A stretch of DNA of 64,000 nucleotides from a virus. Numbering within the stretch: position 1 is the stretch's first letter; every line of letters starts with the position of its first letter. The notes beneath the pieces were generated by a model that was given only the letters and a program-made list of their open reading frames with translations, searched no databases and was not told the DNA's origin. The position numbers and the translations under genes were made by a program. Shown here in pieces: positions 1-64,000 of the stretch. The stretch covers positions 124,001-188,000 of IMG/VR virus record IMGVR_UViG_3300021142_000002. One strand, written 5' to 3'.

Positions 1-58
1 CTTTAAATCTCGGAATAAATTTGTTATCTATTAGCCATTGTTTAATTTTACAAATCAT
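1..58 (-). CDS. 5' end of an unknown gene, cut by the window edge
   Basis: The start codon overlaps the stop of the preceding TSCPD-protein gene in an ATGA junction, so it is translationally coupled to it. Nineteen codons are visible (MICKIKQWLIDNKFIPRFK) before the window ends. Too little is present to name it. It belongs to the same nucleotide-metabolism operon as the DHFR gene by position only. Confidence 0.45.
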   Translation of the reverse strand, partial: MICKIKQWLIDNKFIPRFK

Positions 59-693
59 GAACATTTACTCCATGAACAACTTAAACAGGTTTTACAACCA
101 TCCATCACAACCACTCCATATTCTCCGCAGGAGGGACATAATAATTTATTGGTGCTAGTACTACCTTTTGTTTTTTCTTCAATGATGGCAATTACATGAG
201 GTTCTAGGACAGGTTTAATGATCATGTTTAGTTTAGTTAAATGATCTTCAATACAAAGACCAATTTTAGCCACTAAACTAGGCACAAAAACACCTTTCTC
301 CCAATGCCCACCTTTAGGGTCAAATACATCTTTTAATTCTTTTACTAAGAAACAGATGTCACCACCTTTTCTAAAGACTGCTGAAGCTAGTCGAGTTAAT
401 GCGATTACCCACTGGAAATGCTCCATGTTTTTAGAGTTAATAAATATCTCATAGGGATGCTTTTGTTCAAACTCAGTACCTTCATTAAGAATGATATCAT
501 TAATGGTTAAATACAGAGCATGTTCAGACTGAGGTGTTTTAATTTTGTAAGTAGAGCCCGTAAGCATTTCAGGACGTTTAATACTTTCGTTCATGGTATC
601 AAACTGAGCTGTTTCAGTAACCCCATCGACTGTTTCTGTATTTTTATTTTTTACTGCAAAGCCTACAATTTTCTTAGTAATTTTAGTGGTCAT
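55..693 (-). CDS. NrdJ C-terminal-like (TSCPD domain) ribonucleotide reductase-associated protein
   Basis: A 212-aa protein whose last 30 residues carry a cysteine cluster, CPSCG then MDGCKTC, LSC and SKC, the pattern found at the C-terminus of class II (B12-dependent) ribonucleotide reductases and in stand-alone NrdJb-type proteins. In that family these cysteines re-reduce the active site or bind metal. The body (KKIVGFAVK at the N-terminus, TRLASAVFRKGGD in the middle) fits a TSCPD-type domain. The start overlaps the DHFR stop codon (TAATG), so the two are co-translated, and both act in dNTP supply. No catalytic NrdJ subunit is present in the window. The assignment rests on motif recognition. 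Confidence 0.7.
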   Translation of the reverse strand: MTTKITKKIVGFAVKNKNTETVDGVTETAQFDTMNESIKRPEMLTGSTYKIKTPQSEHALYLTINDIILNEGTEFEQKHPYEIFINSKNMEHFQWVIALTRLASAVFRKGGDICFLVKELKDVFDPKGGHWEKGVFVPSLVAKIGLCIEDHLTKLNMIIKPVLEPHVIAIIEEKTKGSTSTNKLLCPSCGEYGVVVMDGCKTCLSCSWSKCS

Positions 694-1205
694 TAAGCGA
701 TCCTTTTAAATATTTTAAATGCATAGTTAAAGTTAACGGTTTTATCATCAAGAATTAGTTTATCATCTATTAATTCCCAATTATCCATTGAGAAATTAGA
801 AAAAAAAGTATCTCCTGGCATAAAGGTATTAATACTGGTTAAATATAGGTGAGTAGCCATGTCTATAAAGTAATTATAGATATCAGCACCGCCAATAATC
901 CATACTTTATCAGCCTCGGTATTCATCGCATAATGCAATGCCATATCTGGATTATTAGTATATTTTACACCCTCTTTTTCACCATATTGAGATCGACTAA
1001 TAACAATATTAGTTCTATTGGGCAAGGCTCTACCAATAGAGTCAAAAGTATGTCTACCCATAATGACAGGATAGCCTGTGGTGAGTTCTTTAAATCGTTT
1101 TAAATCAGCACTGCAGTGCCAGGGTATTTTACCTTCATTACCTATTACATCGCCGTAAGATACGGCTGCAATAATGTTAATTTCTATTTGTCTAGTCGCA
1201 TTCAC
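693..1205 (-). CDS. Dihydrofolate reductase
   Basis: Reduces dihydrofolate to tetrahydrofolate with NADPH for thymidylate synthesis. The DHFR signature is clear: INIIAAVSYGDVIG, KIPWH, DLKRFKELTTGYPVIMGRHTFDSIG, LPNRTNIVISR and VWIIGGADIYNYF. I chose a GTG start (VNATRQ) because an AGGAG lies 9 nt upstream and it gives about 170 aa, near the usual ~160 aa. The reading frame stays open 17 codons further upstream into the polymerase gene. It lies between the DNA polymerase gene and the NrdJ-like gene, a dNTP/DNA replication operon. No thymidylate synthase is present in the window. Confidence 0.93.
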   Translation of the reverse strand: MNATRQIEINIIAAVSYGDVIGNEGKIPWHCSADLKRFKELTTGYPVIMGRHTFDSIGRALPNRTNIVISRSQYGEKEGVKYTNNPDMALHYAMNTEADKVWIIGGADIYNYFIDMATHLYLTSINTFMPGDTFFSNFSMDNWELIDDKLILDDKTVNFNYAFKIFKRIA

Positions 1206-1206
1206 T

Positions 1207-3363
1207 CTAATTATCTCCTGGTAATCCAAATTCTTCTCTATAGGGAATATCATCATGCAGTAGCATCGTACTGTTTTTATTCTTTACATACATACCCGTC
1301 ATTTCTAGTACTATATAAAAGCCTGCTACTAACTCTGATACAATTGATCTAATGTTAATGGTGTTAACAAAATCTTTAGGTAATCCACCTTCAAATAATT
1401 CATAAGGCAATAATAGATTGCCACCTAAACCTGTTTTATTATTGACAGCCATCCACTCTTTTAATGGGGTAGAAATAACCACATCTAAACTATCTACCCA
1501 GTTAATAAATTCTCTTTTATTATCAATCTTAGTCGTAATCTTAACGGCTCTGTAAGGGGGCAGTGCAATCTGACCGTATTTATTAGAGAATACTTTCTCC
1601 CATAAGTCATAATGCATATACTTGCTACTCATTGGTTTCTTATAGCTACCAATACCTGATATGTTAACGGTTGATAAATACTCTATTTTACCTTCTTCTA
1701 AAGATCTAGTAATAACATGCTCTAGATTAGCAATCTTTTGCATAAGAGGATAAATGTCAATGCCTTGCCCACTCATTAAACCATCCATGGCTATTTCAAT
1801 AGCACCTTCCAACTTATTCATGATATTCTTAGGTATCTTAGAGTCTTTTAACCCCACCCCTTTAATATCAATCTTAGGTTTTTTATAAACAACACCTTCT
1901 CGACTAGTAATCATTGTTGCATAATGCTTAGCTCTATTTGCCCTCATGTAGATAGCAAAGGCATATTCATTTTTCATTTGCAACGTAAATAACTCATCCT
2001 CAGTAACACCCATTTGCTTACTGGCTAAAGCCATCATGTGGCCAATGACCTGGGCATTAAAATAACATATTAAGTTAGTAATGTTATTAACTTCAAAACC
2101 AAAAGATAATTTACCAAAATACCACTCTACCCAGTCTTGTACGGTAAACATGGTACTGTCAGTATCACTACCGACTACATTACGTCTAATGCTAGATGGA
2201 AATTCATAAATGGAAGGCGGTGCATTATTAGTAATAAAGAAAGTTCTAAAGAAGTCTTTATATTTAATAATCGTTTTAGTAACATAATCAATAGTTCTAG
2301 CATAAGTCTCATAATCCTTATTGCCCCTACCCTTTAAGTCACTAATTTTATCACCTCTAATTAAATCACTGCAGAATATACCCACTAACGCTGCTACCAT
2401 CTCATCTGCATTTTTAATAACATCATCTGCATCTATTGGATATTCTTCAGGCCTAACAATAATCTCAGCTAATAAGTTTCTAACTAAGCTATCGTTAAAT
2501 TTAGCGATATGATAAAGATCGCCCGTATAGACAAAGGCAGCTCTTTGATAACCACTTAATTTACTGACTAAATCATAAATATCTTTTTGATGCTCTCGGT
2601 TAATCCAATAGAACTTAGTACAGCGATTAATTAAATTAACCACATCAATGACTGTAGGTATAACCATGTCATATTTAGTAATAACTTCATGGAGCTGATC
2701 ATAATCAGTATTATTGATAATCGAGAGTATGTTTTCAATAACTACTTTCTTAGACCAATAGTGTCTATTACCTGAAATAAAGCACTCACTAGAAGAATTA
2801 CTATAGCTCACCATAATTCTACAGGTGGAGGTTAAGGTACTATGAGCTGTTTTATTAAATAGTGGATTGTAAGGAGAGCAATGAGCGCCTGAAATACTAT
2901 TGATGAATAACTTAATAGAGTATTCAGCATTGTTACAAATTGCAAAGATATCATCTAAACCCTGTTGCTGTGCTTCAATTCCTCTTTTCTTAATAACTTT
3001 TCTAGCTTTAGTCTTCCCATCAATATAGTTACCTGTAATAGACTTATTGACTTTAGGATTATCATAGACAATTAAGTTAGGACTTAAGATAGATTCTGTT
3101 TTAGTTACATTCTCAATTAACTTATCAAAAGTAACTTGACCTTTTACTCTATCTTGATTAGGCTGTCTTTTTAATACATGCATTAATACTGGTTTTAATG
3201 CAAATAAACCACCTTCAGACGTTTGTTTTAAAACAAAGTCTTCACAATCTTGCAGAGGTTTTCCTGTCTTTAAATGTAGATAACTCGCTGATAATTTTCT
3301 AGCATTACCGACTATATCTAAATCTCTTTTATATTCACTTTTATCTAGTAAAAAAACATCCAT
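1207..3363 (-). CDS. Family B DNA polymerase, palm/thumb part of a split enzyme
   Basis: 718 aa. Motif B-like residues (KLFINSISGAHCS) lie near residue 155 and the catalytic motif C (GSDTDSTMF, the DTDS metal-binding aspartates) near residue 400, followed by a K-rich KKPKIDIKGVGLKDSK segment like the KxY/thumb region of family B polymerases. No 3'-5' exonuclease motifs and no motif A (DxxSLYPS) are visible, and the ORF opens with a good Shine-Dalgarno (GGAG, 5-nt spacing). The N-terminal half is therefore probably encoded elsewhere, as I recall for PhiKZ-like phages. It overlaps the DHFR gene region and is likely co-transcribed with it. Confidence 0.85.
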   Translation of the reverse strand: MDVFLLDKSEYKRDLDIVGNARKLSASYLHLKTGKPLQDCEDFVLKQTSEGGLFALKPVLMHVLKRQPNQDRVKGQVTFDKLIENVTKTESILSPNLIVYDNPKVNKSITGNYIDGKTKARKVIKKRGIEAQQQGLDDIFAICNNAEYSIKLFINSISGAHCSPYNPLFNKTAHSTLTSTCRIMVSYSNSSSECFISGNRHYWSKKVVIENILSIINNTDYDQLHEVITKYDMVIPTVIDVVNLINRCTKFYWINREHQKDIYDLVSKLSGYQRAAFVYTGDLYHIAKFNDSLVRNLLAEIIVRPEEYPIDADDVIKNADEMVAALVGIFCSDLIRGDKISDLKGRGNKDYETYARTIDYVTKTIIKYKDFFRTFFITNNAPPSIYEFPSSIRRNVVGSDTDSTMFTVQDWVEWYFGKLSFGFEVNNITNLICYFNAQVIGHMMALASKQMGVTEDELFTLQMKNEYAFAIYMRANRAKHYATMITSREGVVYKKPKIDIKGVGLKDSKIPKNIMNKLEGAIEIAMDGLMSGQGIDIYPLMQKIANLEHVITRSLEEGKIEYLSTVNISGIGSYKKPMSSKYMHYDLWEKVFSNKYGQIALPPYRAVKITTKIDNKREFINWVDSLDVVISTPLKEWMAVNNKTGLGGNLLLPYELFEGGLPKDFVNTINIRSIVSELVAGFYIVLEMTGMYVKNKNSTMLLHDDIPYREEFGLPGDN

Positions 3364-3376
3364 AATAGCTCCAACT

Positions 3377-3409
3377 ATCTTACCCTGTACTATAAGTACA
3401 AGATAAGAT
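3377..3409 (-). terminator. Stem-loop between unknown gene and DNA polymerase
   Basis: Near-perfect inverted repeat. Read on the minus strand the arms ATCTTATCTTGTACT and AGTACAGGGTAAGAT pair fully if two G-U pairs are allowed, which favours function in minus-strand RNA. It lies between the end of the 140-aa gene and the start of the polymerase, so it is a terminator or attenuator. Confidence 0.55.
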
Positions 3410-3423
3410 GGCTGAATTTTTTA

Positions 3424-3846
3424 TTAACTTAAAGAGATTGTAATATCGGAATACCCATTAGACATGAGCAAATTTGATAGGCTATTAACTAGACTAGAAT
3501 CAAAGTTTTTAATGACCACAGTAGCTGTTTGCATTAATAAACGACTAACTGAGTTAGGCTGTATCCATGGAATACCAAATTCTAAAATAGAGTTATCTGG
3601 CATTCTAATGACTAAATAATTATACTTAGTATAATCATTAGGCACTGGCATAACATTTTGACTAGGCAGACTAGAGTAGATGTTAGCATGATTAACTGCA
3701 GCCAGTGACGGATACTTTAAATTATTTCCAGAGCTAATGCCTTGTAGTATACCATTAACTACATTAGGCACATCATTGAGTCCATAGCAGTTAAAGGTGA
3801 CAGTATCACCAATATTTAATTTACTTATTTCGACCATTTCTGACAT
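3424..3846 (-). CDS. Hypothetical protein (140 aa)
   Basis: No family recognised. It has a good ribosome site (GGAGG) inside the end of the preceding gene, overlapping it by 26 nt. The sequence is mixed beta-like with KLNIGDTVTFNCYG near the N-terminus, which could be a small beta-barrel. It is the last gene before a stem-loop and the DNA polymerase. Confidence 0.6.
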   Translation of the reverse strand: MSEMVEISKLNIGDTVTFNCYGLNDVPNVVNGILQGISSGNNLKYPSLAAVNHANIYSSLPSQNVMPVPNDYTKYNYLVIRMPDNSILEFGIPWIQPNSVSRLLMQTATVVIKNFDSSLVNSLSNLLMSNGYSDITISLS

Positions 3847-4033
3847 AAGTGCCCTCCATTATTTGTTTGAGTTCTTTTGTTTGTTCAGCAATGCCATGAT
3901 TTAAATGGCTTAAAAATTTAGCTTCAATTTCAGACATAGCATAACCTGTCTTACTTTTAAACTTAGCAGTTACTCTTTTTAATGCATCTAATGAAGATTG
4001 TTTTGTGGTAATTAATTCTTGTCTATTAGCCAA
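3821..4033 (-). CDS. Hypothetical small protein (70 aa), TTG start
   Basis: No family recognised. Lysine-rich and predicted helical (RQELITTKQSSLDALKRV). The only in-frame initiator that gives the full ORF is TTG. The 3' end overlaps the next gene by 26 nt, which supports coupled translation. Function unknown. Confidence 0.5.
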   Translation of the reverse strand: MANRQELITTKQSSLDALKRVTAKFKSKTGYAMSEIEAKFLSHLNHGIAEQTKELKQIMEGTYVRNGRNK

Positions 4034-4056
4034 GTTTATTTTCTTCTATGTTATTA

Positions 4057-4458
4057 TTATAAAATTTTAATGCCGGTAGCTACTTCCTCTGCTTTAATTA
4101 AATCTGTTGGCTCCAGTACATAGATTAATTTTTTATCTCTATAATAAACATTTTGAACAATGCCAAAGACTTTTTTCGTAATCTCTTTAATGTAGTTGGG
4201 TAATTCTTTTATAGCACCATAAGGGTAGGGCACATCTATTTCGGCAACAACACCTAGAGTAGTTCTTGTGGTATAAGTCTTACACGGGGCCATTGAATAA
4301 TTTGTGTAGGTAAAAAGCTGAGTACCATCATCTAGTTCTTCCACTGCATTAATATAAATGGGTGCTAAAGTGGTATTAAAGACAAAACGACCAATAATAG
4401 CAGGCTCTTCTAACAGGTAATGCTTTCCTGCCGAAATCTTTATTTTTTCTTCACTCAT
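4057..4458 (-). CDS. Hypothetical protein (133 aa)
   Basis: No family recognised. Start chosen from a clear AGGAG 9 nt upstream of MSEEKIKISAG. Predominantly beta-strand-like sequence (GRFVFNTTLAPIYINAVEEL) with a hydrophilic C-terminus. It is part of a run of small minus-strand genes between the tubulin-like gene and the DNA polymerase. Confidence 0.6.
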   Translation of the reverse strand: MSEEKIKISAGKHYLLEEPAIIGRFVFNTTLAPIYINAVEELDDGTQLFTYTNYSMAPCKTYTTRTTLGVVAEIDVPYPYGAIKELPNYIKEITKKVFGIVQNVYYRDKKLIYVLEPTDLIKAEEVATGIKIL

Positions 4459-4470
4459 CTTTATTTTCTC

Positions 4471-4884
4471 CTAATAATTATATTTAACAACATTGACCAC
4501 TAGCTTATAATCTAGTGTGTATGAATAATCTACTATTATCTTACCCTGCATCTGCTGGTTTAAAGAACTCGCTAGATTTAACATAATTTGATTAAATCTA
4601 AAAACAAACCAATCCTTTACATCAGTAGGTAGTATAATGTCTTCTACTAAATCAGTAATGGCTGAATACTCTTCAGTTTCATAACCCTCTAATAACCTAA
4701 AGAACTCAGCCATAATTACTTTCGGTTTATTTATTACCAAACCATAAGCCCCTATATGAGGCTCTAAGTATTCCTCATATAGGTTTTTTAGATCTAATAA
4801 GTCAACGAGATATCTTTCATAGATTGGGTCAGGTGAACTTTGAATTAAATTCTCTAATTCTCCTTTAGGGTACAAACTTTCCAT
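4471..4884 (-). CDS. Hypothetical protein (137 aa)
   Basis: The frame is open 15 codons upstream, but the start MESLYPKGELENL has GAGGAG at good spacing and leaves only a 20-nt overlap with the preceding gene, so I chose it. Helical, acidic sequence with no recognised motif. It is probably coupled to the upstream 153-aa gene. Confidence 0.6.
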   Translation of the reverse strand: MESLYPKGELENLIQSSPDPIYERYLVDLLDLKNLYEEYLEPHIGAYGLVINKPKVIMAEFFRLLEGYETEEYSAITDLVEDIILPTDVKDWFVFRFNQIMLNLASSLNQQMQGKIIVDYSYTLDYKLVVNVVKYNY

Positions 4885-5326
4885 TTCTGATATGCTCCTC
4901 TTCCCACATGTTAATCCTAAAGTCACCAAAATTCTCTAATCTATAGATGCCCGTTTTAGTTTTCTTTAAAGACCATACATTAAAGGTATCTCTACCCATA
5001 CAGTCGCAGATAATGGAATGGAAATGTTGAACACTGTATAAATCCTCTAATGTATCTGTTAATGTTAACTGATCTATATCCTTATAGATTTCAGTAAACC
5101 ATTCTACTGGATCACTTTTACTAAGAAAAAAATGATCTCTAATACATGTGTTTGTATTACACTCTATTGTGGCTAAGAAATCCTCATATAGCAGTTTTTC
5201 TAAATCCTTTATATATGCATTATTATCCATTTCCCGTCGATATGGATTTACATAGGCTATAATGTAAGATAATACTTCCCTAGAAAGACTGGCTATGTCT
5301 AACATTACAATGCCTTTATTTTGCAT
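4865..5326 (-). CDS. Hypothetical protein (153 aa)
   Basis: No family recognised. GAGGAG precedes MQNKGIVMLDIASL. It contains scattered cysteines (ECNTNTCIRD, HSIICDCMG) that could bind metal, without a standard finger spacing. It is the first gene after the strong terminator that follows the tubulin-like gene, so it probably opens a transcription unit running to the DNA polymerase. Confidence 0.6.
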   Translation of the reverse strand: MQNKGIVMLDIASLSREVLSYIIAYVNPYRREMDNNAYIKDLEKLLYEDFLATIECNTNTCIRDHFFLSKSDPVEWFTEIYKDIDQLTLTDTLEDLYSVQHFHSIICDCMGRDTFNVWSLKKTKTGIYRLENFGDFRINMWEEEHIRNGKFVP

Positions 5327-5351
5327 TTAAACTCCTCTGACTGAATAAAAA

Positions 5352-5383
5352 GTGTGTACCCATAGGTTACTATGGGTACACAC
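5352..5383 (-). terminator. Strong hairpin after the tubulin-like gene
   Basis: Perfect 14-bp arms GTGTGTACCCATAG and CTATGGGTACACAC around a 4-nt loop, 15 nt past the stop codon of the tubulin-like gene. Confidence 0.75.
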
Positions 5384-5397
5384 GATTTACGTCTTAA

Positions 5398-6378
5398 TTA
5401 CAAAAATAAATCATTATCTTCGACATCATCAAAAACAGGTTGTGAAACTGCTAATAGATTAGTTTTTGATCTTGCATAATCATCAACTATTTTCTTTAAT
5501 GAGGCAACACGATCATTTAAGAATTGATTAGTAATGATAAAATGCATTGCGGGCACGGCATGTTTACTGCTATCTTGAGCCGCTTCATCGCAGTAACCAA
5601 CAGTTGAATAGAGCTGACCTAAGCTAATTTCAGGATCAGCCTTTGAAGTTAATAAACTAGCTACTGAAATAGCAGTTAAACCTTCAATCGTAGTAACCGG
5701 CGTATTAGATACTGAGAATACTAGATCAGTTAATTGCACGGGTACAGCAGTTACTCTTTCATAGTTTAACCAGTTGTCAATGTCTTTAGTATCCAAATGG
5801 TTATTGGTACCTGACAGTAACATTGAAATGGCTCTAAGATCCCCATTAATAGTTTCATCCACCATAAGCATATGTGTGCTTTCACAGTTGGTGTAAAATG
5901 CTACAGTAATTGCTTTGTTTAACTTAGCAGTTAATGTTTGCAAGTTACTTAATGTAGAATAGGCATTATTAGCTTCTTTGGCAGAAGCTGTAGAAATAAT
6001 ACAAAAGCAAATAACTGTTTGATTACGCTTTAATAATTCCTCTACTAATAATGGGGCTAATACGCTACCACTTCCGCCCGATGCACCAAAGACCACTAAG
6101 TTAAAAGCTTTAGGTGGATGCTTTAACAAAATATCATCAATGTGTGGTTTAGCTACTTGATGTGCAAAAGCTCTATTTTTACCAGAACCATCAACACCTG
6201 GAATAATAAATACATCGCCTTTATTTCCTACTTTATGCAGGTTACTGCGGCTAGTATCAATTAAGCTAAAAAACGTTTCAGGAAACCCTGCGCTATCACT
6301 TGGAATGTTAACAGACTGTACTACATTTACACCTGCCCCACCAACTCCATATACTCTTACCGTTGATTGTTTTTTCAT
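5398..6378 (-). CDS. Tubulin/FtsZ-like GTPase (PhuZ-type)
   Basis: 326 aa. The N-terminal nucleotide-binding segment reads VRVYGVGGAGVNVVQ (residues 7-21). The tubulin-superfamily signature loop appears as GASGGSGS (residues 98-105), in place of GGGTGSG. Further segments follow the tubulin/FtsZ order, and the C-terminus is an acidic tail (DDVEDNDLFL). In PhiKZ-like jumbo phages PhuZ polymerises into a spindle that centres the phage nucleus and moves capsids, and its acidic tail is needed for filament assembly. Those roles are inferred here. It is preceded by an 18-codon basic peptide ORF and followed by a strong terminator. Confidence 0.85.
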   Translation of the reverse strand: MKKQSTVRVYGVGGAGVNVVQSVNIPSDSAGFPETFFSLIDTSRSNLHKVGNKGDVFIIPGVDGSGKNRAFAHQVAKPHIDDILLKHPPKAFNLVVFGASGGSGSVLAPLLVEELLKRNQTVICFCIISTASAKEANNAYSTLSNLQTLTAKLNKAITVAFYTNCESTHMLMVDETINGDLRAISMLLSGTNNHLDTKDIDNWLNYERVTAVPVQLTDLVFSVSNTPVTTIEGLTAISVASLLTSKADPEISLGQLYSTVGYCDEAAQDSSKHAVPAMHFIITNQFLNDRVASLKKIVDDYARSKTNLLAVSQPVFDDVEDNDLFL

Positions 6379-6390
6379 TTGTTTAATTCC

Positions 6391-6447
6391 TCAAATTTTT
6401 GACTTTGAATTGGTAGCTGCCCGTCTTAATCTTGAAACTATATTCAT
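6391..6447 (-). CDS. Putative 18-aa basic peptide upstream of the tubulin-like gene
   Basis: MNIVSRLRRAATNSKSKI followed by TGA. It has one of the best ribosome sites in the window (AAGGAGGTGTAAA before ATG), placed at the end of the preceding gene, and ends about 12 nt before the tubulin-like start codon. It could be a real small protein or a leader peptide coupling translation. Confidence 0.4.
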   Translation of the reverse strand: MNIVSRLRRAATNSKSKI

Positions 6448-6448
6448 T

Positions 6449-6733
6449 TTACACCTCCTTTAATTCGTTTTCGGGATAAAGAATGTCTTCGAGTTTTGTA
6501 TATTCACCGTGCTTTTCCACCCTTAACAAATACGCAGGGCCATAAGCTTCATAACGTTGTTCACGTACAGTAAAGATATAATTTTCAGCTGATTGACCAT
6601 AAAAGGTATCAGGTTTAACTTGTTCATCAATCTTAAATTTAAAGTCCACCTTAGTTAAGTCAGTGGCAAAAATAGATAATATATTATTATCGCTTAATTG
6701 CTCGCAAATGTAAATTGGGCCACTGTATGGCAT
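6449..6733 (-). CDS. Hypothetical protein (94 aa)
   Basis: No family recognised. Beta-rich sequence (GPIYICEQLSDNNILSIFATD) with an acidic C-terminus (ENELKEV). Its stop codon overlaps the ribosome site of the 18-aa peptide ORF upstream of the tubulin-like gene, so it is probably in the same operon. Its own Shine-Dalgarno is weak. Confidence 0.55.
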   Translation of the reverse strand: MPYSGPIYICEQLSDNNILSIFATDLTKVDFKFKIDEQVKPDTFYGQSAENYIFTVREQRYEAYGPAYLLRVEKHGEYTKLEDILYPENELKEV

Positions 6734-6766
6734 TGCAAACGAAATAACCCTAAAGTGTGCATTACC

Positions 6767-8113
6767 CTAATTTATTAGAAAGGTATTGGGTTCAAAGACT
6801 TTAGTTAAATCTTCTTCATTGGTTACAAAGGGGCCATCTTCAGTAAAGACATGTATGCCTTCAGCCTTTCCTGTTTTTACCACCTTACCAACCTTATAGT
6901 GACAATCCTCGGTCAAGAAGAATACACGATCGCCCGGTTTAATGTCTTCACCATTAGAATACTTACTGATTTTTGAATTTGGCTTATAAAGGTTTTTAAT
7001 GACATCATATTTAACCTGATATGCACGCAACTGATCCAATGGTATGGATACAATAGTTGGATTTCCTTCATTGCCGTTGAGTACAATACATCTATAACAG
7101 TATGCCGATCCAGTTGGAGAATAGTCACTTATTACATCATCAATAAGCCATGGATATTTATTTAAGTCATCAAAAGGCTCACTCATCTGAATGACATCGC
7201 CAATTGTAAAAAATCCGCCCAATGATTTTATTTCATTTTGATTAAGTGGTCTAATTGCACTTAAATGTTGTGTAATAAAAGAGAGTTTTTCAGTACTAGC
7301 ATTTAAATCAATCTTCTCTTGCACTTGTATGGCTATTAAATCTAACGAAAAAAGACCACTTTCGCCCTTTCCCGTTATTTTATAAACGTTTATGTTTGTT
7401 TGCGCATCAGGACTAGCATTAGTAACAACAGTGTTAATGTCGGGTTCCCACGTATAGATCAATGTGTCTAAATTAATTTCTTCTTGCATGACTTCTTTCT
7501 CTTCTTTGTGAATGTTTTTTATGAGTTTAAAGCTATCTTCAATCTTTTTAATAGCTTTAATAGAAATGTAATATCTTCCGAATGAATCCTTATTATTAAT
7601 TAAAGGGATAAATTCATAAGACACTGTGTCAGTTCTTTCTTGATGAATAATATCATTAACCAATAACGGGTATCGATTAGAAAATAATTTATCATCTAGT
7701 TTTCTAACAATATCACCTGGTTTAAAAATCCCACCCAATAACTCCACCTGCTCTTGATTAGGACACACCACCTCCTCGGATAAGTAGTTTCTTATTGGCA
7801 TTTTATTTTGATCAAAATATTTATTAAAGTATTTAACTTTAGAGTTATCTTTAAGAATTCGCCCAAGTCTTTCTGAAACTATCATTCGCTCCGCTTTAAT
7901 AGTAGCTACCTTAAAGACAAAATCAATTGCTCGTTCAGGATCATTTGTTATTTCCTTATCAAAGAAAACAGAATTTTGCTGAGGTTTCCATTCATAGTCG
8001 AAGTCAATAGTTTCTTCATTAAGATCATTTAAAGACCTTAATTTAAATTCATTGTGCAAATTACTATTAACTAACTTTCTTATTTCTTCTTGGTCATAGA
8101 CTATTCTGCTCAT
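6767..8113 (-). CDS. Hypothetical protein with an internal duplication (448 aa)
   Basis: No family recognised. Two homologous units can be seen: LGGIFKPGDIVRKLDDKLF followed by YPLLVNDII, and LGGFFTIGDVIQMSEPFDDL followed by YPWLIDDVI. They are about 180 residues apart and each is followed by a strand-rich segment. The C-terminus adds a further GEDIKPGDRVFFL unit of similar SH3/KOW-like character. AAGGAG precedes the start. It is the first gene of the unit leading to the tubulin-like gene, downstream of a promoter-like motif. Confidence 0.65.
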   Translation of the reverse strand: MSRIVYDQEEIRKLVNSNLHNEFKLRSLNDLNEETIDFDYEWKPQQNSVFFDKEITNDPERAIDFVFKVATIKAERMIVSERLGRILKDNSKVKYFNKYFDQNKMPIRNYLSEEVVCPNQEQVELLGGIFKPGDIVRKLDDKLFSNRYPLLVNDIIHQERTDTVSYEFIPLINNKDSFGRYYISIKAIKKIEDSFKLIKNIHKEEKEVMQEEINLDTLIYTWEPDINTVVTNASPDAQTNINVYKITGKGESGLFSLDLIAIQVQEKIDLNASTEKLSFITQHLSAIRPLNQNEIKSLGGFFTIGDVIQMSEPFDDLNKYPWLIDDVISDYSPTGSAYCYRCIVLNGNEGNPTIVSIPLDQLRAYQVKYDVIKNLYKPNSKISKYSNGEDIKPGDRVFFLTEDCHYKVGKVVKTGKAEGIHVFTEDGPFVTNEEDLTKVFEPNTFLIN

Positions 8114-8147
8114 TTTATTTCTCCTTTTATTTTATGATTAAGCAAAT

Positions 8148-8180
8148 ATACAATATCTGCTATTAGATAATGTATATATG
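8148..8180. promoter_or_regulatory. Divergent promoter region, TATATACATTATCTAATAG family
   Basis: Minus-strand reading gives CATATATACATTATCTAATAG, one of the best matches to the motif repeated upstream of several operons. The plus strand holds a partly degenerate mirrored copy (ATATACAATATCTGCTATTAG) that could serve the divergent virion gene at 8251. Promoter function is inferred from recurrence and position. Confidence 0.55.
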
Positions 8181-8250
8181 TTTAAAATTTAAACTTATTG
8201 TTACAATAACATTGTAACTTGACTTATATTTTAATAAGAGGATAATTATA

Positions 8251-8997
8251 ATGCATAGTAGCATGCAGTACTTAATAGGGAATATAATATCTTATATTCC
8301 AAAGGAAATATTAGAGTTAGCATTTCAGCCTCAATTAACTTTAAATCAATTAAATAATTCACTAGAGTGGAAAATACAAGAAGAAGTTATCCGCAATCGA
8401 GTATTAAAAGATTGTGATATGGTAGCAGGGATTGAAACCACTATTGATATCACTAGCTGTAGAGCCGATTGGGTCAATATGGGTATGGTATACCACATTG
8501 GTTTAGGTCCTACTGCAGGCAGGACTATTACTTCAGTATTATCTGTTGGTTATAGTTATAATGCAATGGCAGGTGGTCAGCCTGGTATAGCCAGTGCTTT
8601 AACAGAGCCTCTGCAAACATCAGATGCCAGAATACAATTAGTAGGACATAATGTAGTTTATGTAGAAGGATATATTGGTGTTAGATTAACTAATATGAAA
8701 GTAGTATTACAGAATGATGAAAACTTTAATAATGTTAATACTAGAAACTTAAGGCTATTAGCGGATATGTGTTTAAATGCCTGTAAAGCTATTATCTTTA
8801 ATAAATTTAATGTATCGTTAGGCAGTGCTATTGTATTGCGCGGTGTGGATATGCCTAAAATACAATCTATCGTAGATGGCTATTCTGATGCCGAGGAAAA
8901 GTATAAAGAATTGTTAGATACGAAATGGTACAAGGCTAATATGTTTGGCGATAGAGTAACGCTGAATAGAATGATTAGAAGAATGGTACCAAGCTAA
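8251..8997 (+). CDS. Putative virion structural protein (248 aa)
   Basis: No family recognised with certainty. Mixed alpha/beta protein with a central strand-rich part (GMVYHIGLGPTAGRTITSVL). It is one of few plus-strand genes, and the recognisable plus-strand genes here are virion genes (sheath, tube, lytic protein), so a structural role is a reasonable inference. AAGAGG precedes ATG. It is monocistronic, with a divergent promoter region upstream and a palindromic terminator 15 nt downstream. Confidence 0.6.
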   Translation: MHSSMQYLIGNIISYIPKEILELAFQPQLTLNQLNNSLEWKIQEEVIRNRVLKDCDMVAGIETTIDITSCRADWVNMGMVYHIGLGPTAGRTITSVLSVGYSYNAMAGGQPGIASALTEPLQTSDARIQLVGHNVVYVEGYIGVRLTNMKVVLQNDENFNNVNTRNLRLLADMCLNACKAIIFNKFNVSLGSAIVLRGVDMPKIQSIVDGYSDAEEKYKELLDTKWYKANMFGDRVTLNRMIRRMVPS

Positions 8998-9012
8998 AAA
9001 AAATAACATAGT

Positions 9013-9044
9013 AGAGTATACAGAGCCTAGGCTCTGTATACTCT
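9013..9044. terminator. Perfect palindromic bidirectional terminator, CCTAGG core
   Basis: 32-nt perfect palindrome with arms AGAGTATACAGAGCCT and its complement, placed between convergent genes ending at 8997 (plus) and 9053 (minus). Confidence 0.8.
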
Positions 9045-9052
9045 TTATGCAA

Positions 9053-9340
9053 TTACTGCATTTGTTTTAGCGAATAAGCCATTTGGTTTAAACCTATAGC
9101 ATAGTTGTATATAAAGGGTCCAAGGTATTTCATTGTAGCACGACTGATTATAGCACGATTGCCTCTAAACCTTCCAATGTATTTATAATCTCTTTTTAAC
9201 CAAAGTCTGGAATGCCATTTGTGATATCTATTATCCCTTGGGAATCGTTTATATAACTCTTCACGTTCTTTAAACCGCTTAGATGCAGCACCCAGAACAA
9301 TAGATCTTTTATAAACGATTACTTTCTTTCTAAACTTCAT
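9053..9340 (-). CDS. Hypothetical basic protein (95 aa)
   Basis: No family recognised. Strongly basic, rich in Arg/Lys/Tyr (KFRKKVIVYKRSIVLGAASK), suggesting nucleic-acid binding, though nothing proves it. AAGGAG before ATG. It is the last gene of a four-gene minus-strand operon and overlaps the preceding gene by 4 nt. Confidence 0.6.
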   Translation of the reverse strand: MKFRKKVIVYKRSIVLGAASKRFKEREELYKRFPRDNRYHKWHSRLWLKRDYKYIGRFRGNRAIISRATMKYLGPFIYNYAIGLNQMAYSLKQMQ

Positions 9341-9642
9341 TCTATTTCTCCTTGATTTTTTAATAAAATTAATTTGTCACGAACCTCTATACATTTTTTA
9401 TATTTTACCATAAGTTCACCACGTTTCTGATGACTCATAGTAAAACGATTATCAAGAGCTAATCTATTTTTAACATATTCAATATAGTATATTACATTAT
9501 CAAAGGAATTTATTCCATCAGGATATGCGCCTGCAGTAGCTAGATAAAGACTTTGACAAAATAAACTTTTATCTTTTATAGAAATAACTACAGGAATGTT
9601 ATCATAGCATATGGTAAAAACTTCTTCATTAGCATTAGCCAT
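9337..9642 (-). CDS. Hypothetical protein (101 aa)
   Basis: No family recognised. Mixed sequence with ICYDNIPVVISIKDKSLF at the N-terminus. It overlaps both neighbours by a few bases (ATGA-type junctions), so it is part of the operon with the HTH protein. Confidence 0.55.
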   Translation of the reverse strand: MANANEEVFTICYDNIPVVISIKDKSLFCQSLYLATAGAYPDGINSFDNVIYYIEYVKNRLALDNRFTMSHQKRGELMVKYKKCIEVRDKLILLKNQGEIE

Positions 9643-9991
9643 TGATTTTCCCCAATATTTCTCTGCATTTATTATCAGACATTTTGTCTATCTCTAGTGC
9701 CATCTTTGCAATCAGATATCTTTTTTCATCAGATAAGCTAACTAAATCAATAGTAATAGAATTAGTTGTTTTAGAATAGAGCCCTAATAGATATTCGGCA
9801 TAGATTGGACTAACAGTAATAGCTACACAAAGATTTTTAAATAATTCATGAGGCATAAGACTAGTACCCCTTAAATACATATTCAATTGTCTAGTAGCGA
9901 TATCCATCTTTTCTGCCACCCAGGGTAAAGTAAACCCCATGGCTTGACAGTACTTTACTACCTTTTTACCAAAAATAGTCATTGTTTTCAT
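9635..9991 (-). CDS. Helix-turn-helix (XRE-like) DNA-binding protein
   Basis: 118 aa. Residues about 8-55 read like a Cro/C1-type HTH: GKKVVKYCQAMGFTLPWVAE, then KMDIATRQLNMYLRGTSLMP, with the recognition helix around IATRQLNMYLRG. The C-terminal half is a helical extension (DEKRYLIAKMALEIDKMSD). It probably regulates phage or host transcription; the targets are unknown. AGGAG precedes ATG. It sits in a minus-strand operon divergent from the 405-aa plus-strand gene. Confidence 0.6.
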   Translation of the reverse strand: MKTMTIFGKKVVKYCQAMGFTLPWVAEKMDIATRQLNMYLRGTSLMPHELFKNLCVAITVSPIYAEYLLGLYSKTTNSITIDLVSLSDEKRYLIAKMALEIDKMSDNKCREILGKING

Positions 9992-10004
9992 AATCTTCTC
10001 CTAA

Positions 10005-10397
10005 TTAATATTTAGACTTTCTAAAACGATGATAATATGGTTTAACATCATGAGCTTTTTCTTCTTCCGCTAAAGATATATTTAACTCCGCACTAGTATC
10101 TTTAATTTCAAAAAGTTCATTTATTTTTGGCTCAGGAATCATTCCAGTGGTAACGGAGATACTGGTTACAGTGCCATTTTCATCCCTTGTTAATTTAGTA
10201 GTATTAACATTTTCTATTAAAATACCATTTTTATAATACGATCCATCAGGTGCTATACTTGAAATAACGATCACTTCATTATTCTCTTCTAATAGACGTT
10301 TAAGTTCTCTTTCCATAGTCAACATTTTTCCACAGTGTCTAACCACCACGAGTATTGGTCTTGTATGACCTATTGTTATTTTATGTTGATTGCCCAT
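10005..10397 (-). CDS. Hypothetical protein (130 aa)
   Basis: No family recognised. Beta-strand-rich N-terminus (HKITIGHTRPILVVVRHCGK), charged C-terminus ending in RFRKSKY. AGGAG lies 6 nt before ATG. First gene of the operon with the HTH protein. Its upstream region is shared with the divergent gene starting at 10425. Confidence 0.55.
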   Translation of the reverse strand: MGNQHKITIGHTRPILVVVRHCGKMLTMERELKRLLEENNEVIVISSIAPDGSYYKNGILIENVNTTKLTRDENGTVTSISVTTGMIPEPKINELFEIKDTSAELNISLAEEEKAHDVKPYYHRFRKSKY

Positions 10398-10424
10398 TCA
10401 TTTCTCCTATGTTGGAATAGTATT

Positions 10425-11642
10425 ATGCATACTAAGTTTAAAAATTTAACTGAGGTTTTCTTACATCATGTAGGTGTTCCAGTAGACAGAAATCTATTAG
10501 CTGCTGTATTGACTTACACAATGAATTTTGTTAGGAAGGATGAAGATTCTATCTCTTTCTTTGGTAGCCCATTATTGGGCGTTTATCCAGTAAAATTCAC
10601 TACTGAAGATAAACTATTATGGATTGAAGATGTTTTACAAATTAATGACTTTGATCAATTAAGAGATGATATCTATGATTTACCTGATATTGATAAAACA
10701 TTTAATGTATCATCTGATGCAGTTAACTTATCCTTTTGCTGGGTAGCTTATCAAGCTTTAATATCCACCACACTAACTCTAAAAGAAAGAGAAGCTTTAG
10801 CTAAGACAGCGATTGACATGCTACAGTATAAGTTTATTAGTTCCATTCATACAAGATCATTTCCTCATCGAGCTAATATTGAGATTTCTATGGCAGTTTA
10901 TGAAAACTTAGATAATAAATCTCAATTAAAAAGAGCAGGTTCTTGGAAGGGATTAGTTGATATTAGAACAGCAGATATCTTAGGTCCTAGTGGACTGCAT
11001 GCAAATACCATTAGAACACTACAAACAGACTATCAAGTAGTCAAAATGCTTAATGATATTTGGAGTAGAATGAAATCTATCTTTAGAATACTAAATGATA
11101 GCTTTTATACTATTAGAGATACGACTGCTAGGATAGCTTCTACTGATAAATTTACTCAAGTAGATGGTGAGGCTATCTTAAAGGATTCAGTTAATAAATA
11201 CGCACATATAAAAACACATATGCATGATATAGTGCCTGATAGAAACTCTTTTGTTAAAGATGAGTTAATTAAGATAGTTATGCTAAATGTTAATACAGCT
11301 TATCAAAACTACTTAAAAGATACACTTTATTTTATTTCTCAAAACTATTCAGCTAAATATAAAGCAGTTAATATATCTGACTTAATAGATGAAATTTTAA
11401 TGTTTGCTTTTGATGTGATTAGAAAAGATAAAATAGAATTAAATAATCTTCCATCAATTGCTATTAAAATGAGAAACATGCTCAGATCCTCTAGAGTAGT
11501 CTCTCCTGAATTTAAAATCATTAAAGAAAAGATGGGTATTATCATTGATGATGCAAACCATCGCATTACTGAAGTCAATAATGCTTCTACTAAAATTGCT
11601 GTAGTACTTTATATTGTACTCAGAGCTTTAATGAAAGAATAA
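10425..11642 (+). CDS. Hypothetical helical protein, probably virion-associated (405 aa)
   Basis: The frame is open further upstream, but that part overlaps the opposite-strand gene. The start MHTKFKNLTEVF at 10425 follows a GGA-containing ribosome site, so I chose it. Mostly helical, with a HANTIRTLQTDYQVVKMLND segment and a hydrophobic C-terminus (IAVVLYIVLRALMKE). No family recognised. The plus-strand orientation and proximity to the terminase suggest a morphogenesis role, as inference only. Confidence 0.6.
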   Translation: MHTKFKNLTEVFLHHVGVPVDRNLLAAVLTYTMNFVRKDEDSISFFGSPLLGVYPVKFTTEDKLLWIEDVLQINDFDQLRDDIYDLPDIDKTFNVSSDAVNLSFCWVAYQALISTTLTLKEREALAKTAIDMLQYKFISSIHTRSFPHRANIEISMAVYENLDNKSQLKRAGSWKGLVDIRTADILGPSGLHANTIRTLQTDYQVVKMLNDIWSRMKSIFRILNDSFYTIRDTTARIASTDKFTQVDGEAILKDSVNKYAHIKTHMHDIVPDRNSFVKDELIKIVMLNVNTAYQNYLKDTLYFISQNYSAKYKAVNISDLIDEILMFAFDVIRKDKIELNNLPSIAIKMRNMLRSSRVVSPEFKIIKEKMGIIIDDANHRITEVNNASTKIAVVLYIVLRALMKE

Positions 11643-11767
11643 AAAAATATTACAACTATTATTATAATATGTTGAAAAACTAGTTTACTTTTACTTTCAT
11701 GTTTTATCTCTCCTCCTGTGTTGAAGACTAAGCTGTTTACATCATCCTCCTCTGTGATTAAAATAGC

Positions 11768-11794
11768 CTAGACTAAAAGATGCGCTTAGTCTAG
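11768..11794. terminator. Hairpin between convergent genes
   Basis: Arms CTAGACTAA and TTAGTCTAG around a 9-nt loop, in the 216-nt gap between convergent genes. The rest of that gap also shows two strong minus-strand Shine-Dalgarno sequences that lead only into a 2-codon and a 6-codon ORF. Confidence 0.5.
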
Positions 11795-11810
11795 AAATAA
11801 AAGCATTGGC

Positions 11811-11847
11811 ATTCCCTACCATCCTAGCTCCGGGGATGGTAGGGAAT
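11811..11847. terminator. Strong terminator hairpin before the 174-aa gene end
   Basis: Perfect 14-bp arms ATTCCCTACCATCC and GGATGGTAGGGAAT with a 9-nt loop, 11 nt from the end of the minus-strand gene at 11859. It can serve both strands. Confidence 0.75.
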
Positions 11848-11858
11848 ATGTCAGCTTT

Positions 11859-12383
11859 TTATTTTTTATCAAAAAGATTAACTACTTTCTCACCTTTAGT
11901 GGAAGGTTTTTTATCTTCATCAAAGACATTAATTGAAATATCTTCTAAGGGTAATTTATTAGCAGAATTTCGATAGCTTAACATTAATAGCCATGTATTA
12001 ATTCTAGCTAGTCTACGCTCTAGCTTATGAGCATATCTAAAGATATCAACTACTTCATTAACATCCCTAAAGGTATAGCTAGTATACTTAGCAGGTAAAT
12101 TATTTTTTTCCTTTTCTATCATATTTTTTATTTCAGCTTCCAGGTAAATACAATAGTTTTTAGACATTAAATAATTAGTACCAGTTTGACTAATAGTATC
12201 TTCAAAATGATGACCAATCCTTTCAGCAATTTGAGCACTAATTTTAATAGTCCCATCTTCTAACAGATTATAAAAATCCATTGTTGTATTAGAAGGTATA
12301 CTGCCCGTTTTTAACTCGAGTTCTTCAATAACTGCTAATACACCCATTGCTACTAATCGTTTACCCACTTCTTGATTATCCAT
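11859..12383 (-). CDS. Hypothetical protein downstream of terminase (174 aa)
   Basis: No family recognised. Helical protein with basic stretches (RYAHKLERRLARINTWLLML) and a C-terminus ending KVVNLFDKK. It has its own promoter-like motif just upstream, between it and the terminase, and a strong terminator just downstream, so it is probably a monocistronic unit. A small terminase-like or DNA-binding role is possible but unsupported. Confidence 0.6.
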   Translation of the reverse strand: MDNQEVGKRLVAMGVLAVIEELELKTGSIPSNTTMDFYNLLEDGTIKISAQIAERIGHHFEDTISQTGTNYLMSKNYCIYLEAEIKNMIEKEKNNLPAKYTSYTFRDVNEVVDIFRYAHKLERRLARINTWLLMLSYRNSANKLPLEDISINVFDEDKKPSTKGEKVVNLFDKK

Positions 12384-12420
12384 TCTTTATCCTATTTAGT
12401 TAGGTTTAGTATCATTACAG

Positions 12421-12440
12421 CTAATAGATAATGTATATAC
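12421..12440 (-). promoter_or_regulatory. Promoter-like motif upstream of the 174-aa gene
   Basis: Minus-strand reading GTATATACATTATCTATTAG, the same motif found at 8160, 27139, 30403, 34808 and 58548, about 38 nt before the start codon. Confidence 0.55.
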
Positions 12441-12450
12441 TAAATTATTA

Positions 12451-14625
12451 TCAATAATAATTACTAGCTCTCATGTTACCCATCATATTTCTATTCAGTT
12501 TCATCTTATTTAAACTAGCTCTTAGTTTATTAACATGTCGTTTACTGGTTTCAATATCCTTTAAGATATTATCTAAGCTAATGGCCGTATCACCTAACTG
12601 CTGAGCCTCTCTTACTTTCCAGGCCAGCATCTTTTCATAACGAGTAGATTCAATAGCACTCGTAGATTGAGATAAACAATCTTTTAATTTATTAATTTCT
12701 TTATTAATTTCAACGACTTTTAACTTATTATTCATTTCTTCATCTGTCATAGTAGCACCATCACTAGCTACCATACTCAAACACTCTAGTGGATTAATAC
12801 CATAGTGCTGTAAATGCTTAGTATGCTTAATAAACCAATGACAGAGTAACCAAGCGATAACCATATCATCGTGTCCATCTTTAGGATGATCTATTCGACC
12901 ATTTTTAATTTCTAATCCTTTTAATTCAGAGGATAGTCTTTGATCTCTAATTAAATGAGCGGTAGAATTAACAGCTTCATTAAGAACTGTATTGTATAAG
13001 AATAATCTACTATTGCCAGTCGTCATAAAACCTAAATACTTTTTCATAATAGCATAGTCATATTCAGATCTAGACATTAATGGTTTACAGATTTCTTTAT
13101 ATTCTTCTTGCATTGTTTCTTTTTGATCGACTATTTTACTATACATTCTAACAAAGGGATCAATACCTTCATTAGTTAGCATAGCAGAGATCATATCTAC
13201 CATACCCCCTCTAGCTGATGATTTAGCTTCAAATATAAAGGTAACTTTTTTAAACTTAATTAGAAAGTCTGCTATCCATTTAGCATATCTAGAAAGACTC
13301 GCCTCATTAATGGATGAAGTAGCAATGACTTCTAACGTTTTAACATCCAGTAATACTAATGCATTTGAATCTCGTCCTACTGCTTCACTACTATCTAGAC
13401 CTAACAGATAGTGCCCTGTATTCATTCTAGAGAGTATTTCTTCTTCAGGTATGTACCATCGCATCATGTATCTTTCACCCGATACAGAGACAAATAGAGG
13501 GTCTAATTCGGACTTATTAACAATCTCTAAAATATGTGTAGGCAAAGCACCTGACGTATTACCAGAAGTCCATCTGTTTAAATAATCTCTTTCTATTTCT
13601 TCTCTAGTTAAAGGAACAATAGAGAGTCTTCCTTTTAACCAAGCATCAGTTTTTCCGGCTTGTCTATGACTAAATGTTCCATTAACTAAACACCTTCCAC
13701 CATTAGAATTAGTAATTATAAATTCTTTAGCATCTGCTTTATTCTTCCTATCATAAAGCGTTTCATTCCAGTAATAACCACTGTTAATGAAGTCATACAT
13801 GTACTTACCTTCTTTAGTATCTTTTTTACCAGCAGTTGTCGTATAGATGTTTCCATAGAGTGTACCATCTTTTTCAAAGTTTTCTCTAGCAGCACCAGTA
13901 GACTGAGCAGCTACAGGCAAAGAAATATGAACATTAGAAATAAAAGGACCTTCTTCAGTTTGCAGGTAAGGGCCTGTAATACCACGACCTACTTTATTAG
14001 CCCCAAAGATATCTCTTTGTCCTACTAAGAATGTCATTAAGTTATTTCTCTTTTTACATTCAATGACTTCAGTATTATCTGCATCATTTTTACTTCTAGG
14101 TATTAACCAGGCTGGTAATAAGTTTAGAGCTTGTTTAATACGTCTAACTGTTTTAGATCTTAATTCATCATCTTTAGTTAAGATAGTTAACGCAGTATTT
14201 TCATAATACAAATAAGTTAACCATATGCCCAGCATATCGCCTGTAATTGATTTACCAATCTGACGAGGCATAATTAATACAAAGTCTATGGTGGAAAAGA
14301 AACACCATAGTAGTGCAATGTTAGGTCTATTGGCTGCAAACCTTAATGGATTACTACCACTATCAATAAGACAAACCTCTCTAAAGAAGTACCATGGGTT
14401 AAAACGACATTCTAATGCAATTGCTGTTTTTTCATCCAATGTTAAATTGGGAGAATGTGGATCTATTCCCTGCAATGCTGGGTTTAATAAAGCTAAATGA
14501 AAACAATAGTTTTTAATACCCATGGATTTAAATACACCTGCTAATCTTACCCAGGACTGATTAGTTGTCCTAACATCAGGTATAGCCGTTGGGTATTTGT
14601 CCCAATCTTCTAAATATAAAATCAT
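12451..14625 (-). CDS. Terminase large subunit (PhiKZ gp25-like)
   Basis: Packaging ATPase/nuclease, 724 aa. The N-terminal ATPase has a Walker A-like PRQIGKS near residue 120 after FVLIM, and an acidic TEEG (Walker B region) further on. The C-terminal RNase H-like nuclease has the expected acidic residues: GLDSSEAVGRDSNALV, IFEAKSS, and DGHDDMVIAWLLCHW. The last ~150 residues are a lysine-rich helical extension. Together with the following proteins, sheath and tube it reproduces the PhiKZ gp25-gp30 order. The start has only a weak Shine-Dalgarno. Confidence 0.92.
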   Translation of the reverse strand: MILYLEDWDKYPTAIPDVRTTNQSWVRLAGVFKSMGIKNYCFHLALLNPALQGIDPHSPNLTLDEKTAIALECRFNPWYFFREVCLIDSGSNPLRFAANRPNIALLWCFFSTIDFVLIMPRQIGKSITGDMLGIWLTYLYYENTALTILTKDDELRSKTVRRIKQALNLLPAWLIPRSKNDADNTEVIECKKRNNLMTFLVGQRDIFGANKVGRGITGPYLQTEEGPFISNVHISLPVAAQSTGAARENFEKDGTLYGNIYTTTAGKKDTKEGKYMYDFINSGYYWNETLYDRKNKADAKEFIITNSNGGRCLVNGTFSHRQAGKTDAWLKGRLSIVPLTREEIERDYLNRWTSGNTSGALPTHILEIVNKSELDPLFVSVSGERYMMRWYIPEEEILSRMNTGHYLLGLDSSEAVGRDSNALVLLDVKTLEVIATSSINEASLSRYAKWIADFLIKFKKVTFIFEAKSSARGGMVDMISAMLTNEGIDPFVRMYSKIVDQKETMQEEYKEICKPLMSRSEYDYAIMKKYLGFMTTGNSRLFLYNTVLNEAVNSTAHLIRDQRLSSELKGLEIKNGRIDHPKDGHDDMVIAWLLCHWFIKHTKHLQHYGINPLECLSMVASDGATMTDEEMNNKLKVVEINKEINKLKDCLSQSTSAIESTRYEKMLAWKVREAQQLGDTAISLDNILKDIETSKRHVNKLRASLNKMKLNRNMMGNMRASNYY

Positions 14626-14661
14626 AATTTTTTATCCAAAAAAAAAACATTAATCCATTTT

Positions 14662-14693
14662 GTTAGATAGACTACATAGGTAGTCTATCTAAC
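14662..14693 (-). terminator. Hairpin between small membrane gene and terminase
   Basis: Perfect 14-bp arms GTTAGATAGACTAC and GTAGTCTATCTAAC, loop ATAG, 9 nt past the stop of the 53-aa gene. Confidence 0.75.
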
Positions 14694-14701
14694 AGAGTCA
14701 A

Positions 14702-14863
14702 TTAAAGTGGGATAGCAATGCCTAAAAGGGCCATTGCTAAGATGGTTGCGGTTGTTAGCATAATAACGCCACCCGCAAAGATTCTACAAAGATCCTTTAT
14801 GGGGATCACCTTGTTCATCAAACCCTCTTTCAAGGGTTCTCTTCTAATAATCATTTTAGCCAT
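14702..14863 (-). CDS. Small membrane protein (53 aa)
   Basis: Start MAKMIIRREPLKEGL chosen because AGGAG lies 8 nt upstream; the frame is open further but overlaps the preceding small ORF. A basic N-terminal half is followed by one clear transmembrane segment (GGVIMLTTATILAMALLGIA) running to the C-terminus. Function unknown; a tail-anchored or holin-like role is possible. The DNA contains several internal hairpins (TAGCAATG/CATTGCTA, AACCCT/AGGGTT, GATCC/GGATC), as in the three hairpin-rich genes. Confidence 0.6.
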   Translation of the reverse strand: MAKMIIRREPLKEGLMNKVIPIKDLCRIFAGGVIMLTTATILAMALLGIAIPL

Positions 14864-15027
14864 TTTTTCTTTCTCCTGTTTTTGTCTAATAAAAATTTGT
14901 ATGACTTTGCGATATTGCTGCCCCAGAAGCATTGTGATAAATGCCATTTAATAGCATTATTGACTTCACTAACTGGAACTACTGGATCACATGTAAACAC
15001 CCTAGGCATTTTGATTAAGATTGTCAT
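14851..15027 (-). CDS. Hypothetical small protein (58 aa)
   Basis: MTILIKMPRVFTCDPVVPVS onwards, with an AAGAAG ribosome site directly before the ATG. Ends KKKWLK and overlaps the next gene (53-aa membrane protein) by 13 nt. Contains two Cys and three Trp. It reads as coding by composition and overlap pattern, but I recognise no family. It may be linked to the broken ORF just upstream. Confidence 0.5.
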   Translation of the reverse strand: MTILIKMPRVFTCDPVVPVSEVNNAIKWHLSQCFWGSNIAKSYKFLLDKNRRKKKWLK

Positions 15028-15098
15028 ATCTTCTTGGTTTCAAAAAGATATTCCTTCTTGCCCATCAGAACAGAGCACTTTAGTGTTTGTCCTGAAAT

Positions 15099-15150
15099 CC
15101 ATTTGTTGTCATTCGGCAAAGGCTTCTATCTGCCGAATGACAACAAATGG
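15099..15150. repeat. 20-bp perfect inverted repeat
   Basis: Arms CCATTTGTTGTCATTCGGCA (15099-15118) and its exact complement (15131-15150) around a 12-nt loop. It lies across the end of the small secreted-protein ORF, whose stop codon falls inside one arm. It is not in a normal intergenic terminator position. Confidence 0.85.
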
Positions 15151-15231
15151 ATTGACGGGCTGTTCCTTAACCTGCCATGCGTGACTATTCATAGCAGTCA
15201 TTAACATGACTGCACCTATAATGTTTTGCAT
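15109..15231 (-). CDS. Small secreted-type protein (40 aa), possibly broken
   Basis: AGGAG lies 9 nt before ATG. The N-terminus reads as a short signal peptide (MQNIIGAVMLMTAMNSHAWQ). The ORF stops at TGA within a 20-bp inverted repeat. After the stop the same frame continues with coding-like sequence (MDFRTNTKVLCSDGQEGISF), and one base fewer in a T5 run would extend that to ETKKI, ending in an ATGA overlap with the 58-aa gene. The locus may therefore be a degraded or misassembled longer gene. Confidence 0.4.
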   Translation of the reverse strand: MQNIIGAVMLMTAMNSHAWQVKEQPVNPFVVIRQIEAFAE

Positions 15232-15292
15232 TTTCTTTCTCCTAAAGGATAATTAATATCCTATAAATAATATAGGTATGAAAATAATTCGA

Positions 15293-15466
15293 TTAGTTAG
15301 ATACTCTACTTTCTTTAGTAACTAAATGCTCTATCATTAACTCAATATCTTTAATCAATATAGGCAATTTACCTTTATGTACTTTATGAGTAAAGTTATC
15401 TAATTTAATTAATTGCTCTTTAACATCAAATAAAAATTGTTCTGACACAACAATACTATTTTTCAT
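15293..15466 (-). CDS. Hypothetical small protein (57 aa)
   Basis: Start MKNSIVVSEQFLFDVKEQL chosen for the AGAGG upstream; longer versions would begin with a low-complexity MTPPPFFFF stretch that reads through the poly-G terminator. Helical and charged, no recognised family. Lies just after the terminator of the first hairpin-rich gene. Confidence 0.5.
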   Translation of the reverse strand: MKNSIVVSEQFLFDVKEQLIKLDNFTHKVHKGKLPILIKDIELMIEHLVTKESRVSN

Positions 15467-15515
15467 TTTAAGCCTCTTAGTTAGATTCATAAAATGAAAG
15501 CAAAAAAAAAAGAAT

Positions 15516-15542
15516 GGGGGGGGGGTCATTTAAGAACCCCCC
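15516..15542 (-). terminator. G-run/C-run hairpin after the 153-aa gene
   Basis: A run of ten G (15516-15525) and a run of six C (15537-15542), 11 nt apart, 7 nt past the stop of the 153-aa gene. On the minus strand the stem is followed by CATTC and an A/T-rich stretch. Confidence 0.65.
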
Positions 15543-15548
15543 AACTTA

Positions 15549-16010
15549 TTACCAACCTATTTGATAATAGGTCAGCACCAGCGTATCGCCTATCACATAG
15601 TGATAGATTTTGCTTCCCTCCGTGGTTTCTTCAACCACCACTTCTGACAGTGATTCGGTATCACCGTCAACAAACTCCCCTTCATAAACCTCATTTATCT
15701 TTTTTAATGTCAACCATCCGGTTGAACGGCCAACCTCTTCCTCATATCTGAAGTCAGAGACCTCTAATTCCCTCCCATAATCTAACCCCGTTCTGAGGTT
15801 GGTTACTTTACTGCCAGCGGGCAGTGGGGATTTGGTACGGTTTCTGTATCCCAATCCCCAGATTTCAGCGCCTGGGAAGATGCTGACTACTGGGGTATTA
15901 GGGTCTAGGATATAGTTTCCCACCACTATATCTTCCATGTCTTGCTCTTCGATAATCACAGAGCAAAGTAATCCGTTATCGAACGGTGCAACTTTTGTAT
16001 ACATTCTCAT
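15549..16010 (-). CDS. Unknown protein encoded by a hairpin-tiled gene, copy 1 (153 aa)
   Basis: No family recognised. Acidic protein (FRYEEEVGRSTGWLTLKKIN; EFVDGDTESLSEVVVEETTE) with strand-rich ends. The gene is more GC-rich than its neighbours and is covered with short perfect inverted repeats, for example ACCTATT/AATAGGT, CTATCA/TGATAG, GTGGTT/AACCAC, ACTGCC/GGCAGT, GATATAG/CTATATC and TTGCTCT/AGAGCAA. It is preceded by a 96-nt leader shared with two other such genes, has GCAGGAGAATGAA before ATG, and stands alone between two terminators. Strong early expression is plausible. The protein function is unknown. Confidence 0.7.
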   Translation of the reverse strand: MRMYTKVAPFDNGLLCSVIIEEQDMEDIVVGNYILDPNTPVVSIFPGAEIWGLGYRNRTKSPLPAGSKVTNLRTGLDYGRELEVSDFRYEEEVGRSTGWLTLKKINEVYEGEFVDGDTESLSEVVVEETTEGSKIYHYVIGDTLVLTYYQIGW

Positions 16011-16015
16011 TTCAT

Positions 16016-16111
16016 TCTCCTGCCTCTTTAGAGGGCTTAAAGTTGTTATAATAAATTGGATTACTAATGTAATTCCAATTAAATGATATATACATGAAAA
16101 TAATTTGAATT
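16016..16111 (-). promoter_or_regulatory. Conserved promoter/leader module, copy 1
   Basis: 96 nt that match the module at 25934-26029 almost base for base and the one at 35422-35521 more loosely. Read on the minus strand it has an AT box (TGTATATATCATTTAATTG, related to the general promoter motif), a hairpin built on TTGGAATTAC/GTAATCCAA, a second small hairpin CCTCTAAAGAGG, then GCAGGAG and the start codon. Confidence 0.75.
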
Positions 16112-16121
16112 GACATAAAGC

Positions 16122-16153
16122 CTGTATAGATTGCCCTAGGGCAATCTATACAG
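16122..16153 (-). terminator. Palindromic terminator, CCTAGG core
   Basis: 32-nt perfect palindrome, left arm CTGTATAGATTGCCCT, 7 nt after the end of the 554-aa virion gene. Confidence 0.8.
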
Positions 16154-16159
16154 AATAAA

Positions 16160-17824
16160 TTATGATAGAGTATTTCTTAAACAAACGGGTGTTACACCTA
16201 AAGTCTTATATACACCTGCATCTGTAGTGGATTGTAGCCACACGATAGATACAGTTGCTCCATTGACCCAAGCCGTACTAAAATCATTAGGCAATAATAT
16301 ATTCCAATAACTTGCTATATCTCTTACAGGTCCAGTAGCACCTGCATAAATCAATTGAAAGTTATCAGGGGTTGGAGGACTTAAACTAACCGTTTGATCA
16401 TAGATAGGTTGAATTGGATAATACAATAATGTTAGCCATTGTTGTAGACTTAATGCACCTGATTTAATACTGAGCACTTGCTGACCCAATACAGAATATT
16501 CTGCATAGGCTAAATTACCGAATACACTTTCATTATTGTTTAAATAGTCAATAATAAAAGGTGTAGTAGTCGGTGTACCATAGGCTATAGTAGCCATCTG
16601 TGTAAAGGTATAGTTAGTATACCCAGATACAAAAACACGACTCATAATAATACTCAAGACTAATTCTTGAGGGTTACTAGGACCATAGTTAACAGTACCA
16701 TTATTAGGTCTAGTTACAGTAATTTGATTATTAGTTAACTTAATTAAAATGCTATGACTTAAATTAGTTAAGTAATAATCATTGGTATAGGTATTCGTTG
16801 TCCCATTCCAGTTAGGCACTATAAACACTTTAAAGGAATAGTCACTATTATAGCTAACTGTATTTACAGTATAGATATGGCTAATGGCTTTGTTACTAGG
16901 ATTACTAGAATTAACAATAGCCTCAGTACTGTCTGGATAATAAGTCAGTACTATCTTACTCTTACTGCCGACAATAGAGGTATTAAAATCATCCATGCCA
17001 AATATTTTACATTTGCTAGTACCTACACTAATTAAAGCACTTGTACCATTGTTGTAAATCAATCTAGCTTGGAAATCACCGCCAGTAAAGGGTACATTAG
17101 CCGGAATGTTAATAGTATCGGTAATGGTAGGGTCTAATAGGTTACTCGATAATGCTACATCGACTATATAGACTACATTATTTCCTAAACCTTTAATGAC
17201 ATTAGAGTTTTTAATTCTAAACTGATGCTCACCTGTTGGACCACCCGACTGCGTATAGGTCACTAAGGTAACAATCTGACCATCATACATAGCTGTACTG
17301 GTATTAAATGTAGGTGGTCTTAATATAGCTGGGTTAGTAGAATCTACTGTAACCATTTCTATATTTTCACTAACAAAGCTGCCGCTGCCATTAAAGGTTT
17401 GAGAGATTACAGTCCCTGTATTGCTAATGTCAGTACCTAGAAATAATTTAGCATAATTAATCTCACTGCCATAAGCTCTGTACTTATCATCAATGTCAAT
17501 AGTAAAGGGAGTCACTGCAGTATTTAAGAATGCTAACTCTAATACATTGGGCTGATAACTAGGTAGGTTAATAGAGTTAGAAGAACCAGCTTGAGCTTGT
17601 GCCAATAGAGAAAAATCTACTAATAATAAAGTAGGCACATAAGTCGGTGGATTAGAAGTAGTATCTACTTGAATAACTCTAAATAGTCCATGTTGATAAT
17701 CTATGACTAAATCATCAATGTTAGGAACTATTGTACCAGAATTACCAATACCATAGATTTCATTAATATTCCATGTTCTAAATCCTCTTAGAGGATCATA
17801 TTCACGTGTTGTTGGAGAGGTCAT
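16160..17824 (-). CDS. Virion structural protein, PhiKZ gp26-like by position (554 aa)
   Basis: Beta-rich, Thr/Ser/Asn/Ile-rich protein typical of phage tail or baseplate components (YDPLRGFRTWNINEIYGIG at the N-terminus). No catalytic motif. It follows the 858-aa protein with 10 nt between them and shares its composition. The set 16160-21352 occupies the position of PhiKZ gp26-gp28, between terminase and sheath. The role is inferred from synteny and composition. GGAAC lies 9 nt before ATG. Confidence 0.65.
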   Translation of the reverse strand: MTSPTTREYDPLRGFRTWNINEIYGIGNSGTIVPNIDDLVIDYQHGLFRVIQVDTTSNPPTYVPTLLLVDFSLLAQAQAGSSNSINLPSYQPNVLELAFLNTAVTPFTIDIDDKYRAYGSEINYAKLFLGTDISNTGTVISQTFNGSGSFVSENIEMVTVDSTNPAILRPPTFNTSTAMYDGQIVTLVTYTQSGGPTGEHQFRIKNSNVIKGLGNNVVYIVDVALSSNLLDPTITDTINIPANVPFTGGDFQARLIYNNGTSALISVGTSKCKIFGMDDFNTSIVGSKSKIVLTYYPDSTEAIVNSSNPSNKAISHIYTVNTVSYNSDYSFKVFIVPNWNGTTNTYTNDYYLTNLSHSILIKLTNNQITVTRPNNGTVNYGPSNPQELVLSIIMSRVFVSGYTNYTFTQMATIAYGTPTTTPFIIDYLNNNESVFGNLAYAEYSVLGQQVLSIKSGALSLQQWLTLLYYPIQPIYDQTVSLSPPTPDNFQLIYAGATGPVRDIASYWNILLPNDFSTAWVNGATVSIVWLQSTTDAGVYKTLGVTPVCLRNTLS

Positions 17825-17834
17825 TAAATAGTTC

Positions 17835-20411
17835 CTATTGGATAGTTAGATAAAGATGCAAGCCTTCAACTAGGTTATTTAAAAGGACCATATTGGCTTG
17901 TGTTAAAAAGTTATATTGATTTAAATTAACAGTAACTGGCGCAGTACCCCATGTGGGTGTAATCGTTACATAATTAGGATCTAAACCAAAGAAACAGGGA
18001 TCAGTATTAATAATGCTAATATAAGGATTAACCATTGCAGCAACCTGATCATTAGTATAACTAGATTGAGTAATAACAATTGTATTATTAGATACTAACT
18101 CGATCAGTCTGTTCATTAATGTAGAAACTAATACATACTTTTGGGTAATTGTAACCGTACCTGATATTGGTGTTTGTGGATCTATTTGAGATAAGAACTG
18201 ACTGACTAATTGATCTTGAGCTTGTTCAGCTATTAGTGTGGGTGTAATAACATCCAGTGTTTCAGATCTTACAAAGCTTGGATAATTAATAATAGCAAAT
18301 GGATTACCATCGTTAAACCCTAAACTAGCAGTTGTATTAACTACATCGGTATAAGCTTCTTTCTCTCTTAATTCAGAATAAGTAAAGGCTCTGCCATCTA
18401 CAAAGAATTGATTATTTCTGTAGAGCAATAATTCATAGATATTGTTATTAAACAACTTACCATGTTTAACAAACCCAAACTGAGCACTATTAACATGTTG
18501 TAGACTAGGATCAGGTAATCCGCAGTAAACAACTGTTATTAATCCACTGCTAGTATAATAGTTATTATTAGAACAAATATAAGCTCTAGAGTTATAAACT
18601 ACATAATCTAAACCTTCTATTAAATAATGACCATTAAACCAAATGTACAAATTACCCATGCCAATATCATGGGCCATAGCCATGCCATTGTATATGTCAA
18701 TACCTGCTTCAATATTACTTTGGTTTATATTGCTGGTATAGTTAATATAGTTTAATGATGTTCTAACATATCGCTCATGTTGAATTAAAGTAGGATTCCA
18801 GGTAACTGTAGTACCATTAGTTGTTTCTGTTAAAGTATAATCGCTGTTATGATTTGCATAAACTAAGGTATTACCATTTAAATAATAACAGAATATACCA
18901 AAGCCGCTAGGCATAGTTACCACAGTAGTGCTATTAGCGGCAATAACCGTATCTAAATTACTATAAGTCACTAAGCTAGGCAAAAAGACTTCATAACCAA
19001 ATCCATTACTATAAGTAATGTTAGTTAAGTCAATTGCCTGATAGGTTGTTTGGGCATTATACGTACCATCAATGTTATAGGTAATTAAATGACCACCTAA
19101 GTTACTAGCTATTGCAGGCAATGACCATGCTGTATTGCCAGGCAGTTGTCTTACTCTTTCTAAATAGGTGATAGCACCATATCTGGAATACACGCCGTAA
19201 AAAGGAGCTGAAGCTAAATTACTTTCTTCAACAGCTATCCACTTATTAAATGGACAGACTTCTAGATTATTAGCATTCCATATTGGAAGATTTGCATTAA
19301 TCCCAGATAAACATTGCTCTTTAATTCCATTAGGTAAATTCATTAAGTCTGGAATATAATTACTATCTAGCAAAGTAGGTTTAAACTGATTATTATCTCT
19401 TCTTAATAATAAGACCATGACATTGGTTAATGTTTGGTTAATATCAGAAAAGTTTTCCATCTCACCAATTCTAGTTGTTAATAACTGAGAATTAATAGAC
19501 CAATCTTTATAAGTTAGCATCCTGACTATAGAAGGTGATAGTCTTGGAAAGTAAGTCCCTACCATAGAACCATCCGATTTTGTACCGACTACAAATATTT
19601 CAGTATCGGCCACATAGACTTGATTATCTAAAGCATTAACAGATAAGATTAGTTTATTACAGTTATCATTAGTAGATAAATAGTTATTTAACATCCCTAT
19701 TGGAAATAAATCTATCATGGTAATAAAAGGATCAACAATATAGTCTATTACATCGCCTGTATGCAATGCAGAAAATAAAGGCAAACCACCTAACATTAAT
19801 AATCCATTCTTAAATAATAAAGGTGGTATTGGATGTCCATTAGCATCTAATGTTCCATGAATAGCATAGTTTGCAATCAAAGCAGTAAAGGTTAAGTAAT
19901 CACTGTAGTTATTATTGACTATAAATGATCCAGTCTTTACAGTCTGAGCCGAGGTCGCTGCATTACCTTCATAAAAGATATTAGTATAAAATCTAACATA
20001 AATGTCATCATTTAAACTCAATACCTTTTGATTAAACGTATAGTTTAATGCTAAGATAATATTGTTATCTGGCATTATCTTAATATAACTGCCATATAAA
20101 GAAAAGAATCTTCCTTGACTAAATATAATAGTTAAAGTTTGAAAGGTACTAATGATGGCATTTAAAGAAACCCATCCATAAATGTTAGAAGTAATCCCAA
20201 TACTAATAGGCTCTACTTGACCTAATTCAATCAGCATATAGAGCTGATTAGCTATGGGTAAATCTATTTGATTATATGGCAGAGGATAGGTATTAATAGC
20301 CCCTAAATTACTGGTAATTTTATTGGACTTAAATACAGCGTTTTTATCTCCCCCAGGATTACTCCATACATCAGCTAATGCCATGTTAAAAAGTAAGTTA
20401 TTTATATCCAT
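17835..20411 (-). CDS. Large virion structural protein, PhiKZ gp27-like by position (858 aa)
   Basis: Long beta-rich protein with many Asn/Tyr/Thr residues and no membrane segment. It contains fibre/baseplate-like stretches such as GNLYIWFNGHYLIEGLDYVV. The start codon overlaps the end of the upstream gene (TAATGG-type junction), so it is translated with it. The assignment as a tail/baseplate protein is by composition and by position next to the sheath gene. Confidence 0.65.
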   Translation of the reverse strand: MDINNLLFNMALADVWSNPGGDKNAVFKSNKITSNLGAINTYPLPYNQIDLPIANQLYMLIELGQVEPISIGITSNIYGWVSLNAIISTFQTLTIIFSQGRFFSLYGSYIKIMPDNNIILALNYTFNQKVLSLNDDIYVRFYTNIFYEGNAATSAQTVKTGSFIVNNNYSDYLTFTALIANYAIHGTLDANGHPIPPLLFKNGLLMLGGLPLFSALHTGDVIDYIVDPFITMIDLFPIGMLNNYLSTNDNCNKLILSVNALDNQVYVADTEIFVVGTKSDGSMVGTYFPRLSPSIVRMLTYKDWSINSQLLTTRIGEMENFSDINQTLTNVMVLLLRRDNNQFKPTLLDSNYIPDLMNLPNGIKEQCLSGINANLPIWNANNLEVCPFNKWIAVEESNLASAPFYGVYSRYGAITYLERVRQLPGNTAWSLPAIASNLGGHLITYNIDGTYNAQTTYQAIDLTNITYSNGFGYEVFLPSLVTYSNLDTVIAANSTTVVTMPSGFGIFCYYLNGNTLVYANHNSDYTLTETTNGTTVTWNPTLIQHERYVRTSLNYINYTSNINQSNIEAGIDIYNGMAMAHDIGMGNLYIWFNGHYLIEGLDYVVYNSRAYICSNNNYYTSSGLITVVYCGLPDPSLQHVNSAQFGFVKHGKLFNNNIYELLLYRNNQFFVDGRAFTYSELREKEAYTDVVNTTASLGFNDGNPFAIINYPSFVRSETLDVITPTLIAEQAQDQLVSQFLSQIDPQTPISGTVTITQKYVLVSTLMNRLIELVSNNTIVITQSSYTNDQVAAMVNPYISIINTDPCFFGLDPNYVTITPTWGTAPVTVNLNQYNFLTQANMVLLNNLVEGLHLYLTIQ

Positions 20412-21352
20412 TAGCTAACGTCCGCATACATGGAAATGAATTTAGTAAATCCTTCTACATCATGCTTCTTAAGTAGTCCCATCATTGATTTACCTAAAGC
20501 AGTGGTATTTTGCATACTCTTTTGAATGGCACAACTCATCATTGCGATAAAGGTAGGTGGATGCTCTAATCCAATGCTACTAATTTCTGTTGCATTCGCC
20601 GCGATAAAAGCACCTCTTACAGTACTGTTATAGACAATACTAGGATCAATGTCATAGGCATTGTTATTGAGTTCAGTTAAAGCATGGGCAAATAAAAATA
20701 TTTTATTTTTTTGCATTTTGCAATTATGCACTGATCCATTTCTAAATAACTCAATAATTAGTTCCTCATTAACATTAATTAAATCATGAATGTTTTGTGC
20801 GGGAATATTAATGATTCTAGGTAATCTTTTTAACAACATAATAATGATATCTTCATCATGAGCATAAGCTTCGTTACTAAATAAGCCCATGTAATAAATA
20901 GCTGATATGATTCTAAAGTTAGTAGTAATTAATAAGTTATTATCTAGCTTTCTAGATATACCAGAGCTTACCCAAGTACTAAAGGTATCAGCCACAAAAG
21001 CTTCTTGCGCAAAGAAGACTTCTTTATCAGTTAGCCATAGTAAATCCAGCATGGCTCTTCTAACCATTAAAACATATTCGTTATAGAGTCTAATCTTACC
21101 TTCTTTATTAACAATGGCTCTTAAGTCAATGTAAGCTTTGCCGTTATGAATAATGGGATGAAAAAAAGATGGAATTGTTTCACCTACATCGCCCACAATG
21201 GCAATGACATTATCATTAATGATTTTAAATTCATATCGCTCTTTATCTATCGTTAAAAGACTTTCGATATCTTTAGCTATACCTGTCATTTTGTTATTTA
21301 AACCAGAAATAACATTAGCGGAATAAGCTGTATGTGCCGGTATTGAGTTCAT
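20411..21352 (-). CDS. Virion protein, PhiKZ gp28-like by position (313 aa)
   Basis: Start MNSIPAHTAYSANVISGLNN chosen because AAAGGA precedes it; the open frame upstream has no comparable site. Largely helical, with a KRLPRIINIPAQNIHDLINV segment. No family motif recognised. It is the first gene of the three-gene minus-strand tail cluster and divergent from the sheath gene. Confidence 0.6.
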   Translation of the reverse strand: MNSIPAHTAYSANVISGLNNKMTGIAKDIESLLTIDKERYEFKIINDNVIAIVGDVGETIPSFFHPIIHNGKAYIDLRAIVNKEGKIRLYNEYVLMVRRAMLDLLWLTDKEVFFAQEAFVADTFSTWVSSGISRKLDNNLLITTNFRIISAIYYMGLFSNEAYAHDEDIIIMLLKRLPRIINIPAQNIHDLINVNEELIIELFRNGSVHNCKMQKNKIFLFAHALTELNNNAYDIDPSIVYNSTVRGAFIAANATEISSIGLEHPPTFIAMMSCAIQKSMQNTTALGKSMMGLLKKHDVEGFTKFISMYADVS

Positions 21353-21514
21353 AAATAGTTCCTTTCTATGTGTTGAGTCATAGGATAAACCTATAGTTTT
21401 ACTAATAAAAGTTATTATATTTACAGTAAAAATAGCCCCTACTGTCACTTATATTGTGTAAAGGTAGGCTTCTACTACAGAATAAATTCTTTTTTATTTA
21501 CAGGAAGAAAAAAC

Positions 21515-24289
21515 ATGACAACAGTTAACAATAGTACACCTATGGTGAATCTAAATGGGATTAGAGATGAATCTATTACCCAGTTAGTAGCAGAGCCAGA
21601 ACAAACCCCCCAGCATTTAGCACTCTATTTTATTAAAGCACCTTATGGTCCAGAAGGTATAGCTGATGCTATTCCAGTATCTTCTGCAAATGATTTAATG
21701 CGTATTTTTGGATCTGATGTTGTTAATCCAAGAGCACCTTATTATAATCATCAAACTGAATTGATGACACAAACATTGGCTGCTGGCAACTCAGCTTTTG
21801 TTAAACGAATTATCTATACCGGAACTGATGTAAATGGTGCTTTAAATGTAGCGCCTAATAAAGCTAACTTTACTTTAAACTGTCAAGTAACTGCCAATGC
21901 TTCTTTACCAACCTATGCTCGTAATCCTGATAACAGTGTTAGCTATGATTCTAATGGAAACATTATTCTAACTACCATTACCGTTGGTGCAACTACTGGT
22001 GTTGCTACCTTTGGAACAATTTCAGGCGGAGCAGGCTATAGCGATGGTACTTATACCAATGTTACTTTAACTAGAGTTTCTGGTACAACACCGACTACTC
22101 TACCTACTGCTACAGTAATAGTCTCCGGTGGTGCTGTAACTACCGTTACATTAACGACGCCCGGTGTTGGTGTTGATACCACTACAGTATTAACTGCTTT
22201 GGTCGGAACTGCTACACCTACTACTGCATGGAGCGTTCCTGTTGCTACTACTGCAACAACCGCACCTTTAACAGTCGGTCAAAAATACATTGTAGCTAGT
22301 TTAGGTAATACAACCACTGCTCAATGGGTAACTGCGGGTGTTGTACTAGCTAGTGGTCAAACCACAGTTAATGTTGGTCAATCATTTACTTGTGCGGCTG
22401 AAACTGTAGGTACCGGTACAGTATCTCCAGCCACTACTGGTAGTATCTTAAAGTATACTATCACTGCAAGTACTGCCTCTACTCCAGCAACCACAACGTC
22501 TACTGTTAGTACAGTTAATGGCTTAACCGTAACGACTTATCCTATTCTTACTTTTACTGCACCTTTCTCAGGCGGCTTAGGCAATCAAACAGGTATTCGT
22601 TTATGGACTGCTGGCAATACTACTTCTTTGCCAGGTGATAGAGATGTTATCATTGATCAAAAAGCATTGATCTTTAATGGTCAGGTTATTTTTAAACCCA
22701 CTAACTCTACACCTCAGTTAGTAGCTGATCTTACTGGCTCTACTAATATGCAATTTTGCTTTAAACCAAATGCATATAACTATAAAACTAACCAAAACTT
22801 AAACATTGGTCAGTTTGTAGATAACTGGAGTGATGATGGTGTTATTTCTGGCAATACACCTTCTTATAGCCCAGTCGGTTCAGTTACTTTAATCAATGAT
22901 GGTACTGGTACACCTTACCTAAACACTGTATTAAATGCATTATTAGCTACTGAAAATGCTGCACACTTAATTGCTCAAGCTGCTGATACTATTTCAGCCA
23001 CTGCATTAACTGTTGGTAGTAAATACTACATTGCATCGGCAGGCGCTACTGACTTTACTACTATTGGTTCAACTGACAATAATGTCGGCACAATCTTTGT
23101 AGCTACTGGTATTGCATCAAGTCCATCTAGCGGTGTAGCAGGTACTGTATATCCAGTTGATGTAGGTCCAATCTCATCTGGCTATATGTTAGACTTTTTA
23201 ACAGGTATTGATTTTAATGGCAACCCACATATGTCATTCCAGATTGACAAAACTGGCGTGGTAATGGCTGAAGGTGTAACTACTTATTTAGTTAATGGAA
23301 CAGCAGGTGGTGTAGATAACTTAGGTTATGAACAAGCTATTTGTGATTTCATTACCAGCGTGGGCGCCAATGATTCACATCCATTACTGGATATGGCTGT
23401 ATATCCCTTTAAAAACGTTTATGACTCAGGTTTTGGTCAATTCCCTGTAGGTCAAATGGCAGGCTATCCATCTATGGCGACAAAACTTGCCTTATTTAAA
23501 TGGATTGGCTATCGTAAAGACATGAATGCTACTGTTGGAACATACATCGTAGGCACTCCTCAATTGACTGTAGCTCAAGAACTATCAGTCGGTAAGGTAT
23601 TATCTACCTCTGCATTAATGTATGGTGAGAGCGCATTATGGGGCACACCTACTTGTAGAGCAGTGATTACTATGGGTTCAGGCCTATTGAATAACTCTAC
23701 CTTTAATGGTCCAGTACCGACTACCTTTGACTTAGCCATTAAACGAGCTGGTTATATGGGTGCAGGTTCAGGCATTATGACCTCGGGTCAAAACTATACC
23801 ATTAATCCAAAGAACAATGTTACTTCCATGCGCAAGATTACCAACACTATTTTAGGTCAAACAACTAAGATTACTGCATGGAATGAAGGTTTAAATTATG
23901 TTCAAATGATGGATCGTCGTACTCCATTCTGGGCTGATTTACAAACCGTCTATAACATTCAAAACTCTGTCTTAGCCAGTGAGTTGTTTATGTCTATTTG
24001 CTGCGACATTACACAAATTGCAGCTAAGGTATGGCGCATTATGTCTGGTCGTACTAATTTAACACCTGGTCAATGGGTTGATAAAACAAATGAATTAGTT
24101 AATTCATTAACTGCTGGACGTTATGATGGTTTAGTAGTAATTGTTCCTACTACTTATTTTACACCAGCCGATAATGCCCGTGGCTATTCGTGGACTCTAG
24201 ACATAGCTGTTTATGGTAATGTAGCTAAAACTGTACAAACAGTGAACATTATCACTAAACGATTATTACCAACTACTACAGGACTATAA
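21515..24289 (+). CDS. Contractile tail sheath protein with inserted surface modules
   Basis: 924 aa, long for a sheath. The N-terminus (YFIKAPYGPEGIADAIPVSS, LMRIFGS, TQTLAAGNSAFVKRI) and the C-terminus (VYGNVAKTVQTVNIITKRLL) read as tail sheath, and the next gene is the tube, as in PhiKZ gp29-gp30. Three Thr/Gly/Val-rich modules interrupt it: residues ~153-232 (GGAGYSDGTYTNVTLTRVSG), ~252-308 (LTVGQKYIVASLGNTTTAQW) and ~498-548 (LTVGSKYYIASAGATDFTTI). They resemble repeat modules common in surface proteins of aquatic phages and probably decorate the outside of the sheath. AGGAAG precedes ATG. Confidence 0.88.
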   Translation: MTTVNNSTPMVNLNGIRDESITQLVAEPEQTPQHLALYFIKAPYGPEGIADAIPVSSANDLMRIFGSDVVNPRAPYYNHQTELMTQTLAAGNSAFVKRIIYTGTDVNGALNVAPNKANFTLNCQVTANASLPTYARNPDNSVSYDSNGNIILTTITVGATTGVATFGTISGGAGYSDGTYTNVTLTRVSGTTPTTLPTATVIVSGGAVTTVTLTTPGVGVDTTTVLTALVGTATPTTAWSVPVATTATTAPLTVGQKYIVASLGNTTTAQWVTAGVVLASGQTTVNVGQSFTCAAETVGTGTVSPATTGSILKYTITASTASTPATTTSTVSTVNGLTVTTYPILTFTAPFSGGLGNQTGIRLWTAGNTTSLPGDRDVIIDQKALIFNGQVIFKPTNSTPQLVADLTGSTNMQFCFKPNAYNYKTNQNLNIGQFVDNWSDDGVISGNTPSYSPVGSVTLINDGTGTPYLNTVLNALLATENAAHLIAQAADTISATALTVGSKYYIASAGATDFTTIGSTDNNVGTIFVATGIASSPSSGVAGTVYPVDVGPISSGYMLDFLTGIDFNGNPHMSFQIDKTGVVMAEGVTTYLVNGTAGGVDNLGYEQAICDFITSVGANDSHPLLDMAVYPFKNVYDSGFGQFPVGQMAGYPSMATKLALFKWIGYRKDMNATVGTYIVGTPQLTVAQELSVGKVLSTSALMYGESALWGTPTCRAVITMGSGLLNNSTFNGPVPTTFDLAIKRAGYMGAGSGIMTSGQNYTINPKNNVTSMRKITNTILGQTTKITAWNEGLNYVQMMDRRTPFWADLQTVYNIQNSVLASELFMSICCDITQIAAKVWRIMSGRTNLTPGQWVDKTNELVNSLTAGRYDGLVVIVPTTYFTPADNARGYSWTLDIAVYGNVAKTVQTVNIITKRLLPTTTGL

Positions 24290-24291
24290 TT

Positions 24292-25176
24292 ATGGCCAGT
24301 GTTGCAACTTATAACAATCCAACATTAATACAGATGAGTGGGGATGTTCGTACCCCCTCTATTGACCTGTCACAAGGCGGTCAACAAGGAATGTTGCAAA
24401 ACCCAATGTTGTGGGGCAATAATGCTAACTACATTAGACAAAAAACAATTCCTGTATTAGTATCAGCACCTCGATTAATGGGCTTATTGTCTAATGCAGG
24501 ATATCGCATGGCGGCATTAAAATCATTAATGGAATTAATGCCTCAAAAAATTGATGGTTTAAAATCCAGTTTATCAGCAGATTATGATGGTCAAGCAGTC
24601 GGCCATGCTGGTGAGAAAATGGAATCAGTTACTCATGTGGCCCGTGAAGTATCAGCTCCAAATTATGAGTGGGTTGATAAATATGGTATGGCCATTACTC
24701 GTTACTGGACAGATTACATGCGAATGTTTATCGCTGATCCAGATTTACAAGTACCTGCTATTATTCAAACACCTGAGTATATCAATGCAGGTAGTCCACC
24801 TATTACACCAGAATCTCAATCTATGGTTATGCTATTTATTGAGCCTGATGTTACGATGACTAATGTAACCAATGCTTGGCTATGCACTAACATGATGCCA
24901 AGAACCGCTGGTGAAATCATTGGTGTTAGAGAAATGGGTGGCAGTAATGAGATACCTACAGTAGGTATTGAGTTTACTGCATTAACCTTTATTGGTAAAC
25001 CAGTAGAGTTATTAGCAGCTAGTTACTTAGCATCTTTGAAACTAACTGACTTAAGACCATTAGATCTAGCACAAAAGTATAGTCAAAATGGTTCACCAGG
25101 CGGTGTTAATAGTGATGTATTGGCCGCTGGTGCTGGTTTTGCACAAGAAATTGTTAATACAGTAGTAAATGGATAA
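24292..25176 (+). CDS. Tail tube protein (PhiKZ gp30-like)
   Basis: 294 aa, starting 2 nt after the sheath stop codon, so the two are co-translated. Sheath followed directly by tube is the standard order in contractile-tailed phages and matches PhiKZ gp29-gp30. The middle (MVMLFIEPDVTMTNVTNAWL, MPRTAGEIIGVREMGGSNEI, VGIEFTALTFIGKPV) has the alternating strand pattern expected of tube proteins. The N-terminal ~75 residues are helical. Followed by a palindromic terminator. Confidence 0.8.
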   Translation: MASVATYNNPTLIQMSGDVRTPSIDLSQGGQQGMLQNPMLWGNNANYIRQKTIPVLVSAPRLMGLLSNAGYRMAALKSLMELMPQKIDGLKSSLSADYDGQAVGHAGEKMESVTHVAREVSAPNYEWVDKYGMAITRYWTDYMRMFIADPDLQVPAIIQTPEYINAGSPPITPESQSMVMLFIEPDVTMTNVTNAWLCTNMMPRTAGEIIGVREMGGSNEIPTVGIEFTALTFIGKPVELLAASYLASLKLTDLRPLDLAQKYSQNGSPGGVNSDVLAAGAGFAQEIVNTVVNG

Positions 25177-25197
25177 AAAAAAATAAAGTATAGAAAG

Positions 25198-25229
25198 AGA
25201 GTACATAGAGCCTAGGCTCTATGTACTCT
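25198..25229. terminator. Palindromic terminator after the tail tube, CCTAGG core
   Basis: 32-nt perfect palindrome, left arm AGAGTACATAGAGCCT, between convergent genes ending at 25176 and 25236. Confidence 0.8.
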
Positions 25230-25235
25230 ACTATA

Positions 25236-25927
25236 CTAGAACAATCTGCGGGTAATAAAGTCCGCCACTTCATTCATGTCATCCACTGACGGGAATGAGG
25301 CGTTTTCCCCTATCAAGTTAAATTGTGGAACGCGATACTGCGCTCCGTTTAACTCCACCTTATAGAACCATATCCCAGCTTTGTTCTGGGATGATTCTAA
25401 CACCTTTGCACCGCTAACCCAAACTCCCTCATATTCTGGGAGTTCATTTAAGAGGATTTTGCACGGCATGCCATCGGGGATGGCATAGTCTTTTTCTTCA
25501 ATGACTGAAGAAGTTAAAAGAGGTTCTAAGACCTCTAATACTTCGTCAACTAACCAGCTGGTTACTTCTTCAACTTTTGCTGGAGGGCATCCTCCAGCAA
25601 TGAGTAGGAATTTACCAATTAACTTCTCAACTACTACTCCGGCGTTATTGCCACTAAGCGCATCCTTAGTCTTTAGTTTTTTTCTGACAGAGTTTAACAC
25701 CCTTTCTGAAAGGGTGTAACTTGTCACAAAGATTTCTGCAGTACACTGCAGAAGTCCAAGAAACTTTTCTTTCCCTAAATCTTCAGCGGCGATTGCCACC
25801 TGATCTAGGTGGAGCATAAACTCTTCTACTTCATCTGATCCGTATGGGTCAAATGACATTGAAGAGTTTTCAACCAATCTTACCAGACCATCGGCTATTA
25901 AGCCTTTGTCAAATTGTATTTTTTCAT
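25236..25927 (-). CDS. Unknown protein encoded by a hairpin-tiled gene, copy 2; frameshift near the start
   Basis: About 230 aa, acidic and helical (EVTSWLVDEVLEVLEPLL). The uninterrupted frame has no ATG before MSFDPYG, only a TTG at 25877. The ATG at 25927 with the leader's GCAGGAG site opens a 9-codon frame ending at TAATAG. The good frame continues upstream as KIQFDKGLIADGLVRLVENS to within a few bases of that ATG. One more A in the A6 run after ATG would give MKKIQFDKGLIADG. This is a sequencing error, a mutation, or slippage. The gene is tiled with hairpins (TTGCTGGAG/CTCCAGCAA, ACACCCTTTC/GAAAGGGTGT, TTCTGCAG/CTGCAGAA, ATGCCATC/GATGGCAT). Family unknown. Confidence 0.65.
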
Positions 25928-25933
25928 ATCAAA

Positions 25934-26029
25934 TCTCCTGCCTCTTTAGAGGGCTTAAAGTTGTTATAATAAATTGGATTACTAATGTAATTCCAATTAA
26001 ATGGTATATACATGAAAATAATTTGAATT
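25934..26029 (-). promoter_or_regulatory. Conserved promoter/leader module, copy 2
   Basis: Nearly identical over 96 nt to copy 1 (16016-16111): same AT box, TTGGAATTAC/GTAATCCAA hairpin, CCTCTAAAGAGG hairpin and GCAGGAG. Conservation at this level in non-coding DNA upstream of unrelated ORFs indicates function or recent duplication. Confidence 0.75.
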
Positions 26030-26039
26030 TACATAGATA

Positions 26040-26068
26040 CTCTAGGATAGCATATAGCTATCCTAGAG
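26040..26068 (-). terminator. Hairpin terminator after the 178-aa gene
   Basis: Arms CTCTAGGATAGC and GCTATCCTAGAG, 5-nt loop, 8 nt past the stop codon of the 178-aa gene. Confidence 0.75.
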
Positions 26069-26075
26069 ACTATGT

Positions 26076-26612
26076 TTAATTAATTGTTTCCTGACTTAAA
26101 TCGGCATACTTAAAGGTAATGCCATAACCGCTCGTAAAACCAAAAGACACACAATTTCTAGTAATCGTTAAGTACCCTAATTTTAATCCTAACCATTTCG
26201 CTAACCCACCAATTATAAAGGCTGGATAAATCATGATATCGTTATATTCAGTAACATTTCCAGCTAATGGAATATAAGTATCATCATCCAATACCCATGT
26301 TCCATTTAACTGACCTAATGGATCTAATGTCAAACACAATGTATTAATGCCAAAATCATTTAAAGTAAAACCTATTGATACTTTACTTAATCTTAAATCT
26401 TCAGCTAACATTTTAACAATATCAGATGGCTTGGAATTAACAGATAACTCATCTAGAAATAGTTGACATAAATCATTGACTTGTTCGGTTAACATTACTA
26501 CTACTTCTTTATTTTCTTCTTTTTTCAAAAAGCCTTGTAGTAATAAACCTATTGGATAAATTAAATCTATTTTATCTGAAGTCTCTCTAGGAGATGCTAG
26601 TGCGGTAGCCAT
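26076..26612 (-). CDS. Hypothetical protein (178 aa)
   Basis: No family recognised. N-terminal helical half (LIYPIGLLLQGFLKKEENKE) and C-terminal strand-rich half with small hydrophobic segments (IMIYPAFIIGGLAKWLGLKL). It lies between two terminators, so it is monocistronic. Function unknown. Confidence 0.6.
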   Translation of the reverse strand: MATALASPRETSDKIDLIYPIGLLLQGFLKKEENKEVVVMLTEQVNDLCQLFLDELSVNSKPSDIVKMLAEDLRLSKVSIGFTLNDFGINTLCLTLDPLGQLNGTWVLDDDTYIPLAGNVTEYNDIMIYPAFIIGGLAKWLGLKLGYLTITRNCVSFGFTSGYGITFKYADLSQETIN

Positions 26613-26641
26613 ATATCATTCCAAAAAAAAACAGTAATAAA

Positions 26642-26665
26642 GGGTACTAGGAAGTCCTAGTACCC
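26642..26665 (-). terminator. Palindromic hairpin after the 127-aa gene
   Basis: Arms GGGTACTAGGA and TCCTAGTACCC around 2 nt, about 55 nt past the stop of the minus-strand gene ending at 26721. Confidence 0.7.
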
Positions 26666-26720
26666 AGATTGTTATTATTCGATATCAAACATAATGATAT
26701 CATCTGGAATTTCTTCTATT

Positions 26721-27104
26721 TTAGTTGCTATCAGTATCTGGTGTTACATTGTGTTTAGCAAACAATGTGCCAGAGCGCTCTATAACACTCGTCATGACAT
26801 CAGAATGCTTATAGTTGATAGCCGATACCGTTTTCATAGAAGGGTCTACAAAGACCTCACCGACCGCTCTACCGCCCATTGGGATATCAGATACAAATAC
26901 GCCCAAACCACTTCCATCGCCAGGAACATGCTTTTCTGCATAATCCATTGTTTCATTCATGATAGCCGCCAATCGCTGTTCACGGTAATCATCGACCGCC
27001 ACAAATACTTCAGCGGCTAATGTATCTGGAAGATCTTTAAAGAAACTCTTTTCAGTTACTTTACCGATCATTTTGCTATCATCAAATTTTACTATTTTAC
27101 TCAT
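26721..27104 (-). CDS. Hypothetical protein (127 aa)
   Basis: Start MSKIVKFDDSKMIGKVTEK chosen because GGAG sits 9 nt upstream; an in-frame ATG 15 nt earlier lacks one. Acidic, with DIPMGGRAVGEVFVDPSMKT. No family recognised. A +1 shift at its stop codon would continue as KIEEIPDDIIMFDIE, which looks like coding sequence, so the C-terminus may be longer than shown. Confidence 0.55.
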   Translation of the reverse strand: MSKIVKFDDSKMIGKVTEKSFFKDLPDTLAAEVFVAVDDYREQRLAAIMNETMDYAEKHVPGDGSGLGVFVSDIPMGGRAVGEVFVDPSMKTVSAINYKHSDVMTSVIERSGTLFAKHNVTPDTDSN

Positions 27105-27138
27105 CTTTGTTTGCTCCATTTTAAATAAATTATACTTG

Positions 27139-27155
27139 CTAACAGATAATGTATC
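27139..27155 (-). promoter_or_regulatory. Promoter-like motif upstream of the 127-aa gene
   Basis: Minus-strand reading GATACATTATCTGTTAG, a member of the recurring motif, about 35 nt before the start codon. Confidence 0.5.
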
Positions 27156-27167
27156 TATTAGTTATTT

Positions 27168-27596
27168 TTAAAAATTTATATTATTAAAGCTAGTGTTTAT
27201 AAAGAAACCATACTTAAAGGCTTCCAGTGGACCACTACGCTGTTTTATTACTTCTTCTGGTGTTGGATCAAAAGTAATTTTATCGTCGTTACCAAGACAA
27301 ATATGAGCATAATCATCATACTTACTATTCCTATCTTTCATTATGATTAAATATTCTAGATTACTAATTTTGCAATCGCTTGCTAAAAAATTTAGTAAAT
27401 TAGGGCCTATTATAATGGCTAGACCTTTTTCACCTAGCCATTTATTTACATTAATTATCCAATCACCTTCTTGCTTACTAAAGGTGGGTACTTCATGTAA
27501 TTTTAAATTTAATACAGTTGCTAAACAAGCTTCCAAGCTATTATCATCGGTATAAGCATCTTTAGTCCGATGATAAGTTTCGTATACCTTATTCAT
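27168..27596 (-). CDS. Papain-fold-like protein, possible cysteine peptidase (142 aa)
   Basis: The layout matches a class of small phage proteins with a C39/papain-like fold: a Cys at the start of a helix (SLEACLATVLNLKLHEVPTF, residues ~21-40), a Trp-containing segment, then His in YAHICLGNDD and Asp in FDPTPEE. These would be the Cys-His-Asp triad. Activity is not proven and these proteins can be non-catalytic. AAGGAAC precedes ATG. It is in an operon with several unknown small genes. Confidence 0.45.
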   Translation of the reverse strand: MNKVYETYHRTKDAYTDDNSLEACLATVLNLKLHEVPTFSKQEGDWIINVNKWLGEKGLAIIIGPNLLNFLASDCKISNLEYLIIMKDRNSKYDDYAHICLGNDDKITFDPTPEEVIKQRSGPLEAFKYGFFINTSFNNINF

Positions 27597-27606
27597 TAAG
27601 TTCCTT

Positions 27607-27948
27607 TTAATAATGGTTTATTTGATATTCGGTTATATCTGGATGTTTAGCTATTTCTGCAATAGCCGATAATACATGACCTTCAACAGTTCTTGAGTCT
27701 AACATATATTCATTTTCACCAATAACCAATGTAATAGATTCCACCAACCCACTATTGATTATTTCCAGCACTAATTTAATTAAATTAAATACTAACCGTT
27801 CTTTATTCATACCATCCAGTCGACAGTATGTGTACATCTTTTTAACAATTACAAGATCCTTTATAATGGCTTTAAACTGTGCATCCCAGTTTGCCTTCAA
27901 TCTTGCTCTTATGCTATCAGTGCCGTCAAAAATTTCATTATCACTCAT
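27607..27948 (-). CDS. Hypothetical protein (113 aa)
   Basis: No family recognised. Helical with a KERLVFNLIKLVLEIINSG segment. AAGGAAG lies 8 nt before ATG. Ten nt separate it from the following papain-like gene, so it is co-transcribed. Confidence 0.55.
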   Translation of the reverse strand: MSDNEIFDGTDSIRARLKANWDAQFKAIIKDLVIVKKMYTYCRLDGMNKERLVFNLIKLVLEIINSGLVESITLVIGENEYMLDSRTVEGHVLSAIAEIAKHPDITEYQINHY

Positions 27949-27987
27949 TTTATTCTTCCTTATTTTGTTGTTTATTAAAAATATACT

Positions 27988-28143
27988 CTAAGAAACTTTT
28001 AATTGTTTCTGTATGACATCTCTAGTTTCCCCAATCTTATCATCTTTTCTAAAAGGATTTCCATAAGGAGATCCTCTGCCGCAATAAACAGTTGGATAAG
28101 GAGAAACTATTTTGTGATGTTTATTTACTATGTTTATTTGCAT
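27988..28143 (-). CDS. Mini DUF4326-like protein (51 aa)
   Basis: The ATG overlaps the end of the preceding gene by 23 nt. The protein holds TVYCGRGSPYGNPFRKDD then ETRDVI, the hallmark of DUF4326 (hGRGSPxGNPF followed by a TR-containing segment), and ends soon after. It is shorter than usual members, so it could be a minimal version or a truncated one. Function of the family is unknown. Confidence 0.5.
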   Translation of the reverse strand: MQINIVNKHHKIVSPYPTVYCGRGSPYGNPFRKDDKIGETRDVIQKQLKVS

Positions 28144-28375
28144 TAACCAATGCTCTTACTGTATCAAAAATATCCATATCTATTGGCGTATACTCTTCAG
28201 CTTTTTCATTAACATAAGCTAACATTGTATCCGGATCATTGCTTATTTTATTAACTACGGCTCCAAGCAAAGCAACGCTTAAATTAAATAATTCTTCACT
28301 GCTAACATTTGTTAATTCAGTTAACCATTTAATATCTTCTTCTCTTTCTTTATTAATTGAAAATGTTTCTTTCAT
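28121..28375 (-). CDS. Hypothetical protein (84 aa)
   Basis: Acidic helical protein (MKETFSINKEREEDIKWLTE). GGGGA before ATG. The start codon overlaps the end of the 101-aa gene. No family recognised. Confidence 0.55.
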   Translation of the reverse strand: MKETFSINKEREEDIKWLTELTNVSSEELFNLSVALLGAVVNKISNDPDTMLAYVNEKAEEYTPIDMDIFDTVRALVNANKHSK

Positions 28376-28680
28376 TAATTTATCCCCTTTAGCACAGATG
28401 CTTTAAATCTAATTAGTTTAGCGCCTAAAAAATACATTCCGCCAAAACCAGTTACAAAACTTTGTGGTGGAAATTTAAAAAGTGGATAATTTAATTTATT
28501 TCCCTGCCCATAAGTACTTTCATCAACCTGAATAATAGAAATACGTTTAATATTTCTAAAACTGCTAAAAATAAACTTACTTAAATCAGATCCAAAGATC
28601 TGATTAGTTACTTCAATAGTAACTTCTTTACTATCAACAAAAACTTCTTCTTCGAGTGTTATTGCCATTTTGTATTTCAT
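28375..28680 (-). CDS. Hypothetical protein (101 aa)
   Basis: Strand-rich N-terminus (MAITLEEEVFVDSKEVTIEV), basic hydrophobic C-terminus. It overlaps the stop of the NUMOD-array gene by the TAATG-type junction. No family recognised. Confidence 0.55.
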   Translation of the reverse strand: MKYKMAITLEEEVFVDSKEVTIEVTNQIFGSDLSKFIFSSFRNIKRISIIQVDESTYGQGNKLNYPLFKFPPQSFVTGFGGMYFLGAKLIRFKASVLKGIN

Positions 28681-29900
28681 TAAATTAGCTCCACGCCTGT
28701 ATGTTTAAATTGCCGTTTTAAATCTACTATCTCTTCACTTGTATCAGAGTCAAAATAGCAGATAAAATTATTTCTAATGTAATCTTTCTCCTCTAGCATT
28801 TTCTTTAGTCTATGTGCACTAACGCCCACTGTCTCCACTATCCGCTGCCTAACTTGAGACGAATAGAGTTTTTTCTTTCTCATGTCATAAGCCATTATAC
28901 TTTCAGCATACAGCGATTTCTTTCTAGAAGGCAGTTTTACTTTACCTTTTACAGCTCTTACCATTTTTGATTCAATAAAGATAGCTTTAGCCATATCTAT
29001 CTTATAAACCTGTTTATAAGTCTCTAATCTCTCACCACTACAGTTATTGGTAAAGACAATATAGCCTGAAGAAAAATAATAGTTCCTATATTTAGTAAAC
29101 TTCAAACTACTATAATCCGCATTAACATGTAATGCTAATTCTTTTAAGCAATAAGAAGAATATAATACTTCATTTTTTAAATCAAATAAATAGATTAAAG
29201 GATATAGTCTATTCCATTCTTTTATTTCATTAGACCAATCAGTTTTCTTCTTTTCTAAAGAAATGATATATCCATCTTTAAGGTAGGGTCTGTTATTGGT
29301 TAAAGCACTAGTAAGTACATGACGTTTAAGCTTTAATCTGTTTTCCATTCTAATTAAATGCTTTCCAGAGACTACTCGTTTTGTATAAACATTGTAAATA
29401 TGAATTACACTTTTTCCAGAAATAAATCTCCTTTTTATTTTCTTAGGAAATATATCTATAGTTTTTACATTAACAAAGTCATACTTACTTAAAATGTCTT
29501 TTAATGCATTACTCTCATCATGCGCATAGTAGACGATATAGCCATCTTGTTTATAAACATGGTAAGAAAGGCAAGCAGATACTCTAACAGGATCTATATT
29601 TAATCCTGGTGTCAGGTATCTAATATTAAGACCTCGATAAATTACATTTGCATTATAATCATAAATGCAAATAACTTTCATCTTCTTGCTATATTCTTTC
29701 TTCAGATATTCTATTTCTTCTAAGGATAGACTATCCTTTCTAACGATAAAACCTGTTTGAGAAAAGCCATCATTATTTTTCTCCAATAACTTCATCACCC
29801 CACCATAACTGTACTGGATTATTCTTTTTGTATCCGTTAGATTAACAGTCTTATGGACCTCATTAGTCTTATAATCAACTAATGTAATTTTGTAAGCCAT
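28680..29900 (-). CDS. Array of five NUMOD1-like DNA-binding modules without a nuclease
   Basis: 406 aa, very basic. A module of the form (V/I)xxYDxxxxxVxYxG...helix-turn-helix-like tail recurs about five times: ITLVDYKTNEVHKTVNL (res ~5), VICIYDYNANVIYRGL (~75), VIHIYNVYTKRVVSG (~165), LIYLFDLKNEVLYSS (~235) and SIMAYDMRKKKLYSS (~333). This matches NUMOD1-type modules of homing endonucleases. No HNH or GIY-YIG catalytic motif is visible, so it is probably a DNA-binding protein derived from such an enzyme. It is directly downstream of a shorter relative. Confidence 0.6.
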   Translation of the reverse strand: MAYKITLVDYKTNEVHKTVNLTDTKRIIQYSYGGVMKLLEKNNDGFSQTGFIVRKDSLSLEEIEYLKKEYSKKMKVICIYDYNANVIYRGLNIRYLTPGLNIDPVRVSACLSYHVYKQDGYIVYYAHDESNALKDILSKYDFVNVKTIDIFPKKIKRRFISGKSVIHIYNVYTKRVVSGKHLIRMENRLKLKRHVLTSALTNNRPYLKDGYIISLEKKKTDWSNEIKEWNRLYPLIYLFDLKNEVLYSSYCLKELALHVNADYSSLKFTKYRNYYFSSGYIVFTNNCSGERLETYKQVYKIDMAKAIFIESKMVRAVKGKVKLPSRKKSLYAESIMAYDMRKKKLYSSQVRQRIVETVGVSAHRLKKMLEEKDYIRNNFICYFDSDTSEEIVDLKRQFKHTGVELI

Positions 29901-29903
29901 AAC

Positions 29904-30374
29904 TTATTCCTTGTCTAAGATATAGACCCTTTTAGTTTTTAAAGAAATAGATTTTTCTATGTTTAAGATACTTTCATCTTCATCGCCTGGATAAAAAATA
30001 TTAAAGCTAAAAGAGCTATAATGATTATTTAGTAAACATCTACTAATAACAGCATGGGATATCCCAAGTTTTGCAGCTATTAATCTCTGCGATATACCAA
30101 CGTATAATACATTGCTATAGCAATCATAAACATTGATGACCTTATATCTTTCTAGAAAAGCTTTCTTAGCTCTTTCAAAATCTGCTTCAACATCTTTTGA
30201 ATTTTTTACAATTAACCAGCCATTAGCCAAGTAACCAAAATTATTGTATCTTAATACTCTAAATAAAGCGACGTAAGACCTTCTTGTTAGCTTTTCTGTT
30301 TTTACAAGACTAAGTCCATATCTAGTCTGGCGTGCATCAAAAGCACATTTGATTGCATAAACATCTTTACTCAT
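29904..30374 (-). CDS. Short NUMOD1-like DNA-binding protein (156 aa)
   Basis: Same type of module as the 406-aa protein: VINVYDCYSNVLYVGISQRL then IAAKLGISHAVISRCLLNN, which is a good NUMOD1-like helix-turn-helix. A degenerate module precedes it (YAIKCAFDARQTRYGLSLVK). No nuclease domain. It is separated from the larger array gene by 3 nt, so the pair could be a split or duplicated gene. AGGAG precedes ATG, with a promoter-like motif further upstream. Confidence 0.6.
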   Translation of the reverse strand: MSKDVYAIKCAFDARQTRYGLSLVKTEKLTRRSYVALFRVLRYNNFGYLANGWLIVKNSKDVEADFERAKKAFLERYKVINVYDCYSNVLYVGISQRLIAAKLGISHAVISRCLLNNHYSSFSFNIFYPGDEDESILNIEKSISLKTKRVYILDKE

Positions 30375-30402
30375 GTTTCATTTCTCCTAAGTAAATTAAT
30401 AT

Positions 30403-30421
30403 CAATTAGATAATGTATATG
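30403..30421 (-). promoter_or_regulatory. Promoter-like motif upstream of the NUMOD-array pair
   Basis: Minus-strand reading CATATACATTATCTAATTG, member of the recurring motif, about 30 nt before the start codon at 30374. Confidence 0.55.
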
Positions 30422-30442
30422 TTAAAAAAGGTAGAAAACATA

Positions 30443-30476
30443 ATAGATACGGAGTGCCTAGGCACTCCGTATCTAT
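30443..30476 (-). terminator. Perfect palindromic terminator, CCTAGG core
   Basis: 34-nt perfect palindrome, left arm ATAGATACGGAGTGCCT, 3 nt past the stop of the 140-aa gene. Confidence 0.8.
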
Positions 30477-30479
30477 ACT

Positions 30480-30902
30480 TTAAAGTTTAATACTATTAAG
30501 CCCTTCACCGTATTTATACAATGTTACGCCTTGTTTAATCATTTCACTTACTGGATCTGAAATAAATCTTACACTAACAGGTTTAACAGGTACCTTAGAT
30601 ATAACTTCAAACTTACATAACCTATCATCAGGTTTAAATGTATCTGCGGGCAGTGTATAAAGATAGCCACCGTTTTTATACACCCATTTAAAGGCATTTA
30701 AACATCTTTCCTGCATAAAAGGTTTACCATCATGAGTCCATTGTTTAATAGTATCATCATTCCAGTTACCAGTAAAAGTTAGTGCAGTCCATAATTGAGG
30801 TGATGCAAATACGGCACTTTCACCATTTAAAACTTTAGATTGTCTAGGCTCAAATAGTTCTATCTTGCCATTTGTTGATCCATGATAAACTATTTTAGAC
30901 AT
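30480..30902 (-). CDS. Conserved-looking YHGS-type protein, possible ADP-ribosyltransferase-like fold (140 aa)
   Basis: N-terminus IVYHGSTNGKIELFEPRQSK followed by AVFASPQLWTALTFTGNW, and later NGGYLYTLPADTF. The order VYHGS, PR, VFA, AxxF is shared with a group of small bacterial and phage proteins that resemble ADP-ribosyltransferase folds. A catalytic Glu in the usual place is not obvious, so activity is uncertain. GGAAA precedes ATG. It shares an operon with the protease-like gene upstream (3-nt gap) and ends at a palindromic terminator. Confidence 0.4.
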   Translation of the reverse strand: MSKIVYHGSTNGKIELFEPRQSKVLNGESAVFASPQLWTALTFTGNWNDDTIKQWTHDGKPFMQERCLNAFKWVYKNGGYLYTLPADTFKPDDRLCKFEVISKVPVKPVSVRFISDPVSEMIKQGVTLYKYGEGLNSIKL

Positions 30903-30905
30903 AGT

Positions 30906-31661
30906 TTATTTCCAATCAATAGCACGTAGTCCAAAGACTTGTATTTTATGCCAGCCTAATGCATCTTTTACCATAGTAAAACTAGACATATCCGATTCCA
31001 TTCCAGCTACTGGAATAATTAATTTTCTAGTAGCTTCTAGATCCTCAGGTGTAAATTGAAAGCTATCTATAATAGATTCTAATCCTGCAGTTTGGAACTG
31101 ATTAGCTTGTTTAATACCACCTTCATTTACAAAGTCCCATGTCCAGATATCTCTTACTATTTTGGTATACATTCCCTTCATCATAGTATCGGTTGTAACA
31201 CTACGAATAGAGAAAGCTACATTTTCTTCATCATTATTTAAATGATCAGCCAATGTTGGACCATAAGGTCCACAAGGTCTTAACCAGCCTATAGTTAAAA
31301 CAATCTCTTTACCAAACTCATCTTTCCAAGTTTGTAAATCAACTCTTCTAATATGGTGAGATAATAACTTTTCTTCAGTCTTTAGTAGACGAGCAATTAA
31401 TTCAGGTAACTTCATATTAGAGATATCTGGATGCCCATATTCTCCTCTACAAAATCCACCATCAATTCTTCGCCTAACAATACCGCCCTCTTCAAACAAT
31501 TGCTTAACTGCAGGCAGTAGTGGATAAAATGTTCCACTATGATTACAGGTATTAAAGGCACCTAAAATGACTCTATAATAGCCTTTATCATCTGGTCTTA
31601 ATTTGCTACAGGCGTTTAAGCCTGGTTTTGAAAGTGCCTCATATCTGGCGATTATTGCCAT
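30906..31661 (-). CDS. Putative prohead protease (T4 gp21/PhiKZ gp175-like)
   Basis: 251 aa. Residues ~69-160 contain GGFCRGEYGHPDISNMKLPE, GWLRPCGPYGPTLADHL and ENVAFSIRSVTTD. This matches the pattern of S80-type prohead proteases: a catalytic His in GExxHP, then a (P)xGxxL segment, then the nucleophile Ser in FSIRS. These enzymes cleave scaffold and head proteins during capsid maturation. Position supports it: in PhiKZ the protease gene gp175 lies near the virion RNAP genes gp178/gp180, as here. The third catalytic residue was not identified. Confidence 0.6.
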   Translation of the reverse strand: MAIIARYEALSKPGLNACSKLRPDDKGYYRVILGAFNTCNHSGTFYPLLPAVKQLFEEGGIVRRRIDGGFCRGEYGHPDISNMKLPELIARLLKTEEKLLSHHIRRVDLQTWKDEFGKEIVLTIGWLRPCGPYGPTLADHLNNDEENVAFSIRSVTTDTMMKGMYTKIVRDIWTWDFVNEGGIKQANQFQTAGLESIIDSFQFTPEDLEATRKLIIPVAGMESDMSSFTMVKDALGWHKIQVFGLRAIDWK

Positions 31662-31737
31662 AATTAAATCCTCTAATTATTGTAAGTTTCCTCTATATGA
31701 TAAGAAATTAAAGGATTTAAAGGCAAAAAAAAAGGAA

Positions 31738-31759
31738 GGGATAGTATAATAACTATCCC
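31738..31759 (-). terminator. Hairpin in the 185-nt gap upstream of the protease-like gene
   Basis: Arms GGGATAGT and ACTATCCC around 6 nt, followed on the minus strand by a T-rich run (CCTTCCTTTTTTTTTG), as in an intrinsic terminator. Confidence 0.75.
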
Positions 31760-31783
31760 TACAGGGTTATTTTAGTTTAGCAA

Positions 31784-31840
31784 TTACTTCATCAAATCAG
31801 GCATAACAATCTGATATTTATTTTCATTAAAATAGATCAT
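31784..31840 (-). CDS. Possible 18-aa ORF, perhaps frameshifted
   Basis: GAGGTGAG precedes MIYFNENKYQIVMPDLMK and a stop codon. A shift of frame just before the stop would give DEVIAKLK and another stop, which looks more natural for a coding end. Low confidence. Confidence 0.25.
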   Translation of the reverse strand: MIYFNENKYQIVMPDLMK

Positions 31841-31846
31841 TATCAC

Positions 31847-32191
31847 TCACCTCTTTTTTCTAGATTGTCTAACCGTCTTGTAACTATGTCGCAGTGTTCG
31901 GTTACTTCCATAGTTGCTCTTTGAGCCTTTTCCAGCTTTGTGAACACCCCTACTATCTCTTTTGATTCTGTTACTACCAGATACACTGGCTTTCCCAATG
32001 GACGTTTCATTATTTTTTCCCTCGCAATATAAATAAAGACTCATTATTAAGTCTTTAGCCTCTTTTCGTTTACCTTCATTAATTTTCTTACTTAAATTAA
32101 CAGCATAGCCATTACATAATGCTGCATTGTAACTAGAGTAAGATACTGTACTGAATATAAATAAACTAATTAATATTAATAGCTTAATCAT
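31847..32191 (-). CDS. Secreted or membrane-anchored basic protein (114 aa)
   Basis: Start MIKLLILISLFIFSTVSYSS chosen for the GTGGAG just upstream; it gives a clear signal peptide. The mature part has a Cys pair (LCNGY, LYCEGKN) and a very basic Ser/Arg/Lys/Gly-rich tail (RTLRHSYKTVRQSRKKR). It may act in the periplasm or on nucleic acid after lysis. No family recognised. It overlaps the preceding gene by ATGA. Confidence 0.5.
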   Translation of the reverse strand: MIKLLILISLFIFSTVSYSSYNAALCNGYAVNLSKKINEGKRKEAKDLIMSLYLYCEGKNNETSIGKASVSGSNRIKRDSRGVHKAGKGSKSNYGSNRTLRHSYKTVRQSRKKR

Positions 32192-32532
32192 CTCCACATC
32201 CAATCCTTTAAATAATACTTACTTTTAAACAGCCCCTCTCTCCATCTTTCTACTGCGGTAAAGGCATTAAAGTGAGTCAGTAATCTTTTAAAGGCCATTT
32301 CTTCACCGCATAAAACACATTCTGCCCTACCTTCAAATACATAGTGAAATTCATGAGGATTGTACTTTGGTGTACGACAATGGATTTTACAATCCCAGCG
32401 TTTAATACCGTATCTATCTTCATAACTAGATACTCTGTATTTGTGTAAACCAGCTCTGCACAGTAAATTAAACCATTTAATGTTTCCTGGCTTAATTACC
32501 TCGAACTTCCTGTTGGTTGATAAATCTGCCAT
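32188..32532 (-). CDS. Hypothetical protein with Cys/His residues (114 aa)
   Basis: Start MADLSTNRKFEVIKPGNIKW chosen for the GGAGG 5 nt upstream, inside the end of the deaminase gene. It has Cys/His-rich stretches (WDCKIHCRTPKYNPHEFHYV; RAECVLCGEEM), which suggests a zinc-binding fold. No family recognised. Confidence 0.5.
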   Translation of the reverse strand: MADLSTNRKFEVIKPGNIKWFNLLCRAGLHKYRVSSYEDRYGIKRWDCKIHCRTPKYNPHEFHYVFEGRAECVLCGEEMAFKRLLTHFNAFTAVERWREGLFKSKYYLKDWMWR

Positions 32533-33016
32533 TGTAGCCCTCCACCTCTTCATGTTCCATGAACATTAATTTACCAATATTCATTCCATCATAAAATCTT
32601 AAGTTATGATACTGTGCCGCATTCATTAATTCTAATACTAATTTACCAGACCATCCTGGCTGAATTAAAATAGCCGCACCATGATCACTACCGCAGCGCC
32701 CAAGACTACTATCTAGATAAAAGAATCCAGTAATGTTATTTGGAAGACTAATAGTCTCCTTTAATCCACCTAAAGCAAATTGATTTGGTTTTAGAATCAG
32801 ATTTTCTTTAAACAAATCAAATTCTGTTAACTGTAGTTTATCTTTTCCTGGAATAATAGTTTGATGAAAGATATCAGGTACAGTTTCTAAATAGATTAAA
32901 CTATCTAATCTAACATCAACATGTACTGATTTTACTGCATTAGTATCTAATGGTAAACCAGTTACTAAACCAGTATCGACTAAGTTCTTTAATTTCTTTC
33001 CAACTATTAAACTCAC
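32492..33016 (-). CDS. dCTP deaminase / dUTPase-like protein
   Basis: 174 aa. The trimeric dCTP deaminase/dUTPase fold is evident: HVDVRLDSLIYL, LILKPNQFALGGLKETISLP, GFFYLDSSLGRCGSDHGAAI and QPGWSGKLVLELMNAAQYHN, where the Ser-Ser-x-Gly-Arg and the Glu in GWSGKLVLE correspond to conserved active-site segments. It would convert dCTP to dUTP (or act as a bifunctional enzyme), feeding dTTP synthesis along with DHFR. Its start codon touches the stop of the 263-aa gene. Confidence 0.85.
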   Translation of the reverse strand: MSLIVGKKLKNLVDTGLVTGLPLDTNAVKSVHVDVRLDSLIYLETVPDIFHQTIIPGKDKLQLTEFDLFKENLILKPNQFALGGLKETISLPNNITGFFYLDSSLGRCGSDHGAAILIQPGWSGKLVLELMNAAQYHNLRFYDGMNIGKLMFMEHEEVEGYNGRFINQQEVRGN

Positions 33017-33807
33017 TATTTTTTCTCCGCGTTAACATACTTCATTTTTGTATGTGGTTTTTCACTTTCAAAGTTATACAGAATACTTACCATATCTTCA
33101 TTGGTAACAATAATGTTAGTCAAATCTTTAGGTATGTAATTGAGTATTTTTAATACTCCATTAATCATATCCAAATCTAATTCCTTTCTGGATACTAATT
33201 CATCTAGTAACCTATCTTGATAAGTTAAATAGTTATCAATGTGTTTATAAATATCATAACAATCTATTGCCTTTGGTGATAAATTATTAAAATTAGCCAC
33301 TAAAGATCTGCCTAGTCGTACTAAATTCCATGTATTATTAGACATTGTCCCATAGGGAATAGCGGTAGTGCTAAAGATAGCCTTTCTAAGGCAATGTAAT
33401 TGCGCTGGCATCATTTTTCTGATAATGTTACGATACACTATCTCGGCCATTAAAAGCTCTCTAGTAGACACTGGGTAAGCTTCTATGGCATGATCCATTA
33501 CTATCTTTAATTGAGGATAATAATCTGGCAATGTAAATCCATCTTTACCAATATCTACAGATAAAGATAATATTTCGCCTCGCAATATCCCTAAACGATT
33601 AAGTACCTTATTTGCAAATACTTTTCTATCAGGAAAGCATAAATGATACGCTTCAATAATAGCTTCATTAGATACAGTATAACCTTCTTTTAGACTCTTT
33701 ACAATGCTTTCAGCTTCTTGTGGAATCTCTTTATTCTTTTTAGCAAGAACCCCTACTGCAGCTATTAGTTTCCATCTAGCGACATTTGTTTTAACACTGG
33801 TTTTCAT
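33016..33807 (-). CDS. Hypothetical helical protein (263 aa)
   Basis: No family recognised. Helical throughout, with an N-terminal KLIAAVGVLAKKNKEIPQEA and several Leu-rich helices. AGGAG precedes ATG. It overlaps the dCTP deaminase gene by 1 nt and the preceding small gene by 4 nt, so the operon is tightly coupled. Confidence 0.6.
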   Translation of the reverse strand: MKTSVKTNVARWKLIAAVGVLAKKNKEIPQEAESIVKSLKEGYTVSNEAIIEAYHLCFPDRKVFANKVLNRLGILRGEILSLSVDIGKDGFTLPDYYPQLKIVMDHAIEAYPVSTRELLMAEIVYRNIIRKMMPAQLHCLRKAIFSTTAIPYGTMSNNTWNLVRLGRSLVANFNNLSPKAIDCYDIYKHIDNYLTYQDRLLDELVSRKELDLDMINGVLKILNYIPKDLTNIIVTNEDMVSILYNFESEKPHTKMKYVNAEKK

Positions 33808-34094
33808 TTGTTTCTCCTAACGATAAAAATTGAACTCGGATAACAATCTCTTATCCAAGATAAATAAGTTTCTTTATTAGTTCTAAGGTCAATAATCATT
33901 TTAGAACTTTTATTAGTTTTAATAGTAAAGAAAAAACCTTCTTTATGAAGATTATCTACCATTAAATATAGTTTTAGAATAGCTCTCCCTCGTTTTAAAA
34001 TAGTTTGTCTATCCTTTGGCAAACTATCTATTTGCTTAATTAAAGAAACTTGCTTAATGAGTTCCTTAGCAATTAACCCTGTATTAACAGACAT
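33804..34094 (-). CDS. Hypothetical protein (96 aa)
   Basis: Basic helical protein (KELIKQVSLIKQIDSLPKDR). Overlaps neighbours by 4 and 11 nt. No family recognised. Confidence 0.5.
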   Translation of the reverse strand: MSVNTGLIAKELIKQVSLIKQIDSLPKDRQTILKRGRAILKLYLMVDNLHKEGFFFTIKTNKSSKMIIDLRTNKETYLSWIRDCYPSSIFIVRRNK

Positions 34095-34377
34095 TACTAT
34101 TAATTTTCCTTTTAAAGATCTCTGCTTCTTTAACTACATCTCCTTTATGTAATTTAATAGACCACCCATTTTCTTGACATCTATAAAGATAAATGGCTAT
34201 TTTAATACATCGGCTAATAATAGATGCTCTATTAGGATAGGTAGCTTTTGGATCTTGCTTTTGTAGGCTTAGCATAAATCCATCTAAGGTATCTATTAAT
34301 TTTGGATCTTTAAAACAGACATCTACTCTGTGCCTATTCCTTTCTAATCCTTTATTTTCTATTGCTCTTAGTCCCAT
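34084..34377 (-). CDS. Hypothetical protein, possible ribbon-helix-helix (97 aa)
   Basis: The stretch NRASIISRCIKIAIYLYRCQ resembles the two-helix part of a ribbon-helix-helix regulator, preceded by HRVDVCFKDPKLIDTLDGFM, which could hold the strand and first helix. This is a weak resemblance. AGGAG precedes ATG. It is the first gene of the operon that includes the dCTP deaminase, downstream of a palindromic terminator. Confidence 0.45.
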   Translation of the reverse strand: MGLRAIENKGLERNRHRVDVCFKDPKLIDTLDGFMLSLQKQDPKATYPNRASIISRCIKIAIYLYRCQENGWSIKLHKGDVVKEAEIFKRKINSNVC

Positions 34378-34408
34378 TATTATTCTCCTAAATTTTTACA
34401 AATAAAAA

Positions 34409-34436
34409 AGAGATAGCAGGATATCCTGCTATCTCT
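34409..34436 (-). terminator. Perfect palindromic terminator after the 97-aa gene
   Basis: 28-nt perfect palindrome, left arm AGAGATAGCAGGAT, 9 nt past the stop of the gene at 34446. Confidence 0.75.
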
Positions 34437-34445
34437 AGTTATTAC

Positions 34446-34739
34446 TTATTTAAAGTTTTTCTTATTATAATGTTCACCCTCAATGTCTTCAATTACTGAT
34501 AGTTTAGAAATATCACATTTCTGCGCATACAGCTGAATACTGTCTTCAGTTTCAGTCTTTACTTCAACTGACCCATGATACACAACTTTAAATACCATTG
34601 TTTTGCTTTCAGTCATAAATCGGTTTACTACTTTACCGATAGCGCCTAAATGCTTAGTTTCTAGAGATATTACAGTATCTCCAATATCAAATCTAAAGTC
34701 CTTGAAGAACTCCTCATGATTAAGACTCTTAATTTTCAT
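34446..34739 (-). CDS. Hypothetical protein (97 aa)
   Basis: No family recognised. FRFDIGDTVISLETKHLGAI resembles the SH3/KOW-like strands of small nucleic-acid-associated barrels. GAGGAG before ATG. It stands alone between a promoter-like motif and a palindromic terminator. Confidence 0.55.
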   Translation of the reverse strand: MKIKSLNHEEFFKDFRFDIGDTVISLETKHLGAIGKVVNRFMTESKTMVFKVVYHGSVEVKTETEDSIQLYAQKCDISKLSVIEDIEGEHYNKKNFK

Positions 34740-34807
34740 TGTTCTCCTCGTAAATTCTATCCATTTTGCCTCTCCTTTATTGGATTAAAGGTGTTAGTTA
34801 TTAACAC

Positions 34808-34826
34808 CTAATAGATAATATAAATA
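34808..34826 (-). promoter_or_regulatory. Promoter-like motif upstream of the 97-aa gene
   Basis: Minus-strand reading TATTTATATTATCTATTAG, a member of the recurring motif, about 70 nt before the start codon. Confidence 0.45.
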
Positions 34827-34865
34827 TTAAAAAATATAGAATAATAAAAAAAAATAAAAAATGAT

Positions 34866-34901
34866 GTATGGAAATGAGAGCTATAGCTCTCATTTCCATA
34901 C
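34866..34901 (-). terminator. Perfect palindromic terminator after the third hairpin-tiled gene
   Basis: 36-nt perfect palindrome, left arm GTATGGAAATGAGAGCTA, 8 nt past the stop codon at 34909. The coding end itself forms another hairpin (GATTGGAC/GTCCAATC). Confidence 0.8.
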
Positions 34902-34908
34902 GATTGGA

Positions 34909-35415
34909 CTATGCCGTCCAATCGTTATCATCTTCTTTAACCTGATCTTCCTCCTCCACTGGGAAGATCAGGTCCCAGTGGGGTTCTTCAAGTAATACTG
35001 GGCGTGGCTTTGTCACGTATTCGCAGTCGCTTAATGCGACTATTCCGGTCCATTGACCGGATTCCCCCCGGTAATCGGGGTCAGTATACTTCCCCATAAC
35101 AATGGGGTGACGGCCATCGTCATGGTCATTTTTGCACATTGTGACTCCCTTCACAATGAACTTATGCCCCTTGGGGCAATATAACATCTGTCCCTCAAAG
35201 GCCGTTAGAGACCATATGGCCTCTATGTCTCTTAATAGATCTAAAATTGGTTGCAACTGCCCTTCTGGGCAGCTGAAAGCAGCGGATATTACTATCCGCT
35301 GCATGTTCTCTATATAGAGCAGCATCCATCTGGGGGTGCTCTCTTCCTCATACTCGTGCGAGTATGTGGCAACAAACTCATTAACCATTTGCATCAAAAT
35401 TTCAAAAATGTTCAT
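34909..35415 (-). CDS. Unknown protein encoded by a hairpin-tiled gene, copy 3 (168 aa)
   Basis: No family recognised. N-terminal helical part (MNIFEILMQMVNEFVATYSH), a Cys/His segment (MLYCPKGHKFIVKGVTMCKN) that may bind zinc, and a very acidic C-terminus (VEEEDQVKEDDNDWTA). The gene is GC-richer than its neighbours and at least a dozen perfect hairpins are strung along it, roughly one every 30-40 nt, e.g. CTGATCTTCC/GGAAGATCAG, TCCGGTC/GACCGGA, CATTGTGA/TCACAATG, GCAGCGGATA/TATCCGCTGC and CATACTCG/CGAGTATG. It has the shared leader and GCAGGAG site, and stands alone between terminators. Confidence 0.7.
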   Translation of the reverse strand: MNIFEILMQMVNEFVATYSHEYEEESTPRWMLLYIENMQRIVISAAFSCPEGQLQPILDLLRDIEAIWSLTAFEGQMLYCPKGHKFIVKGVTMCKNDHDDGRHPIVMGKYTDPDYRGESGQWTGIVALSDCEYVTKPRPVLLEEPHWDLIFPVEEEDQVKEDDNDWTA

Positions 35416-35421
35416 ATCAAA

Positions 35422-35521
35422 TCTCCTGCCTCTATGAGGACTTTAAAAGTTATAGTAAGTTGGATTACTTATATAAGTTAATCCATTAAAATAATATATA
35501 CATGAAATTTTTTTTTGAATC
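35422..35521 (-). promoter_or_regulatory. Conserved promoter/leader module, copy 3 (divergent)
   Basis: Same architecture as copies 1 and 2 but with base changes. The AT box is TGTATATATTATTTTAATGG, the main hairpin GGATTAACTT/AAGTAATCC keeps its pairing with changed bases, and the short hairpin is CCTCATAGAGG, then GCAGGAGATTTGAT and ATG. Changes that keep the stems suggest the RNA structures are selected. Confidence 0.65.
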
Positions 35522-35548
35522 CATTTTTAGATAAAAAAAAAGAAATAA

Positions 35549-35586
35549 TATACAGGGATGAGGATTATAATCCTCATCCCTGTATA
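35549..35586 (-). terminator. Perfect palindromic terminator after the holin-like gene
   Basis: 38-nt perfect palindrome, left arm TATACAGGGATGAGGATTA, 13 nt past the stop at 35600. Confidence 0.8.
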
Positions 35587-35599
35587 ATTAATTAAATTA

Positions 35600-35881
35600 T
35601 TATTTTACATCAGCACTATTATCTGCAGGTACGGTAGTATCAGTTACTGCAGGAGTGGGTTCTGTCGATTCTTTAATTTTCAGGCCAGCACCGACTGCAG
35701 TTAAGAATGCGCCTGCTGCGCCTAAAAAGTTCCATACGTCAAAATGTTGACTAGTATAAACATTGTAGCCTTCATAAATGATCGCTGCAAAGGAAAACAA
35801 TAAAGCCAACCACTTTACTAGGTCATGTGTTTCATTATCTTTGCCAGTTAATATATGGCTAATTGGATGATTTTTATCCAT
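35600..35881 (-). CDS. Holin-like small membrane protein (93 aa)
   Basis: Two transmembrane segments: LVKWLALLFSFAAIIYEGYN (~res 22-41) and FDVWNFLGAAGAFLTAVGAG (~47-66), then a hydrophilic Thr/Pro/Asp-rich tail. The FD..NFLGAAGAFLTAVGAGLK stretch resembles the second membrane helix of a class of small phage holins. The endolysin gene is 25 kb away (61258), not adjacent. AGGAA precedes ATG. A different membrane function cannot be excluded. Confidence 0.45.
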   Translation of the reverse strand: MDKNHPISHILTGKDNETHDLVKWLALLFSFAAIIYEGYNVYTSQHFDVWNFLGAAGAFLTAVGAGLKIKESTEPTPAVTDTTVPADNSADVK

Positions 35882-35890
35882 AATTAATTC

Positions 35891-36613
35891 CTATTGTCTT
35901 AAGATGTCTTCAATAGATTCATTTCTTTCACTCTTATTAACTAAGGCTGATGTTAAACCTTCATTAAAATGAGCACCTAGTAACTTAGCAGTGGTATTAC
36001 TACTTTGATAAGCTACGGATTTTAATGGTACAAAGATAGGTTTAATTTTGCTATGAGGATCATTAAGTCTTGGATCGTGTCTAAAGAATTTAGCCCTATC
36101 TTCTTTTTGTCTGCACATAGCCACAGTTAATAATTCTAGTAGTGCAGCATCAGCACCTAATTTAGCATTACCATGACTTAATGCAGTTTCAAATAAAACT
36201 GCATGATCTTCCATAGTAATGTACCAAGGCACTTTACCTTTAGAAATAATCTCATTATAAATACGATATACTAAGGTACCAATTCTAATGAGATTAAGAT
36301 TCTTAATAATGGTATCGCCTGCAATAAAACCAAACTCTAAATATTTCTCACCATGGATATCCACTGTATTGGTAGTACTTGGTTTAATTTCCATTAAGGT
36401 ACAAGCATTACTAGTTGCATAATACTTGTCATCAACCGTCATACCGAAGATACCTACAATTCTAATAACATCATCAATGGTACATAGACTAGCACTTGTA
36501 TAATGTTCAGGAATATATATCTTACAAGGATGAACAGCTACTAATGAATCACCTACTTCTTTACAAGCAGCATGAACTTTAGCAGCATCTCGAATTAAGT
36601 GATTAACATTCAT
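35891..36613 (-). CDS. Putative virion protein, PhiKZ gp176/177-region (240 aa)
   Basis: No family motif. Mixed alpha/beta, with LIRDAAKVHAACKEVGDSLV at the N-terminus. It sits in an operon with the 459-aa protein (3-nt gap), downstream of the virion RNAP beta gene, and so in the place of virion genes of PhiKZ. Role by synteny only. Confidence 0.55.
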   Translation of the reverse strand: MNVNHLIRDAAKVHAACKEVGDSLVAVHPCKIYIPEHYTSASLCTIDDVIRIVGIFGMTVDDKYYATSNACTLMEIKPSTTNTVDIHGEKYLEFGFIAGDTIIKNLNLIRIGTLVYRIYNEIISKGKVPWYITMEDHAVLFETALSHGNAKLGADAALLELLTVAMCRQKEDRAKFFRHDPRLNDPHSKIKPIFVPLKSVAYQSSNTTAKLLGAHFNEGLTSALVNKSERNESIEDILRQ

Positions 36614-36616
36614 CGT

Positions 36617-37996
36617 TTATACCGACATACTTACAATCTGTGATTTTAACCATCTAGCAATTAATCTAATGCACGCAATGTATAAGGCATAATCTAGATC
36701 AGGCTCTTTCATTTCATGTAAGATATTATCAATTTCTAATAAAATATCTTTTACATCAGATCCTTCAGTTAATGTTCTAGAAACTACTTTAATAACATAT
36801 TGTACTAGATATTTAGCACCATGATATTCATGCTCTAATGCAGCAGTTAATCTTAATTGCATGGCAGCTTTATCAACACCTTCCATACCCATAATTAGTG
36901 TAGCCATGTAATCTCTGGTTACACGTCTTACTAGAGTAATATCTTCCAGTGTTTCTTTAGCCTTTAATTGATTAATTTTCATGGTATAGATATCTGAATA
37001 CTTTTCTGGATTATTTCTTAAATCCAGATCTCTATCTATAGCTGATGTATTGCCATGGGTAGATAAGAAACCTAAAGCAGCTTCAGGACTACCGCCTTTG
37101 TTTTGAATCCATTCTCTGTAGTTTGGACCATAAACCATTAGGCAATTGCGAGCTAAGTAATCAGTATCGTTAAAACTTACTTTAGCTAAGATTTCACCAT
37201 TAGAAATAGATCTATCATAAGCTAGTGTATCTCTATAGATCTTACCGGCAATAGCAGCTCGCAGTTTAGCGACCAATGCTCTTAAAGCAGTATCTTCCAT
37301 TAAAGCTGAACACTTATCAGTTTTTTCATTTTGTATTCCAGTTAATAATAGGAAATACAAAATAGATCTAGGCAGGCTTAACTGCGCCGTATCAATAGCA
37401 TCTGGAATCGTTCTAGCTTCAGAGATAATATCTTTAAGATACTCAGTCGCCTTAGCGTCCAGTAAGTTAGAGCCTGTTTTAATTAGATCTTCAATTTCAG
37501 CTGAGGTAAAATCTTCAGCTAATCTTTTTGATAATTCATAACATTCAGACGATACAAAAGGAATAGTATCTTTATAAGGATCTAATAACTGAGTAAATAA
37601 TTCATCAGTTAAAATACTAGGCATTTCAATTAACTTAATATTGCCCAGTAACCCTACGCTAGCTAAAGCACTTTCTTTTCTAACCTCTTCAACTTCTTTA
37701 ACAATTGCTCTGCAATGGGGGTTGACTACATTCTTTGCTGTATCAATAATGTTTCCCATCACAATAGCAATCTTTTTAACACAGGCGGTTTCATAACCTG
37801 AATGTGTACCAAATGTATTATTGCCTTCAATTGATAAATCCATAATCCTTTCATCAGTCCCTGTATCATTAATACAAGTTAATGTTTTAAAGATAAGATC
37901 TAATGCTGAGGCTTGTACCGGCATCAGTGCTTTACCACTATAAGTAGCTGCACTGACAATATGACTTGTTTCATTTAAAACCTTTCTGGTAATCAT
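36617..37996 (-). CDS. Putative virion protein, PhiKZ gp176/177-region (459 aa)
   Basis: Mostly helical protein without recognised motif (FIPFVSSE-like DTIPFVSSECYELSKRLAED in the middle). AAGGAG precedes MITRKVLNETSH. It lies directly after RNAP beta exon 2 and a 67-aa gene, in the direction of virion RNAP transcription. By comparison with PhiKZ gene order it may be an inner-head protein. This is inference. Confidence 0.55.
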   Translation of the reverse strand: MITRKVLNETSHIVSAATYSGKALMPVQASALDLIFKTLTCINDTGTDERIMDLSIEGNNTFGTHSGYETACVKKIAIVMGNIIDTAKNVVNPHCRAIVKEVEEVRKESALASVGLLGNIKLIEMPSILTDELFTQLLDPYKDTIPFVSSECYELSKRLAEDFTSAEIEDLIKTGSNLLDAKATEYLKDIISEARTIPDAIDTAQLSLPRSILYFLLLTGIQNEKTDKCSALMEDTALRALVAKLRAAIAGKIYRDTLAYDRSISNGEILAKVSFNDTDYLARNCLMVYGPNYREWIQNKGGSPEAALGFLSTHGNTSAIDRDLDLRNNPEKYSDIYTMKINQLKAKETLEDITLVRRVTRDYMATLIMGMEGVDKAAMQLRLTAALEHEYHGAKYLVQYVIKVVSRTLTEGSDVKDILLEIDNILHEMKEPDLDYALYIACIRLIARWLKSQIVSMSV

Positions 37997-38009
37997 TAGT
38001 ATACTCCTT

Positions 38010-38213
38010 TTAAACAGCTAGTTCAGATAATAAAGCAGCGGCTACTAATTCTTCAGTTTCACTTTCTGCTAAAGGAGATTTACCTATTTTATCACCAATC
38101 ATTTCTTTTAAAATAGCAGTCCCTAATGAGACTGCACAAGCGATTGTTTTCTTAGTAATGATTTGTTTTTCTGGTAACTTTTCTTCTACTACTAAATTTA
38201 GATCATCCATCAT
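38010..38213 (-). CDS. Hypothetical small protein (67 aa)
   Basis: Acidic and helical (AESETEELVAAALLSELAV at the C-terminus). The stop of RNAP beta exon 2 directly abuts its start, so it is probably translated with it. No family recognised. The second Met may be the true start. Confidence 0.5.
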   Translation of the reverse strand: MMDDLNLVVEEKLPEKQIITKKTIACAVSLGTAILKEMIGDKIGKSPLAESETEELVAAALLSELAV

Positions 38214-38423
38214 TTATCCTCTTTTATATTTTAAACCCATTTGTTTAGAAAGCTCTTTTAGTACGGTATTCATAACACCCATAATTTCTGGAGAAACTAC
38301 GATACGTGCAGCAACGGCATAAAATCCAAATAAAGCATCGACTTTAATGCCATTTCTAGCAATAATGGGTGAGGTAGAAACTCGGCTAATAGTAGATTTT
38401 AACTGATTAGCAAACACGACTTT
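38214..38423 (-). CDS. Virion RNA polymerase beta subunit, exon 2
   Basis: 69 codons after the intron. The exon begins KVVFANQLKSTISRVS, which continues exon 1 (…MNCGD) to give GDKVVFANQLKSTISR. This aligns with the bacterial beta segment GDKMAGRHGNKGVVSKI, whose two lysines contact the substrate and the RNA. It continues with VDALFGFYAVAARIVVSPEI, matching the conserved beta sequence after that point, and stops at LKYKRG. Without splicing this frame has only a GTG two codons in (38417), preceded by an in-frame stop inside the intron. Confidence 0.82.
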   Translation of the reverse strand, partial: KVVFANQLKSTISRVSTSPIIARNGIKVDALFGFYAVAARIVVSPEIMGVMNTVLKELSKQMGLKYKRG

Positions 38424-40064
38424 CCTTTTTGTTCCATTAATTCGTTAGATTAATGCGGTGTGCAAAGACACCCGCCCTTACTTTCATAAGGGAGCAGATC
38501 ATATCATCCACCTATTTGTAGGTGGTTTCCCATTTCTTCCCACTTGGGGTCTACAGGGTGGTAAGCCCTTGATCGTTGAACGTTCTCCATGTATTCTAAT
38601 GAATATTTAGGAGCTTCGCTGCTGATTGCCCAATCTTTATTATTTTTAAACATTCATATTTCTTTTCAAAAATACAGTAGTTAATAAAGCTCTAAGGGAT
38701 TTCCAGCAATTAAGGAAAAACGAATATAATATTACTATTATACCGGACTAATTATTTAATTAAACAACTCTTCAATGATCCAGCCATTATATGGCATTTT
38801 ATAATGTAATCTATTTTTAAGGGTCTTTTTATCTAAACCTAAATATTTACGTAATGTTGCCGAGCTATTGAATTTTAAAATTTCATTATCTTTTATGTTA
38901 GTTATAATAAAATTTCTGGGAACAGAATGTTTAACTGTATAAAAGTTATCTAACCATTCTTTATCACTTTTAGATCTAAAAATAAAATTACCAATAGCAG
39001 TTTGCCGTTCAGAATAAACAGCTTTACGTACCATTGAAATATCAGTATTTGTTATTTTAGCCAGAGTGGTTGCATGTTCTGCATGTATTATTTCACCAGT
39101 TTCAATATTTTTAGCTTCATATCCGTTTGTATTCTCAATTATTTGATTTCGTTTTTCTGGTGTAGTGTAATACCATTCTGTAGTGTCATTGATATCTTTA
39201 ATTTCAAATCTTTTACAGAATAGTCTAGGTATTAAAATGCCATTAATTAATTTCTTAAATGGTCTGTTATGGAATTTTAATCCAATACTTTTAAACCCAG
39301 CAGTGTGAGAATGGTACTCAGTTATAGTATTATTTAAATAATCTCGTATAACACAGCGCTTATTATCAGTTCTTAAATTGCTAATAAAGGCATGATTATT
39401 ATTTTCTCTTGGCGTAACCCATTCCAAATTAATTATACGGTTATCTAATTTATTACCATTTTTATGATTAACATAAATTTTGTTACTTATATCGCTATTA
39501 TATATAAATGCTTTAGCCATCAGCAAATGTGTACATACGGGACGCCATCTATTTTTATCAGGATCCCTAATATTAACACATGGATATCCATAAGGATTTA
39601 GTCTTATACTCATTTCTAAATCTTTATTTTTATATAACGAAATAACTTTACCATTCTTATTTATAGCAAAATTAGTAAAACCAGGAATTATTCTAAACCC
39701 ATTCTTATAAAGAATAGGGTTAGTAAAATACATTACCATACCACATCTAACCTTTAATACCCTGCTAGTTATTGGCATAAATTTTATTTTAACTAATTCA
39801 TTAAGGGGTAACTTTACATCATAATGGCATAATAAACTAACCCATGTTTTATCCAATTGCACTATTTCACCAGAAATTTCTATATCAATAAATTGATCGT
39901 TTAAAACTATATCTTTTCCCTTAAATCTATAATTTCCATTAATATCAAATGAATGGTCTTCATTAAGATAAAATTTTTTATACATGTTATTTAACCTATA
40001 AATGATTGAATGTGTGTATAAATAATATATATCTTAAAGAAATTTGTGTTTATTAAAAGGAATA
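38424..40064 (-). other. Group I intron with HNH ORF in RNAP beta
   Basis: Boundaries inferred from protein continuity: exon 1 ends GGTGAT, exon 2 starts AAAGTC, intron ends in G. Minus-strand core elements of group I introns are visible: AATTGCTGGAA (38701-38711), GTTCAACGATC (38571-38581) and TGATATGATCTG (38495-38506). The core from about 38522 to 38690 is clearly similar to the intron at 44022-44534. The HNH ORF lies in the 5' part, starting 79 nt from the splice site. Confidence 0.85.
38756..39985 (-). CDS. Intron-encoded HNH homing endonuclease
   Basis: 409 aa. The central part carries a NUMOD4-like segment (GFTNFAINKNGKVISLYKNK) and an HNH_3-type nuclease (IYVNHKNGNKLDNRIINLEW followed by VTPRENNNHAF), with the catalytic His in VNHKNGN and the Asn in NLEWVT. 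The C-terminal part has NUMOD1-like DNA-binding modules (YEAKNIETGEIIHAEHATTL, TDISMVRKAVYSE, then a second near VKHSVPRNFIITN). It would cut intron-less alleles of the RNAP gene and spread the intron. It may also mobilise the ORF-less intron in the beta-prime gene, which sits at the same target sequence. Confidence 0.9.
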   Translation of the reverse strand: MYKKFYLNEDHSFDINGNYRFKGKDIVLNDQFIDIEISGEIVQLDKTWVSLLCHYDVKLPLNELVKIKFMPITSRVLKVRCGMVMYFTNPILYKNGFRIIPGFTNFAINKNGKVISLYKNKDLEMSIRLNPYGYPCVNIRDPDKNRWRPVCTHLLMAKAFIYNSDISNKIYVNHKNGNKLDNRIINLEWVTPRENNNHAFISNLRTDNKRCVIRDYLNNTITEYHSHTAGFKSIGLKFHNRPFKKLINGILIPRLFCKRFEIKDINDTTEWYYTTPEKRNQIIENTNGYEAKNIETGEIIHAEHATTLAKITNTDISMVRKAVYSERQTAIGNFIFRSKSDKEWLDNFYTVKHSVPRNFIITNIKDNEILKFNSSATLRKYLGLDKKTLKNRLHYKMPYNGWIIEELFN

Positions 40065-43000
40065 ATCACCGCAATTCATTGGCAGCTCACCATCTATATA
40101 GATTTTAATAGCCAATTGATTTTCTACCACTTTCTTACCTGCTATTCGTACCGTCTCATCTATTCGTCCAGTCTTAGCTTCATCTAATTGATATCGCTTT
40201 ACACGCTTAGCTCTATTGGAGTCATAATACTCTGCAATCTTTTGCAAACTAAAATGCATATCATCTATTTTTCCATAGTAAACCACTTCAATATCAGTTA
40301 CTTTACCATAGACTTTAGCTTTCGGATTATTAGCGTTAATAGCTGTTAAAGCCTTAATAGCTGCGGCATCTTTAGCATCCACATTCTCGCCAATAGCCTG
40401 CTCTAAAGTACATAATATTGTTTCAGGGTCCACTACATCACCTATTTTTACTAGGTTATGAATGATGGTATCAAAGTCTACTATTACCCCGTGCAGAGTC
40501 GTTGTAGGCGTTACTAATTTACTAGCCAGTTCACTAGTAATAACTGATCCATCTTCAGTAACATCCATATTTTCTACTAAAGCTACTTTACAAATTAAGC
40601 TGCCTTTATAGACAACATTTCTAGGATTTATTTCTGATCTTTGAAAGAATCCAGAGTTAAAGACTAATGCATCACCTTTTTTAAACTGATGTCCTTTCTT
40701 TAAATCACTGATTCTAGTATGAGGTATAGTAACACCCGATACAGTACCATGATAAATACCTAATTCATAATTAACCAGTCTATCTTTACCATACTTAACA
40801 GTTAAAACATCTTTTTTATTATCTTCTACAATACCATCTTCTTCTGCAGTAACAACAAAGATATCATCTGCTTTAGCACCAATGACTTCTTCATAACCTG
40901 TTCTATAATGACTAGGATGATATCCATTGCAGGCAACTGTATGACTATCCTGAATGCCTTTATAATTTACGCGTTTACTATCATCGTGACTTAATGAAAC
41001 ACCAGCTAGGGTGGTACTACTTAATGCATTAGTGGCCCCATCTTTCTCATGATTAAATTCTCTAGTAACTCCTCTTAAATTGACAAAGTTAGGATTAGCT
41101 GTAAAGTATGCTCTAATACCTACCTTAGCACTATCTGGAGTAGACTCCGATATAACACCTAAATCCTTTTCATTATAAGCTCTAGTCTCCTTTACCATTG
41201 TTTCAGCAGATCTACCACCTGCGCCGCCATGAGTAAAAGATTCATGCTCCTTTAGATTGTGCAGTGGATTACTTTCTTCTACTAATGATACTGACTGATC
41301 TTGAATGATATCTAGCCAAACCGATTTAGGATTAATAGTCACACCCACATTACTCATACTACCACCTGCCCTGTGAGTACGCATAGCAGTAATCAATTGA
41401 TGGTATAACAAGCCCGATAGTCTTTCATAACCTTTATACCTAACTGCATTTAAATCATGTACAAAGTCATCCACTAATAAGCTATTAGCTCTTAATAATA
41501 AATGATAAAAATCAGTAGGCTCTCCCATCTCCTTTAATAGATTAAGAGTAATGGGTTCCATCCACATATCAAACATTAGTTTTAGTTCTCTTAAGTGATA
41601 ATTAGTGACACCTAATCCACTCATTAAACTACTGTAAATATTAGGTCTATTAAAGTCACTTCCTTTATATTTAGAGATATCATTTTTAATAGCCAGTAAT
41701 CCACCGACTATTAATTTATCTGCAGGTTTAGTTACTGTAATAACGTAGACGATATCTTTAAACTTTAGTTTAACTTCATCTGGATGATAAGCTAATCTTA
41801 CATTAGTTGCTGAGAGTGTAAAAGGTATTTGTAATTTCTTTAACATCTCATCTAAACCAAAGAGATAAGAAAAAGCTAGGCCTAATGGAATACGTCTATT
41901 AAAGACTGACATTTCAGAATATTCAATAGGTCCATTACCTAATGATGGATCTATTAAATAAGGTATAGTGCCTAATTCCTCAATTGAATCAGCTTTGGTG
42001 GATCTAATACCACTACCCCAGAATGTATAAACAGTCCCCTCATTATCCATTCCTAATAAACCTAATCCGCCAATTAACTCCCCAACTACCACGCAGTCTT
42101 CATCCTTAATTTTTTCATATAAAGAATGATCGTATTCATGTAATTTCTTTTCTATAGCAAAGTCTAAATGATATTGGAATCTAATAATTCCATCTACTAA
42201 AAATCTTCCACAGTCAAAACTGGTAATTGCTTCACAAATAGCCGTATAAGCTCTAGGTAATTGCAGATTCTTTATTTTATTAATACCATAGAGTAGATTA
42301 CCAATAGTTCCATCATTTTTAGTAAATCTATTTATAATCTCTTTTAAAATCCATTTACTGTAGTTACTTGCTACACTTTCATTTCTAGTAACAAATATCT
42401 TTCCATAATAACTAGTCAAAGAAACAGTATTAGATTTTACCTTAAAAATTGGAAGTTCTCCGCGCTGACTAGTTAAAGAATAGCGTATTCCACCAGCTAC
42501 GAAAGTACCATCAGCATTAACTACTGGTATAGTAAAATGAATAGTACTCGCCTCCCCATTAATAGGTTGCAGTGATACACTGTAGGTATCAGATTTAGTA
42601 ACTGCATTATTCTTTCTTTTTACTTTAATATCCTTTACTATTACCCCACCTTTGTGTAAATTTAACACTGTGGCTATAATATCTTTAGGCAATACTTCAG
42701 TAACGTATTTACTCGTAAATTCTTTCATGGTAGAGTGTAGCATACTCTCATCATGAATAGTAATACTTTCATCTAATAATTTAGTATCAGTAATAGTTAA
42801 ATCATTATCGGTAATTGCCATTTCCTCTAGTGTCTTGCCAGAGCCATGAGGGTCTAATATTGTCTTATACTTTTGACTGAGTTTTAATAATCCTTTTTGT
42901 TCAGCTTCAGATAGAGCACCCATTTCTCCAGCTTCTTTAATCTTCCTTACAATGACTTCGTTAGATACTAAATCATTTTCCCCTAAGTCCTTATCATTAA

Positions 43001-43847
43001 TATCTACAATGTCTGGATTGTTAGGTGTTCTTAAAGCTACTATACCATCCAGAAAGTGATATAAGCTATTCATGCAGACTTCAGGATCTTCATGTGACCA
43101 ATCTAATAGATCCTTTAATCTAATGATAATAGTATTATTTAACTCTACAAAGACTAGATTAACATGTTCGATCGCTTCATCAGATACTTTAGTAATAACT
43201 GATTCAATACTAGGGTTAATGATTCTCCATAATTCTAATAAGTCAAAACTCTCATTAGTGTGAAAATCTGCTAGTCCATTACTCGTAAAGTTCTTAGTAT
43301 ATTTACTTAAGTCAGATCGAGTAGGCAATATCTCTGGCAGTAGATATCTAATAAAGTGCTCTCTCCTACCACCAATCTGATTAATCATATCCCACATAGT
43401 CAGTCGAATGTTATACCATTCTTGATAGACGACTAAGGTATTATTAGTATACTTATTTAATCTAGGCAATAGAGCATAGTTAATAACAATAGGGGCACTA
43501 TTGTTACTTAATGACCTATCTAGATTAGTCAATGGTTTAATATTTAGATGTGTTTTTTGATATCGTCTGATAACATTATTAATAGGTATATTGGTGCTAC
43601 TTACATTGCCAATACCTACCTTTAAATGTAGCATGTGATAAATATAGATTGGGCTACTATTTCCATTTCTAATTAAACAATAGGAGTTGTCTATCCCTAC
43701 TGTTTGATCAGTTTCCCCAATATAGTGAATAACACTATTACTGGGTAGAAAAAACTGACTCGATGGATTATGTTTACCACCATTGACTATCTTACCAATG
43801 GGATAAGTCAAAAACTTTTTATCCCATTCTTTTATTGGTAAATACAT
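40065..43847 (-). CDS. Virion RNA polymerase beta subunit, exon 1 (PhiKZ gp178-like)
   Basis: 1261 codons; with exon 2 the protein is 1330 aa. Beta features: SDDSKRVNYKGIQDS-like region (LSHDDSKRVNYKGIQDSHTV) corresponding to the DxNRxxxGxxMQRQA segment; a barrel (EEDGIVEDNKKDVLTVKYGK); and the end IKIYIDGELPMNCGD, which is interrupted by the intron. The frame runs three codons into the intron and stops. The C-terminal ~200 residues of a bacterial beta are missing here and are encoded at 62074. TAGGAG overlapping the end of the beta-prime gene drives its translation. Confidence 0.85.
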
Positions 43848-43856
43848 TACTTACTC

Positions 43857-44021
43857 CTATTCATATATTTTAGTAAAGCTATTGAGCACGAGTGGACTAA
43901 CTTTATCAATAACTCCGTATAATAATCCGCCACTAGGATTCATAAATGATTTTTTATTATTCATAAACTTTTTAGCTTCCTCTACCGCTTCTTTTGAGAT
44001 TACAAAATTTAGAGAGACTTT
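43857..44021 (-). CDS. Virion RNA polymerase beta-prime N-terminal part, exon 2
   Basis: 54 codons, KVSLNFVISKEAVEEAKKFM to NSFTKIYE, then TAG. It continues the DFDGD motif of exon 1 as DFDGDKVSLNF, matching bacterial DFDGDQMAVH and the following strand, and then the segment corresponding to NILSPANGEP (FMNPSGGLLYGV). It has no start codon of its own. The stop codon overlaps the ribosome site of the beta gene. Confidence 0.8.
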   Translation of the reverse strand, partial: KVSLNFVISKEAVEEAKKFMNNKKSFMNPSGGLLYGVIDKVSPLVLNSFTKIYE

Positions 44022-44534
44022 CGATTTGTTCAGATGAAGTCGTTAATTTCACCTCGCAGCATTACCTGCAGCTATAACTCTCGTTATAGACCAGACTATA
44101 TCTTCTACCTATTAATATATTCATTAATATACCAATAGGCAGCTTCCCATTTCTTCCCACTTGGGCTTTACACCGTGGTTAGCGGTTAGTCGTTGAACGT
44201 TCTCCATGTATTCTATAGAATATTTAGGAGCTTCGCTGCTGATTTTCTCTACCTAATAGTTTTCAAACATTGGTATTACTTTTCAATAATACAGTAGTCT
44301 ATTAGTCTAACAAGATGTTCCAGCAATTAAAGAAGAATCTATCCCAGTATTACTACTGAGTAGGACACTGATACTTAAACTATTTTATACTTAAAATGCC
44401 AATCTGAATTAATGGGTATTCCATTTAGATTCCTAATAATAGCTTTTCGGTTTACTCGAGTAACACCTTCAGCTATTTATAAGTATTACGATAAAAAGTA
44501 TTCAGAAAAATAAGTACAACTAGAATAAGCTAGA
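44022..44534 (-). other. ORF-less group I intron in RNAP beta-prime
   Basis: 513 nt. Exon 1 ends GGTGAT and exon 2 begins AAAGTC, the same junction as in the beta gene, and the intron ends in G. Minus-strand core elements: AATTGCTGGAA (44318-44328), GTTCAACGACTA (44187-44198) and AAGATATAGTC (44094-44104), which is the group I S element. The central ~170 nt match the beta-gene intron closely. No endonuclease ORF is present. Confidence 0.88.
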
Positions 44535-45992
44535 ATCACCATCGAAATCTGCTTGTAATCCTTCGGGTTTAGAACTGTGTACCGATACTGAATCTATAAA
44601 AGGTTGTCCTTTAATAGGCATGTTTATAGCCTTAGATTCATTTTCTACAGGACACCAATTATCATCCAATCTTTGCAGAATTTCTGTTTTTACTGTTGTT
44701 TGCAGGTAAACCATACTGCAGTAAATACTGCCTGTACCTACAATGGGATATCTTGTTATATAGGTAGCTACTTCTTTACTTTGTAGATAAACGGAAATAT
44801 AAAACATTTCAGTCCAAGTAATAGGTGCTACATTCTTTCTATCTAAACGTTTAGGTAAATCAGTAATGTCATAAAAGACCCTAAAGTATTTATCATCCCT
44901 ATAAAGCAATGCTGCATAATGACCATCTATTATAATAGGCTTATGCCTTGCATCTAATTTAGCATAACCAGTTAATAGTTTTTCAATACCTTTTTCACTG
45001 CCCCAATTATCTTTAACAAAAGTAGAAGGTGTAATCATTCTTTCTTCTAATGTCTTGCTATCGACTACCCAGATATCATTAGGTAAGTTATTGACTATTC
45101 TATTCATTGGACCTGCTTTAATTCCATAGATAGATAGCTCAGTAGTACCCTTTAAATACTGGTGTAAACCACAGGTTGTATCATTAACAGTAACTGCATC
45201 TATATCGCCTAATTTCTTAGGAGCAGGATCAATTGCAGTGATTACATTTCGTGTTCCGCCATGAATACTGCGGCTTGCCCATTTGGATAAGAAGAATCCT
45301 CTTTTACCCTCAAGGATAGATTCTATGTAATCATAGATGTTATTAAATCCTAATTGGAGAGACCATCTAACAGTATCTAAGATGGGATCATTTTTAGCGG
45401 TAGAGAAAGTAGAAATAGTATTAGCAGATCGCATGACTTTTCTATAAAGCGCGTTAATGTCATCTTCAACAGTTCTTTTATTTTCATCTATTTCAATGTC
45501 TCTAAGACCTGCTGGAATAACGACTAAATACCGATACATACATTTTTCATGAGACTTATCTAGAAACTTAATTCTTAAATCTCTAATCGGTGAATTATTT
45601 TCAGCATGTAAGATATCATGAAAGTGTTCCATAAAGAAGGCATAACCTGTTCTGCCATCTATGATATTAGATTTTACAAAGTCTTTTAGATTATTATCCC
45701 AAGTAGCATAAGCTGCTCCAGACATAATAAGTTTATATAAACCTTTTAATCTAGTGAGTTCTAAAAAGACTTTAGGATGCATGACTTCAGTACGCATGTC
45801 TATATAAGACAGTCTTCTTTGTCTAGTAGGTGATCCAAGATCACCAAAGATAATAGATGAATATAAACCTTGTGGATTAAATGATCCATCAATGGTATAA
45901 ATATCCATTGACTGAGTAGGCAGTAAGCCTGCTAATCGACTCTTATCAGGAGAGAGTAGATATAAATTAAATGGTAATCGCTTGAGTGCCAT
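44535..45992 (-). CDS. Virion RNA polymerase beta-prime N-terminal part, exon 1 (PhiKZ gp180-like)
   Basis: 486 codons ending in QADFDGD, the universal catalytic metal-binding motif of the beta-prime subunit (residues 482-486), where the intron begins. The total product is 540 aa. Other beta-prime features: SFNPQGLYSSIIFGD, QRRLSYIDMRTEVMHPKVFL, and the SKWASRSIHGGTRNVITAID region. The remaining beta-prime part is not in the window. Packaged virion RNAP is injected to transcribe early genes. AAGGAA lies before ATG. The gene is divergent from the lytic virion gene. Confidence 0.87.
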
Positions 45993-46033
45993 AGTGTTTC
46001 CTTTTATAAATTTAAATAGAGCTAGGTGGTATC

Positions 46034-49000
46034 ATGGCTAAGAATAAAGAATTTGATTTAGAAAAAATGGGTGAAATGGATGACGATAAATTACTCAATG
46101 CATTAGAGGCTGCCTTTGGTGATGACGATGATTTATTTGATACAGAAATTAAAGATAATAGAAAACCGACTACAGTTATTAAAGATACCATAGTCGATGC
46201 TTTCTCTGGTACGGATAATATCTTAAAGGTAACTAAGTCTCTTATTAAAAGAGCATTGCCAGATAGCTATGGTGATACCATGGATACACTTGAGAATGTA
46301 TCCAGGGATGTTAAAGATACTTATGACGATACTGTTTATAAGTTAGAGCCTGCTATTAATAATGTTAAATTAGGCATTAAAGGTGCTCTTCCTACTATAG
46401 AAAAGATACTGCCTGCGGGAATGGCTAGAAAGATTAAAAAGTTTGCAGAAACTGCAAATGAACAACCTTATTCTGACTATAGTAAAAAGGATTATCAGGG
46501 TGAAGAAATTAGTAATACGATTCAAACTATCTTTGGTGCTGAAGTAGCAGAAAGAGAAGTTAGGGAACGTAAGGCTAATATACATAGGAATATTGACAGG
46601 ACTATAAATAAAAAACAGTTTAAAGTCAGTGCTACTCTGCAAACCCATATGGCTAACAATATAGGTCGTATTGTTAGTTATCAAGATGAAGTATTAGATA
46701 AGTACTATAGAAAATCTTTAGATCTTCAATACCGTTCATACTTTGCTTTAAGATCATTATTAGATCTAAAGAAAGATGAAGTAGTTTCTAATAAGATTCG
46801 ATTTGATAATATCATTAAAAATACTGGTTTACCAGATATTGTAAAAAGTAGATTAAATGAAGATTTTAAAACAGAGTTAAGAAATAGATTAATTGGTAGA
46901 GTACATGATGATTTAGCTACTCGATTAAGAAACTTACCAACTAGAACGCGTGATAGATTAAAAGAAACTATTCGTGGGATAGTAGAAGGTTTTTCAGGTG
47001 CTGCAGAAAGTAGTGTTTCATTAAATGAACAATTCTCTGGCTTGCCATTAGGTGAAATGGCTAAGATGGAGGGTGGGGATTTTGCCAGACATCATCTAGG
47101 TGCACAAATTGGTAAAAAGTTTAGAGATACTATACCTAAATATTTAAATAAAGTAAATCCAAACATTTGGGGATCTATTGAAAACTTTGGTAATACTCTA
47201 AAAAGATACCATTCTGAATGGCCAGGTTATTTAAATAGAAAGTTTGGTGAAGGTAAAGGAATACTAGGTCAAATAGGTACTCTAACAGGTACTGAGTTTG
47301 GCGATACAAACACTATTAATAATAGCTTAGTAGCTGATGCTACTACTGCTACACCTTGGGATACATTATCTAGAAGAACTCTAGTAGAAATTATTCCAGG
47401 TTATTTGTCAAGAACTTTAAATGAAATATCTGGCATACATGCTTTATTAGCCGGTAAAGAAACGCCCAATGAAGTAGTTTATAGCCATGAGTTTGAAGAC
47501 TTTGTTACTAAAAAGAAAGCATTAAAACAAATAAGAAAAAGATTTAGAGGCACAATAGGCAGTGGATTGAAAGATAAGATTAATGCTATTATTGATATAG
47601 TAGATCCAGATGGCACTAAATTATCTGAAAGTGAAAGAGTAGAATTAGGTGGTATCATTGTAAAGGAATTAAGAAAAGGTAATAACTTTGATCCTAGAGA
47701 TTTTGCTGATCCTTATAATTTAGACACACCTAAAGCAGAAAAATATGCTCAGTTATTTAGGGATACTTTTAATATAACTGAAGAGATGGTAGAAGAAGAT
47801 GGCTTTTTAACATCTAAACTACAAGTAGGTGGTGCGGGGGAAGCTAATCTTAAACATAAAAATGCTGCTTTACTATATGGTGAGGCTAGAGGTAGTTTAG
47901 GGAACTACAATGCTTTATTAAATGAATATTTTAAAACAGGCAATAAATCATTACTGCGTGAGTTAGGTATTTTAAAAGAAGAAACTGGAACACTCCATGT
48001 TAATAATGACTATAAAAATAGAGATATTAGAGAATGGTTAAAATTAGGTAATAAAGGTAATTATACTGCTGAGGCAAAAGCCTATTATGAAGGTACTGAT
48101 ACTACCATGGGTCCACCAAAGCCATCACAAACATTTGCAGGATTCCAATTAGGTGGATTAGGTGAAAAAATAGATAAAATAACGCATGAAGAAACTTTAA
48201 GTAAGTTATACAAATTAACAGAAACTAATGATGATAAGAAATTAGCATTATTAGAATCTATTAATGATAGATTACTAAATTTTGGTTATTTTACCCCACC
48301 CCATGAGTCATCTGAAAATATTAATGCTTCCCACGGTTCAGTAACTGTACGAACTAGTAGAAGAAAAAATAATCAAAGAACAACCATTCCTGTTAATCAG
48401 CCTACACCTGCACCAGCTACACCATTTTCTATTTATGAAATGATGCAAATGGTAAAAGATTATGGTGGTAAAATGTCATTGCATGATGCTACTGGTTTAA
48501 TGAATAAGATAGCAAATGCCGGTGGTTATTTAAATACCTCTAGTACAACTATTCGCAATTTATTAAAAAGAGTTACTAAATCCACTGCTAAAGAAATGAA
48601 AAAGGCAGATGCATTTAATGCCACTGGTCATCCTGCTATGGGAAAAACATGGGCTACTCCGGTACAACATCAATTTAATTATGACTTTACTACAGGCACT
48701 AAAGAGTCTACTAGTAAAGGTAATGATAGAGAAATGCCTAAGGTTTATAAAATTCCTAATGGGAAATATCTATACCTTCATGATAAATTAACGGGTGAGT
48801 GGAAAGTTAGGGATTCTGAAACCGATGAACCTTGGATGGATATCGAAAAGCCTGATGCAGAGCTAGTTAAAAAGTTTGTTCCCGCAGACAAAGAAAAACC
48901 TAAATCCTCTAGTACCAAGGCTAAAGGTGGTACTAAAGAAGAAAATGTAAAAAAACTTCGTAAAGGATTAGCAGGTTTATTTATAGGTACAGGTAGATTA

Positions 49001-51655
49001 GTAAGAAAAGGAGTTAGAGGTTATTTTAAAGCTTTAATGCCTGCTAAAAAATATATCAATAAAAAAATTGATAATGCAGCAATTAAAGTATTTAAAAAGG
49101 TATTAGATCCAACAGGCATGTTTACCAGTATGTTTTCTTCTATATCGGCTACAATAGGTGAAATAATTGAAAGAAGAGATGATCGAATAGATTTTACACT
49201 GCACTCTATTTTAGATTATTTAAAACAAGCTATACCTGGAAAAGATTCTGAAGAAAAAGAAGCTATGCGTGAAGGTGGCTGGAAAAGTATACAAGAACAT
49301 CGCAAGCAAAAGATGGAAGAAAATAAGAAAAAGAAAGCTGAAGAAAAAGCAGAATCAGATTCTAAATGGAAAGGTGCTCCAAAAAACGATACTGTTGGTA
49401 AAGTAGGCGGTTTTATGGATAACATCCTTAGTAAAGGATTAGACTTTATTAGTAGTTTAGGAATACCAGAATTACTAGGTGGTGTAGGCGCATTTCTTGG
49501 TGCTACTAATATAGGTAGAACTGTAGTGGGTGCTACAGAAGCTTTAGGTGGTTTAGTTGCAATGGCTACAGAAGGTGCTATTGCAGCAATGGCTACGTTA
49601 GCTATGCCTGAAGTAGCTATGATAGCGGGTACAGTAGCTGCTGTGGGTGCAACAGCTTATGCGGCCTATAAAGGATATGAAGCATTAAATAGAAGGCGAT
49701 CTTTAGATAGATTAGAGAAAATACGCTTTATGCAATATGGTATTCCATTAGATAATGGAAGAGCTATTGGTAAAGTTAGATTCTTAGAAGAAACTATTGA
49801 TGACGTTTATACCTTTGGATCAAATGGAGCCGCTAAATTAAAGTTAAAGCTACAAGAAATTTGGGAAAAATATTATTCAGATTTTGATTGGAGAGCTGAA
49901 GATGAACGTGGGGCTAAAGCTTTTATGGATTGGTATATTAGACGATTTGTACCAGTTTATGTTAAGCATAGAACTGTAGCTAGTATCTTAAAAATTACTT
50001 TAGATGAATTAGATTCAACACTTAAAGATGAAGATCTATCTGCTTATGTTAAAGCTATTCAGTTTGGACCTAAAGATAAAGAAGGTAAATTAGATCCTTA
50101 TAACATTACTATTTCTCCTTTTAGATATTATTCTTTGGAAAATAGACTCGAAACATTAAGTCTCTATTGCCAGCAGTTAATTATTGAGGGCGATAAAGCT
50201 AATGAGGGAAAAGATGATGCCTCTAAAAATAACTTAGATCCAAAAGAATTATCTAAAGCAGTTACTAGTACACCTGGTAAAAGAAAAGAAAACGAAGATA
50301 AAAAAGTAGCTGATGAAAACTTAAAGAAGGTTAATGCGGTTAATGAATCCGAACAAAAAGAAGCTAAGAAAGAGCAAGAGAAATCTACTCTAGAAAAGAT
50401 ATCAGATTTTGTTAAAGATAAATTTGGTGTTGATGTTCCTGCGGCGGCTAATAATGTTAAAAACTTTGTTGGTAGAGTGGGTGAAGATTTAGCTGTGGGC
50501 GCTAAAAAGTTACCAGGTGCAATTGGTGGATTTGTTAATACCAAGATAGTACAGCCTGTTAAAAATTCATTAGCTGGATTAATATCTGGACATGAATCGG
50601 GTGGTAATTATGATATTGCTAATCGTGGTAATATTAATGGTCATAACTTAGGTATATCAACTGCTAAAGTAAGTACCATGACTATTGGCGATATCTTAGC
50701 CGCTAATAAGAAATCGGCTAGTGACCCATCTAGAATTTTGGCTGCTGGTAAATATCAGTTAATTACACCTACATTAGCTGATGCTGCTAAACAATTAAAT
50801 TTACCAATGACCACTGTATTTGACAAAAAGACTCAAGAGTATATTTTTGCTAAATACTTATTAGGCATTAAAGGAAATACTAAGCTCCTTAATGCTTATA
50901 TAAAAGGTAGCGATGTAGATAAAATGAAGATGATGAAAAATCTAGCCAGAGAATGGACTAGTATTGCTGATCCTTATACGGGTAAAACAGCTGGCGGTGC
51001 TGGCAATAAAGCATTTGTTACCGCAGATCAAGCATTAGCAACTATTGATAAAGCTAGGGCTATGTATGCTTCATTTAAAGAAATGGGTTTATCAGATGAT
51101 GAAGCTTTCCAGCAAGCAGTAGCATCTGATGGAACTAATGTTCCCTTAACTAATTTGGCAGGCTCTGCAGCTAAACCTGATGCTGGTAATGGTGAAATGG
51201 TTCAAGCTACTCCTCCAAAAATAGCTGCACCAACACTAGCCAATGGCGCTAATAATTCTGTGGCTAGTAATGTTATTCCACCACCCGCTGCTGCTCCTAA
51301 TGTAGATAAATCTAAGACGTTAGAAGCTGCATCGGCAGACAATGCCAAATCTACTAATACGGTGGCCGTTAATAATTCTAGTCCTGCACCTTCCGCTGGT
51401 CCTAGAGCTAATAACTATCCAGATCTTACACATGTTAGTAAAGCTATTAATAGTACATCTGCCGATGCCAATAAACAGCGTGATGCTCAAATAGCAGAAC
51501 AGCAAAAAACTAATATGTTGTTAGCTCAACTCACTGATAGTTTAACAGCTAGTTTAAATGATAAGAATATACCCACTACATTGATGAAACCGTCAGAAAG
51601 TCCTGTAGTAAAACAAAAAGTAAATCCTGTTATTAATTTAGCAAGAAATATTTAA
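46034..51655 (+). CDS. Giant virion protein with lytic transglycosylase domain (PhiKZ gp181-like)
   Basis: 1873 aa. Acidic N-terminus (EMDDDKLLNALEAAFGDDDD), a long helical central part, a hydrophobic Ala/Gly-rich segment around residues 1150-1220 (GLVAMATEGAIAAMATLAMP), and a lytic transglycosylase domain near residues 1515-1640: GLISGHESGGNYD, with the likely catalytic Glu at ~1521, and AAGKYQLITPTLADAAKQLN. The last ~200 residues are Ala/Pro/Asn-rich and disordered. It probably sits in the tail and digests peptidoglycan during DNA entry. The position beside the virion RNAP genes matches PhiKZ gp180-gp181. Confidence 0.8.
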   Translation: MAKNKEFDLEKMGEMDDDKLLNALEAAFGDDDDLFDTEIKDNRKPTTVIKDTIVDAFSGTDNILKVTKSLIKRALPDSYGDTMDTLENVSRDVKDTYDDTVYKLEPAINNVKLGIKGALPTIEKILPAGMARKIKKFAETANEQPYSDYSKKDYQGEEISNTIQTIFGAEVAEREVRERKANIHRNIDRTINKKQFKVSATLQTHMANNIGRIVSYQDEVLDKYYRKSLDLQYRSYFALRSLLDLKKDEVVSNKIRFDNIIKNTGLPDIVKSRLNEDFKTELRNRLIGRVHDDLATRLRNLPTRTRDRLKETIRGIVEGFSGAAESSVSLNEQFSGLPLGEMAKMEGGDFARHHLGAQIGKKFRDTIPKYLNKVNPNIWGSIENFGNTLKRYHSEWPGYLNRKFGEGKGILGQIGTLTGTEFGDTNTINNSLVADATTATPWDTLSRRTLVEIIPGYLSRTLNEISGIHALLAGKETPNEVVYSHEFEDFVTKKKALKQIRKRFRGTIGSGLKDKINAIIDIVDPDGTKLSESERVELGGIIVKELRKGNNFDPRDFADPYNLDTPKAEKYAQLFRDTFNITEEMVEEDGFLTSKLQVGGAGEANLKHKNAALLYGEARGSLGNYNALLNEYFKTGNKSLLRELGILKEETGTLHVNNDYKNRDIREWLKLGNKGNYTAEAKAYYEGTDTTMGPPKPSQTFAGFQLGGLGEKIDKITHEETLSKLYKLTETNDDKKLALLESINDRLLNFGYFTPPHESSENINASHGSVTVRTSRRKNNQRTTIPVNQPTPAPATPFSIYEMMQMVKDYGGKMSLHDATGLMNKIANAGGYLNTSSTTIRNLLKRVTKSTAKEMKKADAFNATGHPAMGKTWATPVQHQFNYDFTTGTKESTSKGNDREMPKVYKIPNGKYLYLHDKLTGEWKVRDSETDEPWMDIEKPDAELVKKFVPADKEKPKSSSTKAKGGTKEENVKKLRKGLAGLFIGTGRLVRKGVRGYFKALMPAKKYINKKIDNAAIKVFKKVLDPTGMFTSMFSSISATIGEIIERRDDRIDFTLHSILDYLKQAIPGKDSEEKEAMREGGWKSIQEHRKQKMEENKKKKAEEKAESDSKWKGAPKNDTVGKVGGFMDNILSKGLDFISSLGIPELLGGVGAFLGATNIGRTVVGATEALGGLVAMATEGAIAAMATLAMPEVAMIAGTVAAVGATAYAAYKGYEALNRRRSLDRLEKIRFMQYGIPLDNGRAIGKVRFLEETIDDVYTFGSNGAAKLKLKLQEIWEKYYSDFDWRAEDERGAKAFMDWYIRRFVPVYVKHRTVASILKITLDELDSTLKDEDLSAYVKAIQFGPKDKEGKLDPYNITISPFRYYSLENRLETLSLYCQQLIIEGDKANEGKDDASKNNLDPKELSKAVTSTPGKRKENEDKKVADENLKKVNAVNESEQKEAKKEQEKSTLEKISDFVKDKFGVDVPAAANNVKNFVGRVGEDLAVGAKKLPGAIGGFVNTKIVQPVKNSLAGLISGHESGGNYDIANRGNINGHNLGISTAKVSTMTIGDILAANKKSASDPSRILAAGKYQLITPTLADAAKQLNLPMTTVFDKKTQEYIFAKYLLGIKGNTKLLNAYIKGSDVDKMKMMKNLAREWTSIADPYTGKTAGGAGNKAFVTADQALATIDKARAMYASFKEMGLSDDEAFQQAVASDGTNVPLTNLAGSAAKPDAGNGEMVQATPPKIAAPTLANGANNSVASNVIPPPAAAPNVDKSKTLEAASADNAKSTNTVAVNNSSPAPSAGPRANNYPDLTHVSKAINSTSADANKQRDAQIAEQQKTNMLLAQLTDSLTASLNDKNIPTTLMKPSESPVVKQKVNPVINLARNI

Positions 51656-51662
51656 TAATTAA

Positions 51663-51696
51663 TATAGGGTTAATTGGATATCCAATTAACCCTATA
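51663..51696 (+). terminator. Perfect palindrome between two virion genes
   Basis: 34-nt perfect palindrome, left arm TATAGGGTTAATTGGAT, between the lytic virion protein and the 728-aa gene on the same strand. Could partly terminate or protect mRNA 3' ends. Confidence 0.7.
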
Positions 51697-51713
51697 CTTT
51701 AAAGGAGTTTTTA

Positions 51714-53900
51714 ATGACAATGAATACTAATACCGCTTTACTTAATGAATTAACAAATAATTCATGGGTAAGACAAGCTTTATTTTTACCCATTAGAGGG
51801 GATGGTTCTGGAAACCCTGGTGGATTATTTGTAAATGCTCGAGCTAAAAAAATACAAATAGCAGGAACCTATAGTTTAGAATCTTTAAATTTTGAAGATA
51901 CGTCATTGGGTGGAAATAGATCTATTAATCCTAAATATCAATTTACCAGTTATGCAGATCAAAATTTACCTTCTCTTTTATATAATACCACTTCTAATGG
52001 TAAACCCAATAGAAATCAATCTATGGGTATGGGAAGGTATTATGCTGAGGCCATTAATAGTAATGCCCAAAGAATAACCCTACAATATGGTGTACCAGCC
52101 TTTAACTCAGTCTCCAACTACATGAATACCTTTTATGATTCTAATATTGCAAAAACTGCAACAACAGGTGAAGTAGGTATTGGATGGATGAGTACCGTAA
52201 TAGAATGGGCTGCTAGAATTACCGTATACTACATGGTACCAGTATTAGCCCTATCTTCTTTTATAGTAGGTACGGCTGGTGCAGTGATTAATAATATTAA
52301 TAAAAGGCCAACAAGTAAATTTTATTACATGACACCTACCATGCCATTATACTGGAGTAGCGTGCAGACCATTGCCAATGCATTGGCAGTTAATATGAAA
52401 CTAGTTCAGGGTTTATCTAACGATGTTTTAACTCAGCCTGTGGGTCAAGAACAAACAGGAATTAATTGGGAAAAGTTAGGATTTACCACCAGTGAAGGGG
52501 CTACCGGAACTAATAATGCACTAGCCTCTACTTATGAAAAATATTTACCAGATATTCTATTGCCCAATGGATCTGGAATAGATTTTAAACAAGTGGCTAC
52601 TAGATATCAAAGACTTGCCGATGCCCATACCAGAATATTAACTGATATCAGAAATAGAGCGACTGATGATGATCATGCTTTTGCTTTAATTCAAGAATAT
52701 ATTTCAGGAAATAAAAGTGAATTAAAAGTAGAAACAGGTATGGGATTAAATGACCTATTAAAGGCCTACGCCACTGTGTCTGAAAATGCATCAAAGAGTT
52801 TAATGGATCAATTAGTATATCCTGATCCGCCTTCACAATCAGATGGCGTGGATAATAAATCGCCTGATAATTTAAGTTCAGCTGCTCGGGCAGCAGCCAC
52901 TGCATCGGTGGCCAATACCTTTGGTGGAGTAGGCTCTATATGGACTGGGATTGCAGAACATTTTCTTGCTAAAAAAGATTTTCTATTAGCTGAGCTGCGA
53001 GATGGTTCTTCTTTTATTCAGTATAGTGTGGAATTTGATCAACATGTTAGTGAATCATTTACTAATAGTGCTAGAGTATCAGATATTGCTAGTACAATGA
53101 ATTCTTTTAGTAAGTCAAATAGAGATAAACTATTTAATATAGCTAACGGGCATTTCGTTGATGGTCCTATAGGCGATGTATTAGATGCGGTCGTTAGTGC
53201 CGGCAGCGCAGTTCTTACAGGAGTGGCTAAAGCAACAGGCTTTAGTGGTCTTGCAGCATTAGGTGGTAGAGGCTTTGCTGACATACCAGAATTTTGGGAT
53301 GAATCTTATACCAACTTACCTAGTGCCAACTATGAGATTCAATTAAGAACACCTTATGGTAATCCAGCTGCTATTTATACTGATCTTCTACTGCCATTAG
53401 CAACCTTAATCGCAGGTGCTGCACCTAGAGCTACAGGTAGAAATTCATGGACGGGTCCTTATCTTTGCAAGTTATGGCAAAAGGGTAGGGTGCAGTATAG
53501 TCTAGGTATGATTACTCAAATGAATATCCAAAGAGGTACTGGAAATGTGGGATGGAACATACATGGTCAGCCTTTGGGCATTGATATAAGTTGTACTATT
53601 ACAAATTTATCTAAGATGCTGTATATGCCTATTAGTGCAGATATTACAGTATCTGATATATTAGGTACCTCAATTTTTGATGAAGATAATAATTTTACAG
53701 ACTATATGGCTACATTAGCCGCATTAGGTTATGTAGATCAATACTATGCTTTAAGTAGATGGAAGTTAAAATTAGCTAATATACAATCTAATTTTGATTC
53801 TTTTGGCAGCATAGATAACTTTTTATTCTTCCAATTAGACCCAACCTCAAATGTGGGTAGTTTATTATCATTAGCTGCTAGACATAATCTTGGTTTATAA
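51714..53900 (+). CDS. Virion protein, probably tail-associated (728 aa)
   Basis: Follows the giant lytic protein in the same orientation, as PhiKZ gp182 follows gp181. AAAGGAG precedes ATG. It includes a hydrophobic segment (VYYMVPVLALSSFIVGTAGA, ~res 172-191), a long helical middle and a strand-rich C-terminus (LGMITQMNIQRGTGNVGWNI). A tail or membrane-interacting virion role is inferred from order and composition; no motif gives a biochemical function. Confidence 0.6.
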   Translation: MTMNTNTALLNELTNNSWVRQALFLPIRGDGSGNPGGLFVNARAKKIQIAGTYSLESLNFEDTSLGGNRSINPKYQFTSYADQNLPSLLYNTTSNGKPNRNQSMGMGRYYAEAINSNAQRITLQYGVPAFNSVSNYMNTFYDSNIAKTATTGEVGIGWMSTVIEWAARITVYYMVPVLALSSFIVGTAGAVINNINKRPTSKFYYMTPTMPLYWSSVQTIANALAVNMKLVQGLSNDVLTQPVGQEQTGINWEKLGFTTSEGATGTNNALASTYEKYLPDILLPNGSGIDFKQVATRYQRLADAHTRILTDIRNRATDDDHAFALIQEYISGNKSELKVETGMGLNDLLKAYATVSENASKSLMDQLVYPDPPSQSDGVDNKSPDNLSSAARAAATASVANTFGGVGSIWTGIAEHFLAKKDFLLAELRDGSSFIQYSVEFDQHVSESFTNSARVSDIASTMNSFSKSNRDKLFNIANGHFVDGPIGDVLDAVVSAGSAVLTGVAKATGFSGLAALGGRGFADIPEFWDESYTNLPSANYEIQLRTPYGNPAAIYTDLLLPLATLIAGAAPRATGRNSWTGPYLCKLWQKGRVQYSLGMITQMNIQRGTGNVGWNIHGQPLGIDISCTITNLSKMLYMPISADITVSDILGTSIFDEDNNFTDYMATLAALGYVDQYYALSRWKLKLANIQSNFDSFGSIDNFLFFQLDPTSNVGSLLSLAARHNLGL

Positions 53901-53914
53901 AAAAAAACATATTG

Positions 53915-53946
53915 GAGTATAGGATAGCCTAGGCTATCCTATACTC
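53915..53946. terminator. Perfect palindromic bidirectional terminator, CCTAGG core
   Basis: 32-nt perfect palindrome, left arm GAGTATAGGATAGCCT, between convergent genes ending at 53900 and 53951. Confidence 0.8.
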
Positions 53947-53950
53947 TATT

Positions 53951-54535
53951 TTAAATGTCTAAATCTTTCATTAAATCATAAATAAAATCATCAGGACTCA
54001 CCTCACCATAAACATTATGGTTTATATTAAAGTCATCACAAAATTTATGCACTATAAATAAACTCGTAAATAATTCTAACACAGTTTTAGGTACTTTAGT
54101 AACTGCATTATTACAATACAGTATATCACCTATACATTCATCTAAAGAGGCTATCTTAGCCTGTATAGCTAATAAACCTAATATAGCTTGTTTAACTATG
54201 TTGCTGGATGTTTTCCCTAAGTTGTATAATTCTTTTCCATTTTCTGTTAAGTTTGGATAAATGTTTTCAAACTGATCTGGACACATAAACAACATCTTTA
54301 AATGGAATCTATCATTAGCTATCTGCAGTGGTCTAGCTAATGTTTTACTTGCATTTGAATTAGATACAATTAATTTGTTTACACTCATGTCTGTTAAAGA
54401 CAATGCTCGATCGACTAATTCTGTATTAGCTTTGCGTCTTTTAAACCTAAGCTTAGGTTTAAGTGCATAATAACCAATACATAAAGCATATAACCAGCCA
54501 ATACTCTGATGTGACCAATCTATTAAAACTGCCAT
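53951..54535 (-). CDS. Hypothetical protein (194 aa)
   Basis: No family recognised. The N-terminus (SHQSIGWLYALCIGYYALKP) may be a membrane anchor; the rest is helical. It is the last gene of a minus-strand unit starting at the repeat-rich protein. Confidence 0.55.
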   Translation of the reverse strand: MAVLIDWSHQSIGWLYALCIGYYALKPKLRFKRRKANTELVDRALSLTDMSVNKLIVSNSNASKTLARPLQIANDRFHLKMLFMCPDQFENIYPNLTENGKELYNLGKTSSNIVKQAILGLLAIQAKIASLDECIGDILYCNNAVTKVPKTVLELFTSLFIVHKFCDDFNINHNVYGEVSPDDFIYDLMKDLDI

Positions 54536-54581
54536 TTTACTAGCCCTATGAAGAAGTTATTAAGAATGTACTTACATAAAA

Positions 54582-56663
54582 TTAAACATGGACTAAAGTA
54601 TATTTATTATCTAATTCTAACTGGCAAGCAATAGCTGTTAAGGGATAATAAACTAGAGTATTTAGACTATCCATAGAGGCCGTAATAAAAGGAGATTGAT
54701 TAAAAATACTCTCTCCGTTTCTAATAACCATATCAAAGCTTGGGCAAATTTGATAAAGTGCACCGCCAAAGAATCTAGAAACGGTTTGTCTACCCATCGC
54801 TGCATCATCTTCATTATTAGAATAATTACTCAATAAAGTAACTACAATGTAATAAAGATAATCAGTAGATATTGTGCCCGCATAATTATTAATTAAGTCT
54901 AATACGATTCTATAGTTACCTGCTTTAGCACCTACTTCCATTGCCTTTTTGGTAGCATAGATTAAATAATCGCCTGATAAACCAGCACTCGTTAATATAC
55001 TTGTAGGCTCATTATTACTATTTATCTGTGTAGATAATGTTGTTAATTGAGTACTATTTAAATTAGATAAGATAGGTAATGCTGAAATAACGGCTGTTGA
55101 ATCTAATCCATTTAAATTATTAGTAAGTACAGTAGCATTAGCTGCATTCAATGCATTAATAGTATCAGATACTGATATTACATTATTAGATCCCATTAAG
55201 GTGACTTGAGCCAATGCAGTATTTAAATTAGAAGTAGTTTCTAAACCAATTAGACCCATATCAGTACTGATAGTATTTGCACCATGGGTAGTTGCAAGCG
55301 TTAATAAGGTATTAGCATTAGTTATAGTCAAGGTATTAATACCATTAATTAAACTAATACAGTATGTTATACCAATAGTATCTAATAATGTATTTAAATT
55401 AGCAATTAAAGTAATTCCATGATTTTGAATGTCAGTGAGTACTGTACCATTATTAGTACTGCCATGAGCCGTTATATAGGCTGCTATGTTAGTAGCTTCT
55501 ACTTCAGTAATAATGCCTAGCATGATAGTAGGCTGTATACCAGCAATATCATTAAATAATTGAGTCAGTACAGTTAAGCCTAACGTTTGTAATTGAGCTA
55601 CGAGATTAGTAACAGTACTAATACCATACGTGTTGATGCCATTGGCTACTGTAGCTGCGGCTGTAGGATTACTATTAATAACACCAATTAAAGTAGTCGC
55701 ATCAGTTTTTCCTAATTGAGTGACTATATTGGCTACATTTTTATAAATGTTAGGTGAAGTACTCGTACCAATAGCAGTAATTAAATTAGAGGTATTGGTA
55801 TAGCCCGAACTATTAATTGTATTAACTAAGTTAGATACTGTCGTTATACTCGATGCTTGAGTAGCTGTTGCAATGATACTCACCTGAGTACTAGTAGAAT
55901 TATTAAGCAATGGCAATGCATTAGTAGCATTGGTAATACCTAAATTTCTTAATGTATTAGAAATAGAGGTAGGTGTAGTAGTCGATAAACTAACAGTCGC
56001 TAAAGCTACACCTGCTTTAGCAATAGGATTGCCACTATAAGTATACCCGCCACCATGATTAGCTGGATATCCTCTAGCCGCATTAAAATCCAATGAGCCT
56101 TTAATTTGATTAGTAATAGAGCTAATGTCAAAGAAATGACTCATTTGCCCCATAAAACTCAATCCATTGGTAGTAAAGACTGCTGGTAAGTTTTCTACAG
56201 TAATTCCAATTTGACGAGCTTGGTAAAGAAATGTTTCTAAATGATTAACAGTATTTAAAACCCCAGACATTCTTAGTATATTAACTAAGCTTAAATTCCT
56301 AGGTATTCTGTTTTGTAAGTTTAAAAGAAACTGTTCTAAATTCTGTCCTTTTAGCAATAGCTGCTGAGCTAGTCCTGGTAAACCTTTAATACCATCTATT
56401 AGTTCAGGAGGTAAAACACTTTCTACGTAATCTACTACACTATCAATAGCTAACTCTGCTTGATTTAAAATACCTAATTCTACTGTAGAATAAGGATCAA
56501 CGGTTACTTTTTCTAAAAAAGGGGATAGTTCAAAATCAGTAGGGAGTATATCTTTGATGGGTGATGGTGCCGGCACTGGTGTAGTGACAGGTTGAGTATT
56601 TATACCCAGTGAAGATAAATCTATTTTTGAAAGATCTAAACCATGTGAATTAATAACAGGCAT
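54582..56663 (-). CDS. Repeat-rich virion-type protein (693 aa)
   Basis: Start MPVINSHGLDLSKIDLSSLG chosen for the GGAG 8 nt upstream rather than the longer open frame. Residues ~240-560 are built of degenerate repeats of about 35 residues rich in Thr, Asn, Ile, Leu and Ala, for example GKTDATTLIGVINSNPTAAA and QLGKTDATTLI-like units, likely forming a solenoid or fibre. The C-terminus is conventional (SIFNQSPFITASMDSLNTLV). A structural role is inferred from composition. No known repeat family recognised. Confidence 0.6.
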   Translation of the reverse strand: MPVINSHGLDLSKIDLSSLGINTQPVTTPVPAPSPIKDILPTDFELSPFLEKVTVDPYSTVELGILNQAELAIDSVVDYVESVLPPELIDGIKGLPGLAQQLLLKGQNLEQFLLNLQNRIPRNLSLVNILRMSGVLNTVNHLETFLYQARQIGITVENLPAVFTTNGLSFMGQMSHFFDISSITNQIKGSLDFNAARGYPANHGGGYTYSGNPIAKAGVALATVSLSTTTPTSISNTLRNLGITNATNALPLLNNSTSTQVSIIATATQASSITTVSNLVNTINSSGYTNTSNLITAIGTSTSPNIYKNVANIVTQLGKTDATTLIGVINSNPTAAATVANGINTYGISTVTNLVAQLQTLGLTVLTQLFNDIAGIQPTIMLGIITEVEATNIAAYITAHGSTNNGTVLTDIQNHGITLIANLNTLLDTIGITYCISLINGINTLTITNANTLLTLATTHGANTISTDMGLIGLETTSNLNTALAQVTLMGSNNVISVSDTINALNAANATVLTNNLNGLDSTAVISALPILSNLNSTQLTTLSTQINSNNEPTSILTSAGLSGDYLIYATKKAMEVGAKAGNYRIVLDLINNYAGTISTDYLYYIVVTLLSNYSNNEDDAAMGRQTVSRFFGGALYQICPSFDMVIRNGESIFNQSPFITASMDSLNTLVYYPLTAIACQLELDNKYTLVHV

Positions 56664-56700
56664 CTTAAAGCTCCATTTTAAACAAAAAAAAATAAGATTA

Positions 56701-56724
56701 GGTAGATAGCCTAGGCTATCTACC
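56701..56724 (-). terminator. Perfect palindromic terminator, CCTAGG core
   Basis: 24-nt perfect palindrome, left arm GGTAGATAGCCT, 20 nt past the stop of the 93-aa membrane protein. Confidence 0.75.
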
Positions 56725-56743
56725 CACATAAAATTTAGCTAAG

Positions 56744-57025
56744 TTATTTATTGTAAACGAAGAGCACTTCATAAATGGCATAACATGCTATCAGCACTAT
56801 TAACAATGGCCAGAATGCCATGTATAAAACGAAGGCAATACAGTTATGTTCCTTTAACCACTTATAAGTATTGTATCTAAACTCAATACTCTTTACATTT
56901 TTTGGACCTAATAAAGTCATTGTTAATTCCAGCGCTGTGTTACTAAGCGCTCTATGAAAGGCTAATGCTATAAACTTAGCCATATAAACTGATATAATAA
57001 AATACCCACCAACTAACCAAATCAT
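56744..57025 (-). CDS. Membrane protein (93 aa)
   Basis: Start MIWLVGGYFIISVYMAKFIA chosen for GAGGAG upstream. Two hydrophobic segments: the N-terminus and near the end (CIAFVLYMAFWPLLIVLIAC). Overlaps the preceding 63-aa membrane protein by ATGA. Function unknown. Confidence 0.55.
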   Translation of the reverse strand: MIWLVGGYFIISVYMAKFIALAFHRALSNTALELTMTLLGPKNVKSIEFRYNTYKWLKEHNCIAFVLYMAFWPLLIVLIACYAIYEVLFVYNK

Positions 57026-57213
57026 TTGAATCTCCTCTTGATGTGAAATATAGGCCATGTAATAGCTATTAGTAATAGCATTTTCCAACTCTTTTCTTTT
57101 CTTAAAACAACTGCAGAATCTTTAGTTTCTTTCATAAATGAAATAGTTAATAGACCTGCATAAAGGTAAAGATAGAGTGGCAGTGCAATGGCTGATAAAA
57201 GATCTTTATCCAT
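57022..57213 (-). CDS. Small membrane protein (63 aa)
   Basis: Start MDKDLLSAIALPLYLYLYAG chosen because the upstream ATG lies within the preceding gene. Two hydrophobic stretches (LYLYLYAGLLTISF; MLLLIAITWPIFHI) and a basic C-terminus (KRRFK). It overlaps both neighbours, so the pair of small membrane proteins is co-translated, as in holin/antiholin or similar pairs; this is speculative. Confidence 0.5.
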   Translation of the reverse strand: MDKDLLSAIALPLYLYLYAGLLTISFMKETKDSAVVLRKEKSWKMLLLIAITWPIFHIKRRFK

Positions 57214-57635
57214 TAAAAGTCCCAATAAGTTCTTAATAACTCTGCATATCCACCTAACGAATAATGAATATTGTTACGTGCCCAATACTTTCTTTTAAAA
57301 ATGATATTAATAAGTTGACCAAGGAAAGTCAATCTAGCTAGTTCAATGTCTACTCTATAAGTAGAATGCTCAGTAACCGTTAATTTAATCATAATGCATT
57401 TTTTAATGTTATCATATTCAACATTTTCCAAATGCACGTCAGCACAAAGTAATTTTTCTAAATGCTTAGCTGATGATAATTTAAGACTATCAATATTAAT
57501 ATCACAAAGATTAATGCCTTTGTTTAATTTTTTGATATCCCAAAGATATTTAGAATACCATTTGTCTATGCGTGTACAAGCAAGAATTAATCTAGCTGAT
57601 GACTCTGTTAAGTTATAGTTTAACTCTAAAATCAT
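57213..57635 (-). CDS. Hypothetical protein (140 aa)
   Basis: No family recognised. Mixed sequence with LTESSARLILACTRIDKWYS and basic C-terminus. Both ends overlap neighbouring genes by 1-4 nt. Part of a five-gene minus-strand operon from 58529 to 56744. Confidence 0.55.
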   Translation of the reverse strand: MILELNYNLTESSARLILACTRIDKWYSKYLWDIKKLNKGINLCDINIDSLKLSSAKHLEKLLCADVHLENVEYDNIKKCIMIKLTVTEHSTYRVDIELARLTFLGQLINIIFKRKYWARNNIHYSLGGYAELLRTYWDF

Positions 57636-58039
57636 TCTTCTTCCCCATCATCCTCATTGCTAATATCTCTTAGATTATCAACTGATATCTCTAAGGTTTG
57701 TGGTTTGTTTTTACGCCATAGCGTTACCTTGATATCCATCTTATCATATTCGAGAATTATTAATCCTCTCATAAACATGCCCCAGGATATCTTAGATTTC
57801 GCTAACATTCTAGTGGCATTACCTCTATCAGTAGCTGCTGCCTTTTCAGTCATTTCACCCTTACGATGAAACTTTGCTTTACTGATAAGTGTGTGCCATT
57901 GATGAGCCTTTAGATTATTATCGTAGAGTAAAATCCTCCATAATCTAGCCAAGACATTAGTTGTCTCGTAGATACCCATCATTCCCTCTTCAATAACCTT
58001 TACCATTGGATTATTAGAAGGAACTTTCTTCTCAGCCAT
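57632..58039 (-). CDS. Hypothetical protein (135 aa)
   Basis: No family recognised. Lys-rich with a Trp-containing middle (WRILLYDNNLKAHQWHTLIS) and an acidic end (SNEDDGEEE). GGAGG precedes ATG. Overlaps neighbours by 4 and 8 nt. Confidence 0.55.
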   Translation of the reverse strand: MAEKKVPSNNPMVKVIEEGMMGIYETTNVLARLWRILLYDNNLKAHQWHTLISKAKFHRKGEMTEKAAATDRGNATRMLAKSKISWGMFMRGLIILEYDKMDIKVTLWRKNKPQTLEISVDNLRDISNEDDGEEE

Positions 58040-58529
58040 AGCTTACCTCCAGTAATAGTTTTGTTAAAGCCATGTAAGTATTTAATGGCTTAAATGACCT
58101 TCTTTGAACATAACCTTTATCATCCTTTGGCGTTAGTTCATATAACCTATTAATGAGTTCAGTAGCTCTTACCCACCCATCAAATAAATCCATTCCATAA
58201 AACTTTGAGTCAGGTTTAATATCACTCCATTGATCTAACCTATAAATAGAAGGCTTTCCAATATCCTTATCTTGAGTAATTCTACCCCCTGGTCTTTTCC
58301 ATTCTTCTAGAATTCTTTCCAACTCAGCTAACATCGTATGTAGACTATAGCTGGCCGCTTCAATTTGATAATGATATAAAACTCTTGGTTCTACGTTAAA
58401 AGTTTTCTTTTTAAAGAACTCTTTAAATAGAACACAGCTATCAAATAGCATCAGTTGTTCTTTCTTTATTTTGTATAAAGTTAATTTCCACTTTATAAAC
58501 AAAATAAAGTATCTAACTTTATTTAACAT
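58032..58529 (-). CDS. Hypothetical protein (165 aa)
   Basis: No family recognised. Very basic, aromatic N-terminus (MLNKVRYFILFIKWKLTLYK). AGGAG before ATG. First gene of the operon, directly downstream of the palindromic divergent promoter at 58548-58573. Confidence 0.55.
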   Translation of the reverse strand: MLNKVRYFILFIKWKLTLYKIKKEQLMLFDSCVLFKEFFKKKTFNVEPRVLYHYQIEAASYSLHTMLAELERILEEWKRPGGRITQDKDIGKPSIYRLDQWSDIKPDSKFYGMDLFDGWVRATELINRLYELTPKDDKGYVQRRSFKPLNTYMALTKLLLEVSYG

Positions 58530-58547
58530 TTTTTTCTCCTAAGAAAT

Positions 58548-58573
58548 GATATTATCTAATAGATAATATATAC
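58548..58573. promoter_or_regulatory. Palindromic divergent promoter
   Basis: Perfect 10-bp arms ATATTATCTA and TAGATAATAT around one base. Each strand therefore carries the recurring promoter motif (ATATTATCTAATAG on plus, GTATATATTATCTATTAG on minus), and genes diverge at 58606 and 58529. Bidirectional use is inferred. Confidence 0.65.
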
Positions 58574-58605
58574 ATCTTACTAATTTGAAATACTGGAATT
58601 TATTT

Positions 58606-58971
58606 ATGGAAACAAACACTAAAGAAGTTATTAGTTTAGAACCTGATAAGGTCATTGAGTTTGCACAGCAAACTCGTATTGAAATGATTACCGATGTAAG
58701 CACAGAGGAGCAAAATAAAGTCACTCTGCTTAGAGATTTATCAGCGACTGCATTGACTATTAAACGCCTTAGCACTGATGATAGAAATGCTGCAGCCGAT
58801 AGAGATATTGCTGCGGCTATGGTTACAGCCATTTCTAATTTATCAGCTAATCCTTTTCTATCGCAAAAAGTTATTAGAAGAGATCTAGAAATGCCTGAAT
58901 TACCTCCTGTAGAGCTCGTACCGGATGAAACTTCTACTACCCTGGCTGATCTAACATTTGAGGATATTTAA
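58606..58971 (+). CDS. Hypothetical protein (121 aa)
   Basis: Start METNTKEVISLEPDKVIEFA chosen; a TTG further upstream is less likely. Helical core LLRDLSATALTIKRLSTDDR then NAAADRDIAAAMVTAISN resembles helices seen in small phage head or packaging proteins, but this is weak. It is the only plus-strand gene here with the recurring promoter motif directly upstream. The 3' end overlaps the opposite-strand gene by 35 nt. Confidence 0.5.
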   Translation: METNTKEVISLEPDKVIEFAQQTRIEMITDVSTEEQNKVTLLRDLSATALTIKRLSTDDRNAAADRDIAAAMVTAISNLSANPFLSQKVIRRDLEMPELPPVELVPDETSTTLADLTFEDI

Positions 58972-59455
58972 GCTTTAAATCGCGCTGTAGTGAGATTATT
59001 TGAATATGACCAATTTCCATTAATAACAGTATAATGGCCCATGGATAATTAAGTAAATCATCTACAATTAGATCAGCCACTTTAGGATTAATAATACCAT
59101 CATCAATATCATGGTGTACTCTATTAAAGGATATGTAAAGATATTTAGCTAAGTCTTTCCATTCTTCTGATGATAGCCCACTCTGTACGCTAAAATCAGT
59201 TGTTAGTTTTATTAACATGTCTATAGCAAGAAACTTATGTTCACTGTTTTTATCTTTTCCATTAGGTAAAGTATAGCCAGTTTCTTCTAGCACTAACATC
59301 AGATCATGTATTCCACCTTTACTGATTTGGACATACTGGCTACTGCCTCTAGCTAAAACCTTTTTAAAATGTTGGTAAAAGAAATAATAGCTTTCGTCGT
59401 GTAAAATGATGTTAGCTAAAATATTTAAAAGCATGTTAATTTGATAATGTTTCAT
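58937..59455 (-). CDS. Hypothetical protein (172 aa)
   Basis: Start MKHYQINMLLNILANIILHD chosen for a GGAGG just upstream. Helical, no family recognised. It converges on the plus-strand 121-aa gene with a tail-to-tail overlap, which is unusual in this window. Confidence 0.55.
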   Translation of the reverse strand: MKHYQINMLLNILANIILHDESYYFFYQHFKKVLARGSSQYVQISKGGIHDLMLVLEETGYTLPNGKDKNSEHKFLAIDMLIKLTTDFSVQSGLSSEEWKDLAKYLYISFNRVHHDIDDGIINPKVADLIVDDLLNYPWAIILLLMEIGHIQIISLQRDLKLKYPQMLDQPG

Positions 59456-59481
59456 AGATTCCTCCAAAAAAGGGTATTAAT

Positions 59482-59513
59482 ATAGGATAGCATACTAATG
59501 TATGCTATCCTAT
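59482..59513 (-). terminator. Hairpin terminator after the thioredoxin gene
   Basis: Perfect 14-bp arms ATAGGATAGCATAC and GTATGCTATCCTAT around 4 nt, 5 nt past the thioredoxin stop codon. Confidence 0.75.
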
Positions 59514-59518
59514 TATTT

Positions 59519-59836
59519 CTAAAGTTTGTTAATAAATTTAAGAAAATCTTGCTTAGTCGCTACACCTATTTTAGTATCTTGTACCAAACCATCTTTAAAA
59601 GCTAAAGTAGTTGGTAGACTCCTAACACTATAGCTATTAGCAAAGGTAGCATTCTCATCAATATCCATTTTATAAATAGTTAATTTTCCTTCCTTTTCTT
59701 CTGCTATCTCATTTAATGTTTGAGAAAAACTCTTACAGGCACTACACCACGGTGCTGTAAAGAAGACTAAAATTAAACCATCACTTCCTAATACTTTTCT
59801 ATCAGTTTCACCATCATTGATATACTCAATAGACAC
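59519..59836 (-). CDS. Thioredoxin
   Basis: 105 aa. VFFTAPWCSACKSF holds the redox CxxC (here CSAC), with MDIDENATFANSYSVRSLPT carrying the cis-Pro after the conserved strand. It probably serves as electron donor to ribonucleotide reductase or keeps other phage enzymes reduced. I chose a GTG start (SIEYIND) because AAGGAG is 8 nt upstream; a GTG three codons earlier is too close to that site. Overlaps the SLOG-domain gene by 11 nt. Confidence 0.9.
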   Translation of the reverse strand: MSIEYINDGETDRKVLGSDGLILVFFTAPWCSACKSFSQTLNEIAEEKEGKLTIYKMDIDENATFANSYSVRSLPTTLAFKDGLVQDTKIGVATKQDFLKFINKL

Positions 59837-60233
59837 AGGGTACACTCCTTCTTATTGTTCCTTTAAAGTTATCATCATTAATCATTTTAGGTTTAAAGTT
59901 ATGCACATAAATAGGTAAACCTTTACGCTTAGCTATGTTAATCATACTCTCTGAGCCTTTAGATCGTCCATCCCAGATCACAATCACCTGATCAGCAAAG
60001 TTAGCCATTCTATCGTTTCTTATATAGCCAGCTCTTTTACCATGTTTTTCCCAGTCTGCAGGAAATCTTTGAATAGGTATCCAGTTTAATGTAGCCCATT
60101 GCTCACCTAATTTATCAGCCCCATTAGCTGTACCAGAAATGACCTCAGTCACATTAAACCCTGAATTTCTAATAGCATTTTCAATATGTTTAATATCATC
60201 ACAACTTCTACTACCGGCAATAATGGTCTTCAT
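59826..60233 (-). CDS. SLOG-superfamily protein (DUF2493-like)
   Basis: 135 aa. Start MKTIIAGSRSCDDIKHIENA chosen for GGAG upstream. Signature segments of the DUF2493/YspA-like SLOG proteins are present: IAGSRSCDD, VISGTANGADKLGEQWA, FPADWEKHGKRAGYIRNDRM and ADQVIVIWDGRSKGSESMIN. This Rossmann-like fold binds nucleotides or nucleotide-derived signals. In phages its role is not established. Confidence 0.85.
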   Translation of the reverse strand: MKTIIAGSRSCDDIKHIENAIRNSGFNVTEVISGTANGADKLGEQWATLNWIPIQRFPADWEKHGKRAGYIRNDRMANFADQVIVIWDGRSKGSESMINIAKRKGLPIYVHNFKPKMINDDNFKGTIRRSVPCVY

Positions 60234-60556
60234 GCAACACTCCATTCTATTAAGTATAATTTAGTATTTTCTTTTACATTAAAAAAGTAAACAACATTGC
60301 CAAATACCTTACTTTCTTTAAACCATTGTTTAGTATTATAATCAAAGGTTAAAAAGTGTTTTGATCCATCACTTAAAATAACATTATACTCACCTGATTG
60401 CTGTGGTAATTTAAACCCATGTCTTTCTACATAGCTAGATTTCTTACTAGCGACTTGTATTTCAAACCATCGCCTATCTCTTATTAAAGTATTAAAGTCT
60501 TTATCAGAAAGTCTATTAACAAAATAAGATAATATCTTAAGTAGGGTTATTTGCAT
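60230..60556 (-). CDS. Hypothetical protein (108 aa)
   Basis: No family recognised. Basic, strand-rich (GEYNVILSDGSKHFLTFDYN). Overlaps the SLOG gene by 4 nt and the preceding gene by 20 nt. Confidence 0.55.
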   Translation of the reverse strand: MQITLLKILSYFVNRLSDKDFNTLIRDRRWFEIQVASKKSSYVERHGFKLPQQSGEYNVILSDGSKHFLTFDYNTKQWFKESKVFGNVVYFFNVKENTKLYLIEWSVA

Positions 60557-61253
60557 CAGTCGTTTCCTGTTTAATAGGTAATTTAAATGACATATCTCCC
60601 AGTGGCATTATTTCTAAATCAAACATAATGTTAAAAGCTCTTTTTATTAACTTAATACTTTCATTATCATACCTTTTATCTACATGTTCTTTAACTGTTT
60701 TATAAGGTATAATACAGCCAACGTTAGGCATTCTAAAATGCTTAAATAACTCTTGATGGTATTGAAACCATTCATCAAAGTCATAAAGCATAAACTTATC
60801 AAAAGTCTTTTTAATAAACTCTGGCTTTAAGTCTTTAGAGTGTAAATGAACATGATATAATGTTTTAATATCCCAAATGTATTTTAAACCACTAAATAGC
60901 TCTAATAGATCTTCTTTAGGCAAAACATAGGGATAGGTATTAATAGTGATAACAAAATCAATGGCTTCAGGATGAGTAGGATTAGCTTTAGACATGGCAA
61001 CCCTATCTCGGATAATATCAACAATGTTTGTTTTTTTACTCGACTTTAAAATAGATAGATCCCTAGACTCATATCTTTCTTTAACTTTATCATCATCTAT
61101 TGCTGGATGTAGTAAAGATAAATAATTATGATTTCTTTCTAAGTAATCAGCTTTAGCCAGTGGTATAGCCCAATCTGGATTAATATCTATAACTGTAGAA
61201 AAGTAAGTGTCAAATAAACAATCAATATTAATCAATAGTTTACATTCTTCCAT
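60537..61253 (-). CDS. Hypothetical protein (238 aa)
   Basis: No family recognised. N-terminus LLINIDCLFDTYFSTVIDIN is strand-helix like, with DFVITINTYPYVLPKEDLLE and DIKTLYHVHLHSKDLKPEFI in the middle. It lies between the endolysin gene (4-nt gap) and the SLOG/thioredoxin genes, in the same operon. Confidence 0.55.
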   Translation of the reverse strand: MEECKLLINIDCLFDTYFSTVIDINPDWAIPLAKADYLERNHNYLSLLHPAIDDDKVKERYESRDLSILKSSKKTNIVDIIRDRVAMSKANPTHPEAIDFVITINTYPYVLPKEDLLELFSGLKYIWDIKTLYHVHLHSKDLKPEFIKKTFDKFMLYDFDEWFQYHQELFKHFRMPNVGCIIPYKTVKEHVDKRYDNESIKLIKRAFNIMFDLEIMPLGDMSFKLPIKQETTDANNPT

Positions 61254-61257
61254 AAGG

Positions 61258-62064
61258 TTACTTCATTAAACAATGATAAACTTTATTAAAGTTAGCAATT
61301 CTCATGTCAACATTATTTTCACCCCCATTAGTGATCTTAGTAACTTCTTTAATAACGGCAATAGTGCTGCCTTTATCACAGACCTTCCATAAGTCTTCTT
61401 TATCAAAAAAGAAACCAGCCGCTTCTAACGGATACTTAGTGGCTACTAAGTCAGGATTAGCTACTAAGTTTACACCTAGTTTTTTACCTAATAATTCATA
61501 CCAATGTTTAAAGGTTAATTGAATGTCGCCCCTACCACGGTATTTATAACCATCACCGCTGGATACGTCGCCATTACCATACTTGTTAGCATAAACTAAA
61601 TTAGCGATGGCTTGTGGCTTATGAGCATATTTGTTAGCTACTTCTAATGTATGAAAATAATGAGGAAAGATCTTCATTAATCCTTCAGCACTGTAATTAA
61701 GATTCTCCACACAACAAGAAAAGTTTCCAGTTTCTTCCATACATTGAGATAAGAAATGACTGACTCTAATATTAGTCATTACATTATCTTTAAAGATATT
61801 AGGTAAAGCTTCTAATACTCTATCAGGTACTACACCTTTTAATTTAGTTAAATCTACTTTATCATTACCCACTTTATTTTCCTCTGATATTAATTTAAGC
61901 CATTGTTCATTGCTAACAATGCCATCTTGTTTATAGCCATTTTCTTTTTGCCACTGTATTACTAAACGTTGTGTTACACCACCAAAATAACCAGAAGGTG
62001 CAATACCTAATAGTTTTTGCAGTCTAACAATATCTGCCCCATTATTGCCTTTCTTTAATTCCAT
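61258..62064 (-). CDS. Endolysin: peptidoglycan-binding domain plus GH19-type lysozyme
   Basis: 268 aa. Residues ~1-65 form a PG_binding_1-type domain (KKGNNGADIVRLQKLLGIAP, WQKENGYKQDGIVSNEQWLK). Residues ~80-268 form a GH19 chitinase-like lysozyme: HFLSQCMEETGNFSCCVENL, with the catalytic Glu in MEETGNF, then LNYSAEGLMKIFP, YKYRGRGDIQLTFKHWY and NPDLVATKYPLEAAGFFF. It has no signal peptide, so it needs a holin. It would degrade the wall at lysis. AGGAG precedes ATG. Confidence 0.92.
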   Translation of the reverse strand: MELKKGNNGADIVRLQKLLGIAPSGYFGGVTQRLVIQWQKENGYKQDGIVSNEQWLKLISEENKVGNDKVDLTKLKGVVPDRVLEALPNIFKDNVMTNIRVSHFLSQCMEETGNFSCCVENLNYSAEGLMKIFPHYFHTLEVANKYAHKPQAIANLVYANKYGNGDVSSGDGYKYRGRGDIQLTFKHWYELLGKKLGVNLVANPDLVATKYPLEAAGFFFDKEDLWKVCDKGSTIAVIKEVTKITNGGENNVDMRIANFNKVYHCLMK

Positions 62065-62073
62065 TTTATTCTC

Positions 62074-62739
62074 CTAAACGTTAGAGTCTAAATGCATTCC
62101 TAATAATAAAGCTTTTAAAGTTTCTGTACTCGTTGGTCTAGAATTTAATTCTTCTAAATTCTTTAAACTGACTTCACCCGTATCTAGAGTTGATCGTTTA
62201 TATTCTCTAAAGGCTAATTCATTGCCACCTCGAATATTAATCAATTCTTGAATACCTCGTTTTAATCCCATAGACTCTAAGTTCATAATTTCAGGTAGTG
62301 ATAGGCGACTGGATTTACTAGCACCTGCTGGCTGTCCCGTTAATGCATCTACAAAGGCACTACTTTCTACCACAGACTTACCCTTACTAACATGTTGAGA
62401 TTGTCTTCTACAGGGTAAATCTAATATTAGATACTTTTCAGGCGTTAAATACTTTACACCTGTTACTGGGTCAATCATCCATAATTGTTGAAATAAATCT
62501 AATCCTAATTCATCCGCTACCTTTAATGCATTGTTAACAGGTACATCTTTAGCTGATATATTGGCAGAGTAATATGGCAATACAATTTCTTCATCAGCTA
62601 ATTTATCCATTAACTCACCAAAGGCTTCATCAGACAGTGAGTTAAAATGTGTTTTATACATTTGAGTATTTTTATTGCCTGGGAGTAGTTTTTCTATTAA
62701 ACCTAAAAACCACTCAGTCAGTTCTTTTCGATTACTCAT
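62074..62739 (-). CDS. RNA polymerase beta subunit, C-terminal fragment (PhiKZ gp149-like by position)
   Basis: 221 aa; start MSNRKELTEWFLGLIEKLLP overlaps the previous stop (ATGA). It matches the part of bacterial beta that is absent from the 1330-aa beta at 38214-43847. IVLPYYSANISAKDVPVNNA to FQQLWMIDPVTG parallels VATPVFDGA to LYDGRTGE. LTGQPAGASKSSRLSLPEIM then NLESMGLKRGIQELINIRGG parallels [25 protein letters not shown] to LQEMLTVKSDD. The end PTSTETLKALLLGMHL parallels PESFNVLLKEL. It is therefore the split-off C-terminal piece of virion RNAP beta. Low identity makes a profile search advisable. Confidence 0.75.
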   Translation of the reverse strand: MSNRKELTEWFLGLIEKLLPGNKNTQMYKTHFNSLSDEAFGELMDKLADEEIVLPYYSANISAKDVPVNNALKVADELGLDLFQQLWMIDPVTGVKYLTPEKYLILDLPCRRQSQHVSKGKSVVESSAFVDALTGQPAGASKSSRLSLPEIMNLESMGLKRGIQELINIRGGNELAFREYKRSTLDTGEVSLKNLEELNSRPTSTETLKALLLGMHLDSNV

Positions 62740-63038
62740 GATAACATTCCTGTATCCGCTAGTAAATAAATCCAATTACTTTCAAAGGCTTGAATATAGG
62801 CTTCAATACTTTCAGCCTCACATAACCAGCATCTAATTTCGGTTGTATTTTCAATATGAATTAAATGCTTTCGCCAAAAGTTATTAATGTATTTAATTTG
62901 CTCTCTTGCCGTTAATCCATCCATGGTGACTTCTCTGCCACCTGCATCACGGTCTAGCAATGCATTAAAATTAACAGCAGCTTCCAGCCCCATTACCTTA
63001 TTAATAACAAGGTAACTCTCTTCAACAATGTCATTCAT
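62736..63038 (-). CDS. Hypothetical protein (100 aa)
   Basis: No family recognised. One Cys pair (IRCWLCEAES). Overlaps the beta C-terminal fragment gene by ATGA and starts 7 nt after the RecA-like gene, so it is in the same operon. Confidence 0.55.
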   Translation of the reverse strand: MNDIVEESYLVINKVMGLEAAVNFNALLDRDAGGREVTMDGLTAREQIKYINNFWRKHLIHIENTTEIRCWLCEAESIEAYIQAFESNWIYLLADTGMLS

Positions 63039-63045
63039 AAAATAC

Positions 63046-64000
63046 CTAGCTATTAAGTTTATGTTTAAATTCTTTTTTATAAGTTACTTTATCATCATTT
63101 AACCAATAGGGATGATATAAACCTTTTCTCATTCTAAGAAGATCTAAAGTCGTTAATTGAGGTAATTCAAATTGTTCATACTCTTTAAACGTCCACCATG
63201 ACCGAGTATTTAAAAGTATGGACCAATCATAGCCTAATGATTTTAGATCAGTGTAGAGCTCTTGAGGCGTACACATGAGGTCATCTGGAAGAGTAGCCCA
63301 CAATTCTTTAATTTGTAACATCTCAGAAGTAATCTCTAATGCTCTTTGCAAGAATGCATTACTATCAATAATGTTTCTAACAGTTGTTCTTTGTATTTTT
63401 ACATCAGGTAATAAAGATAATGAATAACTAGTGTTATTACCTTCAAATCCAAAACGACCACTTTCTTTAATATAATGGAACATAGAAAGATGAGGCAGTA
63501 CACCTTCTCTTTGCGATAGAATTAAATCAACTACAGCACCTGATGGACCACCTTTATTACGTGTTAGTTTTAGGGTAACAATCGTTAAATCAGTACAATC
63601 AGGTAGTCTATCGGATTCAATAGCAGGATAGAGTACGCCTGTGCCATAATCTTTATTGTTAAGCATATTGGCATTAAAGATTTCATACAATGCATTATTA
63701 ATAAATTCAAAGGCTTTAGTAGTACCCGTTACTTTACTACCTTTTTTAGCAAACATGAGTTTATGCTTTTTGGGAGCCATCATGCCCATTTCAAATTCAT
63801 CGCCTACATGGGCTGTCATCAAAAAATGCATGGATGCATTAGCGGCCATATTAGGCAACTGAGTAATCAATTGCTTTTTAGCTCCGCCTTGTCTCATCCA
63901 TAAAATGTTCATGCCACTGTCACCAATACTGTTTTTATCAACAATACTTTCTTCATTATTGGTTACTTTTAATTCTGATAATGAATCAATAACGGATATA
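63046..64000 (-). CDS. RecA-like ATPase, C-terminal part (5' end outside window)
   Basis: The frame is open to the window edge, so the start lies beyond it; an internal ATG at 63912 follows no ribosome site. Segments such as ASMHFLMTAHVGDEFEMGM, KGSKVTGTTKAFEFINNAL, GPSGAVVDLILSQREGVLPH and FGFEGNNTSYSLSLLPDVKI recall the C-terminal half of phage RecA/UvsX-type P-loop ATPases. The Walker A would be in the missing part. It probably acts in recombination or repair. Confidence 0.5.
   Translation of the reverse strand, partial: ISVIDSLSELKVTNNEESIVDKNSIGDSGMNILWMRQGGAKKQLITQLPNMAANASMHFLMTAHVGDEFEMGMMAPKKHKLMFAKKGSKVTGTTKAFEFINNALYEIFNANMLNNKDYGTGVLYPAIESDRLPDCTDLTIVTLKLTRNKGGPSGAVVDLILSQREGVLPHLSMFHYIKESGRFGFEGNNTSYSLSLLPDVKIQRTTVRNIIDSNAFLQRALEITSEMLQIKELWATLPDDLMCTPQELYTDLKSLGYDWSILLNTRSWWTFKEYEQFELPQLTTLDLLRMRKGLYHPYWLNDDKVTYKKEFKHKLNS

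Follow-up and report, generated by a model that had tools for sequence, protein, structure and literature searches.

A coding sequence laid out in hairpins

Why would a phage gene be tiled along its length with short perfect hairpins? The gene that raises this question lies at 34909-35415 on the minus strand of a 64,000-nt window (the whole stretch of DNA analyzed here), which is taken from a virus record of 220,366 bases (bases 124001-188000). We know of no coding sequences in dsDNA phages that are tiled with perfect short hairpins more densely than the genomes of ssRNA phages. Should the pattern be selected, it would add a new level to how phages express their genes or evade immunity; should it come from mutation, the genome would preserve a striking trace of template switching within coding DNA. 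In both cases the question is testable, as four genes in one genome carry the pattern.

Homologues of the terminase, tail sheath, tail tube, PhuZ, MCP, and ChmA were all found in the record (the ChmA match being weak, E 1.5e-7), and by these matches it is classed as a phiKZ-like nucleus-forming jumbo phage, with a terminase at most about 46% identical to those of named phages. Over the whole 220-kb record, ~210 genes were called, with a mean GC of 0.33 and a mean GC3 of 0.244 (sd 0.058). The focus gene (507 nt, 168 aa) encodes an orphan protein with predicted N-terminal helices, a CPxGH...C motif, and an acidic tail; no family was found for it in Pfam, PHROGs, NCBIfam, or PADLOC, and its structure model is of low confidence, too poor for use. 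Searches by tblastn and pattern scans of phages, plasmids, IMG/VR, and genome contigs found no divergent homologue, the only matches being copies 99.97-100% identical, all from the same phage population.

A sequence-only reading of this locus had listed twelve perfect inverted repeats without giving the strand of the gene, which is the minus strand. All twelve are present and perfect, each where it had been placed; several extend further than listed, 34900-34925 having a 10-bp stem and 34940-34973 a 12-bp stem. Further, weaker inverted repeats occupy some of the spaces between them, at 35021-35039, 35056-35072, 35108-35122, and 35199-35239. Read in the direction of translation, the first 49 nt of the gene are hairpin-free, and the first hairpin in the coding sequence lies at 35349-35366 (7 bp, loop 4). 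It is followed by (i) two hairpins in 35257-35302, namely 35279-35302 (10 bp, loop 4) and 35257-35272 (6 bp, loop 4); (ii) weaker interleaved inverted repeats at 35199-35239 (5-6 bp, loops 8-14); (iii) two hairpins in 35137-35178, at 35165-35178 (5 bp) and 35137-35158 (8 bp); (iv) two in 35092-35122, at 35108-35122 (5 bp) and 35092-35107 (6 bp); (v) two in 35044-35080, at 35066-35080 (5 bp) and 35044-35061 (7 bp), which the alternative at 35056-35072 links; and (vi) a hairpin at 35025-35041 (6 bp), with an alternative at 35021-35039 (5 bp), together occupying 35021-35041. Toward the 3' end, two interleaved hairpins occupy 34940-34981, one at 34956-34981 (9 bp, loop 8) and the other being the 12-bp hairpin (loop 10), with their arms ordered A-B-A'-B'; a last hairpin, at 34900-34925 (10-bp stem, loop 6), spans the stop codon. 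All of these features are on the minus strand.

Excess over synonymous shuffles

Hairpin coverage was defined as the share of a gene's length taken up by perfect Watson-Crick hairpins with a stem of at least 5 bp, a minimum strength, and a loop of 3-8. The observed values were compared with synonymous shuffles that keep the protein and codon use, and with a second set that also holds dinucleotide counts nearly constant. Perfect short hairpins take up 205 of the 507 nt (40%) of the focus gene, as against 57 nt in the synonymous shuffles (0 of 100 reach 205); the dinucleotide-preserving set likewise gave an expectation of 57 nt (11%), with 0 of 120 reaching the observed value (z 5.8). The sequence-only reading had proposed a comparison of folding energy with synonymous shuffles, and here too the gene differs strongly, with a local folding energy of -174 kcal/mol versus -112 kcal/mol in the dinucleotide-preserving set (z -8.0). 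The folding excess is nearly equal on the two strands (z -8.0 for the sense strand and -7.0 for the antisense strand). The hairpin tiling of the focus gene is thus far beyond chance.

The gene is also richer in GC than its surroundings, as had been noticed (GC 0.47 versus the mean of 0.33 over the phage's genes), and GC-rich sequence generally folds more strongly. The hairpins could accordingly be pictured as a by-product of high GC or codon bias, or as chance; however, shuffles with the same GC, codon use, protein, and dinucleotides yield only about one-fifth to one-fourth of the hairpin coverage, and the 55% GC phage LucasX has coverages of at most about 0.26 among its top-ranked genes. The shuffles rule out chance, GC, and codon bias as the cause, and we give this explanation virtually no credence. 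Among the genes listed for sm033, LucasX, and the first 50 kb of phiKZ, none is as extreme, the top coverage being that of LucasX. The flanking genes are unlike the focus gene, again as had been noticed: those tested, at 34446, 33016, and 35891, have perfect-hairpin z values of 0.6-0.9.

Four tiled genes behind one leader

The focus gene had been read as a single case, and its own tiling holds, but three other genes, two of them inside the window, are tiled likewise and had been overlooked. The four among the ~210 genes are those at window positions 34909-35415, 25236-25877, and 15549-16010, and at L003:3778-4242 (genome position 23,778), with hairpin coverages of 0.40, 0.28, 0.29, and 0.35, respectively. 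All four exceed both the synonymous and the dinucleotide-preserving synonymous shuffles. In GC3, too, they rank first to fourth in the phage (0.42-0.54, versus the mean of 0.244), with the focus gene at 0.54. The second (25236-25877, minus strand; z 5.6) is an orphan, as is the third (15549-16010, minus strand; 153 aa, z 5.2). With the exception of the gene at 23,778, discussed below, the proteins of the tiled genes are orphans in Pfam, PHROGs, NCBIfam, and PADLOC, and no paralogy was detected among the proteins encoded behind the leader described next.

A leader of ~100 nt precedes all four tiled genes. The genome holds exactly six full copies of it, all on the minus strand, and the coincidence of tiled genes with leader genes has a Fisher p of 6e-8. 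Three of the six copies are 98-99% identical: that of the focus gene (35416-35530, minus strand) and two further genome copies, to which it is about 98-99% identical. By sequence comparison, the copies of the second and third tiled genes (25928-26030 and 16011-16115, both minus strand) belong to a second class. The focus leader contains a putative early-type promoter, recognized as the sequence motif AATTTCATGTATATATTATTTTAA at 35486-35509 (minus strand). The shared element contains TTTCATGTATATATTATTTTAATGG, which is near the published OBP/N1M2 promoter consensus TTTCARRYAKATATTATYWAAGTG, the OBP promoter having been judged early (PMC7058600); the motif in the shared leader has two mismatches to the pattern used. 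In addition, the focus leader has an inverted repeat, a hairpin close to the Shine-Dalgarno sequence (35429-35439), and the Shine-Dalgarno sequence itself (35423-35430). The shared element ends, ahead of the start codon, with GGCAGGAG, which by its sequence would provide a strong ribosome-binding site. The hairpin next to the Shine-Dalgarno sequence appears to keep its pairing despite changed bases (CCTC/GAGG versus CCCT/AGGG). Folding of the 5' region of the leader is no better than that of shuffles. At the 3' end of the focus gene lies a terminator-like hairpin (34866-34901, minus strand) with a 16-bp stem, a tetraloop, and an A/T-run.

The remaining two leader copies precede a short ORF (on L007) and a 151-aa gene (L009:1624-2079). 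The leader of the latter is ~99% identical to that of the focus gene, yet the gene is barely tiled (z 1.0); its GC3 is 0.38, and its 6-base inverted repeats are in less marked excess (12 versus 4.5). With a near-identical leader and a barely tiled gene, it offers a natural control against which to judge what the tiling does. The plus strand of L009:1624-2079 contains long runs of C.

Among other phages, the same leader was found only within the same phage population; a partial match in a Bacteroides phage was marginal (E 0.09) and was left uncounted. In IMGVR_UViG_3300021127_000026, a record of the same phage (L011/L013), both contig ends lie inside leader copies, which indicates that the repeated leader breaks metagenome assemblies.

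A probable one-base frameshift at 25919-25924 makes the annotated start of gene 25236 uncertain. At 25919-25928 (minus strand), the ATG behind the leader of this gene opens a frame that closes after nine codons, and this nine-codon frame and the long tiled ORF are one frame apart, at a run of six A. The frame break is either an assembly error, slippage, or a broken gene.

Insertion of the cassettes and the question of a donor

The nearest relative available is contig G002, in which one flanking protein is 55% identical. In G002, the 93-aa and 263-aa proteins on either side of the focus region have homologues that directly adjoin each other, and three other small genes of the focus locus are likewise missing. 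Nor does G002 have the other two in-window genes: it contains no tiled gene between the terminase and the gp026 homologue, where 15549 would lie, and other small ORFs follow its tail tube gene in place of 25236. By this comparison, the three in-window tiled genes are insertions relative to G002.

The putative promoter, the terminator, the odd composition, and the insertion make the cassettes moron-like, morons being accessory genes that bring along a promoter and a terminator of their own and were originally described in lambdoid phages (PMC1524935). As judged from sequence evidence, a lone gene lies here too between a putative promoter and a terminator; its composition is unlike that of the rest of the phage; and it is inserted between genes that are neighbors in a relative. 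Unlike morons as described, however, these cassettes have several near-identical leader copies that all lie on the same strand of a jumbo phage genome, and their coding sequences are hairpin-tiled, a property that the moron concept does not include. Mobile regulatory cassettes of T4-type phages, reportedly described by Arbiol et al. in 2010, are said to have spread a repeated early-promoter element through the genome. The repetition of such an element across a phage genome is shared with our phage, which differs in that the genes following the element have folded coding sequences.

An insertion history invites the explanation that the cassettes were captured, already GC-rich and tiled, from a phage group whose genes are generally of this kind, and that they are slowly losing both properties in an AT-rich recipient. 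This would fit with the tiled genes being the phage's top four in GC3, with the absence of the three in-window genes from the same loci of G002, and with the intermediate GC3 and inverted-repeat count of the barely tiled L009:1624-2079. However, no donor was found by the searches run on IMG/VR, INPHARED, PLSDB, and GTDB contigs, and GC3 and hairpin excess are unlinked across the other genes of the phage (rho -0.002). Moreover, a donor would merely shift the question of why there are hairpins to another genome. We consider a donor origin unlikely.

Anatomy of the tiling

In the tiled genes, only inverted repeats whose loops are of hairpin size (about 3-9) are enriched, most strongly at loops of 4-5; loops above about 10 and direct repeats show no enrichment. 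Palindromes with a loop of 0-2 are less enriched than those with loops of 4-5. Stems of intermediate and of high GC are both enriched, by about 4- to 6-fold. Hairpins overlap less often than under random placement (2 versus 8.8, P = 0.003; 7 versus 17.7, P = 0.001), and the first 24-49 nt of each tiled coding sequence are without hairpins, as translation would require.

Stems are spread evenly over the three codon registers (16/15/13), and the real amino-acid order is itself hairpin-prone, being matched by 0 of 60 permuted orders; therefore, the process or selection that made the hairpins reached amino-acid positions. The sequence-only reading had attributed the pattern to selection through codon choice. 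Consistent with this, most of the hairpins disappear from shuffles in which protein and codon use are kept, but codon choice is only part of the matter, since amino-acid positions were shaped as well.

Two natural systems offer a comparison. In the ssRNA phages MS2 and Qbeta, coding sequences likewise fold better than synonymous shuffles, and 53-60% of bases are locally paired, similar to the 52-59% in the tiled genes; in contrast, perfect short hairpins cover 6-19% there and 28-40% here, in four genes only of a dsDNA phage. Perfect stems of at least 8 bp number 11 in 2.1 kb of tiled genes versus 7 in 6.8 kb of MS2/Qbeta, whereas stems with one mismatch number 2 versus 15. In the mitochondria of Nematomorpha, perfect inverted repeats occur in protein-coding genes (PMC6649704); there, as here, the protein and the hairpin are kept together, but those palindromes reach 284 bp and lie in conserved respiratory genes, whereas ours have stems of 5-12 bp and lie in orphan phage genes.

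Selected or templated hairpins

The perfection of the stems and their indifference to reading frame bring forward the strongest rival to selection, namely that template switching or quasi-palindrome correction during replication made hairpins that have no function, with the events falling in rapidly evolving accessory genes. Perfect hairpins are known to arise, and to be maintained, through template switching (PMC8794818). The stems of the tiled genes are perfect far more often than those in MS2/Qbeta coding RNA, they ignore codon register and reach amino-acid positions, and the pattern is present in intermediate- and high-GC stems and on both strands, all of which would fit with template switching, as such mutations make perfect hairpins irrespective of the reading frame; in yeast, such events occurred only under high transcription (PMC3820800). 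Template-switch mutations are known, however, as single events, and no report that they tile a gene was found. The process would have to hit the four genes linked to the leader while leaving about 200 others untouched, strongly expressed genes among them. Direct repeats and copy chains are not enriched, on which ground iterated copying was rejected. The hairpins keep clear of one another and of the start region, for which overwriting and translation could account in part, and the GC3 of 0.42-0.54 in the tiled genes (still 0.43-0.46 outside stems) goes unexplained. A reverse transcriptase was also searched for as a source of hairpins, and none was found. On balance, templated mutation is the main rival, but we regard it as rather less likely than not.

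The symmetry of the perfect stems on both strands could also reflect a role at the DNA level, with the hairpins acting in single-stranded or supercoiled phage DNA, for example, in recombination, in packaging, or as protein-binding sites. By eye, however, no stem or loop sequence is common to the hairpins; the hairpins are confined to transcribed cassettes and are missing at the start codon; and the lesser enrichment of palindromes with loops of 0-2 also speaks against such a role, which we consider very unlikely. An asymmetry of G-U versus A-C mismatches showed no difference for the sense strand, but MS2 and Qbeta are symmetric too, so this measure is powerless; loop base composition was similarly uninformative for RNA versus DNA. 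As far as the sequences can tell, symmetry cannot separate RNA selection, single-stranded DNA selection, and templated mutation.

High expression was rejected as a sufficient driver of hairpin formation, as the MCP, ChmA, and sheath genes show the same modest excess as the terminase and RNAP genes, tiling being absent from the capsid and ChmA genes. The tail tube gene is an exception, with structure that does not come from perfect hairpins. This homologue of phiKZ gp030 (24292-25176, plus strand) has a folding z of about -5 to -6 versus synonymous shuffles, and its homologues in phiKZ, sm033, LucasX, and G002 show a weaker folding excess. Local folding z values of -5 to -6, with no marked excess of perfect hairpins, were also seen for L006:5877-6959, which is without a PHROG match, and for L009:11748-13016 and L005:11695-12138, which match a virion structural protein and a NUDIX hydrolase, respectively.

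Proposed moron-like cassettes with protected messages

We tentatively favor an explanation in which the tiled genes belong to accessory moron-like cassettes whose mRNAs are kept as rows of protective small hairpins, although we hold it at somewhat less than even confidence. In each cassette, a single small GC-rich gene would follow the shared leader, which would supply an early-type promoter and a strong ribosome-binding site, and would be closed by a hairpin terminator; like a moron, the cassette would sit between genes that neighbor each other in the nearest relative. The four messages would be folded from about codon 9-17 to the stop codon into short perfect hairpins, mostly non-overlapping, with stems of 5-12 bp and loops of 3-9. 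These hairpins may be retained since they would make the messages poor targets for single-strand-RNA nucleases or for RNA-guided defense during infection. Selection on the transcript is suggested by the spacing of the hairpins, by the start region without hairpins, and by the link to a single leader; we infer early expression, action at the RNA level, and a protective role. Stems of at most 12 bp are short for RNase III.

Several observations count against protection of RNA: the equal folding excess on the two strands, the barely tiled L009:1624-2079 behind its near-identical leader, the unexceptional MCP and ChmA genes, and a leader whose 5' region folds no better than shuffles. Furthermore, the shaping of amino-acid positions is costly if RNA protection alone is at stake.

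The proteins of the cassettes could be counter-defense factors, and one of them, that of the gene at 23,778, resembles a Csx20-type ring nuclease. Csx20, known from four phage genomes, breaks down cyclic tetra-adenylate (PMC12409355). The 23,778 protein matches Csx20 models at an E of about 1e-4 (22.3 bits, E 1.4e-4; PADLOC E 2.4e-4), but its score is far under the curated cut-off of the family (22.3 versus 70 bits), and the focus gene is unrelated. The single-sequence model of the 23,778 protein, examined for a CARF-like fold, is poor (pLDDT 47.5) and gave no structural match. We take the weak Csx20 match as a lead toward counter-defense and not as family membership. The gene at 23,778 also matches p002 of Rhodothermus phage RM378, a distant relative at 28% identity, whose DNA is without such hairpins, which at this identity is a weak test.

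A more specific version of the favored explanation holds that early counter-defense messages are armored with hairpins so that type III and type VI CRISPR systems and ribonuclease toxins cannot read or cut them. Nucleus-forming phages stay open to RNA-targeting type III and Cas13 systems (PMC13282480). We regard this version as unlikely; if it were true, the phage would be shielding the very transcripts that disarm RNA-targeting immunity.

Other features of the window

A group I intron lies at 44072-44386 on the minus strand (Rfam RF00028, 77 bits) and is the sole match to a known RNA family in the window. It is situated between a 1264-aa ORF (40053-43847) and a 490-aa ORF (44520-45992), both of which resemble, by eye only, parts of a multisubunit RNA polymerase; the intron may therefore split an RNA polymerase gene. 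At 38756-39985 (minus strand), a 409-aa protein is encoded that, by eye, is similar to NUMOD/HNH homing endonucleases.
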